53,345 bases of DNA from Planctomycetia bacterium (GTDB taxonomy: Bacteria; Planctomycetota; Planctomycetia; Pirellulales; PNKZ01), in assembly GCA_021413845.1 (NCBI GenBank), contig JAIOPP010000160.1, positions 1 to 53,345 on the forward strand, read 5' to 3'. The notes below the pieces were generated by a model. The model searched no databases. It was not told the DNA's origin and saw nothing but the letters and a program-made list of their open reading frames with translations. Below are positions 1-53,345 of the stretch, one piece after another. A program made the translations under genes and the position numbers. Position 1 is the stretch's first letter; each line of letters starts with the position of its first letter.

Positions 1-484
1 AGAGCCGCGTCATCGACTTCTTCACTTCCGTTTGACGAGCCACGATCTCCGCGCCGGCTGTATCGGTCGGGGCTGCCTTCGTCCACGCTTCGTAAACGGC
101 TGCCGGATCACCGGCGCGCAGCGCGGTGAGGAGCGATTGTTGTTCTTCCGGCTTCCAGCCTGTCGTTTTGGTCAAGATGCTGAGCTCGTCCGGCATGAGC
201 GTCTTCAGCTTAGTGCTCATTTCCGTTACCGACTCGACGACCTTCTTATCGATCGACGCGACTGCGGTTTCTTTTTCCACGGTCGACAGCGGCAACGGCG
301 TCATGATCTTATTCACGATCGCGACCGCCTTGCCCGGCTCGATGCTGTTGCTGCGCAGCGCTTGATTGCCGAGCGAAGGCTCGGGCCCGACGCGCGGTGG
401 TGCAGCGATCTGCGCCAAGGAGACTTGTACGAACGACGCGGCTGCTAACGAGGTCAACAGCATGGAGACCTTATTTCGAAACAT
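1..484 (-). CDS. Secreted protein of unknown function, C-terminus cut by window edge
   Basis: The frame opens at an ATG on the minus strand at 484 and stays open to base 1, giving 161 visible residues. A GAGGTG ribosome-binding site lies about 6 bases upstream of the ATG. The N-terminus (MFRNKVSMLLTSLAAASF, then VQVSLAQ) looks like a Sec signal peptide with cleavage near AQ-IAAPP. The mature part is rich in charged and helix-forming residues. I do not recognise a family. The stop codon lies outside the window, so length and domains are unknown. Real coding is supported by the signal peptide, the ribosome site and the uninterrupted frame. Confidence 0.75.
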   Translation of the reverse strand, partial: MFRNKVSMLLTSLAAASFVQVSLAQIAAPPRVGPEPSLGNQALRSNSIEPGKAVAIVNKIMTPLPLSTVEKETAVASIDKKVVESVTEMSTKLKTLMPDELSILTKTTGWKPEEQQSLLTALRAGDPAAVYEAWTKAAPTDTAGAEIVARQTEVKKSMTRL

Positions 485-720
485 CACGGCACCTCTAATC
501 GAAGACTGGTTGTTGGCCACAATACGCTCAACTTGATCGTTCCACGCCTAGAGCCGTTTCGCCTACACGACGGCTGTTATGCAAGAAGCATCCGAAGAGA
601 CCATGCTTGCAAACGATGTGCCCCTACCTATGTCCGAGAAGGGGCTACGAAAGAAGACTCTCTCGACGAGCGCTTCGCTTGACAATGCAAGTACGTGATG
701 GCGAAAGAGGGAGCTTCGCC

Positions 721-2382
721 TTACGAAGCTGCGATCAGCTTCGCGCGAAACCGAGCGACGGCGGCATGGGGATCGGCAGCTTTGAGCACGGCACCGCTCA
801 GTGCGACTTTGCGAATGCCGGTGTTAATTACTTCGTCGATGTTCTCAACTGTGATGCCGCCGATCGCGAAGGCGGGGAGCGTGATCTCGGCCGAGGCTTG
901 GCGAAGGAACTCCAAGCCGGGGAAGTTATCGAATTGTTTCGTCTTCGAAGGAAACGTCGGGCCGAGGCCGAGGTAGTCGGCGCCGTCGGCGACCGCTTGA
1001 CGTGCTTGTTCGATCGAATGAGTCGAGACGCCGATCAGCGTTTGCGGGCCGAGAATTCGTCGGGCGGCGTCGACCGTGAGCTCCTCTTGCCCGAGATGCA
1101 CGCCATCGGCTTCCGAGAGCAGGGCGAGGTCCGGCCGATCGTTCATGATGAAGAGCGTTCGCCGGTCCGGGTGGCCGAAATCGCGGGTCGCTGCGCGCAA
1201 GGCTCGGGCTCGGGTCAGCAGCGTTCGGTCGTCGAGTTGCTTGTCGCGCAGTTGCAAAACATCGACACCTGCTTCGATCAGCGAGCGGGCGATCGCGACG
1301 AACGAGGCTTCGCTCTCGCGCCCGTCGAGCAATACATAGAGCGCGGCCGAGGCGAGTCGGGCGCGTCGCGAACAGTCGTCGCTTTCGATCGAGTAAGGTC
1401 GCGCAGCGCGGGCAGCGGTCGGCGTTTGAGCATCGAGCTGCCGCTGCAAGGTGTAGGCGCGGTAGCGGAGTTGCTCGCAGCGCGATGCCATAACGGGATC
1501 GAGCACCTTGCCGAATTCTTCGAGGCTCCGGAGCGATTCTTGCAGACGGCGGACGTTCGCCGCCGCAACATCGGCCAAATCGAGCCGGATCATCTCCGTC
1601 GGCGTCGAGAGTTCGGTTCCGACGTCGTGAATGGTATCGCGCGCGGCAAGTCGGGCCTTCATCGTCAGCGGCGCGAGCGCGGACGCTAGGTCGTGCCGCA
1701 TTTGCTTGCAGAGCGCGGTGAGCGCACGATCGTCGAGCGCGAAGCGAACATAGTCTTCGACTACGCGCACTGCTTCTCCGGCCCGATTACCGGCGGCGTC
1801 GAGAATGCGGAGTAAGCGAACCTCGGCCGAACCGACGAGCAGGCTGTTCGCCTTCGGAGCAACCGCGAGTTCCGTTGAGCGATCATCGGCCAGCGGCAGC
1901 GAAGGCTCGTCGATCATATCTGCCAGCGGGATCGGCGAGTGGTCGATTCCGTAGCGGTCACAGATCTCGGCCTCCATCGCATCGGGATTCACCCCTCGGT
2001 CGCGGAGCCACAGGCCGACGTCGCCGTCGTCGGTCGCGAGCCCTAGCAGGAGGTGTTCGGTGGCAAGTTGACAGGTGCGCGGGTTTTCGTCGAGGCGGAG
2101 GATCGCGCCGTGGAAGGCGTTCTCAAGCTCCAGTGATAGCGGTCGCACGGCTCCGGCAATTCCGGGCTTCGCCGAATCGCGCACTTCCGCCTCGGGCCAA
2201 CGTCGGTGAATCGTCTCTTCGTCGATCGCCGCGGCTTCCAAGACCTTGGCGGCGCGACACTCCGGCTCGCTCAGCAGGCCGAGTAAGACGTAGAACGGGC
2301 TCAGCTCGTTCCGGTCGCGCGGAAGACGACCGGCGGCGGCATGCAGGGCTCGCTCAGCGGCCGGAGTATATTGATAGGTCAT
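721..2382 (-). CDS. thiE: Clp_N-ThiD2-ThiE fusion, thiamine-phosphate synthase
   Basis: Three parts are visible in 553 residues. Residues 1-62 and 80-142 resemble the two repeats of the Clp N-terminal domain; the second carries ATEHLLLGLA, close to the hallmark of ClpC N-domains. Residues 185-320 match the ThiD2 type of HMP-phosphate kinase-associated domain (LDAAGNRAGEAVRVVEDY, later LCKQMRHDL). Residues 345-553 are a complete ThiE TIM barrel with VLQLRDK, NDRPDLALL, DGVHLGQEEL, GVSTHS, GLGPTFPSKTK and AIGGI. ThiE joins HMP-PP and THZ-P to make thiamine phosphate in the cytosol. ThiD2-ThiE fusions are known in other bacteria; I do not recall a Clp_N part as standard. The ATG at 2382 is the only start that includes the Clp_N repeat. 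The gene is divergent from 2568, and clpC lies one gene further on. ThiE function is near certain; the Clp_N role is unknown. Confidence 0.92.
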   Translation of the reverse strand: MTYQYTPAAERALHAAAGRLPRDRNELSPFYVLLGLLSEPECRAAKVLEAAAIDEETIHRRWPEAEVRDSAKPGIAGAVRPLSLELENAFHGAILRLDENPRTCQLATEHLLLGLATDDGDVGLWLRDRGVNPDAMEAEICDRYGIDHSPIPLADMIDEPSLPLADDRSTELAVAPKANSLLVGSAEVRLLRILDAAGNRAGEAVRVVEDYVRFALDDRALTALCKQMRHDLASALAPLTMKARLAARDTIHDVGTELSTPTEMIRLDLADVAAANVRRLQESLRSLEEFGKVLDPVMASRCEQLRYRAYTLQRQLDAQTPTAARAARPYSIESDDCSRRARLASAALYVLLDGRESEASFVAIARSLIEAGVDVLQLRDKQLDDRTLLTRARALRAATRDFGHPDRRTLFIMNDRPDLALLSEADGVHLGQEELTVDAARRILGPQTLIGVSTHSIEQARQAVADGADYLGLGPTFPSKTKQFDNFPGLEFLRQASAEITLPAFAIGGITVENIDEVINTGIRKVALSGAVLKAADPHAAVARFRAKLIAAS

Positions 2383-2482
2383 AAACCGAGTGTGCCACAG
2401 GGCGGTGGGAAGGGCAACTCGGCAGCCGGCTCGAATTCGGTTTCGAGCGGCGTTCGGCGGTCGTGCCTAACCCTTTACCAGG

Positions 2483-2523
2483 CTTTTATTTGCCTTGATG
2501 GAAATAAAAGACGGGGGTAGAAT
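2483..2523 (+). promoter_or_regulatory. Sigma-70-like promoter overlapped by a 9-bp palindrome
   Basis: TTGATG at 2495-2500 and TAGAAT at 2518-2523 are separated by exactly 17 bases, matching the -35/-10 layout of a housekeeping promoter (4/6 and 5/6 matches). A perfect inverted repeat, CTTTTATTT at 2483-2491 and AAATAAAAG at 2502-2510, surrounds the -35 box and enters the spacer, so it could be an operator. The AT-rich patch stands out in the surrounding GC-rich DNA. Transcription would begin near 2530, leaving a leader of about 38 bases before the ATG at 2568. This is inference from sequence only. Confidence 0.45.
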
Positions 2524-2567
2524 CCCGGCGCTATCGTACCGTCACAAGCGGAAGAAGGAACGATCCG

Positions 2568-3233
2568 ATGGGTGGGCAAAAGGATGGCCCAAAGCTCCGA
2601 GCGCCAAGCGTGGGGTATGGTTGGGTGTGGCCCGGCTTAGCCCCGCTATGGACCGGCGGGGAGTGGAGCGGATTCGGTTGGGCGGCCGGTTTCGGACTGG
2701 CCCTCAATGGAGTCGTCGCGGCGACATACGTTTACGACGATTGGATCGGTTCGACCTGGACTTGGTCTGCTTGGGCGAGCGTAGGCCTGTTTTGGATCGT
2801 GGGGGCGTTCGCGAATCGCCGCTGGTTGAAACGGTATGCCCGACGAGCTTCCGGCACGACCACGGCGACCGACTTGTATCCCGAGGCGTTCCACGAATAC
2901 TTACAGGGAAATTGGTTCGCGGCCGAAACTAAGTGTCGAAACCTGATCAGGGCCAACCGCGACGACGCGGAGGCGCGACTGTTGTTAGCCACGCTGCTGC
3001 GGCATGTCGACCGACACGCGGAAGCACGCAAAGAACTGGATCTGCTGTCGAAACTGGATTCGGCCGCCAAATGGCGGATGGAAATAGGCCAAGAGCGTAA
3101 GCTACTGAACGAGCGGATCGAGGGAACACTAGACGCAACGACGTCGGACACGAACAATTTGGACGCCGCGAAGGAAGACGCCGAGGCCGGGTCGACGCCC
3201 GCAACCTATCGCGCGACCCGACTTGCGGCTTGA
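2568..3233 (+). CDS. Two-helix membrane protein with cytoplasmic TPR-like segment
   Basis: The 221-residue protein has two hydrophobic segments around residues 38-60 and 65-83, joined by a short Trp-rich turn. A soluble part from about residue 100 follows (YPEAFHEYLQGNWFAAETKC, then an alanine/leucine-rich helix pair), which reads like one or two tetratricopeptide repeats. The C-terminus is acidic and low in complexity. The start is supported by GAAGAAGGAACG just upstream and by the promoter at 2495-2523. I recognise no named family; a membrane-anchored protein-binding role is a guess from the TPR part. It reads toward clpC with a gap of about 170 bases. Confidence 0.75.
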   Translation: MGGQKDGPKLRAPSVGYGWVWPGLAPLWTGGEWSGFGWAAGFGLALNGVVAATYVYDDWIGSTWTWSAWASVGLFWIVGAFANRRWLKRYARRASGTTTATDLYPEAFHEYLQGNWFAAETKCRNLIRANRDDAEARLLLATLLRHVDRHAEARKELDLLSKLDSAAKWRMEIGQERKLLNERIEGTLDATTSDTNNLDAAKEDAEAGSTPATYRATRLAA

Positions 3234-3297
3234 TGCGTATAGAATGTCTGGATGAGAGGGCGAGCCTGCGAGAAAGAAATGGAAGCGGCTTGCACGA

Positions 3298-3345
3298 GAG
3301 ACGGATGAAATTGTGAGACGAATGGATGTGAGACACGGATGGAAG
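3298..3345 (+). repeat. Three imperfect 15-17 base direct repeats upstream of clpC
   Basis: Units of the form GAGAC-n-GGATG begin near 3298, 3315 and 3330, immediately upstream of the clpC leader. They are imperfect and could be chance purine-rich sequence or binding sites for a regulator. I saw no CIRCE-type element in this gap. Confidence 0.3.
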
Positions 3346-3407
3346 CGAACGCAGTGCGAACGGGAATTGAGTGAGGCGTCTAAGGTTAGACCCAGGGAGT
3401 TGGAATA

Positions 3408-5999
3408 ATGTACGAACGTTTTACCGATCGCGCGCGGAAAGTGATGCAACTGGCGAACCAGGAAGCGCAGCGATTCAACCACGAATACATCGGCACCGAG
3501 CATGTCTTGCTCGGGCTCATTAAAGAGGGGAGCGGCGTCGCGGCGAACGTGTTGAAGAACCTCGACGTCGACTTGCGGAAGATCCGCCTCGAAGTCGAGA
3601 AGCTTGTGCAAAGCGGTCCCGACATGGTGACCATGGGCAAGCTGCCGCAAACGCCTCGCGCGAAGAAAGTCATCGAATACTCGATGGAAGAGGCCCGCAA
3701 CCTCGGGCACAACTACGTCGGCACCGAGCATATCTTGCTGGGCTTGTTGCGCGAACAAGAAGGGGTCGCGGCCCAGGTGTTGATGAACCTCGGGCTGAAG
3801 CTCGAAGAAGTTCGCGAGGAAGTTTTGAACTTGCTCGGCCACGGCATCGAAGGAAGTGAAGGGGGCGAACGCCAGCCTTCCGGCGGCGGTGCCGCAGGCA
3901 CGAGCACTCCCGGCGAACCCGGCGCAACGGGCGGCAAGGGATCGAAGGCCTCGAAGACTCCGGCTCTCGATAGCTTCGGCCGCGACCTCACCGAACTGGC
4001 TCGGCAAACGAAACTCGATCCCGTCATCGGGCGCGAGAAGGAAATCGAGCGGGCGATTCAGATTCTCTGCCGCCGCACGAAGAACAATCCCGTGCTGTTG
4101 GGCGAGGCGGGGGTCGGCAAGACGGCCATCGTCGAAGGCCTTGCGCAGCGCGTCGTCGACGGTGAAGTGCCCGAGATCATGACGGACAAGCGGATCGTCG
4201 TGCTCGACTTGGCGATGATGGTCGCCGGCACGAAATACCGCGGTCAGTTCGAAGAGCGGATCAAAGCGGTGATGAACGAAGTTCGTCGCGCGAAGAATAC
4301 GATCCTGTTCATCGATGAATTGCATACGCTCGTCGGTGCCGGTGGTGCGGAAGGGGCGATCGACGCCTCGAACGTGCTCAAGCCGGCTCTGGCCCGCGGT
4401 GAGATTCAATGCATCGGCGCCACCACGCTCGACGAGTATCGCAAGTACATCGAGAAGGATGCCGCGCTTGAGCGCCGCTTCCAAAAGATCTTGGTCGAGC
4501 CGTCGAGCAAGACCGAGACCATCGAGATTCTCAAAGGCCTGCGCGATCGTTACGAATCGCACCATCGAGTGCAGATCACGGACGACGCGCTCGACGCCGC
4601 GGTCGATCTTTCGAGCCGCTACGTCACCGACCGTTGCTTGCCGGATAAGGCGATCGACGTGATCGACGAAGCCGGCGCACGCGTGCGACTCAAGGCGATG
4701 ACCAAGCCGCCGGATTTGAAGGAAATCGACGAGCAAGTCGAACGGCTCAATAAAGAGAAGGAAGAAGCGGTCGCCAATCAAGACTTCGAGAAGGCGGCGG
4801 CGCTGCGCGATCAGGCCGACAAGCTCAAGAAGAAAAAGCAGACGATCCTGAAGGATTGGCGCAACACATCGCGCGAGTCCGACGGCGTCGTCGATAAGGA
4901 AGTCATCGCCGAGGTGATCTCGAAGATGACCGGCGTTCCGCTCACCCGGATGACGACCGAAGACTCGATCCGCCTCATGGAGATGGAAGCCGAGCTGCAT
5001 AAGAAGGTGATCAGCCAAAGCGAAGCCGTGAAGGCGATCTCGAAGGCCGTGCGCCGGAGCCGGAGCGGTTTGAAGGATCCGAAGCGTCCGACCGGAAGCT
5101 TCATCTTCGCCGGCCCGACCGGTGTCGGAAAGACGCACTTGGCGAAAGCGTTGGCCGAATATCTTTTCGGCGATGCCGAGGCGCTGATCCAGATCGACAT
5201 GTCCGAGTATATGGAGAAGCACAACGTCAGTCGGCTTATCGGCGCTCCGCCGGGATACGTCGGCTTCGAAGAAGGGGGCCAGCTCACGGAGAAGATCCGT
5301 CGCCGTCCTTATTCGGTCGTGCTGCTCGACGAAATCGAGAAGGCGCATCCCGACGTGTTCAACATGCTGTTGCAGGTGATGGAAGAAGGCCGATTGACCG
5401 ACAGCTTCGGTCGCCAGGTCGACTTCCGCAACACCGTGCTCATCATGACGACCAACGCCGGTGCCGAAGCGATCAAGAACGAAAGCCAATTCGGCTTCGA
5501 GGCGACGGTCGAGAAGGATGCTTCCTACGACGGCATGAAGCGCCGCGTGATGGACATCATCGAGAAGTTCTTCCGTCCGGAGTTCATCAATCGTTGCGAC
5601 GACATCATCGTCTTCCGCCATCTCACGGTGGAAGACTTGAAGAGCGTCGTCGATTTGGAACTCTCGAAGGTCCGCGAACGTCTGCTCGAGCGCGGGCTCA
5701 AGCTCATCCTCACGGACGAAGCGAAGAAGCTCGTCATCAAGAAGGGCTCGAACACGGACATGGGAGCTCGTCCGCTTCGTCGCGCGATCGAGAACTACGT
5801 CGAAGATCCTTTGTCGGAAGAACTGCTTAAGGGCGAGTTCAACGGCAAGGATACGGTCTTCGTCGACGTGAAGGTCGTGGCCGACAAGAAGCAGTTGATC
5901 TTCGAAGGGCAAGTCACCACGGGCACCGATGCTCCGGTCGCAACTGCGGCTGCCGGCGGAAGCGATGCCGGCGGCGAAAGTGCCGGCTCGACTCCGTAG
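3408..5999 (+). CDS. clpC: AAA+ unfoldase ClpC, ATPase subunit of Clp protease
   Basis: This 863-residue protein has the full ClpC architecture. Two N-terminal Clp_N repeats contain [11 protein letters not shown] and [12 protein letters not shown] Gly/Ser/Pro-rich linker spans about residues 148-180. The first AAA+ module has Walker A GEAGVGKT near residue 231 and an arginine finger region in ALERRFQKI. The middle region has the UVR-like [18 protein letters not shown]. The second AAA+ module has GPTGVGKT near residue 568 and the ClpB-type D2-small domain at the C-terminus. ClpC unfolds substrates and feeds them to ClpP. The start follows GGGAGTTGGAATA, a good ribosome site. No clpP or mcsA/mcsB is adjacent. 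A strong terminator follows, so the gene is probably the end of its transcript. Confidence 0.98.
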
Positions 6000-6050
6000 C
6001 GGATTCAAGTAGTCATAATTTCGTAGCGTCTTTCGCTACAACGAATAGCT

Positions 6051-6100
6051 CGCCAGCCGTTCGAGAAACCAACTGTTTCTCGGACGGCTGGCGGCGTTTT
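6051..6100 (+). terminator. Rho-independent terminator after clpC
   Basis: An 18-base arm at 6051-6068 pairs with 6076-6093 with a single mismatch or wobble across a 7-base loop, followed by GCGTTTT. It lies about 50 bases past the clpC stop. A smaller GTAGCG/CGCTAC hairpin precedes it at 6023-6039. Confidence 0.85.
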
Positions 6101-6222
6101 ACGGCTCGCGAAGATAGCTGCCGATTCGCGGCCTTTCATCCCGTCAAACTCGCACTCACGTACCGAGTCGGCCTAGTCGATAATATCGGCACTGTGTAAA
6201 TGTACGGTGGGGCTGCGCGCGC

Positions 6223-7191
6223 ATGCCCGTGCCGGCGTCGAAATCGCTTCCTAGTGACGCGCTCGGCGATCCATTTCCCCTGCTCTTTCACGATCGAAAC
6301 GCCTCTTTCATGTCGTCCGTCTCCGGATCATCCACCGAAATTCCACAAGCCAACGGCACGCGCTCGTTTGCGCAATCGGCCGTGGACTGGATCTCCGATC
6401 TCGGCGATGTCTTCATCGGCTACGTCGCGGCCTTAGGCGACCTCACGCTCTTCATCTTCTCGACGATGCGCTGGACCTTCACGCGCCTGCCGAAGCGCGA
6501 AACCCTGATGCCGAACTTCTACCAGATCGGCGTCCTGAGTCTTCCCGTCATCGCGCTGACGGGTACGTTCATCGGCATGGTCTTGGCCGTGCAAAGCTAT
6601 GCGCAGTTCCGTGCGCTCCATATAGAAACGCGCCTCGGCGGCGTCATCAACCTCTCGCTGGTGCGCGAGCTCGGGCCGGTGCTGGCGGCGACGATGCTCG
6701 CCGGGCGCGTCGGCGGAGCGATGGCTGCCGAACTCGGCACGATGCGCGTCACCGAGCAGATCGACGCGCTCTCGAGCATGGGCGCCAACCCGATCCACTA
6801 TCTTGTGGTCCCGCGTTTTCTCGGCTGCTTGATTCTCATCCCGACCCTCACGATCATGGCCGACTTCATGGGGGTCGTCGGCGGTTGGTTCTACAGCGTG
6901 CTGTTGTTGAAGATCGACTCACATCACTATTGGGCGAATTCGCAAGCGATGGTCGGCACGTTCGACGTCTTCAGCGGCATTCTCAAGAGTTTGTTCTTCG
7001 GTGCGGCGATCGCGCTCATCAGTTGCCATCGCGGGTTCCACTGCGCGCCCGGCGCGGAAGGGGTCGGCCGCGCGGCGACCGGCGCATTCGTGCATTCCTT
7101 CGTTATGATTCTCGCCATCGACCTCGGCCTCGGCATCGTGCTCGACGCGTTCTATCTGCTCCTCTGGCCCGAGGGAGTCGCTATTCTGTAG
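6223..7191 (+). CDS. MlaE-type ABC transporter permease
   Basis: The protein belongs to the MlaE permease family of MCE lipid transporters. It has about five hydrophobic segments and the family signature [20 protein letters not shown] near the middle, followed by [19 protein letters not shown]. These permeases sit in the inner membrane and move phospholipids between the membranes together with an ATPase and an MCE-domain protein, which are the next two genes. The start is uncertain. The ATG at 6223 has GGTGGGGC upstream, but an internal ATG at 6310 would give a protein nearer the usual family length. The gene ends 10 bases before the ATPase gene, so the two are surely co-transcribed. Confidence 0.92.
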
Positions 7192-7201
7192 CGAGAGCTT
7201 C

Positions 7202-8071
7202 ATGGTCGCAGCGGCGGAAGAACATTTCGAACACAATCACGACCACGATCCCAAACCGGAATCGGATCGCCCGCTCGTCGAGATCGAGGGGATGAGCGTC
7301 CGCTTCGGCAAGAACTGGGTGCTGCGTGACATCAACCTCGTGATTCCGCGCGGGCAGACGTTGGTGCTGCTCGGCGAAAGCGGCTGCGGCAAGACCGTAT
7401 TGATGAAGACGATCATCGGCCTCGTGAAGCCCGTTGCTGGCCGCGTCTTGTACGACGGTCGCAACCTCGAAGATCTCAACGAGCGCGACATCACGAACCT
7501 GCGCACGCGGTTCGGTTTCGTGTTCCAGCAAGCCGCGTTGTTCGACAGCATGACGATCGAGCAGAACGTCGCTTTCCCGCTGCGGCAGCATACGAATAAA
7601 GGTCGCGAAGAGCGTCGGCGAATCGTCATGCAGCGGCTCGCCGAAGTCGGGCTGCCGGATAATGTCTGCTTTAAGAAACCGGCCGAACTCTCGGGCGGCA
7701 TGCGCAAGCGCGTCGGGCTGGCGCGGGCGTTGGCCTTGAATCCCGAGATCATGCTCTACGACGAACCGACGACCGGGCTCGACCCGATCATGAGCGACGT
7801 CATCAACGAATTGATCCTTCGCGTTCGACGGCAATATCCGGTGACGAGCATCGTCGTGACGCACGACATGCACTCGGCTCGCAAGGTGGCCGATCGGGTC
7901 GTGATGCTCTATCCGCAGCTCCGTTTGAAGAATGGAGAGCCGCAAATGATCTACGATGGCCCGCCCGAGGGAATGGAAAAGTCGCCCGATCGGCGCGTCG
8001 TGCAATTCGTACGCGGCGAAGCGGGCGAACGGCTTATGGAAATGCGCGACCGCGGAGTGTTGACCGATTAG
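7202..8071 (+). CDS. MlaF-type ABC transporter ATP-binding protein
   Basis: A complete ABC ATPase of 289 residues. Walker A is GESGCGKT, the Q-loop is FVFQQAALFDSM, the signature is LSGGMRKRVGLARAL, Walker B is IMLYDEPTTGLDP and the switch histidine is in VVTHDMHS. LSGGMRKRV is typical of the MlaF/Ttg2A branch that drives MCE lipid transport. The His/Asp-rich N-terminal 20 residues are unusual and might bind metal or be disordered. The gene starts 10 bases after the permease stop and precedes the MCE protein gene. I see no gene for MlaA, MlaB or MlaC in the window. Confidence 0.95.
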   Translation: MVAAAEEHFEHNHDHDPKPESDRPLVEIEGMSVRFGKNWVLRDINLVIPRGQTLVLLGESGCGKTVLMKTIIGLVKPVAGRVLYDGRNLEDLNERDITNLRTRFGFVFQQAALFDSMTIEQNVAFPLRQHTNKGREERRRIVMQRLAEVGLPDNVCFKKPAELSGGMRKRVGLARALALNPEIMLYDEPTTGLDPIMSDVINELILRVRRQYPVTSIVVTHDMHSARKVADRVVMLYPQLRLKNGEPQMIYDGPPEGMEKSPDRRVVQFVRGEAGERLMEMRDRGVLTD

Positions 8072-8160
8072 CTTTCCTCTGTGACAGCCTCGGATTCGTC
8101 TGCGATATAACTAGACCAAGTTTCACAACGCCCCACTTAACCTTTCACGTTTAGCGATCG

Positions 8161-9228
8161 ATGGACGAACGAACCGTACAATTCCGCGTCGGTGTGATGG
8201 TGCTCGCCACACTCATCATTCTCGCGATATTGTTGCTGTTGTTCGGCGATCTGCCGTCGCTCGTGAAGGGGACGTACACCGTTCGCTTCGCCTTTCCGCA
8301 AGCGCCGGGCGTTTCCGTCGACACGCCGGTGCGCGTCAACGGCATCCTCATCGGTCGGGTTCGTGAAGTCGAGCTCGACGACAAAGTCGGCGTGATGGTG
8401 ACGGCTAAGATCGAAGAAAAGTACCATCTCTACAAAACGCAGATGGGACGCATCGGCGGCTCGCTCTTAGGCGATGCGGTAATCGAGATCATCGCCGATC
8501 CGGAACCGAAGCCGCGCGAGGAAGTCAAAGACGGCGATACCCTCTCGGGCGTCGTCGCGAAGGATCCGTTTCAGGCGTTGACGAACCTCGAATCGACCGT
8601 CTCCGTTGCCGTCGCTTCGATCGCCAAAACCAGCGACGAGATCGGCATTCTGGCGCTGCGCGCCAATCGCTTCTTCGACGCCAACGAAGGTCAGATCACG
8701 CGAATCGTCGCCGAGACGCAGTCGACGATCGTGCAGCTTCGCTCGGCCATCGCCAACGCCGACGCCTTCATCAATGATCCCGTCATGCGCGAGAACCTGA
8801 CGAAGACGATCAACGACATGCCGCGCGTGCTCAATACGCTCACCGATACGATCGGAAGCTTGAAGAACACGATGATGCTCGCGGATCGGAACTTGAATAA
8901 CTTGGAGGGGATCACGAAGCCGCTCGGCGAGCGCGGGCCGAAGCTGATCGAGAACGTCGATCGCGCGGCGATCCAACTAGAGACGGTGCTCACCGAGCTC
9001 GCCGGCTTCACGCGACAGCTCACGAATTCGCAGGGCTCGTTGTCGCGCTTCGTCAACGACGCCGCGTTGTACGACAACGTTTCGACGACGATTCAGAACG
9101 TCAACGATCTGTCGCGCGATTTGAAGCCGATTCTGAACGACCTCCGCGTCTTCAGCGACAAGGCCGCACGCCATCCCGAACAATTCGGCGTCCGCGGCCT
9201 CATCCAACAAAACTCGGGCATCAAGTAG
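8161..9228 (+). CDS. MlaD-like MCE-domain protein, lipid transporter substrate-binding subunit
   Basis: A single N-terminal transmembrane helix (about residues 10-29) anchors the protein. An MCE domain follows at about residues 38-115, with PGVSVDTPVRVNGILIGRV and GGSLLGDAVIEII. The remaining 230 residues are largely helical and could form a long tube or coiled coil, as in PqiB/YebT-like proteins. MCE proteins form hexameric rings that guide lipids across the periplasm. It is the third gene of the operon, 89 bases after the ATPase gene. At 355 residues it is longer than E. coli MlaD, which may reflect a single-component bridge. Confidence 0.92.
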   Translation: MDERTVQFRVGVMVLATLIILAILLLLFGDLPSLVKGTYTVRFAFPQAPGVSVDTPVRVNGILIGRVREVELDDKVGVMVTAKIEEKYHLYKTQMGRIGGSLLGDAVIEIIADPEPKPREEVKDGDTLSGVVAKDPFQALTNLESTVSVAVASIAKTSDEIGILALRANRFFDANEGQITRIVAETQSTIVQLRSAIANADAFINDPVMRENLTKTINDMPRVLNTLTDTIGSLKNTMMLADRNLNNLEGITKPLGERGPKLIENVDRAAIQLETVLTELAGFTRQLTNSQGSLSRFVNDAALYDNVSTTIQNVNDLSRDLKPILNDLRVFSDKAARHPEQFGVRGLIQQNSGIK

Positions 9229-9234
9229 CGGGCA

Positions 9235-9262
9235 GTGGTCAGTGGCCAGTGATCGGTGGTCA
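9235..9262. repeat. GTGGTCAGTGG-type low-complexity repeat
   Basis: Several near-copies of GTGGTCAGT/GTGGCCAGT/GTGATCGGT run in tandem directly after the MCE gene stop. The reverse complement resembles the CCGACCAC tandem at 51768-51791, so both may belong to one dispersed family. Confidence 0.6.
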
Positions 9263-9295
9263 GTCGATACAGTAATGCCGCAACGGCCGTCCCCT

Positions 9296-9312
9296 CGCTT
9301 GCGGTTTCGCGA
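9296..9312 (+). repeat. Dispersed repeat CGCTTGCGGTTTCGCGA, copy 1
   Basis: This 17-base motif recurs exactly at 49909-49925. It also occurs as an inverted, near-perfect pair at 36194-36240. All copies are intergenic. Confidence 0.7.
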
Positions 9313-9415
9313 ACCACTCAACAACCCCAAGCACACGACGATTGTTTGCTCCTCCAGGTGCATCCAGTTATACTTGTGGCGTCGCTCCTTCCTGCTCGAC
9401 TTCCGGCCTTCCCTC

Positions 9416-10840
9416 ATGCCTCGGCTTTCCTTCCACGACCGATCGCGGCGAGAGTTCTTGCGACTCGGCGGCCTCGGCCTGCCGCTCGTCGGCGGGCTCG
9501 CACAGTTCGCTGCTCGAAGTGCGGCAGGCGAAGAAAAGTCGTCGATCATCCATTCGCCGGGGTTCGGCCGCGCGAAGTCGGTGTTGCTCGTCTACTGTTG
9601 CGGCGGACAGAGCCAGATCGACACCTGGGACCCCAAGCCCGAGGCTCCGGCCGAAGTGCGCGGCGAGTTTCGTTCGATCGCGACGGCGACGCCGGGCACA
9701 TACGTCGGCGAGCTCATGCCCGAGATCGCGAAGCTCACCGATCGGTTTACCATCGTCCGCTCGATGTCGCATCTCGATCTCGATCACGGCTCGGCGACTT
9801 ACCTGAGCCTCACCGGAAAATACTTTCGCACGATCTCAAGCAACCCGGATCCGGCTCCGACCGACGAACCGACGCTCGGCGCGGTCTTGCGCAAGGTGCG
9901 CCCGAGCACGAAATTCCCTTACGATGCCGTGCATCTCAACGCTCCGCTCCTCTCGCCGCAAGACCCTGGTGCCGGGCAAGGTGCCGGCTTTCTCGGCGCG
10001 AAATGCGAGCCGATGGTGCTCGGCAACGTCACCGAGCCCGGCGCGGTGCTGCCCGACTTGCAATCGCAGCCTGAGTTGCCGTCGGTTCGGTTGCACGAAC
10101 GGCAATCGTTAAAGCGGGCTCTCGACGCCTATGCTCGCGACTTGGGATCCGACCCGCGCGTGCGCGACTCGAACACCCTCTATTCGCAAGCACTCGAATT
10201 GCTCGACGCGCCGCAAAGCCGCACCGCATTCGATCTCGACCAAGAGCCGGCGGCGCTCCGCGATCGCTACGGCCGCAACCAGTCGGGCCAAGCCCTGCTG
10301 ATGGCGCGGCGGTTGGTCGAAGCCGGCCTGCCGCTCGTCACCGTGTTTTGGAGCCCGAGCAATCGCGGCCAAGATAAGCAGCCCGACATTACCGACGCGT
10401 ATGGTTGGGATACGCACAACGATATCTTCGACGCGCTCCGGCAACACTTGATGCCGCGCTTCGATCAAGGCTTCTCCGCCTTGATGAGCGATCTCTCCGA
10501 GCGCGGCTTGCTCGACACGACGCTCGTCGTCTGTCTGGGCGAATTCGGCCGCGCGCCGGTGATCGCGCTCGAGCGCAAGTTCAAGGGGAGCTCGCCCGGC
10601 AGAAAGCATTGGGCCAACGTCTACTCGGTCGTGTTCGCGGGCGCGGGGGTGAGCGAAGGGAAGGTGCTCGGCAAGTCCGACCGGATCGGCGGACGGCCCG
10701 ACTCCGAACGGTATGGCCCTTGGGATACCGTCGCGACGATCTATTCGGCGCTGGGAATTGATCCGGCCGGCCATTACACTGACCCGCTCGGCAGACCGAT
10801 CCCACTGTCCGTCGGTCGACCGATCGCCGGGTTGTATTGA
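9416..10840 (+). CDS. Tat-exported DUF1501 protein (alkaline phosphatase-like fold)
   Basis: The 474-residue protein starts with a twin-arginine signal (SRREFLRLGG, then a hydrophobic stretch ending near RSAAG). The DUF1501 core includes CCGGQSQIDTWDPKPEAP, IVRSMSHLDLDHG, TYGWDTHNDIF-like DAYGWDTHNDIF and VVCLGEFGRAP followed later by GRKHWANVYSVVFAG. DUF1501 proteins share the alkaline phosphatase/sulfatase fold, but their substrates are unknown. The ATG at 9416 was chosen because it begins the Tat signal; the frame is open further upstream, but that extension overlaps intergenic repeats. Unlike the copy at 15055 it has no DUF1549/1553 partner beside it. It may be co-transcribed with the YhcH gene 55 bases downstream. 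Confidence 0.93.
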   Translation: MPRLSFHDRSRREFLRLGGLGLPLVGGLAQFAARSAAGEEKSSIIHSPGFGRAKSVLLVYCCGGQSQIDTWDPKPEAPAEVRGEFRSIATATPGTYVGELMPEIAKLTDRFTIVRSMSHLDLDHGSATYLSLTGKYFRTISSNPDPAPTDEPTLGAVLRKVRPSTKFPYDAVHLNAPLLSPQDPGAGQGAGFLGAKCEPMVLGNVTEPGAVLPDLQSQPELPSVRLHERQSLKRALDAYARDLGSDPRVRDSNTLYSQALELLDAPQSRTAFDLDQEPAALRDRYGRNQSGQALLMARRLVEAGLPLVTVFWSPSNRGQDKQPDITDAYGWDTHNDIFDALRQHLMPRFDQGFSALMSDLSERGLLDTTLVVCLGEFGRAPVIALERKFKGSSPGRKHWANVYSVVFAGAGVSEGKVLGKSDRIGGRPDSERYGPWDTVATIYSALGIDPAGHYTDPLGRPIPLSVGRPIAGLY

Positions 10841-10895
10841 AGCCCGCCGGCGACTCCTGCCTCGAAGCCGTGCCCGACGAAAGGAAGCTTGCGCC

Positions 10896-11351
10896 GTGAT
10901 TTTCGATCGCTTGGAAAACGCCGAACTCTATACTCCGCTGCATCCCGGTTTCGCACCCGCGTTCGCCTATCTCCGCACGGCCGATTTCACGGGCCTGGAG
11001 CAAGGGCGCCACGAAGTCGACGGCGAGCGGTTGTTCGTCATGCTCGGGCGCGAGCCGGGCCAAGGTCGCGAGCGGCGGAAGCTCGAGTTCCACGAGCGCT
11101 ACATCGACATCCAATGCGTGCTTTCGGGCAGCGATGAGATCGGCTGGCGCTCTTCGGAGAATTGCCGCGAACTCGATCAGCCGTACGACCCCAAGCGTGA
11201 AGTCGGCTTCTACAAGGAGCGGCCCGAAACCTACTTCACGGTCGGCGAGCGCGAGTTCGCGATCTTCTATCCCACCGATCCGCACGCGCCCCTCTCCGGC
11301 AGCGGGCCGATGCTCAAGGCCGTGATGAAAGTGTTGATCGATTGGAAGTAG
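10896..11351 (+). CDS. YhcH/YjgK/YiaL family protein (DUF386), possible sugar anomerase
   Basis: The 151-residue protein begins with GTG at 10896, chosen because GAAAGGAAG lies about 8 bases upstream and the family starts MIFDxL. The conserved metal-site region ERRKLEFHERYIDIQCVLSG and the C-terminal FAIFYPTDPHAP are both present, covering the whole cupin-like fold. Some members of the family (NanQ) act as sialic acid anomerases, and others accompany sugar-acid uptake genes. The MFS transporter 53 bases downstream fits such a pairing. The actual sugar is not visible from sequence. Confidence 0.88.
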   Translation: MIFDRLENAELYTPLHPGFAPAFAYLRTADFTGLEQGRHEVDGERLFVMLGREPGQGRERRKLEFHERYIDIQCVLSGSDEIGWRSSENCRELDQPYDPKREVGFYKERPETYFTVGEREFAIFYPTDPHAPLSGSGPMLKAVMKVLIDWK

Positions 11352-11404
11352 CTCGCTCGAATGGAACTCGCTGCCTACTCCCCTCCCGCCTGTGAAAGCA
11401 CCTC

Positions 11405-12754
11405 ATGAGTCAGACGATCGACACCGCAATGCGCCCCTCGCGAATTCGCTTCGGAGTTCTCAGCGCGACTACGGCGGCGTCGGTCATTCTCTACGTGCAT
11501 CGCGCGTTCGTAGCCGAGATCTTGAAGTTTCCACAGGTTCGCGCCGATCTCCACCTCACCGATGCGGACGTGACGTGGATTCTCTCGGCGTTCTTTTGGT
11601 CGTATGCCTTGCTCCAGGTGCCGTGCGGTTGGCTCGCCGATCGTTTCGGGCGGCGCATAGCGCTGGCGATCGAGATCGTCTTGTGGTCGCTGGTGACCGC
11701 CATGAGCGGCTTCGCGACCACGGCCGTCATGTTGTTCTCGCTGCGGTTCATACTCGGAATCGCGCAGGCCGGAGCTTATCCCGCCGCAGGCGGACTGATC
11801 GGACGTTGGTTCCCGCTCTCGCATCGAGCCGCCGCGGTCTCGCTCGTTACCTCGGGCGGAAGAGTCGGCGGCATCATCACTCCGCTGTTGACGTCGTATC
11901 TGATCGCACAGGCCGGCATGCCGTGGCGGCAGGTGATGGTGCTCTACGGCGCGATCGGGATCGCGATCGGCCTCTGGTATTGGCTCGCGGCCCGCAACGA
12001 GCCGGAAGATCATCCGCGCTGCAATCTCGCTGAGCAAGAGCTGATCTCGTTCGGGCGGGTAGCGATCGACCCGAACGCCGTAAAGAAGCCGGTTCGTGCG
12101 CCGATCTATGAGTTGCTCGCGAGTCGTTCGATCTGGTGCATGGCGATCTCGCAGTTCGGCACGAACCTCGGCTGGGCTTTCATCATCACCGTCATGCCGA
12201 CTTATCTGAAGGAAGCCAAAGGGGCCGGAGATCTTGCCGGCGGCTGGATGGGAAGCATGATCTGGGCGGCAGGCGCGCTGGGAATGATTCTCGGCGGACC
12301 TCTGACCGATCGGATGACGCGCCGCTTCGGCATGCGCTGGGGACGGATGGGAACGATGATCGTCACGCGCTTCATCTCGGCCGGAGGCTTTCTCATCGCC
12401 GATCAAATGGAGGGCCCTTGGGCCACGGCCGTGGCATTGGGGGCTGTGATGTTCTTCTGCGATCTCGGGATTCCCGCCGCTTGGGCTTTTGCGCAAGACG
12501 TCGGCGGGCGAAGCGTCGGCGCGGTGCTCGGTTGGAGTAATATGGTCGGCAATCTCGGCGCCGCGGCGACCCCTTACATCTATGACTGGTTCAACTACAT
12601 GTTCGAGTCGCCGAAGTCGATGGAAGGAACTTTGTATGCAGGCATGGTCGGATTTCTCGTGGCCGGGGTTTCAGCATTAGGGATCGATGCCTCGAAGCCG
12701 CTCGTGCCGGAAGAGAGCGATGTTCCGAAAGAACTCCCGAAAGACGACGCTTAA
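11405..12754 (+). CDS. MFS transporter, probable organic or sugar acid importer
   Basis: A 449-residue protein with about twelve hydrophobic segments and the MFS loop motif GWLADRFGRR between helices 2 and 3. The helix 4 region FILGIAQAGAYPAAGGLIGR is typical of the anion:cation symporter (ACS) branch, which takes up hexuronates, galactonate, sialic acid and similar anions. GPLTDRMTRRFG marks the corresponding loop in the second half. The position after a YhcH-type protein supports a sugar-acid substrate, which is inference. The C-terminal 20 residues are charged and cytoplasmic. The stop is 18 bases before the sigma factor gene. Confidence 0.9.
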   Translation: MSQTIDTAMRPSRIRFGVLSATTAASVILYVHRAFVAEILKFPQVRADLHLTDADVTWILSAFFWSYALLQVPCGWLADRFGRRIALAIEIVLWSLVTAMSGFATTAVMLFSLRFILGIAQAGAYPAAGGLIGRWFPLSHRAAAVSLVTSGGRVGGIITPLLTSYLIAQAGMPWRQVMVLYGAIGIAIGLWYWLAARNEPEDHPRCNLAEQELISFGRVAIDPNAVKKPVRAPIYELLASRSIWCMAISQFGTNLGWAFIITVMPTYLKEAKGAGDLAGGWMGSMIWAAGALGMILGGPLTDRMTRRFGMRWGRMGTMIVTRFISAGGFLIADQMEGPWATAVALGAVMFFCDLGIPAAWAFAQDVGGRSVGAVLGWSNMVGNLGAAATPYIYDWFNYMFESPKSMEGTLYAGMVGFLVAGVSALGIDASKPLVPEESDVPKELPKDDA

Positions 12755-12772
12755 CGTTCGCACGACCGTCGC

Positions 12773-13306
12773 ATGGCGGAGCGATCGTCCGTGAACGAAC
12801 CCAGCGAACGGAAACTCGACCCGGCCGTGGTTGCCGCGCTCTTCGTGGAGCATGCGGAAGAGTTGCGGCGTTTTTTGGTCGGCATCTTGCGCGATCCCAA
12901 CACGGCCGCCGATGCGCTGCAAGCGACCTTCTCCAAGGCGCTCGAGCGCGGACACATGGCGCGCGAGGAGACGCAAAAAGGTTGGCTCTTCCGGGTGGCG
13001 TACAACGAGGCGATCGTCATCAAGCGGCGTCAAGCGGTGGAAGCGCGCGCCGTGAACACGCTCGGCGCCGGCGGCGAACGGGTGTCGCCGTTGCCCGAGG
13101 CTTCGTTATCGCTCCAAGAAGAAGTGCGGCGCGTGCAAGCGGCACTGGAGACCTTGCCCGCGGAACAACGGCAGGTCGTGCGGCTGCGGATCTACGAGGA
13201 GAAGAAATTCGCCGAGATCGCCGCAGAGTTGAACGTGCCGCTCGGGACCGTGTTGACCCGAATGCAAGCGGCGCTGAAGAAGTTGCGGAAAGCGCTGGAG
13301 GGCTAA
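12773..13306 (+). CDS. Small sigma-70 family RNA polymerase sigma factor
   Basis: 177 residues with sigma region 2 at about residues 20-90 (FVEHAEELRRFLVGILRD, ALQATFSKAL, KGWLFRVAYNEAI) and region 4 at about 120-175 (LPAEQRQVVRLRIYEEKKF, then IAAELNVPLGTVLTRMQAAL). It lacks regions 1.1 and 3, so it is an ECF-like factor. There is no anti-sigma gene next to it; the following genes are on the opposite strand. It starts 18 bases after the MFS gene, so it may be read through from that transcript. Target promoters are unknown. Confidence 0.88.
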   Translation: MAERSSVNEPSERKLDPAVVAALFVEHAEELRRFLVGILRDPNTAADALQATFSKALERGHMAREETQKGWLFRVAYNEAIVIKRRQAVEARAVNTLGAGGERVSPLPEASLSLQEEVRRVQAALETLPAEQRQVVRLRIYEEKKFAEIAAELNVPLGTVLTRMQAALKKLRKALEG

Positions 13307-13336
13307 CGCTTACGTTGTCGTGCAACGAGCCGCACG

Positions 13337-15055
13337 CTATTTCTTCTTGGCGGGCACGACGACGAGCAGCGCTTCTTCCACTGAAGCATTCGCAACGGCC
13401 GCGATCTTCGCCACGGCGGTGCGACGAAGCGGCGGCTCGGGTTTGCTTGGCTCCGATTTAATGGGCTCGGGCTTCTTCGCGTCGGGCTTAAGCGGCGCAG
13501 GCTTCTCCGTGCCGACTACTTTAACGAAGCCCTCGAACGTTTTCGTCGGGGTGAGTTTCAGCGTGACCTTCTTCGCTGATTCCCCTTTCGCCGTCGAGAC
13601 GGCTGCGACGTCGCCGAACTCGGCGGGCACGCCTTCGAGTCGGATCTCGATGTCCGAAGTCATTTCGCCCGACCGTTCGACGACGATCGGTATTTCGAGC
13701 GGCGTGCCGACTTGGGCAAACAGTTCGGCGGCGGCCAGCGAGAGGCTGAAATCCGGTTTCACCGTCCGCACGTCGAGCAGGTAGACGAACCGTTCGCCGC
13801 CGGCGCCGAACAAGTCTTCGACGATCAACCGAATCTCGCCATCGGCCGGAACATAGTAGAGCGCATCGACGTCGGATTCTCCGCGCTTGTTGTCGTCGGA
13901 GCGCAGGAGTTGCGTCCCGTCGGTGGATTCGATGCGCAACAAAGGATCGACGGGAAAGCCCAACGCCTGACTCATGACTCGAATGTGCAGGCTTTGCCCC
14001 TTCACGACCTTCAGCGCATAGACATCGCGATCGTTCGGTCGATCGATGCGCCCGGCGACGACGATCGGGGCCGTGATCGACTGCGGGCTGGTCGTGCCGG
14101 AAGAATCTTGCTCGACGCCGAGCGGCACGTCGACCGCTAGAAGTTCCGCGCGGCCGGGCTCCGGAAGCGGAGGAGCAACGATGGTCGAATCGGTAACCTT
14201 GATCGGGGGAACGGTGAAAGTTATCTCGCCGCCGAGATTCCAGCCATGCAGTTTGACGTCGCTTGCCGCGCCGATGCGCACGACAGGCGGAAACGCGAAG
14301 TCGACGTAAGGACCTGTCGTCAGCGTGAGCCGATAGACGGCCGCAGGGTCGCCTGCGTAGCGAATCGAAGAATTCGGCACGCTCACGAAAGCGAAGAGGC
14401 GCACGAAGTAATCGGCGTCTTGCGGAGCCGTGAAGACGATGCGCGGGTCGAGGCCGAACTCGTCGTGGTTTTGCGCGAGGACGAAGCCCGAGGCTGATAC
14501 GATTTGCAGCACCGCATCGATCGGCGCACCGAGCGTTCGATTCGCTTCGAGCGCCGCGACCAGCGTCATTCCTTTCTTCAGCGGCAGGCGGAACGTATCG
14601 ACGTCGCCGGCTTTTTCCCCTTTGACGAGGACGCCGTTGACGACCTTCGAGCCGGCATCGAGCTTGACCGCTTGCGTGAGTTCGTCGTTCGGCTCCGACT
14701 CGGAGACCTCGGCCCGCGTGCCGATCACGAAGGGACGCGCAGCGGTTACCCCTTCCTCGTTGATGAATCGAACCCAGCGCGTGCCGGGCGTTGCCGTGGC
14801 CTCGACGACGACGGAATATTTTCCTTCCGTCTTCGTCGGCTCGAAGCGAACGCCGGTGCCGGTCACATCGGCCCGCACCGGCCAGGGTTGGAGCGTGCCG
14901 GTGGCGGTGAGCTCGATCGTGCGGCCTTGTTGCGCTCCGGCGGGAAAGATGGCTTTCACGTCCGGCGCCGCGGCGTGCAGGCGTGCGACAGCGAGGTTAT
15001 GGCAACAAACCGCGAAAAGCATCGCGAGAAACGCCGGATTCGTCGCACGGAACAT
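13337..15055 (-). CDS. Secreted PPC-domain protein, third gene of DUF1549/DUF1501 operon
   Basis: The 572-residue protein starts at the ATG at 15055, whose A is the last base of the TGA of the upstream DUF1501 gene (TGATG), so translation is probably coupled. The start begins a signal peptide (MFRATNPAFLAMLFAVCCHN, cut near HAAAP). Two copies of a pre-peptidase C-terminal (PPC) beta-sandwich seem present: one around residues 120-240 (ESEPNDELTQAVKLD) and one around 330-450 (GRIDRPNDRDVYALKVVKGQ). An Ig-like segment and a Lys/Pro-rich tail follow. PPC domains are often found in exported enzymes and binding proteins. The two genes upstream are its likely partners. No catalytic site was seen. 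Confidence 0.88.
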   Translation of the reverse strand: MFRATNPAFLAMLFAVCCHNLAVARLHAAAPDVKAIFPAGAQQGRTIELTATGTLQPWPVRADVTGTGVRFEPTKTEGKYSVVVEATATPGTRWVRFINEEGVTAARPFVIGTRAEVSESEPNDELTQAVKLDAGSKVVNGVLVKGEKAGDVDTFRLPLKKGMTLVAALEANRTLGAPIDAVLQIVSASGFVLAQNHDEFGLDPRIVFTAPQDADYFVRLFAFVSVPNSSIRYAGDPAAVYRLTLTTGPYVDFAFPPVVRIGAASDVKLHGWNLGGEITFTVPPIKVTDSTIVAPPLPEPGRAELLAVDVPLGVEQDSSGTTSPQSITAPIVVAGRIDRPNDRDVYALKVVKGQSLHIRVMSQALGFPVDPLLRIESTDGTQLLRSDDNKRGESDVDALYYVPADGEIRLIVEDLFGAGGERFVYLLDVRTVKPDFSLSLAAAELFAQVGTPLEIPIVVERSGEMTSDIEIRLEGVPAEFGDVAAVSTAKGESAKKVTLKLTPTKTFEGFVKVVGTEKPAPLKPDAKKPEPIKSEPSKPEPPLRRTAVAKIAAVANASVEEALLVVVPAKKK

Positions 15056-16434
15056 CAAACGAACAGTTCCTTGATCGGCGTCGGATCGCTGACGAGATGC
15101 GTCGGGCGGCCTTGCGGCGTGTAATAGATCTTGTCGGGATCGATCCCGAGCTTGCGATACAAGGTCGACGCGAAATTCTCGGGAGACAAGACACGCTCGA
15201 CCGCGGCATAGCCGTTGCGATCGGTCGCGCCGACGACGGTGCCGGCCGGCGTGCCGCAACCGGCGAACATCACGCTCATGGCGTTGGCCCAATGGTCGCG
15301 GCCCGCTGCTTTCTGGCCGCTGATGTTCGAGATCTTCGGAGTCCGCCCGAATTCGCCGAGCATGACGACGAGCGTCGTATCGAGGAGTCCGCGTCGGTCG
15401 AGATCGCTGATGAGCGCGGCGACGGAGCTTTCGAAGCGAGGCACGTCTTTGCGGAACGAGTCGAAGATGCCGACGTGATGATCCCAGCCGCCGTTGTAGA
15501 GCGTGACCCAGGGAACTCCGGCCTCGACGAGCCGACGGGCAAGCAAGCAGCGTTGGCCGAAGGGAGTGCGACCGTAACCGTCGCGAACTTTTTCCGCCTC
15601 GCCTTGAATGTTGAACGCGCGCTGCGCTTCGAGCGAGGCGATGAGGTCGTAGCCTTGTTGGTAGTTCGTGTCGACGGCGGCGACGGGATCGCCTGCGGCT
15701 TGCTCAGCGAAACGCGGCAGCTTGTCGACGAGGGCGCGCAAATCGCGCCGGCCGAGAAAGCGGTCGTCGGTCAATCCGGCCGGCAAGGCGACGTCGCGCA
15801 CGCGAAAGCTCTCGCCGTTCGGATCGTCGGCGACGACGAACGGCGCATACTTGGCGCCGAGAAAGTTGGGGCCGCCGGAGCGCGAGACGGAGGGAATCGA
15901 GAAGTAAGCGGGGAGCCCGCGCGGAGCGGTCCGCTCGTAGGCGGTCGCCGCGCCGAAGCTCGGATGAAAGCTGACGAACGCACCGCAACCGACCGGGATG
16001 CGCGGCGGTGCGCCGGTCATCATGTAGTGGTTGCCCGCGCCGTGGTTCCCTTGGTTGTGACAGATCGAGCGAACGATGCAGAGCTTATCGCTGATCTTGG
16101 CGAGCTCGCGCATGTTTTCCGAAAAGAAAATGCCGGGCGTGCGGGTCGCGATCGCACCGAACTCGCCGCGGATTTCGCTCGGGGCGTCGGGCTTCGGGTC
16201 GAACGTCTCGAAGTGCGAAGGGCCGCCGTCGAGCCAGATCATGATGCACGACGTCGGGCGACGGGCCGGCTTCGAGACGACGACCTGCGGCACGTTCGTC
16301 GCGGGGAGCGAAGTTTCGCCGGCTTGGCTCGACAACCGTAGCAGATCGACGAAACTTCCGCCTGCCAAAGACGCGATGCCGAGTTGCAGGCAGTCGCGGC
16401 GGCGGAATCCTTCGCAATTTCGGTGAGTCGTCAT
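15055..16434 (-). CDS. DUF1501 exported protein, operon copy
   Basis: The 459-residue protein opens with a Tat-like signal (FRRRDCLQLGIASLAGGSF). The DUF1501 core includes CIMIWLDGGPSHFETFDPKP, VRSICHNQGNHGAGNHYM, GGWDHHVGIFDSF and VVMLGEFGRTPKI followed by GRDHWANAMSVMFAG. The conserved Asp/His residues fit the metal sites of the alkaline phosphatase-like fold, but no substrate is known for the family. The gene lies 14 bases after the DUF1549/1553 gene and overlaps the PPC gene by one base, so the three form a tight operon. It is a paralogue of 9416-10840. Confidence 0.94.
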   Translation of the reverse strand: MTTHRNCEGFRRRDCLQLGIASLAGGSFVDLLRLSSQAGETSLPATNVPQVVVSKPARRPTSCIMIWLDGGPSHFETFDPKPDAPSEIRGEFGAIATRTPGIFFSENMRELAKISDKLCIVRSICHNQGNHGAGNHYMMTGAPPRIPVGCGAFVSFHPSFGAATAYERTAPRGLPAYFSIPSVSRSGGPNFLGAKYAPFVVADDPNGESFRVRDVALPAGLTDDRFLGRRDLRALVDKLPRFAEQAAGDPVAAVDTNYQQGYDLIASLEAQRAFNIQGEAEKVRDGYGRTPFGQRCLLARRLVEAGVPWVTLYNGGWDHHVGIFDSFRKDVPRFESSVAALISDLDRRGLLDTTLVVMLGEFGRTPKISNISGQKAAGRDHWANAMSVMFAGCGTPAGTVVGATDRNGYAAVERVLSPENFASTLYRKLGIDPDKIYYTPQGRPTHLVSDPTPIKELFV

Positions 16435-16448
16435 GCCTCGCCTCCGGC

Positions 16449-18779
16449 TTAGTTCTTAAAAGTAAATTCGGGCGTGTTCAGCAAGGCCCACAGCAAGTCT
16501 TCGGCGATCTCGCGATGCTTCGCGCGATCGGCCGGGAACAGCTTCGTCGCGGCCAAGCGCTCCTCGGCCGTGGGGAAACGAGAATAGGTCGACAGATACA
16601 ACTCGTCGACGAGCTCCTCCGGCGACTTCGAGGCTTTCACCAACGCGGCGAGTCGGCCTTGGTCGTCGATCACTTTCTTGTGCAACGCGGGAGCGTTCAT
16701 CAGGTGCAGCGATTGCACCATCGTCGAGTCCGAGGTGCGCTCGCAGGGTGGGTCTTGGTTCGGGTCGGGCCGGCCGAAGGAATCTAGAAACAAGTTCTCG
16801 ACGCGATGGGTCCAGATCTCGACGGCCCGCGAGTTCGGCGGCATCGCGGAGAAGTTTTCGCGCATGCCCGTCACGTCGCATACAGCATCGAGCAGCGTCT
16901 CGGCGCGCAGCCGTTGACGATAATGGCGCGAGTAGTTTTTCTGGTCCCAGGCGTTGCGGGGATTGGGAAGCGACGAGAGTTCGTAGGCGTGCGAGTTGAG
17001 AATCACTCGGAGGAACTGCTTCTGGTCGAACTTCAGGCGGCGAAACTCGCGACCGAGCGCGGCGAGCAACTCCGGATTGGTCGGCGGATTCGTGGCCCGC
17101 AGGTCGTCGACGGGATCGACGATGCCGCGTCCCATGAGATCGGCCCAGATGCGATTCACGGCGACTTGTTCGAAGAATCGATTTTCCGGTGCGACGACCC
17201 AGCGAGCAAACGCCGCACGGGGATCTTCGTCGCCGACGATCGGCGCTGTGCCGGTCAAAGGTTTCGGCGTGACGTCGAGGCCCGTCAGCGGATGCGCGAT
17301 CGAGCCCTTCAGTGCCGTGATGACGAACTCTTCGCCGCCGGAGATCGGCGGTGAAAGGCCGAGCCCCTTGTAGCCGACGCGGGTAAAGTAGGCGGCGGTG
17401 CCGTAGAAATCGTCTTGGCCCCAGACCTCGAACGGATGATGGTGGCAACGGGCGCAATCGAGCCGAACGCCGAGAAACAATTGGCAGGCGATCGTCGTTA
17501 CTTCGGCCGGCTCGCGACGGTCGCGGAAGAGGACCGTGGCGCCGTTGCGAAACGTGCTGCCGCGGGCCGTGAGCAGTTCGTAGACGAAACGGTCGTACGG
17601 CTTGTTGACGCGGAACGCATCGCGAATCCAAGCATCGAACGCGAATGTTGCTTTGACGCCGACGCGATAGGGGTTCGGCCGGAGCAGATCGACCCATTTG
17701 TTGGCCCAATGATCGCCGTATTCAGGACGCTCAAGCAAAGCGTCGACGAGGCGGGCCCGTTTGTCCGTGGCTTTGTCGGCGAGGAACGTGCGGACTTCGG
17801 CCGAGGTCGGCAGCCGGCCGATGACGTCGAGCGAGGCGCGGCGCAGAAACGCGGCGTCGTCGCAACCGGCCGACGGGATAATGCCGAGAGTTTCGAGACG
17901 TTTCCAAACCAACTCGTCGATGAAGTTGCGACGCGGGAGCGCGGCATACGATTGCTTGTCGACCGCGCCGGCGAGCGGCACGGCGACGTTGAACACGGCG
18001 ATATGGTTCATGTAGCGCGCCATGATCGCGGTCTCGCCCGGTAGCGCTCCGGCGACGACCGATCCGGCGGCGTCGATCGCGGCGACGGCGGCATCGTTCG
18101 ATTGGTAGGCGGTACGGTCGGTAACGTCGCGCTGAGAGCCGTCGCTGTAGCGCGCCGTGACGCGCAGCTGCTCGCGCGCCTTGGCGGGCAAGATCCGTTC
18201 GCGCGGTGCGACGTCGATGCCGACGAGCGTCGGATCGGTCGGGCCCGAGCGCGGCAAGCCCTGCGCGATCCAGCGGCGGATCGTTTCGAAGTTCTTGCTG
18301 TCGGACGGGACGCGCACGCCGCCGCCGTGAGGGACTTGGCCGGCCGCTTTGCGAAGCAGCAGGCTTTGCTCCGGCGCACTCGGGTTCACGCGCCGACCGC
18401 GGGCATGCTTGACGATCGAGTTGTAATCGAACTCGGCGTCGAAGCCGAGCAACGAAAGCTGAAAGCCGTTTTGACCGCGAGCCTTGCCGTGGCAGGGGCC
18501 GGTCGTGCAACCGGTCGACGTGAGAATCGGCATGATGTCGAGTTCGAACGTCAGTGCCGGCGGCGAGGTGGACAACTCGGACGGGAGCACTGCCCGGGCC
18601 GTGGAAACACCGCTCAGCGAAGCGGCGGCAAGCACTAGCAAAAGCGATGCAACGGCTCTCACGGCCGGCGAAGCCGCGCGGAGCTTAAGATGGATCGAAA
18701 GTAGTCGATCGATCGAGTGCATCGAGGTCCGATCGAAGGCGGGGGAGGGCGGGCGGGAACGGCAAGGCGGGGAGTGCAT
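16449..18779 (-). CDS. DUF1549/DUF1553 exported protein with CX4CH motif and Ig-like domain
   Basis: A 776-residue exported protein. After a signal (hydrophobic AVRAVASLLLVLAAASL) comes a cytochrome-like segment, TSTGCTTGPCHGKA, with CX4CH rather than the classical CXXCH. A BIG_2/Ig-like domain follows (VTARYSDGSQRDVTDRTAY). Next is DUF1549, including FLGVRLDCARCHHHPFEVW, and then DUF1553 at the C-terminus (VAVNRIWADLMGRGIVDPVD, LRVILNSHAYELSS). These families occur together in planctomycetes, typically next to DUF1501; their chemistry is unproven, with carbohydrate or sulfatide-like turnover and redox roles having been suggested. Start is uncertain: an ATG at 18722 would shorten the N-terminus by 19 residues, and neither has a clear ribosome site. 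First gene of the operon. Confidence 0.93.
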   Translation of the reverse strand: MHSPPCRSRPPSPAFDRTSMHSIDRLLSIHLKLRAASPAVRAVASLLLVLAAASLSGVSTARAVLPSELSTSPPALTFELDIMPILTSTGCTTGPCHGKARGQNGFQLSLLGFDAEFDYNSIVKHARGRRVNPSAPEQSLLLRKAAGQVPHGGGVRVPSDSKNFETIRRWIAQGLPRSGPTDPTLVGIDVAPRERILPAKAREQLRVTARYSDGSQRDVTDRTAYQSNDAAVAAIDAAGSVVAGALPGETAIMARYMNHIAVFNVAVPLAGAVDKQSYAALPRRNFIDELVWKRLETLGIIPSAGCDDAAFLRRASLDVIGRLPTSAEVRTFLADKATDKRARLVDALLERPEYGDHWANKWVDLLRPNPYRVGVKATFAFDAWIRDAFRVNKPYDRFVYELLTARGSTFRNGATVLFRDRREPAEVTTIACQLFLGVRLDCARCHHHPFEVWGQDDFYGTAAYFTRVGYKGLGLSPPISGGEEFVITALKGSIAHPLTGLDVTPKPLTGTAPIVGDEDPRAAFARWVVAPENRFFEQVAVNRIWADLMGRGIVDPVDDLRATNPPTNPELLAALGREFRRLKFDQKQFLRVILNSHAYELSSLPNPRNAWDQKNYSRHYRQRLRAETLLDAVCDVTGMRENFSAMPPNSRAVEIWTHRVENLFLDSFGRPDPNQDPPCERTSDSTMVQSLHLMNAPALHKKVIDDQGRLAALVKASKSPEELVDELYLSTYSRFPTAEERLAATKLFPADRAKHREIAEDLLWALLNTPEFTFKN

Positions 18780-18865
18780 TCATTGTATCGACACGCGAGG
18801 CGTCTGACCAACTCATTTGCCGCACGGAATGGGTAGGAATTCGGCTGCGGCGGGTAAGTAGCGGC

Positions 18866-18913
18866 GGAAAACAAAACGACCGGCTTATCCCCCAGGCGGG
18901 AATAAGCCGGTCG
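18866..18913 (-). terminator. Rho-independent terminator of the YTV-protein gene
   Basis: The arms at 18877-18891 and 18898-18913 form a stem of about 15 pairs with one bulged base. On the minus strand this is followed by TTTTGTTTT (18869-18877). It lies about 35 bases past the stop of the gene at 18947. Confidence 0.85.
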
Positions 18914-18946
18914 ATGGAAATTGCCTAGGCGTCGGGGCCGTCGCTG

Positions 18947-20089
18947 TTACTTCGACGGGACGACGGACGGGGCCTGCAGAACGCGGCTGCGAGGGGCCGG
19001 AGCCGGCGTTGGAGCCTCTTCCGGAGCGATCGCAGGAGCAGTGATCGGCGGAGCGACGGCCGGGGCATCGGCCGGAACCGGAGCGTCGACGACCCATTTG
19101 CGGCAGGTTTCCGAAATCGTGCGCGGCACGACTTTGCAGACCGGCACTTGGATCGTCTTCTCGACCTGGTAAGGAACCATGACCGTGTACTTCTCGATCT
19201 TGTCTTCCGTCACGTCGCGGTAGCGCGTGACTTGGAACGTGCGCGTCTTCTGTTCCGGAACGCATTGCACGTAGGGAACGTCTTTCTCGATGCGGGTCGC
19301 AACGGTTTCGCAAACTTGAACCTGGCGAACGCGCGTTTCCGGCTTGCAGACCGTGACGGCGTATTCATAAGGCTTAGCGACGATTTGCTGCTTCATCACC
19401 GTTTGCGTCACTTGTTGCTGCACGATCTTGGGAACCCAGATGCGAACGCAACGGGTAACCATCGGCGGCGGGCAAGCGGCGCATCCGCCGCAAGGCTGAG
19501 CGCAGCCGCGATAGCCGTAGCCGTAACCACGGCCGTAGCCGGAGTAGGTCGGGCAAGGAACCTGGACCATGCGCGTTTCCCAGCAACCACGGTCGACGCA
19601 GATCGTCGCGGTTTGCGTGACGGGAACGCATTGCAATTGATGTTGCACCCCTTGGCGACGTTCGACGTGCGGCACCATCACAGTGTACGACTGATCGACC
19701 GTCTTCATGACAGGCTTGTAGACGACTTCGGAGACCCGCTTCATCTGGGTCTGCTGCACCATGACGGTGTAGGCTTCGGTGACGGTTTCTTGATACGGGA
19801 CGCGACGGCAAACCTTGTAGGCGCGATCGCGGGCTTCCGGCCGGCATTCCGTGACGAGGATCTTGCGCGTTTCGGTGCTGAGTTCACGGACGTAGACGGT
19901 GCGTTGCACGACGACGTCTTCGTAGTGGCCGCAGACGGTCGCACAGGAAGCGAGTACGGCAGGAGCCGCACAAGCCGGAGGTGCGCACTGCGGTGCGTTG
20001 CGGCGGCGGAAAATTCCGGCCTCGGCCGAACTTGCCGCGGCACTGACGACCAGGGTCATTGCCAACCCTAGCCAACGGTAGTTACTCAC
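18947..20089 (-). CDS. YTV-repeat, cysteine-rich secreted envelope protein
   Basis: 380 residues from a GTG at 20089, chosen because AAAGGAG lies 7 bases upstream and a signal peptide follows directly (WLGLAMTLVVSAAASSAEAG). The mature protein is built of short variable repeats around the tripeptide YTV: AYTVMVQQ, QSYTVMVPH, KYTVMVPYQVEKT and the related YEYAVTV and RTVYV. It is rich in Cys (about 20), Gln and Val, with a Gly/Tyr-rich centre (YGRGYGYGYRG) and a Pro/Ala-rich C-terminal tail. The YTV repeat family is planctomycete-specific and has been reported in cell wall proteins of Rhodopirellula. A disulfide-cross-linked envelope role is therefore likely, though not shown here. It has its own terminator and no operon partner. 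Confidence 0.88.
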   Translation of the reverse strand: MSNYRWLGLAMTLVVSAAASSAEAGIFRRRNAPQCAPPACAAPAVLASCATVCGHYEDVVVQRTVYVRELSTETRKILVTECRPEARDRAYKVCRRVPYQETVTEAYTVMVQQTQMKRVSEVVYKPVMKTVDQSYTVMVPHVERRQGVQHQLQCVPVTQTATICVDRGCWETRMVQVPCPTYSGYGRGYGYGYRGCAQPCGGCAACPPPMVTRCVRIWVPKIVQQQVTQTVMKQQIVAKPYEYAVTVCKPETRVRQVQVCETVATRIEKDVPYVQCVPEQKTRTFQVTRYRDVTEDKIEKYTVMVPYQVEKTIQVPVCKVVPRTISETCRKWVVDAPVPADAPAVAPPITAPAIAPEEAPTPAPAPRSRVLQAPSVVPSK

Positions 20090-20382
20090 GAGATGCTCCT
20101 TTATTTCGCTGTCGCCGCGAGGCGTGCCCACGGTAAACCGCATGGGCCATCGACGCGCTGGGCTTTTGAAAAACGACTCAGCTATCGCACGAATATAACC
20201 ATTAAAACGGTTAAGGAAATGGGGAGGTTTGGAAAAACTGTAGCGATTGCGTCGATTTGATTGTCGACCGTCGTATGCTTCCAGAGGGGTAAGCAGCACG
20301 GTTAAACGCCGACTTGCCGCTTCCAGCCGCTCCGGAATGCCGCTAAAGAGCGGCTTTTCCCCTGCCTGCGAATGCCGCGCGG
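20090..20382. other. Intergenic gap upstream of the YTV gene, with a candidate promoter
   Basis: On the minus strand TATATT at 20192-20197 could be a -10 box, giving a leader of about 95 bases for the YTV gene, but no convincing -35 is seen. A partial palindrome TAACC/GGTTA lies just beside it. A hairpin GCCGCT-AAAG-AGCGGC at 20339-20354 is followed by TTTT on the plus strand, where no gene would use it. I see no coding sequence. Confidence 0.4.
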
Positions 20383-21387
20383 TTAAGAATCGCGGCGTAA
20401 GACGCTCTCGGCGAGCCGGTGCAGCACGTCCCGTTGTGGGCCCGGCGGAAGGGAGGTCAGGTCGTTTTGGGCCGCGGAGGCGTAGCGCTGGGCCGCGAGA
20501 CGGGCATAGGCGAGGCCGTCGCTTTCTTGCAGCCAAGGCTCAAGCAATGCCCGACGATTCCCGGCCGCCGTGAGCAGCTGCTTTTCAAGAATTTCGCGGC
20601 GCTCGGGACTGAGTTTGCTTAACAGACGGATCAACGGCAGCGTCGGCTTGAGTTGTTCGAGGTCGGTGCCGAGCGATTTGCCGGTGAGCGCTTCGTCTCC
20701 TTCGAGGTCGAGCAAGTCGTCGACGATTTGAAACGCGATGCCGAGGTTGCGGCCGTAATGTGACAGGGCTTCCTCTTGCTCGGCCGTGGCGGCTGCGAAA
20801 TGCGCCCCTAGGCGGCAGCAGCAGGCGCAAAGCTCGGCCGTCTTGGCGTCTATGATGCCGATGTATTCCGCTTCGGAAAGTTCGAGTCGGCCGCGGCTGT
20901 TGATCTGTCGCATCTCCCCTTCGCAGACGATGTTCGTCGAACGGCCGATCAAGCGGCAGGCGAACGCGTCGTCGGTCGTGGCGGCTAGATAGAAGGCGTG
21001 GCTGAAGAGGAAGTCGCCTAAGAGCACGCCCGACTTGTTCCCCCATTTCGCGTTCACGGTATCTAGGTGCCGGCGCAAGGCCGCTTCATCGAGGACGTCG
21101 TCGTGAATCAGGGTCGCCGTGTGGATCATCTCCATCACGACGGCCAGCGTGATGTGCGCAGGGGTAACCGATCCGCAAGCCATTCCGGCCAGCAAGAGCA
21201 GGGCGGGGCGCAAGCGTTTACCCCCTAAGCGGAAGCCGTGTTTAACGAGCTGATCGACGTAAGGGTCGGCGCTGCGCAGTTGTAGGCGTAGCAGTTCCTC
21301 GACCTTTTGCATGTCGCCGCGAATGGAATCGAAGAGCGAAGCGAACGCCCGTTGCGCGATGTCTTGCCGGCCGGCCACGCTCGTCAT
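20383..21387 (-). CDS. Long-chain trans-polyprenyl diphosphate synthase
   Basis: 334 residues with both aspartate-rich motifs of trans-prenyl synthases: [10 protein letters not shown] near residue 85 and FQIVDDLLD near residue 210, plus GGKRLRPAL and GDFLFSHAF. These bind Mg and the two prenyl diphosphates and extend IPP chains to make the quinone side chain, so the product is likely an octaprenyl or similar diphosphate. The residue pattern before the first DDxxD has no bulky chain-length blocker that I can assign with certainty. The start at 21387 overlaps the moaC stop as ATGA, so translation is coupled to moaC, an unexpected pairing of quinone and molybdopterin synthesis. The CCCR near residue 195 is odd. 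Confidence 0.93.
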
Positions 21388-21920
21388 GATTTTTGCTTCC
21401 CGGTTCGTCCTGTTTCCGTTTCGATTTCCGCGCTCGGAGCGAGCGGCTGTTCCGTTCGTCGGAAGTGCCCGCTCCGTCCGCCGCTCTTCTCTTCGAGGCG
21501 AATCGCTTCCAGCGTCATCGCGCGATCGACGCTCTTGCACATGTCGTAGATCGTCAGCGCGGCGACGCTCACCGCCGTCAGCGCTTCCATTTCGACTCCG
21601 GTTCGGCCCGTGCAGCGCACCACGGCTTCGATCAAAACCGACTCGTCGTCGAACGAGAAATCGAGCGTGGCTCCGTCGAGTGGTAGCGAATGGCAAAGCG
21701 GAATGAGCTCGTCGGTTCGCTTCGCCGCCATGATCCCGGCCAGCCGCGCGATTTCGAGCACCTCTCCTTTGCGATGCCCGCGCGTGCGGATCAGCGCCAG
21801 CGTCGTCGGCTGCATCCGAACGCGTCCCGAGGCTCGGGCCGTTCGCGCGGTGATCGGCTTGTCGCCGACATCGACCATGCGGGCGGCACCGGAAGAATCG
21901 AAATGCGTAAGTTCGTCCAT
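21384..21920 (-). CDS. moaC: Cyclic pyranopterin monophosphate synthase MoaC
   Basis: 178 residues covering the whole MoaC fold. Family motifs are [49 protein letters not shown] and [11 protein letters not shown], which holds the catalytic Lys and Asp. MoaC converts the MoaA product into cyclic pyranopterin monophosphate in molybdenum cofactor synthesis. The C-terminal 25 residues are a basic, polar extension beyond the usual end. The ATG at 21920 is preceded by no strong ribosome site. No moaA, moaB, moaD or moaE lies in the window. Confidence 0.96.
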
Positions 21921-22109
21921 GGAGTGCTTTGCCGCGTGCGGCGCGCATCGAACCGGAAAGGAAGCCCTTCACGTCGTCGCTCAATGCCCTGCGCCGCGGC
22001 GTTGTTTGTGAATTATTTCACACGGAGGGGCTAACAAGCAACCCGTAATGAGGCCTGCCGGCAGGCCGGGCGGCTCAACATCATACCGTTGGGAGAGTTG
22101 CGGCTGGCT

Positions 22110-23573
22110 TTAATGAGGCAAGACCGGACAAACATCGAGCCAAGTGCGGTTATCGGCTCCCATCCAATAGATCGCCTCGTCGGGGCCCCACATACCGGGT
22201 TCATATTCCGTCATCGCCGGCTGCTCGTTGTCTTGCCACGACTGCAAGATCGGGTCGACGATGCCCCACGCGAGTTCCACTTCATCGGCGCGGGCGAACA
22301 AGCTCGGATCGCCGGTCATCACGTCGAGCAGCAGCCGTTCGTAGCCGTCCGGCATCGTGCCGGCGAATTGGCTATCGAAACGGAAGTCGAGCGTCGTGAG
22401 GCGCATGCTCATTCCGGCGTCGGGCACTTTCGTTTGGAAGTGAACTTGGATTCCTTCCGCCGGCTGAATGTGAATGATGAGCCGGTTGGCTTCGACCTTG
22501 CGGCGCTTGTTCTTTTCGGTTGCGAAGAGCATGTGGGGCGGATCGCGAAACTGAATCACGATCTGCGTCGTCCGGCAACTCATCGCTTTGCCGCTGCGTA
22601 AATAAAACGGCACCCCTTGCCAGCGCCAGTTGTCGATCTTGAGCTTCGCCACGGCGTAGGTCGGCGTTTGGCTCTCGGGTGCCACTCCTTTTTCTTGGAG
22701 ATAGCCTTTGTACTGCGAGCGCAGGGTCTTCGTCGCGACTTCTTCCGGCGTCATCGGCCGGATCGACTGCAAGACCTTCACCTTCTCGTTGCGCACGAGA
22801 TCGGCCTCGAAGCGCGACGGGGCTTCCATCGCCGTGATCGAGAGCAATTGCAAGAGATGGTTTTGAAACATATCGCGCATCACGCCCGACGTATCGTAGT
22901 AGCCGGCTCTACGGCCGACGACGACTTCCTCCGCCGCCGTGATCTGGACGTGGTCGATGTAGTTGCGGTTCCAAAGAGGCTCGAAAATGGAATTTGCAAA
23001 CCGCAGGACGAGGATGTTTTGAACGGTCTCTTTGCCGAGATAGTGATCGATCCGGTAGACCTGGCGCTCGCGAAAGACCCGATGGATTTCTTCGTTCAGC
23101 GCGTTCGCCGATTTAAAATCGGTGCCGAACGGCTTCTCGATCACGACGCGGCGCGTCCCCTGCGATTCGTCGGCGAGGCCCGACTTGCCGAGCCGATCAA
23201 TCGCTTCCAGATAAAATTGCGGTGCGGTGGCGAGATAGTAGATGCGCGAGACCGATTGGCTCCCCTCGATTTCTTCCAGGGTCTTCTTCAGGGCCGCCAT
23301 GTCGGCGTCGCTGCCGAGATCGCCGGCGTGATAGAAGATCTTCGCGGCGAACTCCGTCCAAAGTTTTTCGTCGAAATCCTTGCCGCAGAATTGGTGCGTG
23401 GTCTCGCCGAGTTGCTTGCGCCAAGCCTCGTGCGAGAACGGGGTTCGAGACGAGCCGACGATGCGCGTCTCCTCCGGCAAACGCTTCTTGCGATGCAGTT
23501 GATAGAGCGATGGAATCAGCTTCCGGCTCGTGAGATCGCCGGACGCGCCGAAGATTACGATGGTCGTCGCCAT
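22110..23573 (-). CDS. zwf: Glucose-6-phosphate 1-dehydrogenase
   Basis: 487 residues, the usual length. The nucleotide site is IVIFGASGDLTSRKL at the N-terminus, the substrate-binding and catalytic motif is YRIDHYLGKE, and VIEKPFGTD is also conserved. It oxidises glucose-6-phosphate to the lactone and makes NADPH. It is the last gene of a minus-strand run with gnd and an SDR gene, so the oxidative pentose phosphate pathway is almost complete here; a 6-phosphogluconolactonase gene is missing from the window. Near the C-terminus a segment PGMWGPDEAIYWMGAD fits the family ending. Confidence 0.98.
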   Translation of the reverse strand: MATTIVIFGASGDLTSRKLIPSLYQLHRKKRLPEETRIVGSSRTPFSHEAWRKQLGETTHQFCGKDFDEKLWTEFAAKIFYHAGDLGSDADMAALKKTLEEIEGSQSVSRIYYLATAPQFYLEAIDRLGKSGLADESQGTRRVVIEKPFGTDFKSANALNEEIHRVFRERQVYRIDHYLGKETVQNILVLRFANSIFEPLWNRNYIDHVQITAAEEVVVGRRAGYYDTSGVMRDMFQNHLLQLLSITAMEAPSRFEADLVRNEKVKVLQSIRPMTPEEVATKTLRSQYKGYLQEKGVAPESQTPTYAVAKLKIDNWRWQGVPFYLRSGKAMSCRTTQIVIQFRDPPHMLFATEKNKRRKVEANRLIIHIQPAEGIQVHFQTKVPDAGMSMRLTTLDFRFDSQFAGTMPDGYERLLLDVMTGDPSLFARADEVELAWGIVDPILQSWQDNEQPAMTEYEPGMWGPDEAIYWMGADNRTWLDVCPVLPH

Positions 23574-23610
23574 AAGTGCCGCCGAGGTGAAAGTGGGAAC
23601 GACTTCGGTT

Positions 23611-24390
23611 CTAGAATCGCATGCCGGTGAATCCGCCGTCGACGTAATACGCCGCGCCGGTAATGAAGCTGCCGGCCTTCGGCGCCAGCAACAGAATCGC
23701 GCAGCCGATCAATTCGTCGGGCTCGCCGAAGCGGGCCATCGGGGTCTGACGCATGATGTTGTCGACCCGAGTTGCATCGAGAATCTTGCGGTTTTGCTCG
23801 GCCGGAAAGAAGCCGGGGCACAGGGCGTTCACGCGAACGCCGAGCGGCGCAAACTCGCGAGCTACGTTTTGCGTGAGGTTCACGACCGCCGCTTTCGAAG
23901 CGGAGTATGCGAAGACGCGCGACAACGGCAGATGCGAAGTCACGCTGCCGATGTTCAGAATCGCGCCGCTGCGGGCCGACGTCATTTGCTTGCCGAAGAT
24001 TTGGCAACCGAGATGCGTACCGGTGAGGTTGATATCGAGCACGCGCTGAAAGTCTTCATCTTTCACGTCGGCATAGCTGCAGCCGGCGTTTACTCCCGCA
24101 CCGTTGATGAGAATGTCGACCTTGCCGAATTGTCGGAGTGTTTCGGCGAGAATCGCATCCCAACTAGCGCGCTCGGCGACGTTCAACGGATGGAACACGG
24201 CTTTCCCGCCGGCAGCGCGAATCGCTTCGACGCGCGCCTCGCCACGCTCTTTCCCCTGACCGGCAACGACCACGGTCGCTCCGGCTTTCGCGATCCCTTC
24301 GCACAGCGCCCCACCGAGCACTCCCGTTCCGCCGGTCACGACGGCGACTTGACCGGAGAGCGAGAACAAGTTTTCGAGGAAGGAAGGCAT
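23611..24390 (-). CDS. SDR family NAD(P)-dependent oxidoreductase
   Basis: 259 residues from the ATG at 24390. The Rossmann motif is VVTGGTGVLGGALCEGIAKA, the catalytic Ser is in ILNIGSVTSH and the Tyr/Lys pair in AYSASKAAVVNL. INGAGVNAG replaces the common NNAG. The C-terminal ITGAAYYVDGGFTGMRF is typical of classical SDRs. The sequence most resembles D-mannonate/fructuronate or gluconate oxidoreductases of the SDR type in my reading, but I cannot fix the substrate. It lies between gnd and zwf on the same strand, suggesting a sugar-acid reaction feeding the same pool. A repeat-derived sequence lies between it and gnd. Confidence 0.88.
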   Translation of the reverse strand: MPSFLENLFSLSGQVAVVTGGTGVLGGALCEGIAKAGATVVVAGQGKERGEARVEAIRAAGGKAVFHPLNVAERASWDAILAETLRQFGKVDILINGAGVNAGCSYADVKDEDFQRVLDINLTGTHLGCQIFGKQMTSARSGAILNIGSVTSHLPLSRVFAYSASKAAVVNLTQNVAREFAPLGVRVNALCPGFFPAEQNRKILDATRVDNIMRQTPMARFGEPDELIGCAILLLAPKAGSFITGAAYYVDGGFTGMRF

Positions 24391-24404
24391 AGGAGAACTC
24401 AAAA

Positions 24405-24490
24405 GTCGGAAGGCAAAATGCAAAAGTGCGGAAGAGGAATCGATGCCGAAGAAATGCTCCGGCGTTTTGCCTTTTGCATTTCTACTTTTA
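24405..24490. repeat. Inverted pair of the AGGCAAAATGCAAAAGTG repeat
   Basis: One copy lies at 24411-24432, and a diverged copy in reverse orientation at about 24464-24490 (TTTTGCCTTTTGCATTTC). The two could pair as an imperfect AT-rich hairpin between the SDR and gnd genes. A further exact copy lies at 51724-51745. Confidence 0.7.
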
Positions 24491-24499
24491 ACTTTCCTT

Positions 24500-25957
24500 C
24501 TACTCCGGCTTCTTACGCAATTCGATCCATTCCGTGTGGAATGTGCCGGGCTTGTCGATGCGCTCGTAGGTGTGTGCGCCGAAGTAGTCTCGTTGCGCTT
24601 GCAGTAGGTTCGCCGGCAAGCGTTCGCTGCGGTAGCCGTCGAAGTAGGTGAGCGCGTTCACGAAGGCCGGGATCGGAATGCCGAGCTGCACCGCGGTGAC
24701 GATGACATGCCGCCAGGCGGGCTGAGCCTTTTCGACGGCGTCGCGGAAGTACGGCGCGAGCAACAGATTCTCAAGATTCTTATCGTTATCGAACGCTTGC
24801 TTAATATATTCCAAGAAGCGGGCCCGAATGATGCAGCCGCCGCGCCACAGGAGGGCGATGCTGCCGAAGTCGAGCGGCCAGTTGTTTTCCTTCGCCGCGG
24901 CTTGCATCTGCACGTAGCCTTGTGCGTAGCTGCAAATCTTCGACGCGTAGAGTGCTTGCCGAACCGACTCGATGAACTTCGTCTTGTCGCCGGTGTATTT
25001 TTCCGTCGGTCCCTTGAGAACCTTGCTGGCACGCACGCGCGCGTCTTTCAAAGCCGAGAGGCAGCGAGCAAACACGGCCTCGGTCACCAAAGTGCTCGGG
25101 ACACCGAGATCGAGCGCGAGCTGGCTCATCCACTTCCCGGTTCCCTTCGCGCCGGCCTTGTCCATGATGAGGTCGACCATGTCCTTGCCGGTGTCGGGAT
25201 CCTTCACGCTGAAGATGTCGCGCGTGATTTCGATCAGATAGCTGTCGAGCTCTCCCTTGTTCCACGAAGCGAACACGTCGTAGAGCTCGGCGTTCGTCAA
25301 GCCGAGGGTCGTCTTCATGAGCAAGTACGCTTCGCAGATCATCTGCATGTCGCCGTACTCGATGCCGTTGTGAATCATCTTCACATACTGGCCGGCTCCG
25401 CGCGGGCCGACCCAATCGCAGCACGGAATGTCGTTGTTCGGGCCGACTTTCGCGGCGATGGCTTGAAAGATCGGCTTCACAAGCGGCCACGCGGCAGGAC
25501 TGCCGCCGGGCATCATGCTCGGGCCCTTCAAGGCTCCCTCTTCACCGCCGGACACACCGGTGCCGATGAACAGCAGGCCTTTGCTTTCGACATATTGCGT
25601 GCGGCGATCGGTGTTCGTGTAGAGCTCGTTGCCGCCGTCGATCAGCACGTCGCCCGGCTCGAGCAGCGGAATGAGATGATCGATGAGCTCGTCGACGGGC
25701 TTGCCGGACTTGACCATCATCATGATCTTGCGGGGCTTCGCGACGTTCTTCACGATCTCTTCGAGCGAATGACAGCCGACGAACTTATGGCCCTCGCCGT
25801 GGTTTTTCATGAACGTGTCGACGACGGTCGTCGTCCGGTTGAAAACCGCGACGCTATATCCGCGGCTCTCGATGTTGCGCGCCAAGTTTTCGCCCATCAC
25901 AGCCAACCCGATAAGACCGAAGTCGCAAAGCGAATTTTGTTGAGGTGCTGCAGACAT
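24500..25957 (-). CDS. gnd: 6-phosphogluconate dehydrogenase, decarboxylating
   Basis: 485 residues, matching the long NADP-dependent form. The dinucleotide site is GLIGLAVMGENLARNIESRG, followed by the NRTT motif that favours NADP. The substrate site includes GVSGGEEGALKGPSMMPGG and VKMIHNGIEYGDMQMICEAY, with the catalytic Lys. The C-terminal tail contains AQRDYFGAHTYER. The enzyme makes ribulose-5-phosphate, CO2 and NADPH. It is first in the minus-strand order gnd, SDR, zwf, with the SDR gene 110 bases downstream. The upstream gap of about 400 bases holds no divergent gene on either side that I can support. Confidence 0.98.
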   Translation of the reverse strand: MSAAPQQNSLCDFGLIGLAVMGENLARNIESRGYSVAVFNRTTTVVDTFMKNHGEGHKFVGCHSLEEIVKNVAKPRKIMMMVKSGKPVDELIDHLIPLLEPGDVLIDGGNELYTNTDRRTQYVESKGLLFIGTGVSGGEEGALKGPSMMPGGSPAAWPLVKPIFQAIAAKVGPNNDIPCCDWVGPRGAGQYVKMIHNGIEYGDMQMICEAYLLMKTTLGLTNAELYDVFASWNKGELDSYLIEITRDIFSVKDPDTGKDMVDLIMDKAGAKGTGKWMSQLALDLGVPSTLVTEAVFARCLSALKDARVRASKVLKGPTEKYTGDKTKFIESVRQALYASKICSYAQGYVQMQAAAKENNWPLDFGSIALLWRGGCIIRARFLEYIKQAFDNDKNLENLLLAPYFRDAVEKAQPAWRHVIVTAVQLGIPIPAFVNALTYFDGYRSERLPANLLQAQRDYFGAHTYERIDKPGTFHTEWIELRKKPE

Positions 25958-26360
25958 ATTCGATAGACCTTATTGCGATTTTTCGGAGAGATGCGTGGGG
26001 AATAACGGAAGAAAACGGCTGACGCTATTTTGCCTGAGCAACACCGCCGGCAAGACGCTCGGCAAACCGATCGCGAGCGAGCGGTCGAGAGTTGCGGCCG
26101 AACGTGCCGGCATCGCGAGGATTGTACCGCTGGAGCGAAAGACGAGCAATCGGCCGAAACCGGCGCGATCGGGGCTCGATTCGAGTGCTTTCGAAGTCCG
26201 ATGCAAGGCGTGGAGAACGGATCGAAAGTTTCCGACCTTCGCCGGCCTCTCGCTTAGGTTGGCGAGAGCCGGCGAAGGGATGGAATGTCGAACTCCAGGC
26301 GGAGAGTAGGCGGCGCGAAGCTCGGCCGCGGCCCGGAGTAACCGTGACGGCGAACTCGAC
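25958..26360. other. Intergenic gap with one strong stem-loop at 26236-26278
   Basis: The arms 26236-26252 and 26263-26278 pair over about 16 bases with one bulged base. No T-tract follows on either strand, so this is not a standard terminator. It lies about 85 bases past the stop of 26361-26693. Short open frames in this gap have no ribosome site or recognisable protein, and I see nothing else. Confidence 0.5.
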
Positions 26361-26693
26361 TTAGGCGGCTTTTCGCTTCGTCGTGGATTTCGAGCCGTGG
26401 CTCAGTTGGCTGCTGATCGTCGCGGTGAGTCGTTCGGCGGAAAGCGTGAGCACGATGTCGTGCAAACGGCGATCGAGAGGTTCTCCCTTATCGGCTTGCT
26501 TGCCGAGCACTGCCGAGACGATCGTCACGGCTTTCGCGCGGATGTAACCACGCGCTTCGGCCGGGGGCATTCCGGCGGCGCGAGAAACGGTCGCTTCGCG
26601 AACGGTTTCCGTATGTCGAGCGACGATCCTGTCGACATGCTGCGCGACGAGTTTGGTTTTGCGAAGGCCTTGAATCCATCCCAAGATCGACAT
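26361..26693 (-). CDS. Small conserved-looking protein of unknown function
   Basis: 110 residues from an ATG at 26693 with AAAGGAG eight bases upstream, which is the reason for this start rather than one 81 bases earlier. It is predicted to be mostly helical, with no signal peptide or membrane segment (MSILGWIQGLRKTKLVAQHV, PPAEARGYIRAKAVTIV), and ends in a basic tail with STTKRKAA. I recognise no family. It stands alone, about 430 bases upstream of a divergent BBP7 gene. The ribosome site and amphipathic helices argue that it is real. Confidence 0.65.
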   Translation of the reverse strand: MSILGWIQGLRKTKLVAQHVDRIVARHTETVREATVSRAAGMPPAEARGYIRAKAVTIVSAVLGKQADKGEPLDRRLHDIVLTLSAERLTATISSQLSHGSKSTTKRKAA

Positions 26694-27118
26694 GGCGATA
26701 CTCCTTTGCGATCGGTAACGCTCGAACGTCCGAAGTCGTCGCGTCCGTCTTCCGCCGGAACAAGACGCCGGCAACTCCCTGCGGTGGCTCGGAGCTATCC
26801 ATGGCTCCGCCGACGCACACCGCGGATCGTCGAGTAGGAAAGAGATCGAACCATCGTGCCGGCATTCTTCATGAGTTCCGAAATCAGCCTATCGGGCAAA
26901 AATAGGTAGTTTGTTTCGACTGCGTCGCCGCTGCGCGTGGTAACGCGTGTGCCGTAGTTTCCGAATCTGCGGAACTCTCTGTATTTTCCGTTTGAGTTGA
27001 AAGCCCGGTCGTACCGATGAATCCGTTGGAAGGTTCTCTCCGGCCTGGGGAAGGGTTGCTATTACGCAGCCCCCGGAAGCACCATTCGCGTCGGTACAAC
27101 TGACTAGGACTAGTTTCC
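26694..27118. other. 425-base gap between divergent genes
   Basis: Only the ribosome site of the upstream minus gene (26694-26710) is clear. The segment 26900-27100 presumably carries the promoter and leader of the BBP7 gene, but I could not pick a convincing -35/-10 pair. I saw no hairpin or repeat. Confidence 0.4.
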
Positions 27119-28273
27119 ATGAAAGTCGCACGCTTCCTGCTAGCGCCCGCATTGCTGATGGCCCTGGCCGGTGACACCTTCGGTCAAGCGCCCCAAGGCC
27201 CGGTCTCGATGGACCCGGGCCCGATGATTCAAGGACCGATGTCGCAGGTGCCGACGGGCGATGCCGGCCCGATGGGGCCGGACTGTTACCCGATGCCGAT
27301 GGAGTGCGGCCCGATCTTCGATGATTGCAATCCGCAGAGCAGGCTACGCCACCGAACCGGTCGCGGCTACGTGCAAGTCGATGCGATGCTCCTGCATCGC
27401 AACGACGCCACGGCGCAGACGCTTGCGTTCGACAACACGACCTTCGGCACGGTCGTCAGCACGAAGGATCCGAATTTCGGCTTCGAAACGGTGCCGCGCG
27501 TCACGGCGGGCTATGTATTCAACAACGACATCGCCTTGGAAACCACCATTTTTTATAAAGATGACTTCGATGCGAAGTATACCGGGGTTGCAGCGACCCC
27601 CGGCGGCCTGAGCTCCAATTTCGGGCCCGTGTTCACTTTCCTCGGCATACCCTTTTCGAATTACATCGGCTCCGATGCCGTCTCGGTCAGCATGGCAACG
27701 GGGATCCATAGCTATGAGCTCAACCTTGTGGAGACCTCGAGAGTCTTCAATTTCATCGCCGGCTTTCGTTATATGGAAGTTCGCGACAATATGAGCGTCG
27801 TTGCCGTGAACACCGTCGGCAGCTTCCCAGGGACCAGCAGTAGTTACATCGGAACTTATAATAGTTTGCTGGGAACCCAGTTCGGCGTGAAGACCGGCTA
27901 CAGTTGGGAATTGTTGACGATCGATACCTCGGCGAAGGCGGGCATGTATTACAACAATGCTGCGAGCACGACGATGATTCGTGATGTCAACAATACCATC
28001 ACTCCGGTGCCCGGAGACCAGCATCGTACCGGCACGAACGAAGCCTTCATCGGCGACTTTAACGTCAACCTCACGCTGCGTCTCGCGCCGTCCGTCGCGG
28101 CTCGATTGGGCTACCAAGCGATGTTCATTACCGACATCGCTTTAGCCGCCGATCAAATCAGTTCTTCGAACCCGAACGCACCTCTTGCTCCGACGTACAC
28201 CGGGCAATCGCAAAATGCTCACGGCGACTTGTTCCTCCACGGCCCGTCGGCTGGTTTGGATTTTCGCTGGTAA
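27119..28273 (+). CDS. BBP7 family outer-membrane beta-barrel protein, copy 1
   Basis: 384 residues with a Sec signal (MKVARFLLAPALLMALAGDT, cut near FGQA). A Pro/Met/Gly-rich segment (residues 24-75) leads to a barrel with alternating polar and hydrophobic strands: GRGYVQVDAMLLHRND, FNFIAGFRYMEVRDNMS, SVAARLGYQAMFITDIALAA. It ends in GLDFRW, the aromatic C-terminal residue expected of outer membrane barrels. BBP7 (putative beta barrel porin-7) is a planctomycete family; it may form a pore or a structural barrel. A paralogue follows at 28489 after a tRNA-Cys gene. No substrate can be inferred. Confidence 0.85.
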   Translation: MKVARFLLAPALLMALAGDTFGQAPQGPVSMDPGPMIQGPMSQVPTGDAGPMGPDCYPMPMECGPIFDDCNPQSRLRHRTGRGYVQVDAMLLHRNDATAQTLAFDNTTFGTVVSTKDPNFGFETVPRVTAGYVFNNDIALETTIFYKDDFDAKYTGVAATPGGLSSNFGPVFTFLGIPFSNYIGSDAVSVSMATGIHSYELNLVETSRVFNFIAGFRYMEVRDNMSVVAVNTVGSFPGTSSSYIGTYNSLLGTQFGVKTGYSWELLTIDTSAKAGMYYNNAASTTMIRDVNNTITPVPGDQHRTGTNEAFIGDFNVNLTLRLAPSVAARLGYQAMFITDIALAADQISSSNPNAPLAPTYTGQSQNAHGDLFLHGPSAGLDFRW

Positions 28274-28349
28274 CGCAACGTGAACCGACCGAGCGTTGCG
28301 GGCTCGGGACGTAAGGAGATGTTCGCAACAATTCGTTGGTCGAAGATCG

Positions 28350-28421
28350 GGCGCTGTCGCCAAGTGGCTAAGGCAGCGGATTGCAAATCCGCCACCGTGG
28401 GTTCAACTCCCACCAGCGCCT
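28350..28421 (+). tRNA. tRNA-Cys (GCA), copy 1
   Basis: A complete cloverleaf folds by eye in 72 bases: acceptor GGCGCTG/CAGCGCC, D-arm GCC/GGC, anticodon stem GCGGA/TCCGC with loop TTGCAAA (anticodon GCA), and T-arm GTGGG/CCCAC with loop TTCAACT. CCA is not encoded. It differs from the copy at 30072-30143 at one T-loop base. Confidence 0.95.
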
Positions 28422-28488
28422 CTCGTTTTCACTCCCGCGGTTTGAAAAGCTTAGAAAAGTCGCGGTAGTTCAGCGATCGGAAAGCGCA

Positions 28489-29889
28489 ATGAAGAAATCG
28501 GTACTCGTGCTATTTTCGCTCGTGCTCACGGCCGGTGTCGCTGCGCGCGGCGTCGTGATGGCCGACGAGTCGGCTCCGGCCGTAGAAGCGAATGGTGCGT
28601 CGAGTTCCCCTGCGCCGGCTGCTGCTGCCCCGTTGCCTTCTCTTGCCGCACCCGACTCGGCGCCGCTCTCGCTGCCTGTCGCTACGCAGCCCGTCGCTCC
28701 TCAGGCTTCTCCGATCCTCGAATCGTCGGTTCCGCCCCAAAATATGTTTCTCGCGCCGGGCTCGAGTACGGGCACATTCAGCTCCGCGGCCGACGCGAAT
28801 GTGCAACTGAACCGGAACTCCGGCGTCGTCGAAATGCCTTCGACTTACGGTCCCGGCTCGAATACGAGCCCGAACGGAAGTAGTGCCGGCGCCGACCCGC
28901 GAGCGATGGGGCCGGCGAACGTGCCGCAGCCCGATTCCAATCGTGCCGGGCGAGTGCTCAACAACTCCCTGAACGGCGATTGGTTCAACTATTGCGGACC
29001 GGAAGGCAGAAGCTGCTGCAGCCAGATCTACGGCGCGGTCGACGTCTGGGCCCTCGATCGAAAAGACGCCACGTTTCACATCGTCGCAGTCAATGCGACG
29101 AACACCTCGATCGCGCTCTCGACCTCGGAGCCGAACTTCCGGTGGGATAAAGCGACTCCGAGAATTACGTTAGGGCGATTGTTTTGCGATTGGGCTATCG
29201 AAGGGAGCGTGATTTACAAAGACGATATCAGCGCTCACGTCGATGCCGTGAGCACGGTCGGCAATACAGCCGTGTTTTTCGGTGCGCAGCCGGCGACGTC
29301 GAACTACACCGCCGCCACGCACATGCGGCTCGACCTCTACGACGGCTTCCATAGCTACGAACTGAACGCGATCGACACGCGCAGTTTCTTCCAAATGATT
29401 TACGGTTTCCGGTATATCGAGTTTCGCGAACAGCTAGCCGTGCGCAGCACTGCGGCAACCGGTACGAGCGATGCAGCGCTCGGCACATACAACCGGATGT
29501 TCGGCGGCCAGGTCGGAGTCCGCATGGACTACGTCGGCGCGATGTACGACTTCCAATTCAATCTCAAAGGGGGCATGTATCAAAACGATGCCAACTTCGG
29601 GACGAACATCACCGACATCAACAATACCACCGTGGTTCGCAGAACGCATCGCGACGGGCAGAACGAAGCGTATCTAGCCGAAATGAATCTGATGCTGACG
29701 TATCGCATGACGAACAGCATCAAGATGCGCCTCGGCTATCAGCTCATGTACATCTCGAACCTCGCTCTGGCCGCAGACCAGATCAGCCCAGTCCAGACAG
29801 CCGCCGGCAACCAGACCGGATTCGACATGAATTCCAAAGGGGAGCAATTCATGCGCGGCATCGTCGCCGGCTTCGAGTATCGCTGGTAG
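28489..29889 (+). CDS. BBP7 family outer-membrane beta-barrel protein, copy 2
   Basis: 466 residues from the ATG at 28489, which begins a signal peptide (MKKSVLVLFSLVLTAGVA); the frame is open further upstream but runs into the tRNA gene. A long Ala/Pro/Ser-rich linker (about residues 25-125) precedes the barrel. The barrel is clearly homologous to the neighbour: HSYELNAIDTRSFFQMIYGF, TYNRMFGGQVGVRMDYV and MRLGYQLMYISNLALAADQI parallel the same parts of copy 1, including the shared ALAADQIS. It ends in GFEYRW. NGDWFNYCGPEGRSCCSQIY adds a Cys cluster before the barrel that copy 1 lacks. A second tRNA-Cys gene follows, suggesting an ancient tandem duplication. Confidence 0.86.
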   Translation: MKKSVLVLFSLVLTAGVAARGVVMADESAPAVEANGASSSPAPAAAAPLPSLAAPDSAPLSLPVATQPVAPQASPILESSVPPQNMFLAPGSSTGTFSSAADANVQLNRNSGVVEMPSTYGPGSNTSPNGSSAGADPRAMGPANVPQPDSNRAGRVLNNSLNGDWFNYCGPEGRSCCSQIYGAVDVWALDRKDATFHIVAVNATNTSIALSTSEPNFRWDKATPRITLGRLFCDWAIEGSVIYKDDISAHVDAVSTVGNTAVFFGAQPATSNYTAATHMRLDLYDGFHSYELNAIDTRSFFQMIYGFRYIEFREQLAVRSTAATGTSDAALGTYNRMFGGQVGVRMDYVGAMYDFQFNLKGGMYQNDANFGTNITDINNTTVVRRTHRDGQNEAYLAEMNLMLTYRMTNSIKMRLGYQLMYISNLALAADQISPVQTAAGNQTGFDMNSKGEQFMRGIVAGFEYRW

Positions 29890-30071
29890 CTCGTCGCCTG
29901 ACGCGGGAGCGGCGCGGCCGCTCAGCGCGAACCCGACTTTCGGGGGCCGAACTTCGGGTGTCGCGTCCTGACGGCGAGCAATTGACCGCTTAACTCCCCC
30001 TCGTTATCCTTTCCGTTTCGCTCGGCGGGCGATTTTCCTGCCGGCAAATTCTCGCATCTATCAAAAAGAGC

Positions 30072-30143
30072 GGCGCTGTCGCCAAGTGGCTAAGGCAGCG
30101 GATTGCAAATCCGCCACCGTGGGTTCGACTCCCACCAGCGCCT
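30072..30143 (+). tRNA. tRNA-Cys (GCA), copy 2
   Basis: Same fold and sequence as the copy at 28350 except G instead of A in the T-loop (TTCGACT). A run of eight T (30145-30152) directly after the acceptor stem likely ends transcription. The flanking sequences are not shared with copy 1. Confidence 0.95.
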
Positions 30144-30226
30144 CTTTTTTTCTTACATCCGCGCCGACGCGGCGCGACTACCACACGAGCGGGATACCGC
30201 CCAGCTCCCGTCGTAACCGCGCTTCG

Positions 30227-30640
30227 CTAGGCTTTGCGCGCTTGGTTCTGCAGCAGATCCCGAATCTCCGCTAGCAGTTCTTGCTCTTTCGTCGGCGGAG
30301 CCGGAGGAGGAGGCGCATCGGCGCTCTTGCGCGTCATCGCGTTCATCGCCTTGATGACCATGAACAAGCAGAACGCCACGATCAAGAACGCAACTACGGC
30401 ATTGATGAACTTGCCGTAGGGAATCGTCACCAGGACGTTGTTCGTAGTGGGATCGTACACTTTTGCGGCCAAGGTCGAAAAGTCGATCTTGCCGGTGATC
30501 GTGCCGACGACCGGTAGGAAGATGTCTTCGACCAGCGACGTGACGATCTTGCCGAACGCCGCTCCGATGACGACGCCGACCGCCATGTCGACGACGTTGC
30601 CGCGCATTACGAAGTCGCGAAACTCTTTTGCGAAGGTCAT
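30227..30640 (-). CDS. mscL: Large-conductance mechanosensitive channel MscL
   Basis: 137 residues from the ATG at 30640, with CAGGAGC at the right distance upstream. Helix 1 with the pore-lining Gly/Ala pattern is AVGVVIGAAFGKIVTSLVED after FRDFVMRGNVVDM. Helix 2 is FINAVVAFLIVAFCLFMVIK. The cytoplasmic helix is TKEQELLAEIRDLL. MscL forms a homopentamer in the inner membrane that opens under osmotic downshock. The periplasmic loop and a Pro-rich hinge (ADAPPPPAPPT) are the most variable parts. It is a single-gene unit convergent with the tRNA-Cys gene. Confidence 0.97.
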   Translation of the reverse strand: MTFAKEFRDFVMRGNVVDMAVGVVIGAAFGKIVTSLVEDIFLPVVGTITGKIDFSTLAAKVYDPTTNNVLVTIPYGKFINAVVAFLIVAFCLFMVIKAMNAMTRKSADAPPPPAPPTKEQELLAEIRDLLQNQARKA

Positions 30641-31010
30641 GCTGATAGCTCCTGAGATGAAACGTAAAGAGATGTGAGAATCGGGTTCGATCGTCGCCTT
30701 GCGGCGCACGTAGCGTCGAGCAACTCAGTACAGACGACCGGTTCGTCCCCGCCGAACGAGCGGTCTGCCATGTTAATTAGCGTATCAGATGCCGGCATCC
30801 GGCCCCAAGAGCCGCGGGCCTCGTTTCCGGCTCGCGTGCGCGTTCTCATGCGGAGACTTTAAAAATCCTCCGGCATAATCGTTAATTTCGATGCGGGCTC
30901 GGGCATTTCCCGACCGATAAAGACGACGAGGCCGCCTCGCGGTGCGCGCTTGCGCAAGCGCCGGCGATAGGTCGGTGCAGTAGCTCGAAGTCGAACACGG
31001 GAACATCCGC
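30641..31010. other. 370-base gap between divergent mscL and WD40 genes
   Basis: Beyond the mscL ribosome site there is an AT-rich patch near 30768-30785 and a CATAAT at 30874-30879 that could be a -10 for the plus strand. No matching -35 is seen. I found no gene, repeat or hairpin. Confidence 0.35.
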
Positions 31011-32087
31011 ATGCTTCGCAGAGACGCTTTGAAATGGCTCGGCTGTGCGTTGCCCGCCGCTTACTTCGGGCAGATGCCGGTTCGCGCCGACGTCGCTCCC
31101 GGCAAGGCAGCGACTCCTACGAGCAGCGCTCTCCGGACGATCGAGATCGAGATCGATCGCGAGACCGAAGAAGCCGCCGTGGCGTCGAGCGTCGTCATCA
31201 GCCCCAACGGTCAGATCGTGGCCGCCGGCTGCGACGACCATCGTATTCGACTCTGGAACATCGCCGACGGCAGTACGATCGCGCAGCTCCGCTCGCATAA
31301 CGATTGGGTGCGCGGCGTCGCGTTTCATCCTCAAGGCAAGAAGCTCGTTTCGGTCGGCGACGACTATGCCGTGTTGCTGTGGGATTTGGAAACTAACGCA
31401 GTCGTTCATCGTCATGACGTTGCGACGGGCGTGCTACATGCCGTCGCGTTTCGTCCCGATGGAAAAATCTTCGCCACGGCCGGCTTCGACGATCAGGTGC
31501 GCATCTTCGACGTCGCGACCGGAAAGATCACGCAACAGCTCACGGTGCCCGCCGCGGATGTGAAGGCGCTGGCGTTTTCACCGAATAATCAGCAACTCGC
31601 GGCGGCGGGTCGCAACGGGGTGATTCGCGTTTGGGATCTGACCGGCTTTAAGCAGCTGCGCGATATCCCGGCCCATCGGATGCGCGTCCGCAGCATCGCT
31701 TATTCGCCCGATAGCTCGCAAATGGCGTCGGTCGGCGACGATCGGAAGTTCTATCTCTGGAACGCCGACGGCACGCGCGCCGCAACGCTTCCGACCCCGG
31801 CCGGTCGACTGTTCTCGCTCACGTTTCTCGGGCCCGACTTTCTCGCTTCCGGTGGCAGCGACAACCTGATCCGCGTGCTCGACCTTCGTTCGCGACGGGA
31901 ACTCGCGCAGCTCTCGGGCCATACCGGCAGCGTCGCGGGGCTCGACTATCACGCCGAGAGCAACCTGATCGCTTCGGCCGGTTTCGATACGACGGTTCGG
32001 ATTTGGAAGCCGGCGCTGACGGAATCGTCGCCGGCGAAGATCACGCAACGGCCGACCTTCGCGCCGCCGCAAACCTTCTCGAAGTAG
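31011..32087 (+). CDS. Exported seven-bladed WD40 propeller
   Basis: 358 residues opening with a twin-arginine-like signal (MLRRDALKWLGCALPAAYFG, then a cleavage region near PVRADV). Seven WD40 repeats can be counted, each closing with a W/F-D motif: IRLWNI, VLLWDL, VRIFDV, IRVWDL, FYLWNA, IRVLDL, VRIWKP. Seven is enough for one closed beta-propeller, a protein-binding platform. The double-Arg signal implies export in folded form. The giant repeat protein starts 59 bases downstream on the same strand, so the two may be co-transcribed, possibly as receptor and surface protein. Confidence 0.9.
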   Translation: MLRRDALKWLGCALPAAYFGQMPVRADVAPGKAATPTSSALRTIEIEIDRETEEAAVASSVVISPNGQIVAAGCDDHRIRLWNIADGSTIAQLRSHNDWVRGVAFHPQGKKLVSVGDDYAVLLWDLETNAVVHRHDVATGVLHAVAFRPDGKIFATAGFDDQVRIFDVATGKITQQLTVPAADVKALAFSPNNQQLAAAGRNGVIRVWDLTGFKQLRDIPAHRMRVRSIAYSPDSSQMASVGDDRKFYLWNADGTRAATLPTPAGRLFSLTFLGPDFLASGGSDNLIRVLDLRSRRELAQLSGHTGSVAGLDYHAESNLIASAGFDTTVRIWKPALTESSPAKITQRPTFAPPQTFSK

Positions 32088-32146
32088 ACTTCGATCACGA
32101 CAAAGAAGGGCCTCGCAGGGCCGAACGTTACAAAGGGAGTTACGAC

Positions 32147-35100
32147 GTGGGTTTTTTGTCGAACTGGTTGCGCGGCGATGAAGCACACTCGCAACCGAGC
32201 CCGGCCGCGCGGGCCGTGATGAAGCGTCGTTGCCGCATCGAGAAGCTGCAAGATCGCCGGCCGATGGCGGCCGATATCCATCTCGGCGCGGTCTACTATG
32301 AAGATACGACCGACGGCGAAGACCAGTCGCCGGACGTGATCGACATCAGCTGGACTGGCGGGCCGGCGGGTGGTGAGCTCAAGAGCCTCACCATCAATAT
32401 GGATAAGAACAACAACGGCCTACTCGATCCGGGCGAGACGTTTTTCGACACCGCTGGGACGAACTTCGGCGTCGGCCAATTCGGCAACTCGGATTTGCAG
32501 CTCGTATCCAACGGCTTCTCGATTCTCTCGGCCAAGACCATCAGCGGCATCAGCGGCAACTGGGACGGCGCCACTTCGATCGTGCTCACGTTCTCGGGCT
32601 TCACCGCCGGGAAACATTTGCTCATCAAGGTCGACGTCGACGAGCAGGGCTTCTTCGGCTCGGCTAGCGCGATCACGGAAGGGGATGAGTTCCAGTATTC
32701 GCACATGACCGGCTCGTTCTCCGCGCCGCACTATAAAGACACCACCGGCACGGCCGACTTCTTCGATGCCTATTCCAACGCCGCGGCCGACCAAGTCGGG
32801 CTGCCGCGCGACGACTACTTCACGCCGCCGGCCCTGCCGACACCGGTGCGCACCGCCGGCGCGTTTATCAACTTGGTGCCCGAGCCCTATGCGAGCATCA
32901 AGGGGAACGTCCATGTCGACTACAACGGCGATTGCTTGGTCGATCCCGGCGAGCCGTTGCTTCAAGGAGTGACGATTCAGCTGCTCGATAGTTCGGGCAA
33001 CGTTTTGCGGACCACGCTCACCGATGTAAACGGCAATTACGCGTTCGAAGATCTCGATGCCGGAACGTACTCGGTTCGCGAAATTCAACCCGCTTCGTAC
33101 TTCAGCCATGCGGCTCTTACCGGCACGATCGGCGGCACGAAGGTCGGCACGGGCGGCACCAACGACATCATCACCGGCATCCAACTGACGGCCGGCGCTC
33201 AGGCGATCGACTACAACTTCTGCGAAGGCATCGGCCAGATCAGCGGTCGCGTGCATGCCGAAAACGACAACGACGGCACTTACCAATCCGGCGAGAAGCT
33301 CATCGCCGGCGTGACGATCGAACTGCTAAATTCCAGCGGCAACGTCATCGCCACGACCACGACCGACGCCGCAGGCGAATACCTGTTCGATAAGCTGCTC
33401 GTCGGCACGTATTCGGTACGCGAAGTCCAGCCGACGCTCTACTTCGACAGCTACGACAAAGTCGGGACGGTCGCCGGAGTTACTTCCGGATCGGTGACGA
33501 TCAACGATCGGATCGACAACATCCAGCTCGTGGCGGCGTCGAAAGGGCTCCACTACGACTTCGTCGAGAAATATGGCAGCATCTCCGGTTTCATTCTCGA
33601 CGACCGCAACGGCGACTGCGTCAAGCAAGTCACCGAAAACGGCATCGCCGGCGTGCAGATGGATCTCCGCGACTCCAGCGGTACGGTCATCGCCACGACG
33701 TTTACCGATGCCAACGGCAACTACAAGTTCGATACGCTCACGCGCGGAACCTACACCGTGTTCGAGCATCAGCCGCTCGGCTATCTCGATTCCGGCGACC
33801 ACGTCGGCACGGTCAACGGAGTGCTCACCGGGACGAATAGCGCGAATGATACGTTGAGCGCCATCGCCTTGCTTGCTGGACCCGACGGCATCAACTACAA
33901 CTTCTGCGAAGTTCTGCCGGCGAGCATCAGCGGCCGCGTGCATGCCGATGCCAACGGCGACTGCATCTACCAGCCGACCGAAGTCTTGATCGCCGGCGTG
34001 AAGATGGACTTGCTCGACGTGAACGGCAACGTCATCGCCACGACCTTTACCGACGTCAACGGACAATACAAGTTCGACAACTTGCGCCCGGGCACCTACT
34101 CGGTGCGCGAAACGCAACCGTCGCTCTACTTCGACTCCGGCGATCACGTCGGCACGGTCGGCGGAGTGCTTAACGGCACGACCACGATCAACGATCGCCT
34201 CGACAACATCGTGCTTGTCGCCGGTTCGCAAGGCATCAACTACAACTACTGCGAAAAATACGGCAGCATCGCCGGCTTCGTGCTCGATGATCGCAACGGC
34301 GACTGCGTGAAGCAAGATAATGAAAACGGCATCGCCGGCGTGAAGATGGAACTGCTCAACGAGAGCGGCACCGTCGTCGCAACGACCTTCACCGACGCGA
34401 CCGGCAACTACAAGTTCGAGCAACTGACGCGCGGCACCTATACCGTCCGCGAGAATCAGCCGACGGGCTACTTCGATTCCGGCGACCACATCGGCACGAT
34501 CAATGGCGTGCTCACCGGTTTCTATGCGGCGAACGACATCATCGGCGGCATCGCGCTCCTCACCGGGCCGGACGGGATCAAGTACAACTTCTGCGAGAAC
34601 TTGCCGGCGAGTCTCGGCGGCGTCGTGTTTCAAGACGGGCCGGTGATTCTGGTCGCCGATTCGACGACGCCCCTCTCGGAAATCATCGCCGGACTTCCGA
34701 GCATTCGCGACGGCGTCCTCACCGGCGACGACGTGCGCCTCCCCGGCGTAACGCTCCGCCTGTTCCGCGCCGACGGCCAGCCGATCTTCGACGTCAACGG
34801 CAACCTTGTCGAATACACGACCACCAAGGCCGACGGCTCGTACTTGTTTACCGGCCTCCGGGCGGGAGAATACTACGTCGCCGAAGTGCAACCGGCCGGC
34901 TACATCGATTCGATCGACACGCCGGGCTCGACCGGCGGCTTCGTCGTGCTGCCCGACACGATCGCGAAGATCACGCTCGGCTGGGGGCAGTTCTCGCAGC
35001 AGAACAACTTCAGCGAAGTGCTGATCACGAACGCGCCGTTCCGCGTGACGCTCGATCCGCCGGCGCCGGCGCCGTTCGTCGCCAACCCGGCCGCTCCGCC

Positions 35101-36166
35101 GCCGCCTGCCGCACCGCCGCTTGGCAACGTGAACTACGTCGCACCGCCGACGCTCGACCTCTACAACTCGGGAGTCGTCGGTTACACGTGGCACTTGAGC
35201 GTCGTCAACGGCGGCAAGCCGCGCACGTCGCGGCTTACGCAAAGTCAGACGGTCGCCAGCTCGCGCGAAATCGAAGAGATTCAAGCGGCTCGGCCCGATT
35301 GGCGGAGTGAGACCGTGAAGCAAGGTCTGTTTAAGCTCCGGACGGGCGAAGACGATCAGCCGAGCATTCGCGAGCTGACCTTCGGCGTCGAGCATGCCAT
35401 GCCGGTGACCGGCGACTTCAACGGCGACGGCAGTACCGACGTCGGCGTGTTCAAAGAAGGGAGCTGGTACGTCGACCTCAACGGCAACGGCGAGTGGGAC
35501 GAACAAGATTTGTGGGCCAAGCTCGGACGTCGCGACGATCTGCCGATCACCGGCGATTGGGACGGCGACGGCAAGGTCGACATCGCGATCTTCGGTCGCG
35601 CTTGGCCGGGCGATCCGCGGCACATCGCCGCCGATCCGGGCTTGCCTTCGTCCGAAAACGCGAAACACGACAAGGTGAAGAACCTCCCGCCGCTCGCAGG
35701 CGAAGCGACGCTCGGCGTGCGCGCCATGCAACTCACGTCGACCGGTTCCGTCCGCTCGGACCTGATCGACCACGTGTTCCTCTACGGTTGGGGCGGCGAC
35801 CAGCCGATCGCCGGCGATTGGACCGGCGAAGGGCAAGAGATGATCGGCATCTTCCGCAACGGCGCGTGGAAGCTCGACCTCACCGGCGACGGTAAGTACA
35901 CCGACGAAGACAAGGCCTTCCAGATGGGCCAAGCCGGCGACAAGCCCGTGGTCGGCGATTTCGACGGCGACACGATCGCCGATGTCGGCATCTATCGCGA
36001 CGGCCTCTGGCACATCGACACGAACCACGACGGCGTGCTCGATGCCCGCGATCGCGCGTTCACGTTCGGCGATGCCAACGACACGCCGGTCGTCGGCGAT
36101 TGGGACGGCGACGGCGTCGACGACCCAGGCCTGTATCGCGACATCAAGGCCACCGCGAAGCGATAA
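32147..36166 (+). CDS. Giant SdrD-like surface protein with Cys-bearing repeats and FG-GAP-like C-terminus
   Basis: 1339 residues from a GTG at 32147, chosen because AAAGGGAG lies 7 bases upstream and the frame further upstream overlaps the WD40 gene. RCRIEKLQDRRPMAADI (about residues 26-42) matches the planctomycete extracellular N-terminal motif. A beta-rich domain with MDKNNNGLLDPGE follows. Five SdrD B-like (Cna_B-type) domains of about 114 residues run from residue 250 to 820, and a diverged sixth to 960. Most begin with NGDC and end with NFCE, so disulfides are likely. After a Pro/Ala-rich linker come Ca-binding-type repeats such as PITGDWDGDGKVDIAIF and PVVGDWDGDGVDDPGLY. The C-terminal 340 residues are homologous to 36601-37692. 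Probably an adhesive or structural surface protein. Confidence 0.9.
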   Translation: MGFLSNWLRGDEAHSQPSPAARAVMKRRCRIEKLQDRRPMAADIHLGAVYYEDTTDGEDQSPDVIDISWTGGPAGGELKSLTINMDKNNNGLLDPGETFFDTAGTNFGVGQFGNSDLQLVSNGFSILSAKTISGISGNWDGATSIVLTFSGFTAGKHLLIKVDVDEQGFFGSASAITEGDEFQYSHMTGSFSAPHYKDTTGTADFFDAYSNAAADQVGLPRDDYFTPPALPTPVRTAGAFINLVPEPYASIKGNVHVDYNGDCLVDPGEPLLQGVTIQLLDSSGNVLRTTLTDVNGNYAFEDLDAGTYSVREIQPASYFSHAALTGTIGGTKVGTGGTNDIITGIQLTAGAQAIDYNFCEGIGQISGRVHAENDNDGTYQSGEKLIAGVTIELLNSSGNVIATTTTDAAGEYLFDKLLVGTYSVREVQPTLYFDSYDKVGTVAGVTSGSVTINDRIDNIQLVAASKGLHYDFVEKYGSISGFILDDRNGDCVKQVTENGIAGVQMDLRDSSGTVIATTFTDANGNYKFDTLTRGTYTVFEHQPLGYLDSGDHVGTVNGVLTGTNSANDTLSAIALLAGPDGINYNFCEVLPASISGRVHADANGDCIYQPTEVLIAGVKMDLLDVNGNVIATTFTDVNGQYKFDNLRPGTYSVRETQPSLYFDSGDHVGTVGGVLNGTTTINDRLDNIVLVAGSQGINYNYCEKYGSIAGFVLDDRNGDCVKQDNENGIAGVKMELLNESGTVVATTFTDATGNYKFEQLTRGTYTVRENQPTGYFDSGDHIGTINGVLTGFYAANDIIGGIALLTGPDGIKYNFCENLPASLGGVVFQDGPVILVADSTTPLSEIIAGLPSIRDGVLTGDDVRLPGVTLRLFRADGQPIFDVNGNLVEYTTTKADGSYLFTGLRAGEYYVAEVQPAGYIDSIDTPGSTGGFVVLPDTIAKITLGWGQFSQQNNFSEVLITNAPFRVTLDPPAPAPFVANPAAPPPPAAPPLGNVNYVAPPTLDLYNSGVVGYTWHLSVVNGGKPRTSRLTQSQTVASSREIEEIQAARPDWRSETVKQGLFKLRTGEDDQPSIRELTFGVEHAMPVTGDFNGDGSTDVGVFKEGSWYVDLNGNGEWDEQDLWAKLGRRDDLPITGDWDGDGKVDIAIFGRAWPGDPRHIAADPGLPSSENAKHDKVKNLPPLAGEATLGVRAMQLTSTGSVRSDLIDHVFLYGWGGDQPIAGDWTGEGQEMIGIFRNGAWKLDLTGDGKYTDEDKAFQMGQAGDKPVVGDFDGDTIADVGIYRDGLWHIDTNHDGVLDARDRAFTFGDANDTPVVGDWDGDGVDDPGLYRDIKATAKR
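33233..34606 (+). repeat. Two tandem 687-base super-repeats inside the giant gene
   Basis: The unit 33233-33919 is repeated at 33920-34606. Each holds two SdrD B-like domains, an 'A' type (ISGRVHA) and a 'B' type (GFILDDRNGDCVK or GFVLDDRNGDCVK). A domains resemble A, and B resemble B, more than neighbours do. The 229-residue period is exact. Confidence 0.85.
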
Positions 36167-36600
36167 TTCCCCGGCTTATCGGCCGGCTGCACCCGCGAAA
36201 CCGCAAGCGAGACGTAAACCCGTACGCTTGCGGGTTCGCGAACTCATCGTTGCGCCCCCTTGCTTGGCAGCCTCGCGCGTCAAGCCTTATCTAATCCTCG
36301 GAATTTCTCCATTCCGATTGGACGCGCACGGAATCGCGACCTACTTTTTAGATGCGACCCGAATTCGTCAACACGATGACGAAGCCCGAGTCGTTCCGAG
36401 GTCGCACCGCCGCATTTCTCGCGGCTTCGGATTCACCGTTCATATCTCGTCCGCAAAGTCTCGCCAGATTCGCCCGCTTGCCGAACGGCCACGTTCGGCG
36501 GCGGAGAACTTAAAATAGGCCCATTCACTTGGCCGCTTATTTTTGTTCTGCTGATTGTAACGACTGTCACATCTTTGCCGTTCATCCTGGTAATCAGTCT
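36167..36600. other. 434-base gap with an inverted pair of the CGCTTGCGG repeat
   Basis: The inverted repeat at 36194-36240 is listed separately. The remainder, including about 360 bases before the next ATG, shows no gene, tandem repeat or promoter pair that I can support. Confidence 0.4.
36194..36240. repeat. Inverted pair of CGCTTGCGGTTTCGCG, stem-loop after giant gene
   Basis: CGCGAAACCGCAAGCG at 36194-36209 pairs with CGCTTGCGGGTTCGCG at 36225-36240 with one mismatch over 16 bases and a 15-base loop. It starts 28 bases after the stop of the giant gene. No T-tract follows, so it may be a factor-dependent terminator, an RNA-stabilising hairpin or a mobile repeat. Confidence 0.7.
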
Positions 36601-37692
36601 ATGCAATTTTTCCGCGCTCCCGTTGCGCGCCTCGTGACCGAAATGCGAAACCACTCCGCGTTCATGCTGCTTGCCTGCGCCGCAGAGATGTTCTGCGCAG
36701 CGGGTGCCGCTGCGGAAGAGTTTTCGCGAAGTCACACGAGTGCGTGGCACCTCAGCATCGTCGACGGCGGCAAGCCGCGCGGCGCTGCGGGGACGAAGAG
36801 CGAGGCCACGCTGCTGCCTATCTCCTCGACGACGAAGCTCGAAGCCCTGTCGGAATCGGATCGCGCTTCGTGGAGCTTGCAGCTGGGAATGGTTCGCCCG
36901 CCGCATGCCTTTCAGACTTACTTCGGCCCGACGGCCGGCACGCCGATCGCCGGCGACTTCAACGGCGACGGCTACGATGAGCTCGGCATGTTCGTCGACG
37001 GCCGTTGGTATGTCGATCTCAACGGCAACAACACTTGGGACCGCGACGACCTCTGGGCTTCGTTCGGCAATCGGGGCGATGTGCCTGTCGTCGGCGATTG
37101 GAACCAAGACGGCAAAGACGACTTCGGCATCGTGACGCGCTCCGGAGTGTCGCTCCGTGCGGCGGCGTCGACCGAGCCCGGCTTCGCTCACCCGCTCAAT
37201 ACAAATCGGAACGTGTCGAAGAACCTCGGCGTTCCGCGAACCGAGATCGAGCCGGCCTTGCTCCGCACGTCGTCGGGTGGCGAACAACGAGCCGCGGTGC
37301 GGCATGTGTTCGAGTTCGGCGCTGCGAATTCGATTCCCGTCGTCGGCGATTGGACCGGCACGGGAGTCAGCAGCATCGGCACGTTTCAAGACGGCTGCTG
37401 GAAACTCGACCTCGACGGCGACGGCCGCTGGACGACGGCCGATGCGATGATCGATCTTGGACAACCCGGCGATTTGCCGATCGTCGGCGACTTCAACCGC
37501 GACGGACGAGACGATCTCGGCATCTATCGTCGCGGCACATGGCACATTGATACGACCGGTGATCGACGCTTGGGCAACGACGACCTCATCCTTCAACTCG
37601 GCGACGCGGACGACACCCCCGTAGTCGGCGATTGGGATGGCGATGGTCGGGCTCAGATCGGCGTCGTTCATCGCACCGCGAACGGGAGCTGA
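36601..37692 (+). CDS. Secreted FG-GAP-like protein, paralogue of the giant protein's C-terminus
   Basis: 363 residues from the ATG at 36601, with another possible start at 36643; both lead into a signal peptide ending near AAGAAAEEF. The mature protein starts WHLSIVDGGKPR, matching WHLSVVNGGKPR in the giant neighbour. It then follows that protein's C-terminal module to the end: PIAGDFNGDGYDELGMF, WYVDLNGNNTWDRDDLWASF, PVVGDWTGTG, PIVGDFNRDGRDDLGIYRRG, PVVGDWDGDGRAQIGV. The repeated DxNxDG cores look like calcium-binding loops of a propeller-type fold. The family function is unknown. It probably arose by duplication of the C-terminal module and acquired its own signal peptide, and may compete or assemble with the large protein. 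Confidence 0.85.
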   Translation: MQFFRAPVARLVTEMRNHSAFMLLACAAEMFCAAGAAAEEFSRSHTSAWHLSIVDGGKPRGAAGTKSEATLLPISSTTKLEALSESDRASWSLQLGMVRPPHAFQTYFGPTAGTPIAGDFNGDGYDELGMFVDGRWYVDLNGNNTWDRDDLWASFGNRGDVPVVGDWNQDGKDDFGIVTRSGVSLRAAASTEPGFAHPLNTNRNVSKNLGVPRTEIEPALLRTSSGGEQRAAVRHVFEFGAANSIPVVGDWTGTGVSSIGTFQDGCWKLDLDGDGRWTTADAMIDLGQPGDLPIVGDFNRDGRDDLGIYRRGTWHIDTTGDRRLGNDDLILQLGDADDTPVVGDWDGDGRAQIGVVHRTANGS

Positions 37693-37833
37693 CCTCCTCC
37701 CGTTTGCGCGACTACACCTGCCGCGGCTGCGGAGCCCGGCACACAACTCGATGTGGCGAGTCGGCCGATGATCCAGACCCCGGATCGTTCGGCCGACTTG
37801 TTTTTGGGGGGAGCCGCACCCGACGTTGTTTCG

Positions 37834-38121
37834 CTATTCGACGGTGACGTAGCTGAAGGTCACACCGATCCAAATGCAAAGGCCAATCGCGGCGATGCAG
37901 GCGACTATGTCGAAAGCGACCGAATAGCTAAGTCGGTAGCGATAGAAATATTGAAAGATCGAGCCGACGAAAAGATAAATCATCGCGATCGATTCGCCGA
38001 CGGAAAAGAGCGGCCCTAGAAGCCCGAAGGCCTTTTGCCCTTCGATCCCGGCAAGCGATGGATCCTCGCCCCATTGCATGTGCGAGATGAGAGGGGATGC
38101 TGCAACGGCGAACGTGAGCAC
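37834..38121 (-). CDS. Small membrane protein of unknown function
   Basis: 95 residues from a GTG at 38121; no ribosome site is obvious, so the start is uncertain. Three hydrophobic segments can be seen: the N-terminal LTFAVAASPLI, GESIAMIYLFVGSIF and VAFDIVACIAAIGLCIWIGV. I recognise no family. It is 50 bases downstream of a small coiled-coil gene and may share its transcript. The clean membrane pattern argues against a chance frame. Confidence 0.6.
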   Translation of the reverse strand: MLTFAVAASPLISHMQWGEDPSLAGIEGQKAFGLLGPLFSVGESIAMIYLFVGSIFQYFYRYRLSYSVAFDIVACIAAIGLCIWIGVTFSYVTVE

Positions 38122-38171
38122 GAATCGAAAGCCGGCGGCGGTAAATTGATCTAATCGATCGATATCGCTTA

Positions 38172-38342
38172 CTACTCCTCTTTCAACTTCGCGAGCTCGG
38201 CTGTTGCTTCGGCGATTTGTTTTTCCAAGCTCCGGACTTCTTCCGGGTCGTCCATCTGCTTCTTAGCCGCCGCGAGAAGCTGCTGCGCTTTCGTCAGTTT
38301 CTGTTTCAAGACTTCGCTGCGCTTCTTATCGCGTTTATCCAT
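38172..38342 (-). CDS. 56-residue highly charged coiled-coil protein
   Basis: The frame reads MDKRDKKRSEVLKQKL at the start and ends AELAKLKEE, with DPEEVRSLEKQIAEA in between. Nearly every position fits a heptad helix, with Leu, Ile, Val and Ala in core positions and Lys/Glu/Arg outside. It has no signal or membrane segment. The ATG at 38342 has no strong ribosome site in view. It resembles the small coiled-coil proteins often annotated as hypothetical in planctomycetes, but I know no function. Spacing of 50 bases to 37834-38121 suggests an operon. Confidence 0.65.
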   Translation of the reverse strand: MDKRDKKRSEVLKQKLTKAQQLLAAAKKQMDDPEEVRSLEKQIAEATAELAKLKEE

Positions 38343-38397
38343 AACCTTGATTCCATGATTCTCAGACGGACGTTGCTGCCGAGCCCGACGCTTGCGA

Positions 38398-39195
38398 TTA
38401 TTCCTTGTGGAAAACTGCGTGGCAAGCGTCGCAGCTTTTGCCTAGGCGATCGACCGCCTTCTTGAAGCCGGCCTCGTCGTCGCCGTGGACCGACTTCGAG
38501 AGGTCGACCGTGGCGTCGCGCATTTCGACCGCCATCGCGTACCACTTCGGCAAGTCGGCCGGGTTCTTCACTTCGTGCGTGTCGTAGATCGTGGCTTGCG
38601 CGAACGCCGTTAAGATCGCGGCCGCCTCGGCGCTGTCTTCCTTCGTCTTCTCGAAACGGCGGAGGTTGCGACGTACCCGGCTGTTCACCTCCGCAGTTTC
38701 GTGCATCATGCGTCCTAGCGAAGCAAATTTTTCCCACTTCGGCTGTTCGCTGCTCGACGTTCCGGCGGTCGTGGTCGCCGTCAGGAGCGCGTCGTAGGCT
38801 TTCTTCGCGGTTGCGTAGTCTTTGCTGCGAGCAAGGTCGCGGGCCGCGGTCATCCCTGCGACCGCTCCGGCCTGGAACGACGATTTGCCGTCGTGGTTCC
38901 CGACGTTTTGCAACAGCGCCGTCACGGCGTTCGCCTTCTTGCCGAGTTGGTCTTTGGCTTTGCCGTAGCTCTCTTCGTCGACCATCATCTCCTTGAGCTT
39001 CGCCAAGTAATTCTTCAACGCAACGTCGAGATCGGCCACGGCGACGATGGTCGACAGCTTCGGCGCAGCGGGAGCATCGGCGAAAGCCAAGCCCAGGCCT
39101 GCAAGAAGCAGAGCCGCGCACGACGTCGGGCCGATGAACTTCCAGCGGCTTTCGCCGGCCGACGAAGCGGAGGCGAATAAGAAAGATAGCGACAC
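38398..39195 (-). CDS. Exported cytochrome c'-like (class II) c-type cytochrome
   Basis: 265 residues from a GTG at 39195 with CCGAGG upstream; an ATG further upstream in the frame would give an N-terminus without signal character. The signal is the hydrophobic CAALLLAGLGLAFADA. The long body is alpha-helical and Ala/Lys-rich, and KSCDACHAVFHKE near residues 254-265 gives a CXXCH haem site at the extreme C-terminus, as in cytochrome c' and c556. The body is about twice the length of a classical cytochrome c'. It may carry electrons in the periplasm or bind small gases; neither can be told from sequence. It stands alone. Confidence 0.82.
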   Translation of the reverse strand: MSLSFLFASASSAGESRWKFIGPTSCAALLLAGLGLAFADAPAAPKLSTIVAVADLDVALKNYLAKLKEMMVDEESYGKAKDQLGKKANAVTALLQNVGNHDGKSSFQAGAVAGMTAARDLARSKDYATAKKAYDALLTATTTAGTSSSEQPKWEKFASLGRMMHETAEVNSRVRRNLRRFEKTKEDSAEAAAILTAFAQATIYDTHEVKNPADLPKWYAMAVEMRDATVDLSKSVHGDDEAGFKKAVDRLGKSCDACHAVFHKE

Positions 39196-39396
39196 GGCAG
39201 GCCTCGGAGAGTTGCAACGGACTGTACACGGCGACTTCGCTCGAACCTCAGTCTGATTGGCGGCGAGCGCCGCTGTCAAGGAGCCTGTTTTTGCGGAATC
39301 GGCGCGTCGTTCGGCGAACTTGTCCGAGCGTTTGACAACCCGACACGGCGACTTCTAAAATCCTGGTTTCCCACGTGCTAGCGGTGCTCTAAGGAT

Positions 39397-40368
39397 ATGG
39401 CTAAAGCCACCTATAAAGATGCGGGCGTAGATCTCGAAGTCTACGATCAGGCGATGGCTCGCCTTCCCCGCTTGTTGCACCGCACGCATACGCCGCGTGT
39501 GATGCCGCTCGACGGCGGATTCGCAGGGCTCTTCAAGCTCGATTTCGCGAGCCCGTTGTTCGCCCGTAACTATGAAGAGCCGGTGCTGGTGTCGTGTACC
39601 GATGGGGTGGGGACGAAGCTCAAAGTCGCGGTTGAGGCTGATCGGCATGCGACCGTCGGCATCGATCTCGTGGCGATGAGCGTCAACGACGCTTTGTGCT
39701 GCGGGGCGGAGCCGTTGTTCTTTCTCGATTACGTCGCGATGTCGCATGACGACCCGGTGCGGCTCGAGCAGATCGTGCAAGGGGTGACCGACGGCTGCCT
39801 CGAAGCCGACTGTTCGTTGCTCGGCGGCGAGACGGCGATCATGCCGGATATCTATGCCCGCGGCGATTACGACTTGGCCGGCTTCTGCGTCGGCGTGGTC
39901 GATAAGAAGCGGCTCATCGATGGTAAGCAGATCGTGCCCGGCGATGTGATCCTCGGCCTTGCGTCTAGCGGCTTCCACTCGAACGGCTACAGCCTGGTGC
40001 GGCGCGTGGTGTTCGACATCGCGAAGCTCAAAGTCGGCGAGCATGTGCCGGAACTCGGCATGACGGTCGCCGATGCGCTACTTGAGCCGACGCGGATCTA
40101 CGTGAAACCGATTCGCAAATTGCTCGGCAACTATCGCGTGAAACACGTCGTCCACGGCATCGCTCACATCACCGGCGGTGGACTGCACGGCAACTTGGAA
40201 CGGATCATTCCGGCGGGTTGCCAAGCGAAGATCGATCGCTACTGCTGGCCGATTCCGCCGGTCTTTAAGTGGCTGCAAAGGCTCGGCGAGATCGAGCAAG
40301 ACGAAATGGACACGGTCTTCAACATGGGCCTGGGCATGGTCGTGGTCGTGAGCCCGTACTATGCGTAG
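39397..40368 (+). CDS. purM: Phosphoribosylformylglycinamidine cyclo-ligase PurM, ended early by TAG
   Basis: 323 residues with intact active-site regions: [59 protein letters not shown] and [16 protein letters not shown]. PurM makes AIR from FGAM in purine synthesis. The frame stops at TAG at 40366-40368, right after [13 protein letters not shown]. The next 29 codons, which run in the same frame to TAA at 40456-40458, match the normal PurM C-terminus (HQLQECGVDCFEIGKITAG). The product would be about 30 residues shorter than usual and lack the last helix and strand. The gene may still work; a sequencing error cannot be excluded. AAGGAT precedes the start. Confidence 0.93.
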
Positions 40369-40458
40369 AGCGTGCGGCACCAGTTGCAGGAGTGCGGCGT
40401 GGACTGCTTCGAGATCGGCAAAATCACGGCAGGGCCCGGCGGCTGCGCTTGGGCGTAA
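40369..40458 (+). pseudogene. purM: Cut-off 3' end of purM beyond the TAG codon
   Basis: In the purM frame this stretch reads SVRHQLQECGVDCF and EIGKITAGPGGCAWA, then TAA. Its fit to the family C-terminus shows that the TAG is a recent change, an edited or suppressed codon, or an error. It ends two bases before the inverted-repeat element. Confidence 0.75.
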
Positions 40459-40459
40459 G

Positions 40460-40649
40460 GTAGTAGGCACGTTCCACGTGCCGGAACCACACGGATCGTT
40501 GAAGCACATCCCCGGATCGCGATGTGGGCTTATTCATGCTGCGACGTGACCGGCCGGTTCACACCGGCCGCTCGCCAGGAGTGGGGCGCGATCTTGCTTT
40601 GCGCCGCATGCGCGGCGTGTGGCTACGGCACGTGGAACGTGCCTGCTAC
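40460..40649. repeat. 190-base element bounded by 24-base inverted repeats
   Basis: The left arm (40460-40483) and right arm (40626-40649) are inverted copies of the GGCACGTTCCACGTGCC motif with one or two differences in 24 bases. Each arm is itself a hairpin (GGCACG/CGTGCC). Inside are two further palindromes (ACCGGCCGGT and CGCCGCATGCGCGGCG). No protein is encoded. It fills the gap between the purM frame and the dsbD stop, like a small non-autonomous mobile or REP-type element. Confidence 0.75.
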
Positions 40650-40650
40650 T

Positions 40651-43344
40651 TTAACGCATGCCGAGCTTCGGCGGGGCGTCGTTCGCTTTCGACGGGCCGG
40701 CCTTCCTCAGCGCTTCGAAGATTTGCGTTTGCGTGTAGCCGTCGGCGAAGACGATCGGGCGGCTCGGGTCGCCGGCCGGGAAGATCGCGATCACCGGCAC
40801 GCCGCCGCTGGGGTTCAACTTGCGCAAAAGGTCGGTCAGCTCTTGCGGCGGGCTCGTCATGTCGGCTTCGAACGGCACCACTCCCAACTGGTCGAAGAGT
40901 TGCTTCGTCTCCGGTTTGTCGAGGTACAGGCTCTTGAGCAATTTGCACGTCGCGCACCAGTCGGCCGTGAAGTCGACGAGAACGGTCTGGTTGCTGGCGA
41001 ACGCGGTTTGCAATTGCGGCATCGAAAGGTGCTGCCAGTTGATCGCGTCGGTCGGAGCGGTGTGCGCCGCCGCTACGGACTTGCCGATCGCGACGTCTTG
41101 CGTCCGCTTCGCGATTTGCGCGTCGACGTAACGCTCGACGCGGTAATCGATGATCCCTTGCAGCTGCGAAAACGCGAACCAACCGATCGCGAGGCTCCAG
41201 ACGGTCGCACCGGCCCACGCTTTCAGCTTTTGCGGCAGCTCGGCATAGACGGGCGTTCGGCCGATCCACCAGCAGCCGGCCCATAGGCCGAAGATCAACG
41301 TGATCGTCGGAATGAGCCGCGCGATCGGCAACGATGTGAGCAACCAGACGACCGTCGCCAACAGGACGAACCCCATTACTTGCTTGAAGGTGTCCATCCA
41401 TTCGCCCGGCTTCGGTAGAAACCGCAACAGCGACGGCTGCAAGCCGATCGCCAAATAAGGAGAAGCCATGCCGAGGCCCATCGCCGTGAAGATCGCGAAC
41501 GTCACCGGCGCACTTTCGCGCAGCGCGAAGCCGACGGCCGCCGCCAGCCCGGGCCCGCTGCACGGCGTGGCGAGGATGGTCGTGATGATTCCCTTGAAGA
41601 AAGCGCCGCCCGCCCCTTCTTTCGAAGCGAGCTTCTGGGCGTTGCCGCTTCCGGCAAAGCCTGGGATCGGAATCTCCCAGACGCCGAGGAAGCTCAGCGC
41701 CATCACGAAGACGATCGCGACGAGCGAGATCGTGAAGCCGTCGTAGCTGAACTGCTGGCCCCAACCGAACGATGTGTTGAAGCCGACGCGGAGCACGATC
41801 GGAATCGCGGCGAGCACCCAAAACACGCTGAGCATGCCGAGCGCGTACCAGACGTTGAGCATCAGAATCTTCTTGCGATCGTGGCCGCTTTGCTCGACGA
41901 ACGAGAGGACCTTGAGACCGATCACCGGCAGCACGCAGGGCATGAAGTTGAGAATCAACCCGGCGAAGAAACCGATCATGAGCATATACGGCAATGACGA
42001 CGGAGCTTCATCCGAGCGAATCTGGATGTTCGCCAACGGATCGGCCGTGGTTGCTGTAGCAGGGGTATCGGATGCCGTCGGCAGGGCCGTTGCCGTCGCT
42101 GCTTCGACGAGCTTCGCGAGACCGCGATAGTTTTCCGGTTCGGTGAAGCGGACCTTTGAGCCGTCGACGAGGCCCGTCGGACCGACCGTGAGTGTCGCTT
42201 CGAACTTCACGGCAGAAGGGCGATCGCATTGCGCGTCGGATTTGCAGGTCTGGAAGCCGATGGCGCCTGCGAGGCGATAGGCGCCCGGCTTCGTGCCGGC
42301 GGGAATTTCGATCTCGCTCGTCCACGTAACCGGCTTCTCGAAGTAGGCGAGTTGGCCCGCTTCGTGGGCTGCGATCGGTTGTTGATCGGCCGTGGGCTTG
42401 CCGATTTTCAGGCCCGATGTTTCGCTGAACACGATCAACGTCGGCTGGTTGCCGAGCTTGGGAACGACCGTGTCGGTGATATAGACATGCCACTCGGGTG
42501 CCGACTCGGCTCGGAAACTGATCGCCGCTTTGCCCTCTAGCCCCTTGGTCGTCGGCGAGAGTTCGCCGCTGAGGGTGATGTGACTAAGGTCCGGCTTGTA
42601 GGTTTCGGTCGAAGCGGAAGTCGCCGGCGAAGTCGGCGCGGCCGGTTGCGTGAACGCGGAGATTCCGGCCGGAAGACCGGTGTTCGGGCTCGGTGGCGCG
42701 AACGAGGTCGGCATCGGCGGGCCCGTCGAAGGAATCGTCGACGTCGACGGAGTGGGCGGGGCGAAGGAAGCTGGAGCTTCCGACGTCGGCGCTCCGGCGA
42801 GCTTCAGCGTGAACGGATAGTCTTGTGGCGGCAAGCAGACGTTGGAGCAGGCTTGCGCAAGGACCGAGCCGGCGATCGCGAGCTTCGCCAGATCGACGCC
42901 CGGACTCAGCTCGATCGGCGCGTTCCATGTGACTTCGCCGTCGTGCGTTTCGACGACCAAGTTGTCGAAGGCCGGTTCGGGTGCCGTGTGCGGCGCTTGA
43001 ACGACGACGAACTCGCCGATCTTATAATCGGCCGACGGCGGGAGCTTGATCTTCGTGCGTACCGGTCCGCCCGGCGGTTGCGTCGTGGAATAGATATGCC
43101 AACCGGGGGTCATTTGCGCGGTGATGGAGACCCGTCCGGTCTTGCCGTCGGCAGCGGGAATGATCGCCCCTTTGGCCGTGACGACCGGGCCCGTCGGTTC
43201 GGCATTGCCGCTCAAGTTCAAAGGCTGAAAGCCAGGCGCCTGCGCGCGAACATCCGAGGCCAGATTGCCCGGGCCGAGAAAACATCCGAGCGCGAGCAGC
43301 GCGAGAAGTCGCAGGGTGTAGCGTCGCAGGTGTTGGCGTTGCAT
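40651..43344 (-). CDS. dsbD: Thiol:disulfide interchange protein DsbD with two N-terminal domains
   Basis: 897 residues, well above the usual 570-700. After a signal peptide there are two successive DsbD alpha-like beta-sandwich domains. The first has QACSNVCLPP (Cys-x3-Cys) near residue 178 and the second TCKSDAQCDRP near residue 388. A Pro/Ser/Ala linker separates them. The central membrane domain (about 460-745) has MPCVLPVIGLK and LATPCSGPGLA with the paired Cys. The C-terminal thioredoxin domain has DWCATCKLL near residue 795. DsbD passes electrons from cytosolic thioredoxin to periplasmic disulfide targets, including c-type cytochrome maturation. The stop abuts the inverted-repeat element. 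Confidence 0.95.
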   Translation of the reverse strand: MQRQHLRRYTLRLLALLALGCFLGPGNLASDVRAQAPGFQPLNLSGNAEPTGPVVTAKGAIIPAADGKTGRVSITAQMTPGWHIYSTTQPPGGPVRTKIKLPPSADYKIGEFVVVQAPHTAPEPAFDNLVVETHDGEVTWNAPIELSPGVDLAKLAIAGSVLAQACSNVCLPPQDYPFTLKLAGAPTSEAPASFAPPTPSTSTIPSTGPPMPTSFAPPSPNTGLPAGISAFTQPAAPTSPATSASTETYKPDLSHITLSGELSPTTKGLEGKAAISFRAESAPEWHVYITDTVVPKLGNQPTLIVFSETSGLKIGKPTADQQPIAAHEAGQLAYFEKPVTWTSEIEIPAGTKPGAYRLAGAIGFQTCKSDAQCDRPSAVKFEATLTVGPTGLVDGSKVRFTEPENYRGLAKLVEAATATALPTASDTPATATTADPLANIQIRSDEAPSSLPYMLMIGFFAGLILNFMPCVLPVIGLKVLSFVEQSGHDRKKILMLNVWYALGMLSVFWVLAAIPIVLRVGFNTSFGWGQQFSYDGFTISLVAIVFVMALSFLGVWEIPIPGFAGSGNAQKLASKEGAGGAFFKGIITTILATPCSGPGLAAAVGFALRESAPVTFAIFTAMGLGMASPYLAIGLQPSLLRFLPKPGEWMDTFKQVMGFVLLATVVWLLTSLPIARLIPTITLIFGLWAGCWWIGRTPVYAELPQKLKAWAGATVWSLAIGWFAFSQLQGIIDYRVERYVDAQIAKRTQDVAIGKSVAAAHTAPTDAINWQHLSMPQLQTAFASNQTVLVDFTADWCATCKLLKSLYLDKPETKQLFDQLGVVPFEADMTSPPQELTDLLRKLNPSGGVPVIAIFPAGDPSRPIVFADGYTQTQIFEALRKAGPSKANDAPPKLGMR

Positions 43345-43440
43345 GGGCGATCAAATCCTTGCCGGGCAAGTGGTTGGCGGTCGGGTTCATTCTATCGGGC
43401 GAAGAAAACACGGGTCAACGTCGGAGCTTGCGGAGCCGGG

Positions 43441-44472
43441 CTAGAAGAGCGAATCGCCGACTCGGGCGCCGGTCGACTCGGCGGACAGTCGCGTAAGTCG
43501 TTGTAGGAGCACGTCGAACCGGTGTGCCACCGCTCGTTCATCGCGAAAGGTTCGGCGCTCGACGAAAAGCCACCAGAGCCAACGAAATGGCGATAGCAAA
43601 GCCCCGCTCCGGTCGAAGGCGTCGATCAATTCGAGTTCTTCGCGCGTGAAACGGGGATCGTAAACCTGAACTAATTCGCTGCGAGTCGGTACGTCGTCGA
43701 TCTCGAAGCTGCCGAATAGCCGCGCCAAGTCGACGGCCGGATGATCGACCGACATGGCGCCGAAATCGACGATGCCGGTGACGCGATCTCCGTCGAAGAG
43801 AAGGTGCTCTCGATGCACGTCGCGAATCACCGGCTGGAGGCGGTATTCGTTCGCGGCCACGAGCTTTAAGCGATCGTAAACCGCTCCGACCGCCGCAGCG
43901 AAGAGCGTGAAGTAGCGCTCGGCGCGCGTCTGCCATTCGGGCCGAACCGCCGAACCGAGCGCGTCGCGAACTTTTTGCACGTCGCCGCTCAGGCAACCTT
44001 TTAAAATGCGGAGCCGTTCGGCGATGCCGGGCGAATGGGCTCGCTGCACAAGGAAAGAGCTGCCGTCTTCGGCAGTTGCTTGGTGGAACTGAGCGAGCGC
44101 GGTCATCGCGGCGGCGAGCCGTTCCAAGCGCGGCCGTGGCGAGAGGTCCGCTTGGCCCGGCATCCAGGGTTCGAGTTGCCAGCGCCGGCCGGCAACCTCG
44201 ACGAACGACTCGCCGGCCAGAGCCACGATCGGCACCGGAATGAACGAGCAGCCCCGGCGAAAAGCGGCTTCGAGCAGGCGATGGATGCCTCGCAGCTGGT
44301 CGTCGCTCGGATGCTCGGCCGGCCAACAACGCAGGGAAAACGTCCCCGCCGGGGCGACGATGCGGTAAACCTCGGCTCCGCTGAGCCCGGAACCCGAGAC
44401 TGGCTCGGCGGTTGATGGGCGGAAACCCGTGGCGTAGCGATCCAAGATCGACGACAGACGTAGAAGATCCAT
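43441..44472 (-). CDS. APH-fold phosphotransferase with altered catalytic motif
   Basis: 343 residues from the ATG at 44472; upstream frame was rejected because it lacks family similarity. The kinase fold shows in the nucleotide lobe and in the motif RDVHREHLLFDGDRVTGIVDFG. Canonical enzymes have HxDxHxxN; here the first His is Ile/Arg and the Asn is His, while the catalytic Asp and the DFG Asp remain. This variant could alter Mg binding, but I recall similar sequences in related planctomycete proteins, so it may be a normal subfamily. The family includes aminoglycoside and homoserine kinases; the substrate is unknown. It is divergent from the metalloprotease gene. Confidence 0.82.
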   Translation of the reverse strand: MDLLRLSSILDRYATGFRPSTAEPVSGSGLSGAEVYRIVAPAGTFSLRCWPAEHPSDDQLRGIHRLLEAAFRRGCSFIPVPIVALAGESFVEVAGRRWQLEPWMPGQADLSPRPRLERLAAAMTALAQFHQATAEDGSSFLVQRAHSPGIAERLRILKGCLSGDVQKVRDALGSAVRPEWQTRAERYFTLFAAAVGAVYDRLKLVAANEYRLQPVIRDVHREHLLFDGDRVTGIVDFGAMSVDHPAVDLARLFGSFEIDDVPTRSELVQVYDPRFTREELELIDAFDRSGALLSPFRWLWWLFVERRTFRDERAVAHRFDVLLQRLTRLSAESTGARVGDSLF

Positions 44473-44692
44473 GGCCGGGTGCTTCGCATCGAGGCGGGAG
44501 GTGCCGGGGCGGGAGCTGCCCGAGGCGGTCGGGCGATGTGCGTTCCCAGGTATAATCGGCAGAATTCCCCCGGCCGCTCCAAAAAGAAGCGGTTGCGCAA
44601 ACTTAGCCGACTGTTGCCGATTCGCAACACCGGTAAGATGGGATATATTATACGATCTCCGAAAGGGGGAAGTTCTCCCTTCGACCCTGCCG

Positions 44693-47473
44693 GTGGGCAC
44701 AGCGCTCGAGGCAGCTGAAACGAAGCCCGGCGTCGAAACGAAAGGTGCGACCAAGGTTGCCAAGTCGGAAGAAAACGACGAAGTCGCCGCGGAGCCGGAA
44801 GCCGCCGCGAAGCCGGCCGGAGCAGCCGCCGCAGCAGCCAAACCGGCGTCGAAATATCCGCCGTTTGCCGACGTCGCGAAAGACTTCACCCCCGTCGAAG
44901 GTTTGTTTCATCTCTATCGCAAAGATAGCCGGCTCTTGGCCGAAATCGAACCGAGCCACTTCGGCCGCGACTTCATCGTGCTCATCGCGATCGCCCGGGG
45001 CATCGGCGAAGGCTCGCTCTTGGGCGGCATGCCGGTCGGCTTCGGCGACGATTGGCTCTGGCAGTTCCGTAAGGTCGACGACAATATTCATATCGTGCGC
45101 CGCAACATCCGCTTCCGCGCCGCGAAGGGGAGCCCTGAGGAGAAGGCAGTGCGCTTCGCGTATACCGACAGCGTGCTCTATAGCTTGCCGATCATCACGA
45201 TGGGCCCGCACGGCGGCGCGATCGTCGACTTCACGCAGATCTTCATCAGCGATCTGCCGCAAATCGGCGCCGAGCAGCCCGGCTTCTCGTTCTCGCCATC
45301 GAAATCGACTTGGGCCGCGGTCAAAGGTTTCAAAGACAACATCGAGCTCGAAGTCGCCGCGGCTTACAACCTCGCACCGAACGTGCAACTCGACGGCGTC
45401 GCCGACTCGCGCAGCGCCACGATCAACGTCCACTACTCGATCAGCGCCCTGCCGGAAACCGGCTACCAGCCCCGCATGGCCGACGATCGGATCGGCTACT
45501 TCCTCACGGTCTTAAAGGACTACTCGAAGAAGGGGGTCGACGACAACTTCGTTCGCTATATCAACCGCTGGGATTTGCAAAAGGCCGACCCTGCGGCCGA
45601 GCTTTCGCCGCCGAAGAAGCCGGTCGTCTTCTGGATCGAAAAGACCGTGCCGTTTCAATATCGCAAGCCGATCGCCGACGGCATCCTCGAATGGAATAAA
45701 GCGTTCGAGAAGGCCGGCATCGTCAACGCGGTCGAAGTGCGTCAGCAGCCCGACAACGCCGATTGGGATCCGGAAGATATCAACTACAACACGTTCCGCT
45801 GGATCACGGCTGGCGCCGGCTTCGCCATGGGCCCAAGCCGAGTGAACCCGCTGACGGGCCAGATTCTCGATGCCGACATCATCTTCGATGCCGACTTCAT
45901 CCGTTTCTGGAAGACCGAGCTTGAGACGTTCACGCCGGCGAGCGTCGCCGCGTTGACCAACGGCCCGATCGAAATCGACAGCTACCGGGCCATGCTCGCC
46001 GGCTTGCCGTCGTCGCATCGTCATAGCTTGAACTGCCGCTGCGAACTCCACACCGGCATGACGCGCGAACTCGCGTTCGGTGCGGCCGTGCTGGCCGCGG
46101 CCGGCGATGCCGATCCGAAGGCCGCAAAAGATCCGAAAGCCGACGCCGAGAAGGCCGCTAAGGAACTCGATAAGATGATCATGCAAGGCTTGAAAGAAGT
46201 GGCGATGCACGAAGTCGGGCATACGCTCGGCTTGCGTCACAATTTCAAAGCGAGCACGTTATTCAAAGTCGAAGAGCTTAACGATGTCGAGAAGACCAAG
46301 GAAGTCGGCCTCACGGCTTCCGTGATGGATTACAACCCGACGAACATCGCCCGCAAGGGCACCAAGCAAGGCGACTACTATTCGACCACGATCGGCCCTT
46401 ACGACATGTGGGCCATCGAGTACGGCTACAAGCCTTTTGCCAGCGGCGAAGGCGAAGAGTTGAAGAAGATTGCTTCGCGTTCGGCCGAACCGGCGCTGGC
46501 GTTCGCCACGGATGAAGATACCCGCGGCATCGACTCCGATCCGCTCGTCAACCGCTTCGACTTCGGCAAGGAGCCGCTCGATTACGCGAAGGCTCGCTCC
46601 GACCTGATCGAAAGCCTCTGGCCGGGCCTCGTCGATCGCGTTACCAAGACCGGCGACGGCTACCAACGGGCCCGCCAAGCGTTCGGCGTGTTGCTCGGCA
46701 ACTACGGGTCGTCGCTGTTCTTCGCGTCGCGCTACGTCGGCGGCATCTACACGAATCGCGATCACAAGGGAGACCCGAACGCTCGTCCGCCGTTTGTCGT
46801 CGTTCCCGCCGAGAAGCAACGTGCGGCCTTGAAGCTGCTTTCGGAACGGATGCTCAGCGATAAGCCGTTCGCGTTCCCACCGGATCAGTACAACTATTTG
46901 GCTTCGACTCGCTGGAACCACTGGGGCGTCCGCTCGCCCGAACGGACCGACTACGCCGTTCACGACGTCATCCTCATGTGGCAGCAACGGGTGCTCGATC
47001 AGTTGCTCTCGTCGCTGACGCTCAAGCGCCTGCACGATGCGGAACTGAAGATCCCGTCCGATCAAGACGCGTTAACCGTTCCTGAATTGCTCGACGTGCT
47101 CACGACGTCGATCTACTCGGAACTCGACGATCTCAAGGCCGGCGACTACACGAACCGGAAGCCCGCCGTGAGCAGCTTGCGTCGCAACTTGCAACGTGCC
47201 TATCTCAAGCGTCTCGGCGGCTTGGCGCTCGGCCCTCAGGGCTCGTCGTCGGGCATTGCCGCGATGCTCGGCATCGCCAGTTCGAGTTCGAGCAATGTGC
47301 CGGAAGATGTGCAAACTTTGGCTTATGCCGAACTACAAGAGCTCGACGGCAAGATCGGCAAGGTACTCGCCGGCCCTGTAAAGCTCGATGCTTACTCGAA
47401 GGCCCACCTAACGGAGTCGCAGCAGCGCATCAAGAAGATTCTCGGTGCGCAACTCACCACGGCCCGACCTTAA
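44693..47473 (+). CDS. Zinc metalloprotease of the DUF5117 type, start uncertain
   Basis: The catalytic motif HEVGHTLGLRHNF (near residue 505 from this start) has three His zinc ligands and the Glu base. The order of domains fits the DUF5117/DUF4953 family of secreted zinc metalloproteases: a beta-rich N-half with SHFGRDFIVLIAIARG, then the protease, then the C-terminal helices. Asn and Asp residues near VMDYNPTNIARKG follow the zinc site as in the metzincin-like Met-turn (SVMDY). Members usually have a signal peptide, but none is visible in any frame upstream. The frame is open from 44471. I chose GTG at 44693 because the upstream part looks non-coding; GGGGGAAG lies a bit far off. A perfect TATAAT occurs at 44551-44556. 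Confidence 0.8.
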   Translation: MGTALEAAETKPGVETKGATKVAKSEENDEVAAEPEAAAKPAGAAAAAAKPASKYPPFADVAKDFTPVEGLFHLYRKDSRLLAEIEPSHFGRDFIVLIAIARGIGEGSLLGGMPVGFGDDWLWQFRKVDDNIHIVRRNIRFRAAKGSPEEKAVRFAYTDSVLYSLPIITMGPHGGAIVDFTQIFISDLPQIGAEQPGFSFSPSKSTWAAVKGFKDNIELEVAAAYNLAPNVQLDGVADSRSATINVHYSISALPETGYQPRMADDRIGYFLTVLKDYSKKGVDDNFVRYINRWDLQKADPAAELSPPKKPVVFWIEKTVPFQYRKPIADGILEWNKAFEKAGIVNAVEVRQQPDNADWDPEDINYNTFRWITAGAGFAMGPSRVNPLTGQILDADIIFDADFIRFWKTELETFTPASVAALTNGPIEIDSYRAMLAGLPSSHRHSLNCRCELHTGMTRELAFGAAVLAAAGDADPKAAKDPKADAEKAAKELDKMIMQGLKEVAMHEVGHTLGLRHNFKASTLFKVEELNDVEKTKEVGLTASVMDYNPTNIARKGTKQGDYYSTTIGPYDMWAIEYGYKPFASGEGEELKKIASRSAEPALAFATDEDTRGIDSDPLVNRFDFGKEPLDYAKARSDLIESLWPGLVDRVTKTGDGYQRARQAFGVLLGNYGSSLFFASRYVGGIYTNRDHKGDPNARPPFVVVPAEKQRAALKLLSERMLSDKPFAFPPDQYNYLASTRWNHWGVRSPERTDYAVHDVILMWQQRVLDQLLSSLTLKRLHDAELKIPSDQDALTVPELLDVLTTSIYSELDDLKAGDYTNRKPAVSSLRRNLQRAYLKRLGGLALGPQGSSSGIAAMLGIASSSSSNVPEDVQTLAYAELQELDGKIGKVLAGPVKLDAYSKAHLTESQQRIKKILGAQLTTARP

Positions 47474-47519
47474 GCTCCGACGCTGAAAGTCGCGTCTCTG
47501 TCGTCAGAATCTATTGCTT

Positions 47520-47560
47520 AAGCCGCGCGAACTCCGGTTCGCGCGGCTTGTTGCATTTTT
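47520..47560 (+). terminator. Perfect rho-independent terminator after the metalloprotease
   Basis: AAGCCGCGCGAAC (47520-47532) pairs perfectly over 13 bases with 47537-47549 across a 4-base loop, followed by GTTGCATTTTT. It lies 47 bases after the stop codon. Confidence 0.92.
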
Positions 47561-47622
47561 CCGGGCCGAGTATTCTAAGGAGCGTTCGTCCTCCGATCCC
47601 CGAAACCGTTTTTAGGCGACTC

Positions 47623-47970
47623 GTGAAGCTGATCGTCGCAATCATCCAGCCGACTAAATTGAAGGCGGTTCGCGAAGCGCTCGTCAAAATCGAGGTCACG
47701 CGCATGACCGTCTGCGATGCGCAAGGCTACGGACGGCAGCGCGGACAGACCGAACTCTATCGGGGCAATGAATATAAATCGAACCTGTTGCGAAAGGTCG
47801 CCGTCGAGGTACTCGTCAACGACGACTTCCTAGACCGCACGTTGGAGACGCTGCAAGCAGTCGCCCGCACCGGACCCGAAGGCTCGATCGGCGACGGCAA
47901 GATTTTCGTGATGCCCTGCGAACGAGTGATCCGCATCAACGACACGCTGACGGGGCCGGAAGCGGTGTAG
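47623..47970 (+). CDS. PII nitrogen-regulatory protein (GlnB/GlnK family) with variant T-loop
   Basis: 115 residues from a GTG at 47623; this start aligns exactly with E. coli GlnB. The family motifs are REALVKI, GRQRGQTELYRG, and SIGDGKIFVMPCERVIRI. The uridylylation Tyr is present at position 51 (GNEYKSN), but the T-loop after it reads KSNLLRKV instead of the usual MVDFLPKV. An insertion of about three residues precedes GDGKIFV (TGPEGSIGDGK). PII binds 2-oxoglutarate and ATP/ADP and controls nitrogen enzymes and transporters. No amtB or glnA lies in the window, so this copy is an orphan. The variant loop suggests an altered partner. Confidence 0.93.
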   Translation: MKLIVAIIQPTKLKAVREALVKIEVTRMTVCDAQGYGRQRGQTELYRGNEYKSNLLRKVAVEVLVNDDFLDRTLETLQAVARTGPEGSIGDGKIFVMPCERVIRINDTLTGPEAV

Positions 47971-47982
47971 AAGAGAAGGCCT

Positions 47983-48098
47983 AATGACTAATGTCTAATA
48001 ACTAAGGAATGACGAAGACCTGGTACTCACCTAGCTTTCGGCGACATTCTTTCGGGCTTCGACATTCGTACTTTGTTAGTCATTAGACATTAGTCATT
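47983..48098. repeat. Inverted pair of AATGACTAATGTCTAATRACTAA, 23 bases each
   Basis: The arms 47983-48005 and 48076-48098 are inverted copies with one difference in 23 bases, separated by 70 bases. The outer flanks also share GGAATGAC. The AT-rich arms contrast with the GC-rich surroundings and could form a large hairpin between the PII gene and the next gene. Confidence 0.8.
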
Positions 48099-48117
48099 GG
48101 TCATTCCTAAACCGAGC

Positions 48118-48489
48118 ATGCCCTGTATGTCCGTCGTTCTTCTCTCCGCCGATCTCATGTGCATGTCGAAGGTGTCGAGCGCCGCGGCTCAGGTCGGGGT
48201 GCCGTGTACTTCGGCGATGAGCACCGCTGCGCTGGAGGACAAGCTGGTCGAAGGGACACGGCTCGTCTTGCTCGACCTGACGACTCCCGGGCTCACGCCG
48301 AGCATCTTGGTTCCCAAGCTCCGCACGTCGCTCAAGACCCGGCCGCGCATCGTGGCCTTCGGTCCGCACGTGCAAGGAGAGTTGTTGGAAGAGGCCGAAA
48401 CATCCGGCTGCGACAGCGTCTTCACGCGCGGCGAGTTCCACGCCAAGCTGCCGCAGATCATCTCGCAGTTCGTCGCCGTGGCCGAGTAG
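48118..48489 (+). CDS. Degenerate receiver-like small protein
   Basis: 123 residues from an ATG at 48118, with another candidate start at 48127. The alternating beta-alpha pattern resembles a CheY-type receiver: VVLLSADLM, then LVLLDLTTPGL where a phosphoacceptor Asp would sit, RIVAFGPHV, and GCDSVFTRGEF at the end. The acidic pair before the Asp is not conserved, and the usual Lys near the end is Arg. It may be a pseudo-receiver used for protein contacts. It follows the large inverted repeat and ends 12 bases before the stop of a convergent gene, so no operon partner is seen. Confidence 0.7.
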   Translation: MPCMSVVLLSADLMCMSKVSSAAAQVGVPCTSAMSTAALEDKLVEGTRLVLLDLTTPGLTPSILVPKLRTSLKTRPRIVAFGPHVQGELLEEAETSGCDSVFTRGEFHAKLPQIISQFVAVAE

Positions 48490-48501
48490 TTTGCGATCGC
48501 T

Positions 48502-49806
48502 CTAGCTTGACGGGGGGGGGGCCGAAGAGGAGTCGCTCGCCGGCGTTGGCGTATTCGAGGTCGGCGAATTCGAGCTCGGGCTCGTTGCGGCCGGTTCGAC
48601 GCTCTTCGGGACGACCGGCACTCCGGCAGCGTCTTTCTCCAGCGGCGGCAGCCCGAACGCTTCGGGCGACTCGTCTTGATAGAGCTCGCTGAGTTCCGCG
48701 CCGTCCGCGTCGTGTCGCAAGAGGAGGTAGATCGCGGAGATCGCCGTCCAGAAGAAGCCGAAGGCATAGCCGATCACGATCAGCCGCACGCCCCCTTGCC
48801 AGAAGCCTAGGAGCGACATGCCCCAACGGTCGACTTGACTGTAGCCCGGCGTCTTCGCGAGTGCGTCGTGCATCAGCGCGTTTCCGCTCCCCCAACTCAC
48901 GCTCCAAGCGGTAAGCGTTTCGACGGCGGCGGCGAAAAAGTTGACCAAGATCAACCCGAGCGATCCTAAGATCGTCGCCGCAACGACGTAGAAGAGGTAG
49001 TGGAGCGGTCGCTGGTAGACGTAGGAATACGAACGGCTCAAGGCATCGAAGCTGTCGCTCCCTTCGGCGCTGATCGTGGCATGCATCAGCGGCCACCCGA
49101 CGCTCAGCCCCGTCATCAGCACGGCCATCACGATGCCGCCGATCAACGCCAGCGGCCAAGCGAGCCCGGCGAAGAGCAGCGAGGCGCGCATCAACAACCC
49201 CAGCAGCAACAGCACCAGCGTCACCAAGCACACCCCGCCGAGCGGCAAGAGCGGCGCGGCGAAGTAAGAAGGCCAGCGCTTACCCGCGTGCCGGAGCACG
49301 GAGCCGAGCGAGGCCGGTTCTTCGCGCGTCAGTTGAAGGAGCGCGCTGCGCGTGATCGCACCGCCGAACAGCCCCCAGACGGCCGCCGACCAAACGACGC
49401 ACGATGTCAGAAACAACGCTCCCACGAAGCTCTGCGAGAGCGCGAAAAGTTGAAAAACCGGTGCGCTGAGCCGTTCCCAAGGATCGGTCGTCGCATCGCG
49501 CGGCTTCGCACCCATGTCCGGCGAGTCGATGTCACCAAATTGAAATAAGCCGAATGACGAACGGAACCCATCCGCAGTCCAAGGGCAGCTCGTGTAGTGC
49601 GGCAATCGTCGTTGCAACTCGGCATCCGACGTGTGCGAGAAAACTTGCGCAATCAGCCACCAGCCGAAGATCGTCAACAGCACTCCGGCCGAGGCCAGCG
49701 TCAGCGTGCGGGCCTGAATCGCCAAGCGAAACACTCGCCCCTTCACGAACCAGCGGACGAAATGTCCCCACGCGATTCCTGCGAGCTTCGCCAAGTCGTC
49801 CGTCAT
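48502..49806 (-). CDS. Polytopic membrane protein of unknown function
   Basis: 434 residues from the ATG at 49806 with GGGAGAT upstream. About six to seven hydrophobic segments can be marked: ASAGVLLTIFGWWLIAQVF, LFLTSCVVWSAAVWGLFGGA, PLGGVCLVTLVLLLLGLLM, LIGGIVMAVLMTGLSVGWP, LFYVVAATILGSLGLILVNF and IVIGYAFGFFWTAISAIYLL. Charged loops and a Ser/Pro/Ala-rich tail of about 60 residues follow. I know no family with this pattern except uncharacterised planctomycete proteins. The tail contains a ten-C homopolymer in the coding strand. The gene lies alone between convergent and divergent neighbours. Confidence 0.75.
   Translation of the reverse strand: MTDDLAKLAGIAWGHFVRWFVKGRVFRLAIQARTLTLASAGVLLTIFGWWLIAQVFSHTSDAELQRRLPHYTSCPWTADGFRSSFGLFQFGDIDSPDMGAKPRDATTDPWERLSAPVFQLFALSQSFVGALFLTSCVVWSAAVWGLFGGAITRSALLQLTREEPASLGSVLRHAGKRWPSYFAAPLLPLGGVCLVTLVLLLLGLLMRASLLFAGLAWPLALIGGIVMAVLMTGLSVGWPLMHATISAEGSDSFDALSRSYSYVYQRPLHYLFYVVAATILGSLGLILVNFFAAAVETLTAWSVSWGSGNALMHDALAKTPGYSQVDRWGMSLLGFWQGGVRLIVIGYAFGFFWTAISAIYLLLRHDADGAELSELYQDESPEAFGLPPLEKDAAGVPVVPKSVEPAATSPSSNSPTSNTPTPASDSSSAPPPSS
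48512..48521. repeat. Run of ten G (ten C on the coding strand)
   Basis: The tract lies in the last codons of the membrane protein gene (APPPSS before the stop). Slippage would shift the frame only for the last few residues, changing the C-terminus and the position of the stop. Confidence 0.85.
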
Positions 49807-49908
49807 GCTGTCGTATCTCCCAGGAGCCGAATAAGGGCTCCGCAGCAGGCTAGTGAATGCCGGCATTATAGGCAGGAAGCACAGGCCCGCAACCGGAACC
49901 AACCGTAG

Positions 49909-49925
49909 CGCTTGCGGTTTCGCGA
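49909..49925 (+). repeat. Dispersed repeat CGCTTGCGGTTTCGCGA, copy 4
   Basis: Exact match to 9296-9312; it lies between the membrane protein and the NHL propeller gene, 12 bases before the stop of the latter. Confidence 0.7.
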
Positions 49926-49936
49926 GCCATCGAAGC

Positions 49937-51049
49937 CTAAGGCTTCACCCGCCGAACTCGATGGTTATCGCTGTCGCCGATGAAGATCGTGCCGTCGGGC
50001 GCGAAGCCGATCGCGTGCGGGTTTGCGAGATGGGCTTCGGTTGCGGGCCCGCCGTCGCCGGAGAACTTCGCCGTTTTCGGCACTCCGGCCACGATCGAGA
50101 CCGTACCCTTCGCCGGATCGATTCGGCGAATCAAGTGGTTGCTGCTGTCGACGACGTACACCAACTTATCCGGCCCGACGGCGATTCCCTTCGGGCTATC
50201 GTATTGCGCATCTTTCGCCGGCCCTTCGACGACGGCAAAGCCGCGCTTGCCGGTGCCCGAGACGTGATGCAACGTCCCTTTCGCGAGATCGAGCCGCCAC
50301 ACGCTGCTCCCTTCACGCAGCGCGATCCACATCGTTTCGCCGTCGATGTCGAGCGCGCGAGGGCCGAAGATCGGCGAGCCGACGGCCGTGGCCCCTTCTA
50401 GTGGAATCGCCTTCTCGCCATTCCCGGCGACGGTCGTGATGACGCCGGCCTTCGCGTCGACTCGGCGAATCCGGTGGTTGCCGATATCGGCGATGTACAA
50501 GTTCTCCATCGCGTCGAACGCGAGGCTGTGCGGAGTTTTGAGCAGGGCTTCGGTCGCCGGGCCGCCGTCGCCGGAGAAACCGGCTTTGCCGCCGATGCCC
50601 GCGAAGGTCGAGATCGTTTTCGTCTTGGCATCGACGCGGCGAATCACATGGTTCGCCATGTCGGTCCAATAGAGATTGCCGGCGCGATCGAAGCGCAATT
50701 CGTGCGGCTCGGCGATCAACGCTTCTATGGCTGGCCCGCCGTCGCCGGCGAAGCCCAGCTTGCCGCTCCCGGCGTAGGTCGACACCTCGCCGGTCTTTGC
50801 GTCCCAGCGACGAATCCGATGCATACCGCGCTCGCAGATATACAGCGCCCCATCGGGCCCGAACGCGACACCGAACGGTTGGTTGACGTTCGTTTCGAGC
50901 GCTTTGCCGGTCGGCCCGTTATTGGTCCCCCGGCCGCTGCCGACGACGGTGTCGATCAGGGCCGCTTCCGTCAGGTGTATGGCGATGCCCGACGGATCGA
51001 ATAACCAAGCGGCAGCGAGTAGCGTGGAAGCGAAGAAAGTTTTCGTCAT
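49937..51049 (-). CDS. Exported NHL-repeat beta-propeller
   Basis: 370 residues from the ATG at 51049, with AGGGGT upstream and a signal (FFASTLLAAAWLFDPSG) following. At least five NHL-type blades are visible; GFAGDGGPAIEA, GFSGDGGPATEA and KFSGDGGPATEA recur at the blade starts, and each blade ends in a form of NHRIRRVD (GMHRIRRWD, NHVIRRVD, NHRIRRVD, NHLIRRID, NHRVRRV). The signal places it outside the cytoplasm. NHL propellers bind proteins or sugars; some in planctomycetes sit near DUF1549-type genes, but not here. Partner and ligand are unknown. It is divergent from the LOG gene. Confidence 0.88.
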   Translation of the reverse strand: MTKTFFASTLLAAAWLFDPSGIAIHLTEAALIDTVVGSGRGTNNGPTGKALETNVNQPFGVAFGPDGALYICERGMHRIRRWDAKTGEVSTYAGSGKLGFAGDGGPAIEALIAEPHELRFDRAGNLYWTDMANHVIRRVDAKTKTISTFAGIGGKAGFSGDGGPATEALLKTPHSLAFDAMENLYIADIGNHRIRRVDAKAGVITTVAGNGEKAIPLEGATAVGSPIFGPRALDIDGETMWIALREGSSVWRLDLAKGTLHHVSGTGKRGFAVVEGPAKDAQYDSPKGIAVGPDKLVYVVDSSNHLIRRIDPAKGTVSIVAGVPKTAKFSGDGGPATEAHLANPHAIGFAPDGTIFIGDSDNHRVRRVKP

Positions 51050-51129
51050 GCGAAAGACCCCTGAAAACGGCGCCGCATCGGCTTTATGATGGTTGGTTTG
51101 TAAACCACAACTAACCGGCATGCAACCAG

Positions 51130-51720
51130 ATGCGAATCAAGAGCTTATGCGTGTTCTGCGGTTCGAGCTCGGGCAACGCGCCCGAGTATGCGATCGCCGC
51201 CGCTGCATTCGGCCGGCTCGCTGCCGAACGTGGCATCGAACTCATCTACGGCGGCGGTCGGGTCGGCTTGATGGGGGCCGTGGCCGACGCTTGTTTAAGC
51301 AGCGGCGGTCGGGTCGTCGGGGTCATTCCCGAAGCGCTCGCGACGAAGGAGCTCGCGCATCAAGGATGTACGGAGCTGCACGTCGTCGGATCGATGCACG
51401 AACGGAAGGCCCTCATGGCCGAGCGGAGCGACGGCTTCGTCGCCTTGCCGGGAGGGATCGGCACGTTGGAAGAGTTGTTCGAAGTCTGGACCTGGGGACA
51501 ACTCGGCCTGCACGAGAAGCCCTGTGGGCTACTCAACATCGCCGGCTTTTTCGACAAGCTGCTGGAGTTTCTCAACGCGACGGCCGCCGACGGCTTCATG
51601 CACCAAGAACACCTAGCGATGCTCACCACGGCAACCGACGGCAGCGAGTTGATCGAACACTTCGAAAACTACCAACCGCCTGACGTCAGGAAATGGCTGC
51701 GGTGGGAAAGTGAAAAGTAA
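51130..51720 (+). CDS. LOG family protein, nucleotide phosphoribohydrolase
   Basis: 196 residues with the LOG family signature GGGRVGLMGAVADA and PGGIGTLEELFE, including the catalytic Arg/Glu pattern, and the N-terminal CVFCGSSSG. Members (TIGR00730) cleave the base-ribose bond of AMP-like nucleotides; plant and some bacterial LOG proteins release cytokinins from their monophosphates. Whether this one acts on cytokinins or other nucleotides is unknown. Start is at the ATG at 51130. The gene is divergent from the NHL gene and convergent with the NAD synthase gene; repeats fill the short gap. Confidence 0.93.
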   Translation: MRIKSLCVFCGSSSGNAPEYAIAAAAFGRLAAERGIELIYGGGRVGLMGAVADACLSSGGRVVGVIPEALATKELAHQGCTELHVVGSMHERKALMAERSDGFVALPGGIGTLEELFEVWTWGQLGLHEKPCGLLNIAGFFDKLLEFLNATAADGFMHQEHLAMLTTATDGSELIEHFENYQPPDVRKWLRWESEK

Positions 51721-51746
51721 AAAGGCAAAATGCAAAAGTGCGGAGA
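51713..51746. repeat. AGGCAAAATGCAAAAGTG repeat copy at the end of the LOG gene
   Basis: The stretch 51724-51745 is identical over 22 bases to 24411-24432. The first eight bases of this entry overlap the LOG stop codon region. Confidence 0.75.
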
Positions 51747-51767
51747 CGTTCTGGATCTCCGAGCTGA

Positions 51768-51791
51768 CCACCGACCACCGACCACCGACCA
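51768..51791. repeat. Tandem CCGACCAC repeat, three to four units
   Basis: Four closely spaced units of ACCACCG/CCGACCAC run up to the base before the stop of nadE. The reverse complement resembles 9235-9262. Confidence 0.7.
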
Positions 51792-53345
51792 CTACTTCCC
51801 CATCCCCTTCGCATACTCCCGAAACTCCCGCATCTCTCGTTCATACCCGCCGGAGAGAATCGGAAACCGGCACCAAGAGCGCGGATCGAGGTTCAAGTCG
51901 TCGACGTGGAAGCTTGGTGCAATCCGTTCGCGCTTCCATTGGTTGCGGCACCAGAGCTTGAAGAAGCGGTCGATCCATTCGACGTGCTGCTCAAGTGTGT
52001 ACTCGGGAAACTCGACCCGCAGCTTTTGCAGAATCTCGATCGGAATCAACTTGTCGCGAATCGCATGGCGTTCGATGTGGTTCAGCAACTCATACGGCAT
52101 GAGGTCCGCTTCGTCGGTTTGCTTCGAGTCGGGCGGGCGCAGTTCGGCGGTCGGCGCTTGCACGTTCACCGCCTTGAGCGCGGCGATCGGATGCAAGCCT
52201 GCCGGGCCGATCGTCTCCAGCCACACCAGCCAACGCCGCAGATACGTTTTGTCGATACCGGCGATCGGGCTCAGGCCGCCGCTGGTGTCGCCGTCCATCG
52301 TCGCGTAGCCGACCGCCGCTTCGGAGCGATTGCTCGTCGCGAGCAGCAGCGCGCCGCGCAGATTCGCAATCATCCACACACCCGGCGACCGAACTCGCGC
52401 TTGAATGTTTTGCAGCGCCAGATCGTCGGTCTTCCAATCGAGCGGCCGGCGGATTGCATCCGCGATTAGGTCGACGTAGCCGCGATGAAGGGCCGAGATA
52501 TCGAGCACCATGAAGTCGGCATGCACGGCCGCGGCCACATCGCGAGCCGCGTTGAGCGTCACTTCGCCGCTATTTTCCGTGGCTTGGTACACGCACGTGA
52601 GGAGCTTATTCAGCACTTCGGCCGACGTCGCGCAGCCTTGCACGCCGCGGCAGTATCCGAGCTTGGCGAGGAAGCGCTGGAGCCCGAGTTCTTGCACGCC
52701 CCGCTCGACGGCCAGCGACACCAAGCAAGCGACGGCCGACGAATCGGCACCGCCGCTGAGCGAGACGACAAACCCATGCGATCGGCTTTTGCGAAGGTAA
52801 TCAAATAGCGCCAGCGGCACTGCACGTGCGAACTCTTCTTCTTTGACGTAAGCCCCATGCTCCCAACGCGGCTCGCGCACAACCGTCGGCACGGGGGCAA
52901 GCGTTGGAAACGAGAACGGCGCTTCGATGCACGAGTCGTGGCCGTGCAGATCCGGGCGGAAACTCCCGGTCCGCGATTGCTTCATTCGGGTCTCGTCGAC
53001 GTCGATCAGCGCCGTCGTGATTCGGGCGTCGTCGAACGTGAAGCGAGGCCCGGTCGCGAGCAGTTCGCCGCCGGAAGCGATGATCGCGTCGCCGTCGTAA
53101 ATGGCCCGGCCGGCTTCGTTGCCCAGCAAGTTCGCGTAAACATAGCTGACGTTGAAGGCCCGAGAGCCTTCGAGCACGAAGCGTTCGCGAACCTGATACT
53201 TGCCGAACGAGAAGTGGCTTGCGCTCGGGTTGAGAATCACATCGACGCCGCGCAGCGCGAGGTCGCTTCCCGGGCGGTCGGCAACCCAGGCATCTTCGCA
53301 GATCTCGAAGCCGATCCGCACTAAGCCGCATTCGAAAAAGATGTC
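51792..53345 (-). CDS. nadE: Glutamine-dependent NAD synthase NadE, N-terminus cut by window edge
   Basis: 517 visible residues; the start lies beyond 53345. The visible N-terminal part is the end of a nitrilase-type glutaminase domain with the catalytic Cys in GFEICEDAW and then LRGVDVILNPSASHFSFG. The C-terminal synthetase half has the P-loop SLSGGADSSAVACL, and YATMDGDTSGGLSPIAGIDK near the substrate site. The enzyme makes NAD from deamido-NAD using glutamine as the nitrogen source. The long C-terminal tail is typical of the two-domain form. Convergent with the LOG gene. Confidence 0.95.
   Translation of the reverse strand, partial: DIFFECGLVRIGFEICEDAWVADRPGSDLALRGVDVILNPSASHFSFGKYQVRERFVLEGSRAFNVSYVYANLLGNEAGRAIYDGDAIIASGGELLATGPRFTFDDARITTALIDVDETRMKQSRTGSFRPDLHGHDSCIEAPFSFPTLAPVPTVVREPRWEHGAYVKEEEFARAVPLALFDYLRKSRSHGFVVSLSGGADSSAVACLVSLAVERGVQELGLQRFLAKLGYCRGVQGCATSAEVLNKLLTCVYQATENSGEVTLNAARDVAAAVHADFMVLDISALHRGYVDLIADAIRRPLDWKTDDLALQNIQARVRSPGVWMIANLRGALLLATSNRSEAAVGYATMDGDTSGGLSPIAGIDKTYLRRWLVWLETIGPAGLHPIAALKAVNVQAPTAELRPPDSKQTDEADLMPYELLNHIERHAIRDKLIPIEILQKLRVEFPEYTLEQHVEWIDRFFKLWCRNQWKRERIAPSFHVDDLNLDPRSWCRFPILSGGYEREMREFREYAKGMGK

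Follow-up and report, generated by a model that had tools for sequence, protein, structure and literature searches.

A Clp-type N-domain on a predicted ThiD2-ThiE thiamine enzyme across much of a planctomycete class

The gene at 721-2382 of the planctomycete contig analyzed here (JAIOPP010000160.1; 53,345 nucleotides, hereafter the window) raises the question of why an enzyme of thiamine synthesis should begin with a domain of the kind found on Clp/Hsp100 unfoldases, and whether that domain was taken from the clpC gene close by. The features concerned are as follows.

721..2382, minus strand: Clp_N-ThiD2-ThiE fusion protein, 553 aa (ORF with ATG start; Pfam; NF002727)
1948..2382, minus strand: Clp/Hsp100-type N-domain, residues 1-145 (Pfam, AlphaFold helices, PDB matches)
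within 1948..2382, minus strand: the two repeats of the N-domain, repeat 1 at about residues 1-68 and repeat 2 at about residues 83-145
1828..1947, minus strand: linker, residues 146-185 (full-length AlphaFold model)
1441..1809, minus strand: ThiD2 domain (HMP-phosphate kinase family), residues 192-314 (PF17792, E 3.4e-39)
790..1341, minus strand: ThiE domain (thiamine phosphate synthase family), residues 348-531 (TMP-TENI, PF02581, E 4e-55)
2495..2523, plus strand: possible sigma-70-like promoter in the divergent intergenic region, on the side of the TPR-like gene and clpC (consensus match only, 9/12; mean of 0.3 in shuffles)
2568..3233, plus strand: TPR-like protein, 221 aa, between thiD2-thiE and clpC (TPR_19, E 9.8e-5, 23 bits, below the cut-off of 25)
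3408..5999, plus strand: clpC, 863 aa, with a double Clp_N domain (Clp_N 121.8 bits, AAA_2, UVR motif)

Domain make-up of the fusion protein

The larger part of the protein is of the same type as the ThiD2-ThiE synthases (NF002727, PRK02615), and the earlier note on this DNA was right to read it as ThiD2 plus ThiE. In addition to the Pfam matches PF17792 and PF02581, the protein scored 365.7 bits against NF002727, the NCBIfam model of the ThiD2-ThiE type, above its curated cut-off of 335, with residues 186 to 550 aligned to positions 10 to 345 of 349. Since a model of 349 positions has no room for another 145 residues, the N-domain is an addition to this enzyme type. The ThiE domain matched the fold of M. 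tuberculosis thiamin phosphate synthase (3o63; Z 31.2, rmsd 1.4, 205 residues aligned), and 54 of the 55 positions that are fully invariant among 54 aligned members fall in the enzyme part. Judged by sequence, the fusion protein is predicted to combine an HMP-P kinase with a thiamine phosphate synthase. The source genome (167 contigs, 99.59% complete) holds no other ThiE-family match and no other ThiD2 match, classical ThiD (PF08543) gave no match above the cut-off in this genome and two weak ones below it, and ThiC is present; the gene therefore probably encodes the single enzyme that phosphorylates HMP-P and joins the thiazole. A search of the window for a TPP riboswitch gave none at Rfam gathering scores, the only Rfam matches being two tRNAs.

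Residues 1 to 145 belong to the Clp N-domain family, both by profile and by predicted fold. Pfam Clp_N (PF02861) matched the window protein in two stretches (E 2.6e-11; 43.9 bits against a cut-off of 20.7), in agreement with the two repeats proposed earlier, and the motif ATEHLLLGLA cited with them lies at residues 107 to 116 of the ORF translation. In a single-sequence search of the PDB, ClpC2 (9p2p, E 3.9e-5) was the best Clp match, with ClpC at E 0.0012. A profile built from 105 N-terminal stretches (described below) matched residues 1 to 145 of the B. subtilis ClpC N-domain at E 1.4e-28, and the same profile ranked ClpC above ClpB and ClpA chains in the PDB, with ClpC2 (8ad9) at E 2.6e-17. 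Because the 50 matches listed in a fold search with the full-length model all lay on the ThiE part, the N-domain was modelled alone. The AlphaFold model of residues 1 to 150 (49 sequences; pLDDT 90.9, pTM 0.87) contains two sets of predicted helices, at 7-17, 29-37, 43-50, 55-61, 63-68, 84-97, 108-117, 121-128, and 133-143, and the Pfam stretches, these helices, and the Foldseek matches all accord with a Clp N fold of two helical repeats in tandem. All 50 Foldseek matches listed for this model were Clp/Hsp100 or ClpT proteins (best 2y1q, E 5.1e-6; ClpC2 8ad9, E 1.6e-4 with 26% identity). The earlier note had placed the domain at residues 1 to 142 and had named two findings that would speak against it, a failure to score as Clp_N and a fold other than that of the ClpC N-domain; neither was seen, and the placement holds except that the folded part reaches to about residue 145.

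With VIA-align, the model was matched to ClpT2 (4y0c; Z 14.9, rmsd 3.0, 133 aligned), to ClpC N-domains from Z 14.5 downward (for example 8ibp; Z 14.3, rmsd 3.2, 136 aligned), to the ClpB N-domain (1khy; Z 13.9, rmsd 2.9, 128 aligned), and to ClpC2 (8ad9; Z 12.3). The domain thus has the same double-repeat fold as the N-domains of B. subtilis and S. aureus ClpC and M. tuberculosis ClpC1, but the fusion protein lacks the AAA+ ATPase part that ClpC and ClpB carry. ClpT1 and ClpT2 from plant plastids and the mycobacterial ClpC2 have this fold and likewise no ATPase; to our knowledge, neither ClpT nor ClpC2 carries an enzyme, unlike the fusion protein. Among the 50 VIA-align matches listed, 4irf, 4iod, and 4xbi bear malarial protein titles without a Clp name, and 4xbi was named ClpB in the profile search of the PDB.

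The N-domain and the enzyme appear to be joined flexibly. In the full-length AlphaFold model (54 sequences; mean pLDDT 89.3, pTM 0.68), residues 159 to 181 have a pLDDT below 50, and the linker before ThiD2 is modelled as disordered and flexible; its length has a median of 26.5 residues (range, 18 to 93) among 88 proteins and is 43 in the window protein. We tentatively favor a reading, possible rather than probable, in which the N-domain is a docking module that couples the thiamine enzyme to Clp proteostasis. A Clp-type N-domain on a flexible linker would act as a protein-docking module and would bring the enzyme into contact with the Clp proteostasis system, and the level or activity of the enzyme might then follow ClpC/ClpP or ClpB, by turnover or by protection. 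It is improbable that the N-domain instead folds back on ThiD2/ThiE and senses a pathway intermediate or the folding state: a linker of this length would permit such contact, but the linker is of low confidence, the full-length model lends no support to a fixed interface, and no Clp N-domain is known to us to sense a metabolite handled by the protein that bears it.

Spread of the fusion and selection on the N-domain

The fusion is widespread in the class of the source genome. An even sample of the phylum comprised 294 genomes, 153 of them with ThiD2, and 52 of the latter were the source genome or members of its genus, order, or class. A Clp_N-like part preceded ThiD2 in 37 of these 52 genomes and was absent from 15 (judged by eye), which answers the earlier suggestion to count the fusion in planctomycetes and means that the domain is dispensable, a point against the docking reading. 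By family code, the fusion was found in f1 (2/2), f3 (1/3), f6 (30/32), f7 (1/1), and f8 (3/3) and was absent from f2 (0/9), f4 (0/1), and f5 (0/1), both unfused cases in f6 belonging to genus g23. Loci from named genomes were added as the best 80 of 283 related loci, picked by similarity; by title, these 80 came from planctomycete groups except L107 (Nealsonbacteria; perhaps a misbinned contig). Over the even sample and the named loci together, Clp_N (PF02861) matched at E ≤ 0.01 in 95 of 105 N-terminal stretches of at least 120 aa, a scan that leaves aside 24 class loci with fewer than 120 aa before ThiD2; these counts omit the duplicate genomes L076, L138, and L147. One of the 105 stretches (L127) is an unrelated frame. 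Outside the class, a Clp_N-like part was seen in none of the 19 loci read by eye (of 101 out-of-class matches; mainly long frames).

A ThiD2-ThiE tree was inferred from 122 sequences. Left aside were the three duplicates and seven near-copies, three loci whose enzyme part is short, and some members of two larger sets, namely, 8 of the 11 termite-gut rows and 8 of the 19 rows from outside the class. On the best tree, the fused state requires 11 changes among the class rows, while the starred branches alone force just 2 changes of this label, many forks being weak. The scatter of unfused rows among fused ones fits an old fusion with repeated loss, although the change counts do not separate gain from loss. 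At L119, which was counted as unfused, the first ∼40 residues of the N-domain persist in another frame before ThiD2 and are ended by a stop; this looks like a loss in progress, or may be an assembly error. L107 and L136, also counted as unfused, lie near contig ends.

The N-domain is under purifying selection, though weak, and evolves faster than the enzyme. Its dN/dS was 0.10 to 0.46 and below 1 in all of 12 close pairs, which were picked by eye and in some cases share members, the N region being taken as 25 to 165 residues before ThiD2. Since the architecture recurs across the class and the ratio was below 1 in every pair, a chance arrangement is excluded. Pooled pN/pS was 0.28 in the N-domain and 0.27 in the 25 residues that precede ThiD2, compared with 0.08 in ThiD2 and 0.14 in ThiE; the N-domain is therefore 3.7 times less constrained than ThiD2 and no more constrained than the linker. 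These values bear on a second explanation, to which we give somewhat less weight than to docking, namely, that the N-domain is a mostly passive soluble/dimerising front module, weakly constrained, harmless to the enzyme, and often lost. A pN/pS equal to that of the linker would suit such a weakly constrained spacer and tells against docking, and the repeated absence of the domain (the 11 state changes, of which the starred branches force 2) and a mean column identity of 11% among the 105 stretches, flanks included, point the same way. The passive module is opposed by the dN/dS values below 1, by the retention of the domain in members of five of the eight class families sampled, and by conserved residues (R11, E41, and R43; see below) that a mere spacer would not need. 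The Clp identity of the domain, its class-wide spread, and the purifying selection argue for the docking reading.

The clpC neighborhood and the origin of the N-domain

The gene named clpC shares its kind of N-domain with the fusion protein, as the earlier note had it, and contains two Pfam Clp_N stretches; the name rests on domain make-up because no clpC NCBIfam model scored above the cut-off among the 25 matches listed. The note had also called it the second gene downstream on the other strand. It is indeed the neighbor past the TPR-like gene on the opposite strand, but it is downstream solely in window coordinates: relative to the fusion gene, it lies upstream and divergent. Within the genus and order, 12 loci have a homologue of the TPR-like gene. 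No CIRCE heat-shock element was matched with up to 3 mismatches allowed. A genome-wide scan gave five Clp_N repeats: clpC and a second Clp gene, on C21, have two each, and the fusion protein has one. For the second Clp gene, ClpB was the top-ranked NCBIfam match, below the cut-off because the given sequence is partial.

The neighborhood proved to be real and recurrent when shared neighbors were sought, as had been proposed. Among class loci with at least 3 kb of upstream DNA, a divergent clpC stood no more than 2.7 kb upstream in 32 of the 64 fused loci versus 16 of the 17 unfused ones, and the even sample alone, with the same upstream requirement, gave 9/15 and 8/9, respectively. In a wider count, the figures were 47/79 and 20/21, biased toward presence since loci with little upstream DNA entered solely if clpC was seen. 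Adjacency was found in none of the 15 out-of-class loci (∼6 kb upstream). On the Gemmata side of the ThiD2-ThiE tree it was likewise seen in none of the 14 fused rows, 11 of which have at least 3 kb upstream. The head-to-head arrangement at 32 of 64 fused loci speaks for docking; that adjacency is commoner without the domain and absent from all 11 assessable Gemmata-side fused loci speaks against it, and these two observations tie adjacency to the class rather than to the fusion, so that by itself it does not point to the domain.

The earlier note had suggested that the N-domain arose by local duplication, copied from the adjacent clpC and fused to thiD2-thiE. Several observations would suit this origin. 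In addition to the adjacent, divergent clpC at many loci, one locus (L055) has a 297-aa Clp_N-only ORF flanked by clpC and the fused gene, the first repeat of which is ClpC-like (134 bits to the ClpC profile), so that copying of the clpC N-domain does occur there. ClpC also leads ClpB among solved structures in the profile search, and whole-sequence scores of the fused profile were 64.6 to 96.8 bits for ClpC versus 51.3 to 71.9 bits for ClpB; best-domain scores overlapped, at 57.4 to 66.4 bits for nine ClpC sequences versus 37.8 to 71.9 bits for nine ClpB-type sequences, three of which were checked as ClpB. In the reverse direction, a class ClpC profile (53 N-domains) found just 48 of the 105 fused stretches at E ≤ 1e-3 and gave the window protein 11.8 bits, which weighs against a clpC source.

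The N-domain tree (53 rows, including 24 fused domains picked by eye) also weighs against it. ClpC and stand-alone Clp_N proteins formed one clade and eight of the nine ClpB rows another, with the fused domains outside both; on the best tree, fused domains and ClpB lay on one side of a branch with support of 95/90. Four AU tests were made. A clade of fused domains with class ClpC was rejected (p-AU 0.017), as was one of fused domains with all ClpC (p-AU 0.013), both of these tests having been chosen after the tree was inspected; a clade of fused domains, ClpC, and stand-alone Clp_N was not rejected (p-AU 0.301), which leaves some room for a clpC origin, and a single clade of fused domains was not rejected either (p-AU 0.357). 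Long branches and unsettled bootstrap values make this tree suggestive, not final. Moreover, some loci have the fusion without an adjacent clpC and others an adjacent clpC without the fusion, which counts against local duplication. Given the rejected clade and the missing counterparts of ClpC residues E32, R9, and K85 (below), and with profile scores that are mixed, this part of the earlier note is not supported, and we regard a local origin as unlikely.

Other planctomycete proteins also have Clp_N without an AAA+ family, like the fusion protein, but lack ThiD2-ThiE: L189, whose C-terminal part differs from that of the fusion protein, L190, L191, L192, L193, and the L055 297-aa ORF. On the N-domain tree, which does not include the L055 ORF, L189, L190, L192, and L193 stand beside ClpC, and L191 is inside the ClpC group.

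Residues, candidate partners, and meaning of the N-domain

The fused domains have polar residues of their own and lack several of those known from ClpC. Conservation was tabulated for 88 of the 105 stretches, omitting L127, the 11 termite-gut loci, L126, L027, L050, L145, and L143; as these 17 odd or truncated N termini were left aside, it is biased upward. R11 is kept in 79 of 88 domains, E41 in 82, R43 in 70, and H110 in 74; at E109, equivalent to ClpC E106, 74 domains have E and another 10 have D. Where the fused domains have R11, E41, and R43, the planctomycete ClpC rows show K, S, and V, respectively. The family-specific polar residues R11, E41, R43, and E109 favor docking. One report on S. 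aureus ClpC, to which our ClpC numbering was tied via its mutagenesis primers, describes phospho-arginine pockets (E32 and E106) in the N-domain and assigns these and the residues T7, R9, and K85 a role in the resting state (PMC12583610). Only the counterparts of E106 and T7 are mostly shared by the fused domain (T/S in 80/88 for T7). The E32 equivalent is E in just 8 of 88 fused domains and F in the window protein, the R9 equivalent is G, A, or S in 80 of 88, and the K85 equivalent is K in just 7 of 88, so that neither the pair of pocket glutamates nor the set of anchors T7, R9, and K85 is complete. These missing counterparts make ClpC-like binding unlikely and count against docking in that form; since the fused domains lie outside ClpC on the tree, the absence of E32 may be the original state rather than a loss.

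The non-ATPase Clp N-domain proteins known to us, ClpC2 and ClpT, act on or around a Clp system, and with the CLPC1-THIC contact described below they serve as precedents for docking. ClpT is reported to be a peripheral protein of the Clp core, and a CLPC1 trap in Arabidopsis enriched the thiamine enzyme THIC (PMC8889267), by analogy a precedent, in another lineage, for Clp contact with the thiamine pathway. Mycobacterial ClpC2 is reported to repress its own gene and to be a molecular sponge for cyclomarin (PMC10030653). On that precedent, the N-domain might moonlight by competing with ClpC/ClpB N-domains for adaptors, marked substrates, or antibiotics, which we consider unlikely. It would accord with ClpC2 being the best single-sequence Clp match in the PDB (9p2p), with the match to 8ad9 by profile and Foldseek, and with a head-to-head clpC in half of the fused loci that have 3 kb upstream; E32, one of the two ClpC phospho-arginine glutamates, and the anchors R9 and K85 have no counterpart, however, and a sponge placed on a vitamin enzyme has no evident reason.

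Docking would require partners, and candidates are at hand. The reported ligands of the N-domains of ClpC and its relatives are adaptors, proteins marked with phospho-arginine, unfolded segments, and cyclic peptides (PMC12583610). A match to the arginine-kinase family (PF00217) was present in all 42 class genomes searched (of 52), which favors docking and at the same time makes a link between fusion and arginine kinase uninformative. PF00217 is the family of McsB. In the source genome, this match holds one in-frame TAA and may be broken or misassembled, so that phospho-arginine marking there is uncertain, a point against docking. ClpS, the other candidate, is present in the source genome; among class genomes, it was rarer in fused (8/27) than in unfused ones (14/15; Fisher p 7.5e-5), which tells against docking too. 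A link between fusion and ClpS was rejected, as the tree offers just 2 to 3 independent pairs, which puts significance out of reach. On balance, docking is ranked over the passive front module.

The earlier note knew of no described role for the Clp_N part, and the open-licence papers listed (titles and abstract openings) agree with it: among them, neither a Clp N-domain on a thiamine enzyme nor the use of such a domain as a regulatory tag on a metabolic enzyme was described. Clp N-domains are known on unfoldases and on a few proteins serving them, and here one is part of a core metabolic enzyme in much of a class. If the N-domain docks the enzyme to Clp, cofactor supply would be coupled directly to proteostasis, with the genomes that kept and those that lost it as natural controls. 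The fusion would also be a ready test of how a Clp N-domain acts away from its ATPase. It is conceivable, although we think it rather unlikely, that vitamin B1 synthesis in planctomycetes is linked in this way to protein quality control, with an Hsp100 N-domain on their sole thiamine phosphate enzyme through which the Clp machinery or its adaptors set its amount or activity; if true, the docking domain of a chaperone would here be built into a metabolic enzyme as a regulatory tag.

Possible Clp partners of the fused enzyme

Among the 42 genomes of the class that were searched, ClpS was absent from most members of family f6 in which ThiD2-ThiE carries the Clp N-domain and was found in both members of that family without it, a comparison that comprises too few independent pairs for a statistical test. 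In the genome from which the window comes, the arginine-kinase-family match is interrupted by a single in-frame stop codon, so this gene may be disrupted or its sequence wrongly assembled:

L156:2068 (G000:C75), one in-frame TAA inside the arginine-kinase-family match

No in-frame stop was detected within the corresponding match in the other 41 genomes searched.

Genes between thiD2-thiE and clpC

In the window, a TPR-like gene is placed between thiD2-thiE and clpC:

Window 2568-3233, plus strand, TPR-like gene

Homologues were recovered from 12 loci of the genus and order, with the position of the gene being established in the window only. At another planctomycete locus, L055, clpC and the fused thiD2-thiE gene are separated by an ORF consisting of Clp_N sequence, which seems to have arisen by partial copying of clpC on the spot, and the same 297-aa ORF occurs at L195:

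L055:4408-5298, minus strand, Clp_N ORF of 297 aa with three Clp_N stretches, the first repeat being ClpC-like

Variant and remnant N-domains

At locus L119, the N-domain of the thiD2-thiE gene is otherwise gone, and a truncated piece is left upstream:

L119 about 7384-7515, plus strand, truncated remnant of the fused N-domain directly 5' of thiD2-thiE

L103, L109, L112, and further loci with titles of Planctomycetaceae bins, all presumably of termite-gut origin judging from their naming style, encode a longer N-terminal part in which repeat 1 is difficult to recognize and repeat 2 retains ATEHL[LF]LAV.

Other Clp_N proteins in planctomycetes

A second kind of Clp_N fusion and four stand-alone Clp_N proteins without an ATPase were observed at other planctomycete loci:

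L189:3455-4927, plus strand, 491-aa fusion with a double Clp_N at its N-terminal end
L190:2987-3511, minus strand, stand-alone Clp_N protein
L191:2744-3217, minus strand, stand-alone Clp_N protein
L192:2590-3270, plus strand, stand-alone Clp_N protein
L193:2972-3427, plus strand, stand-alone Clp_N protein

The middle part of the 491-aa protein has no family name, and its C terminus is zinc-ribbon-like, scoring under the Pfam cutoff. In the N-domain tree, the four stand-alone proteins grouped with ClpC.
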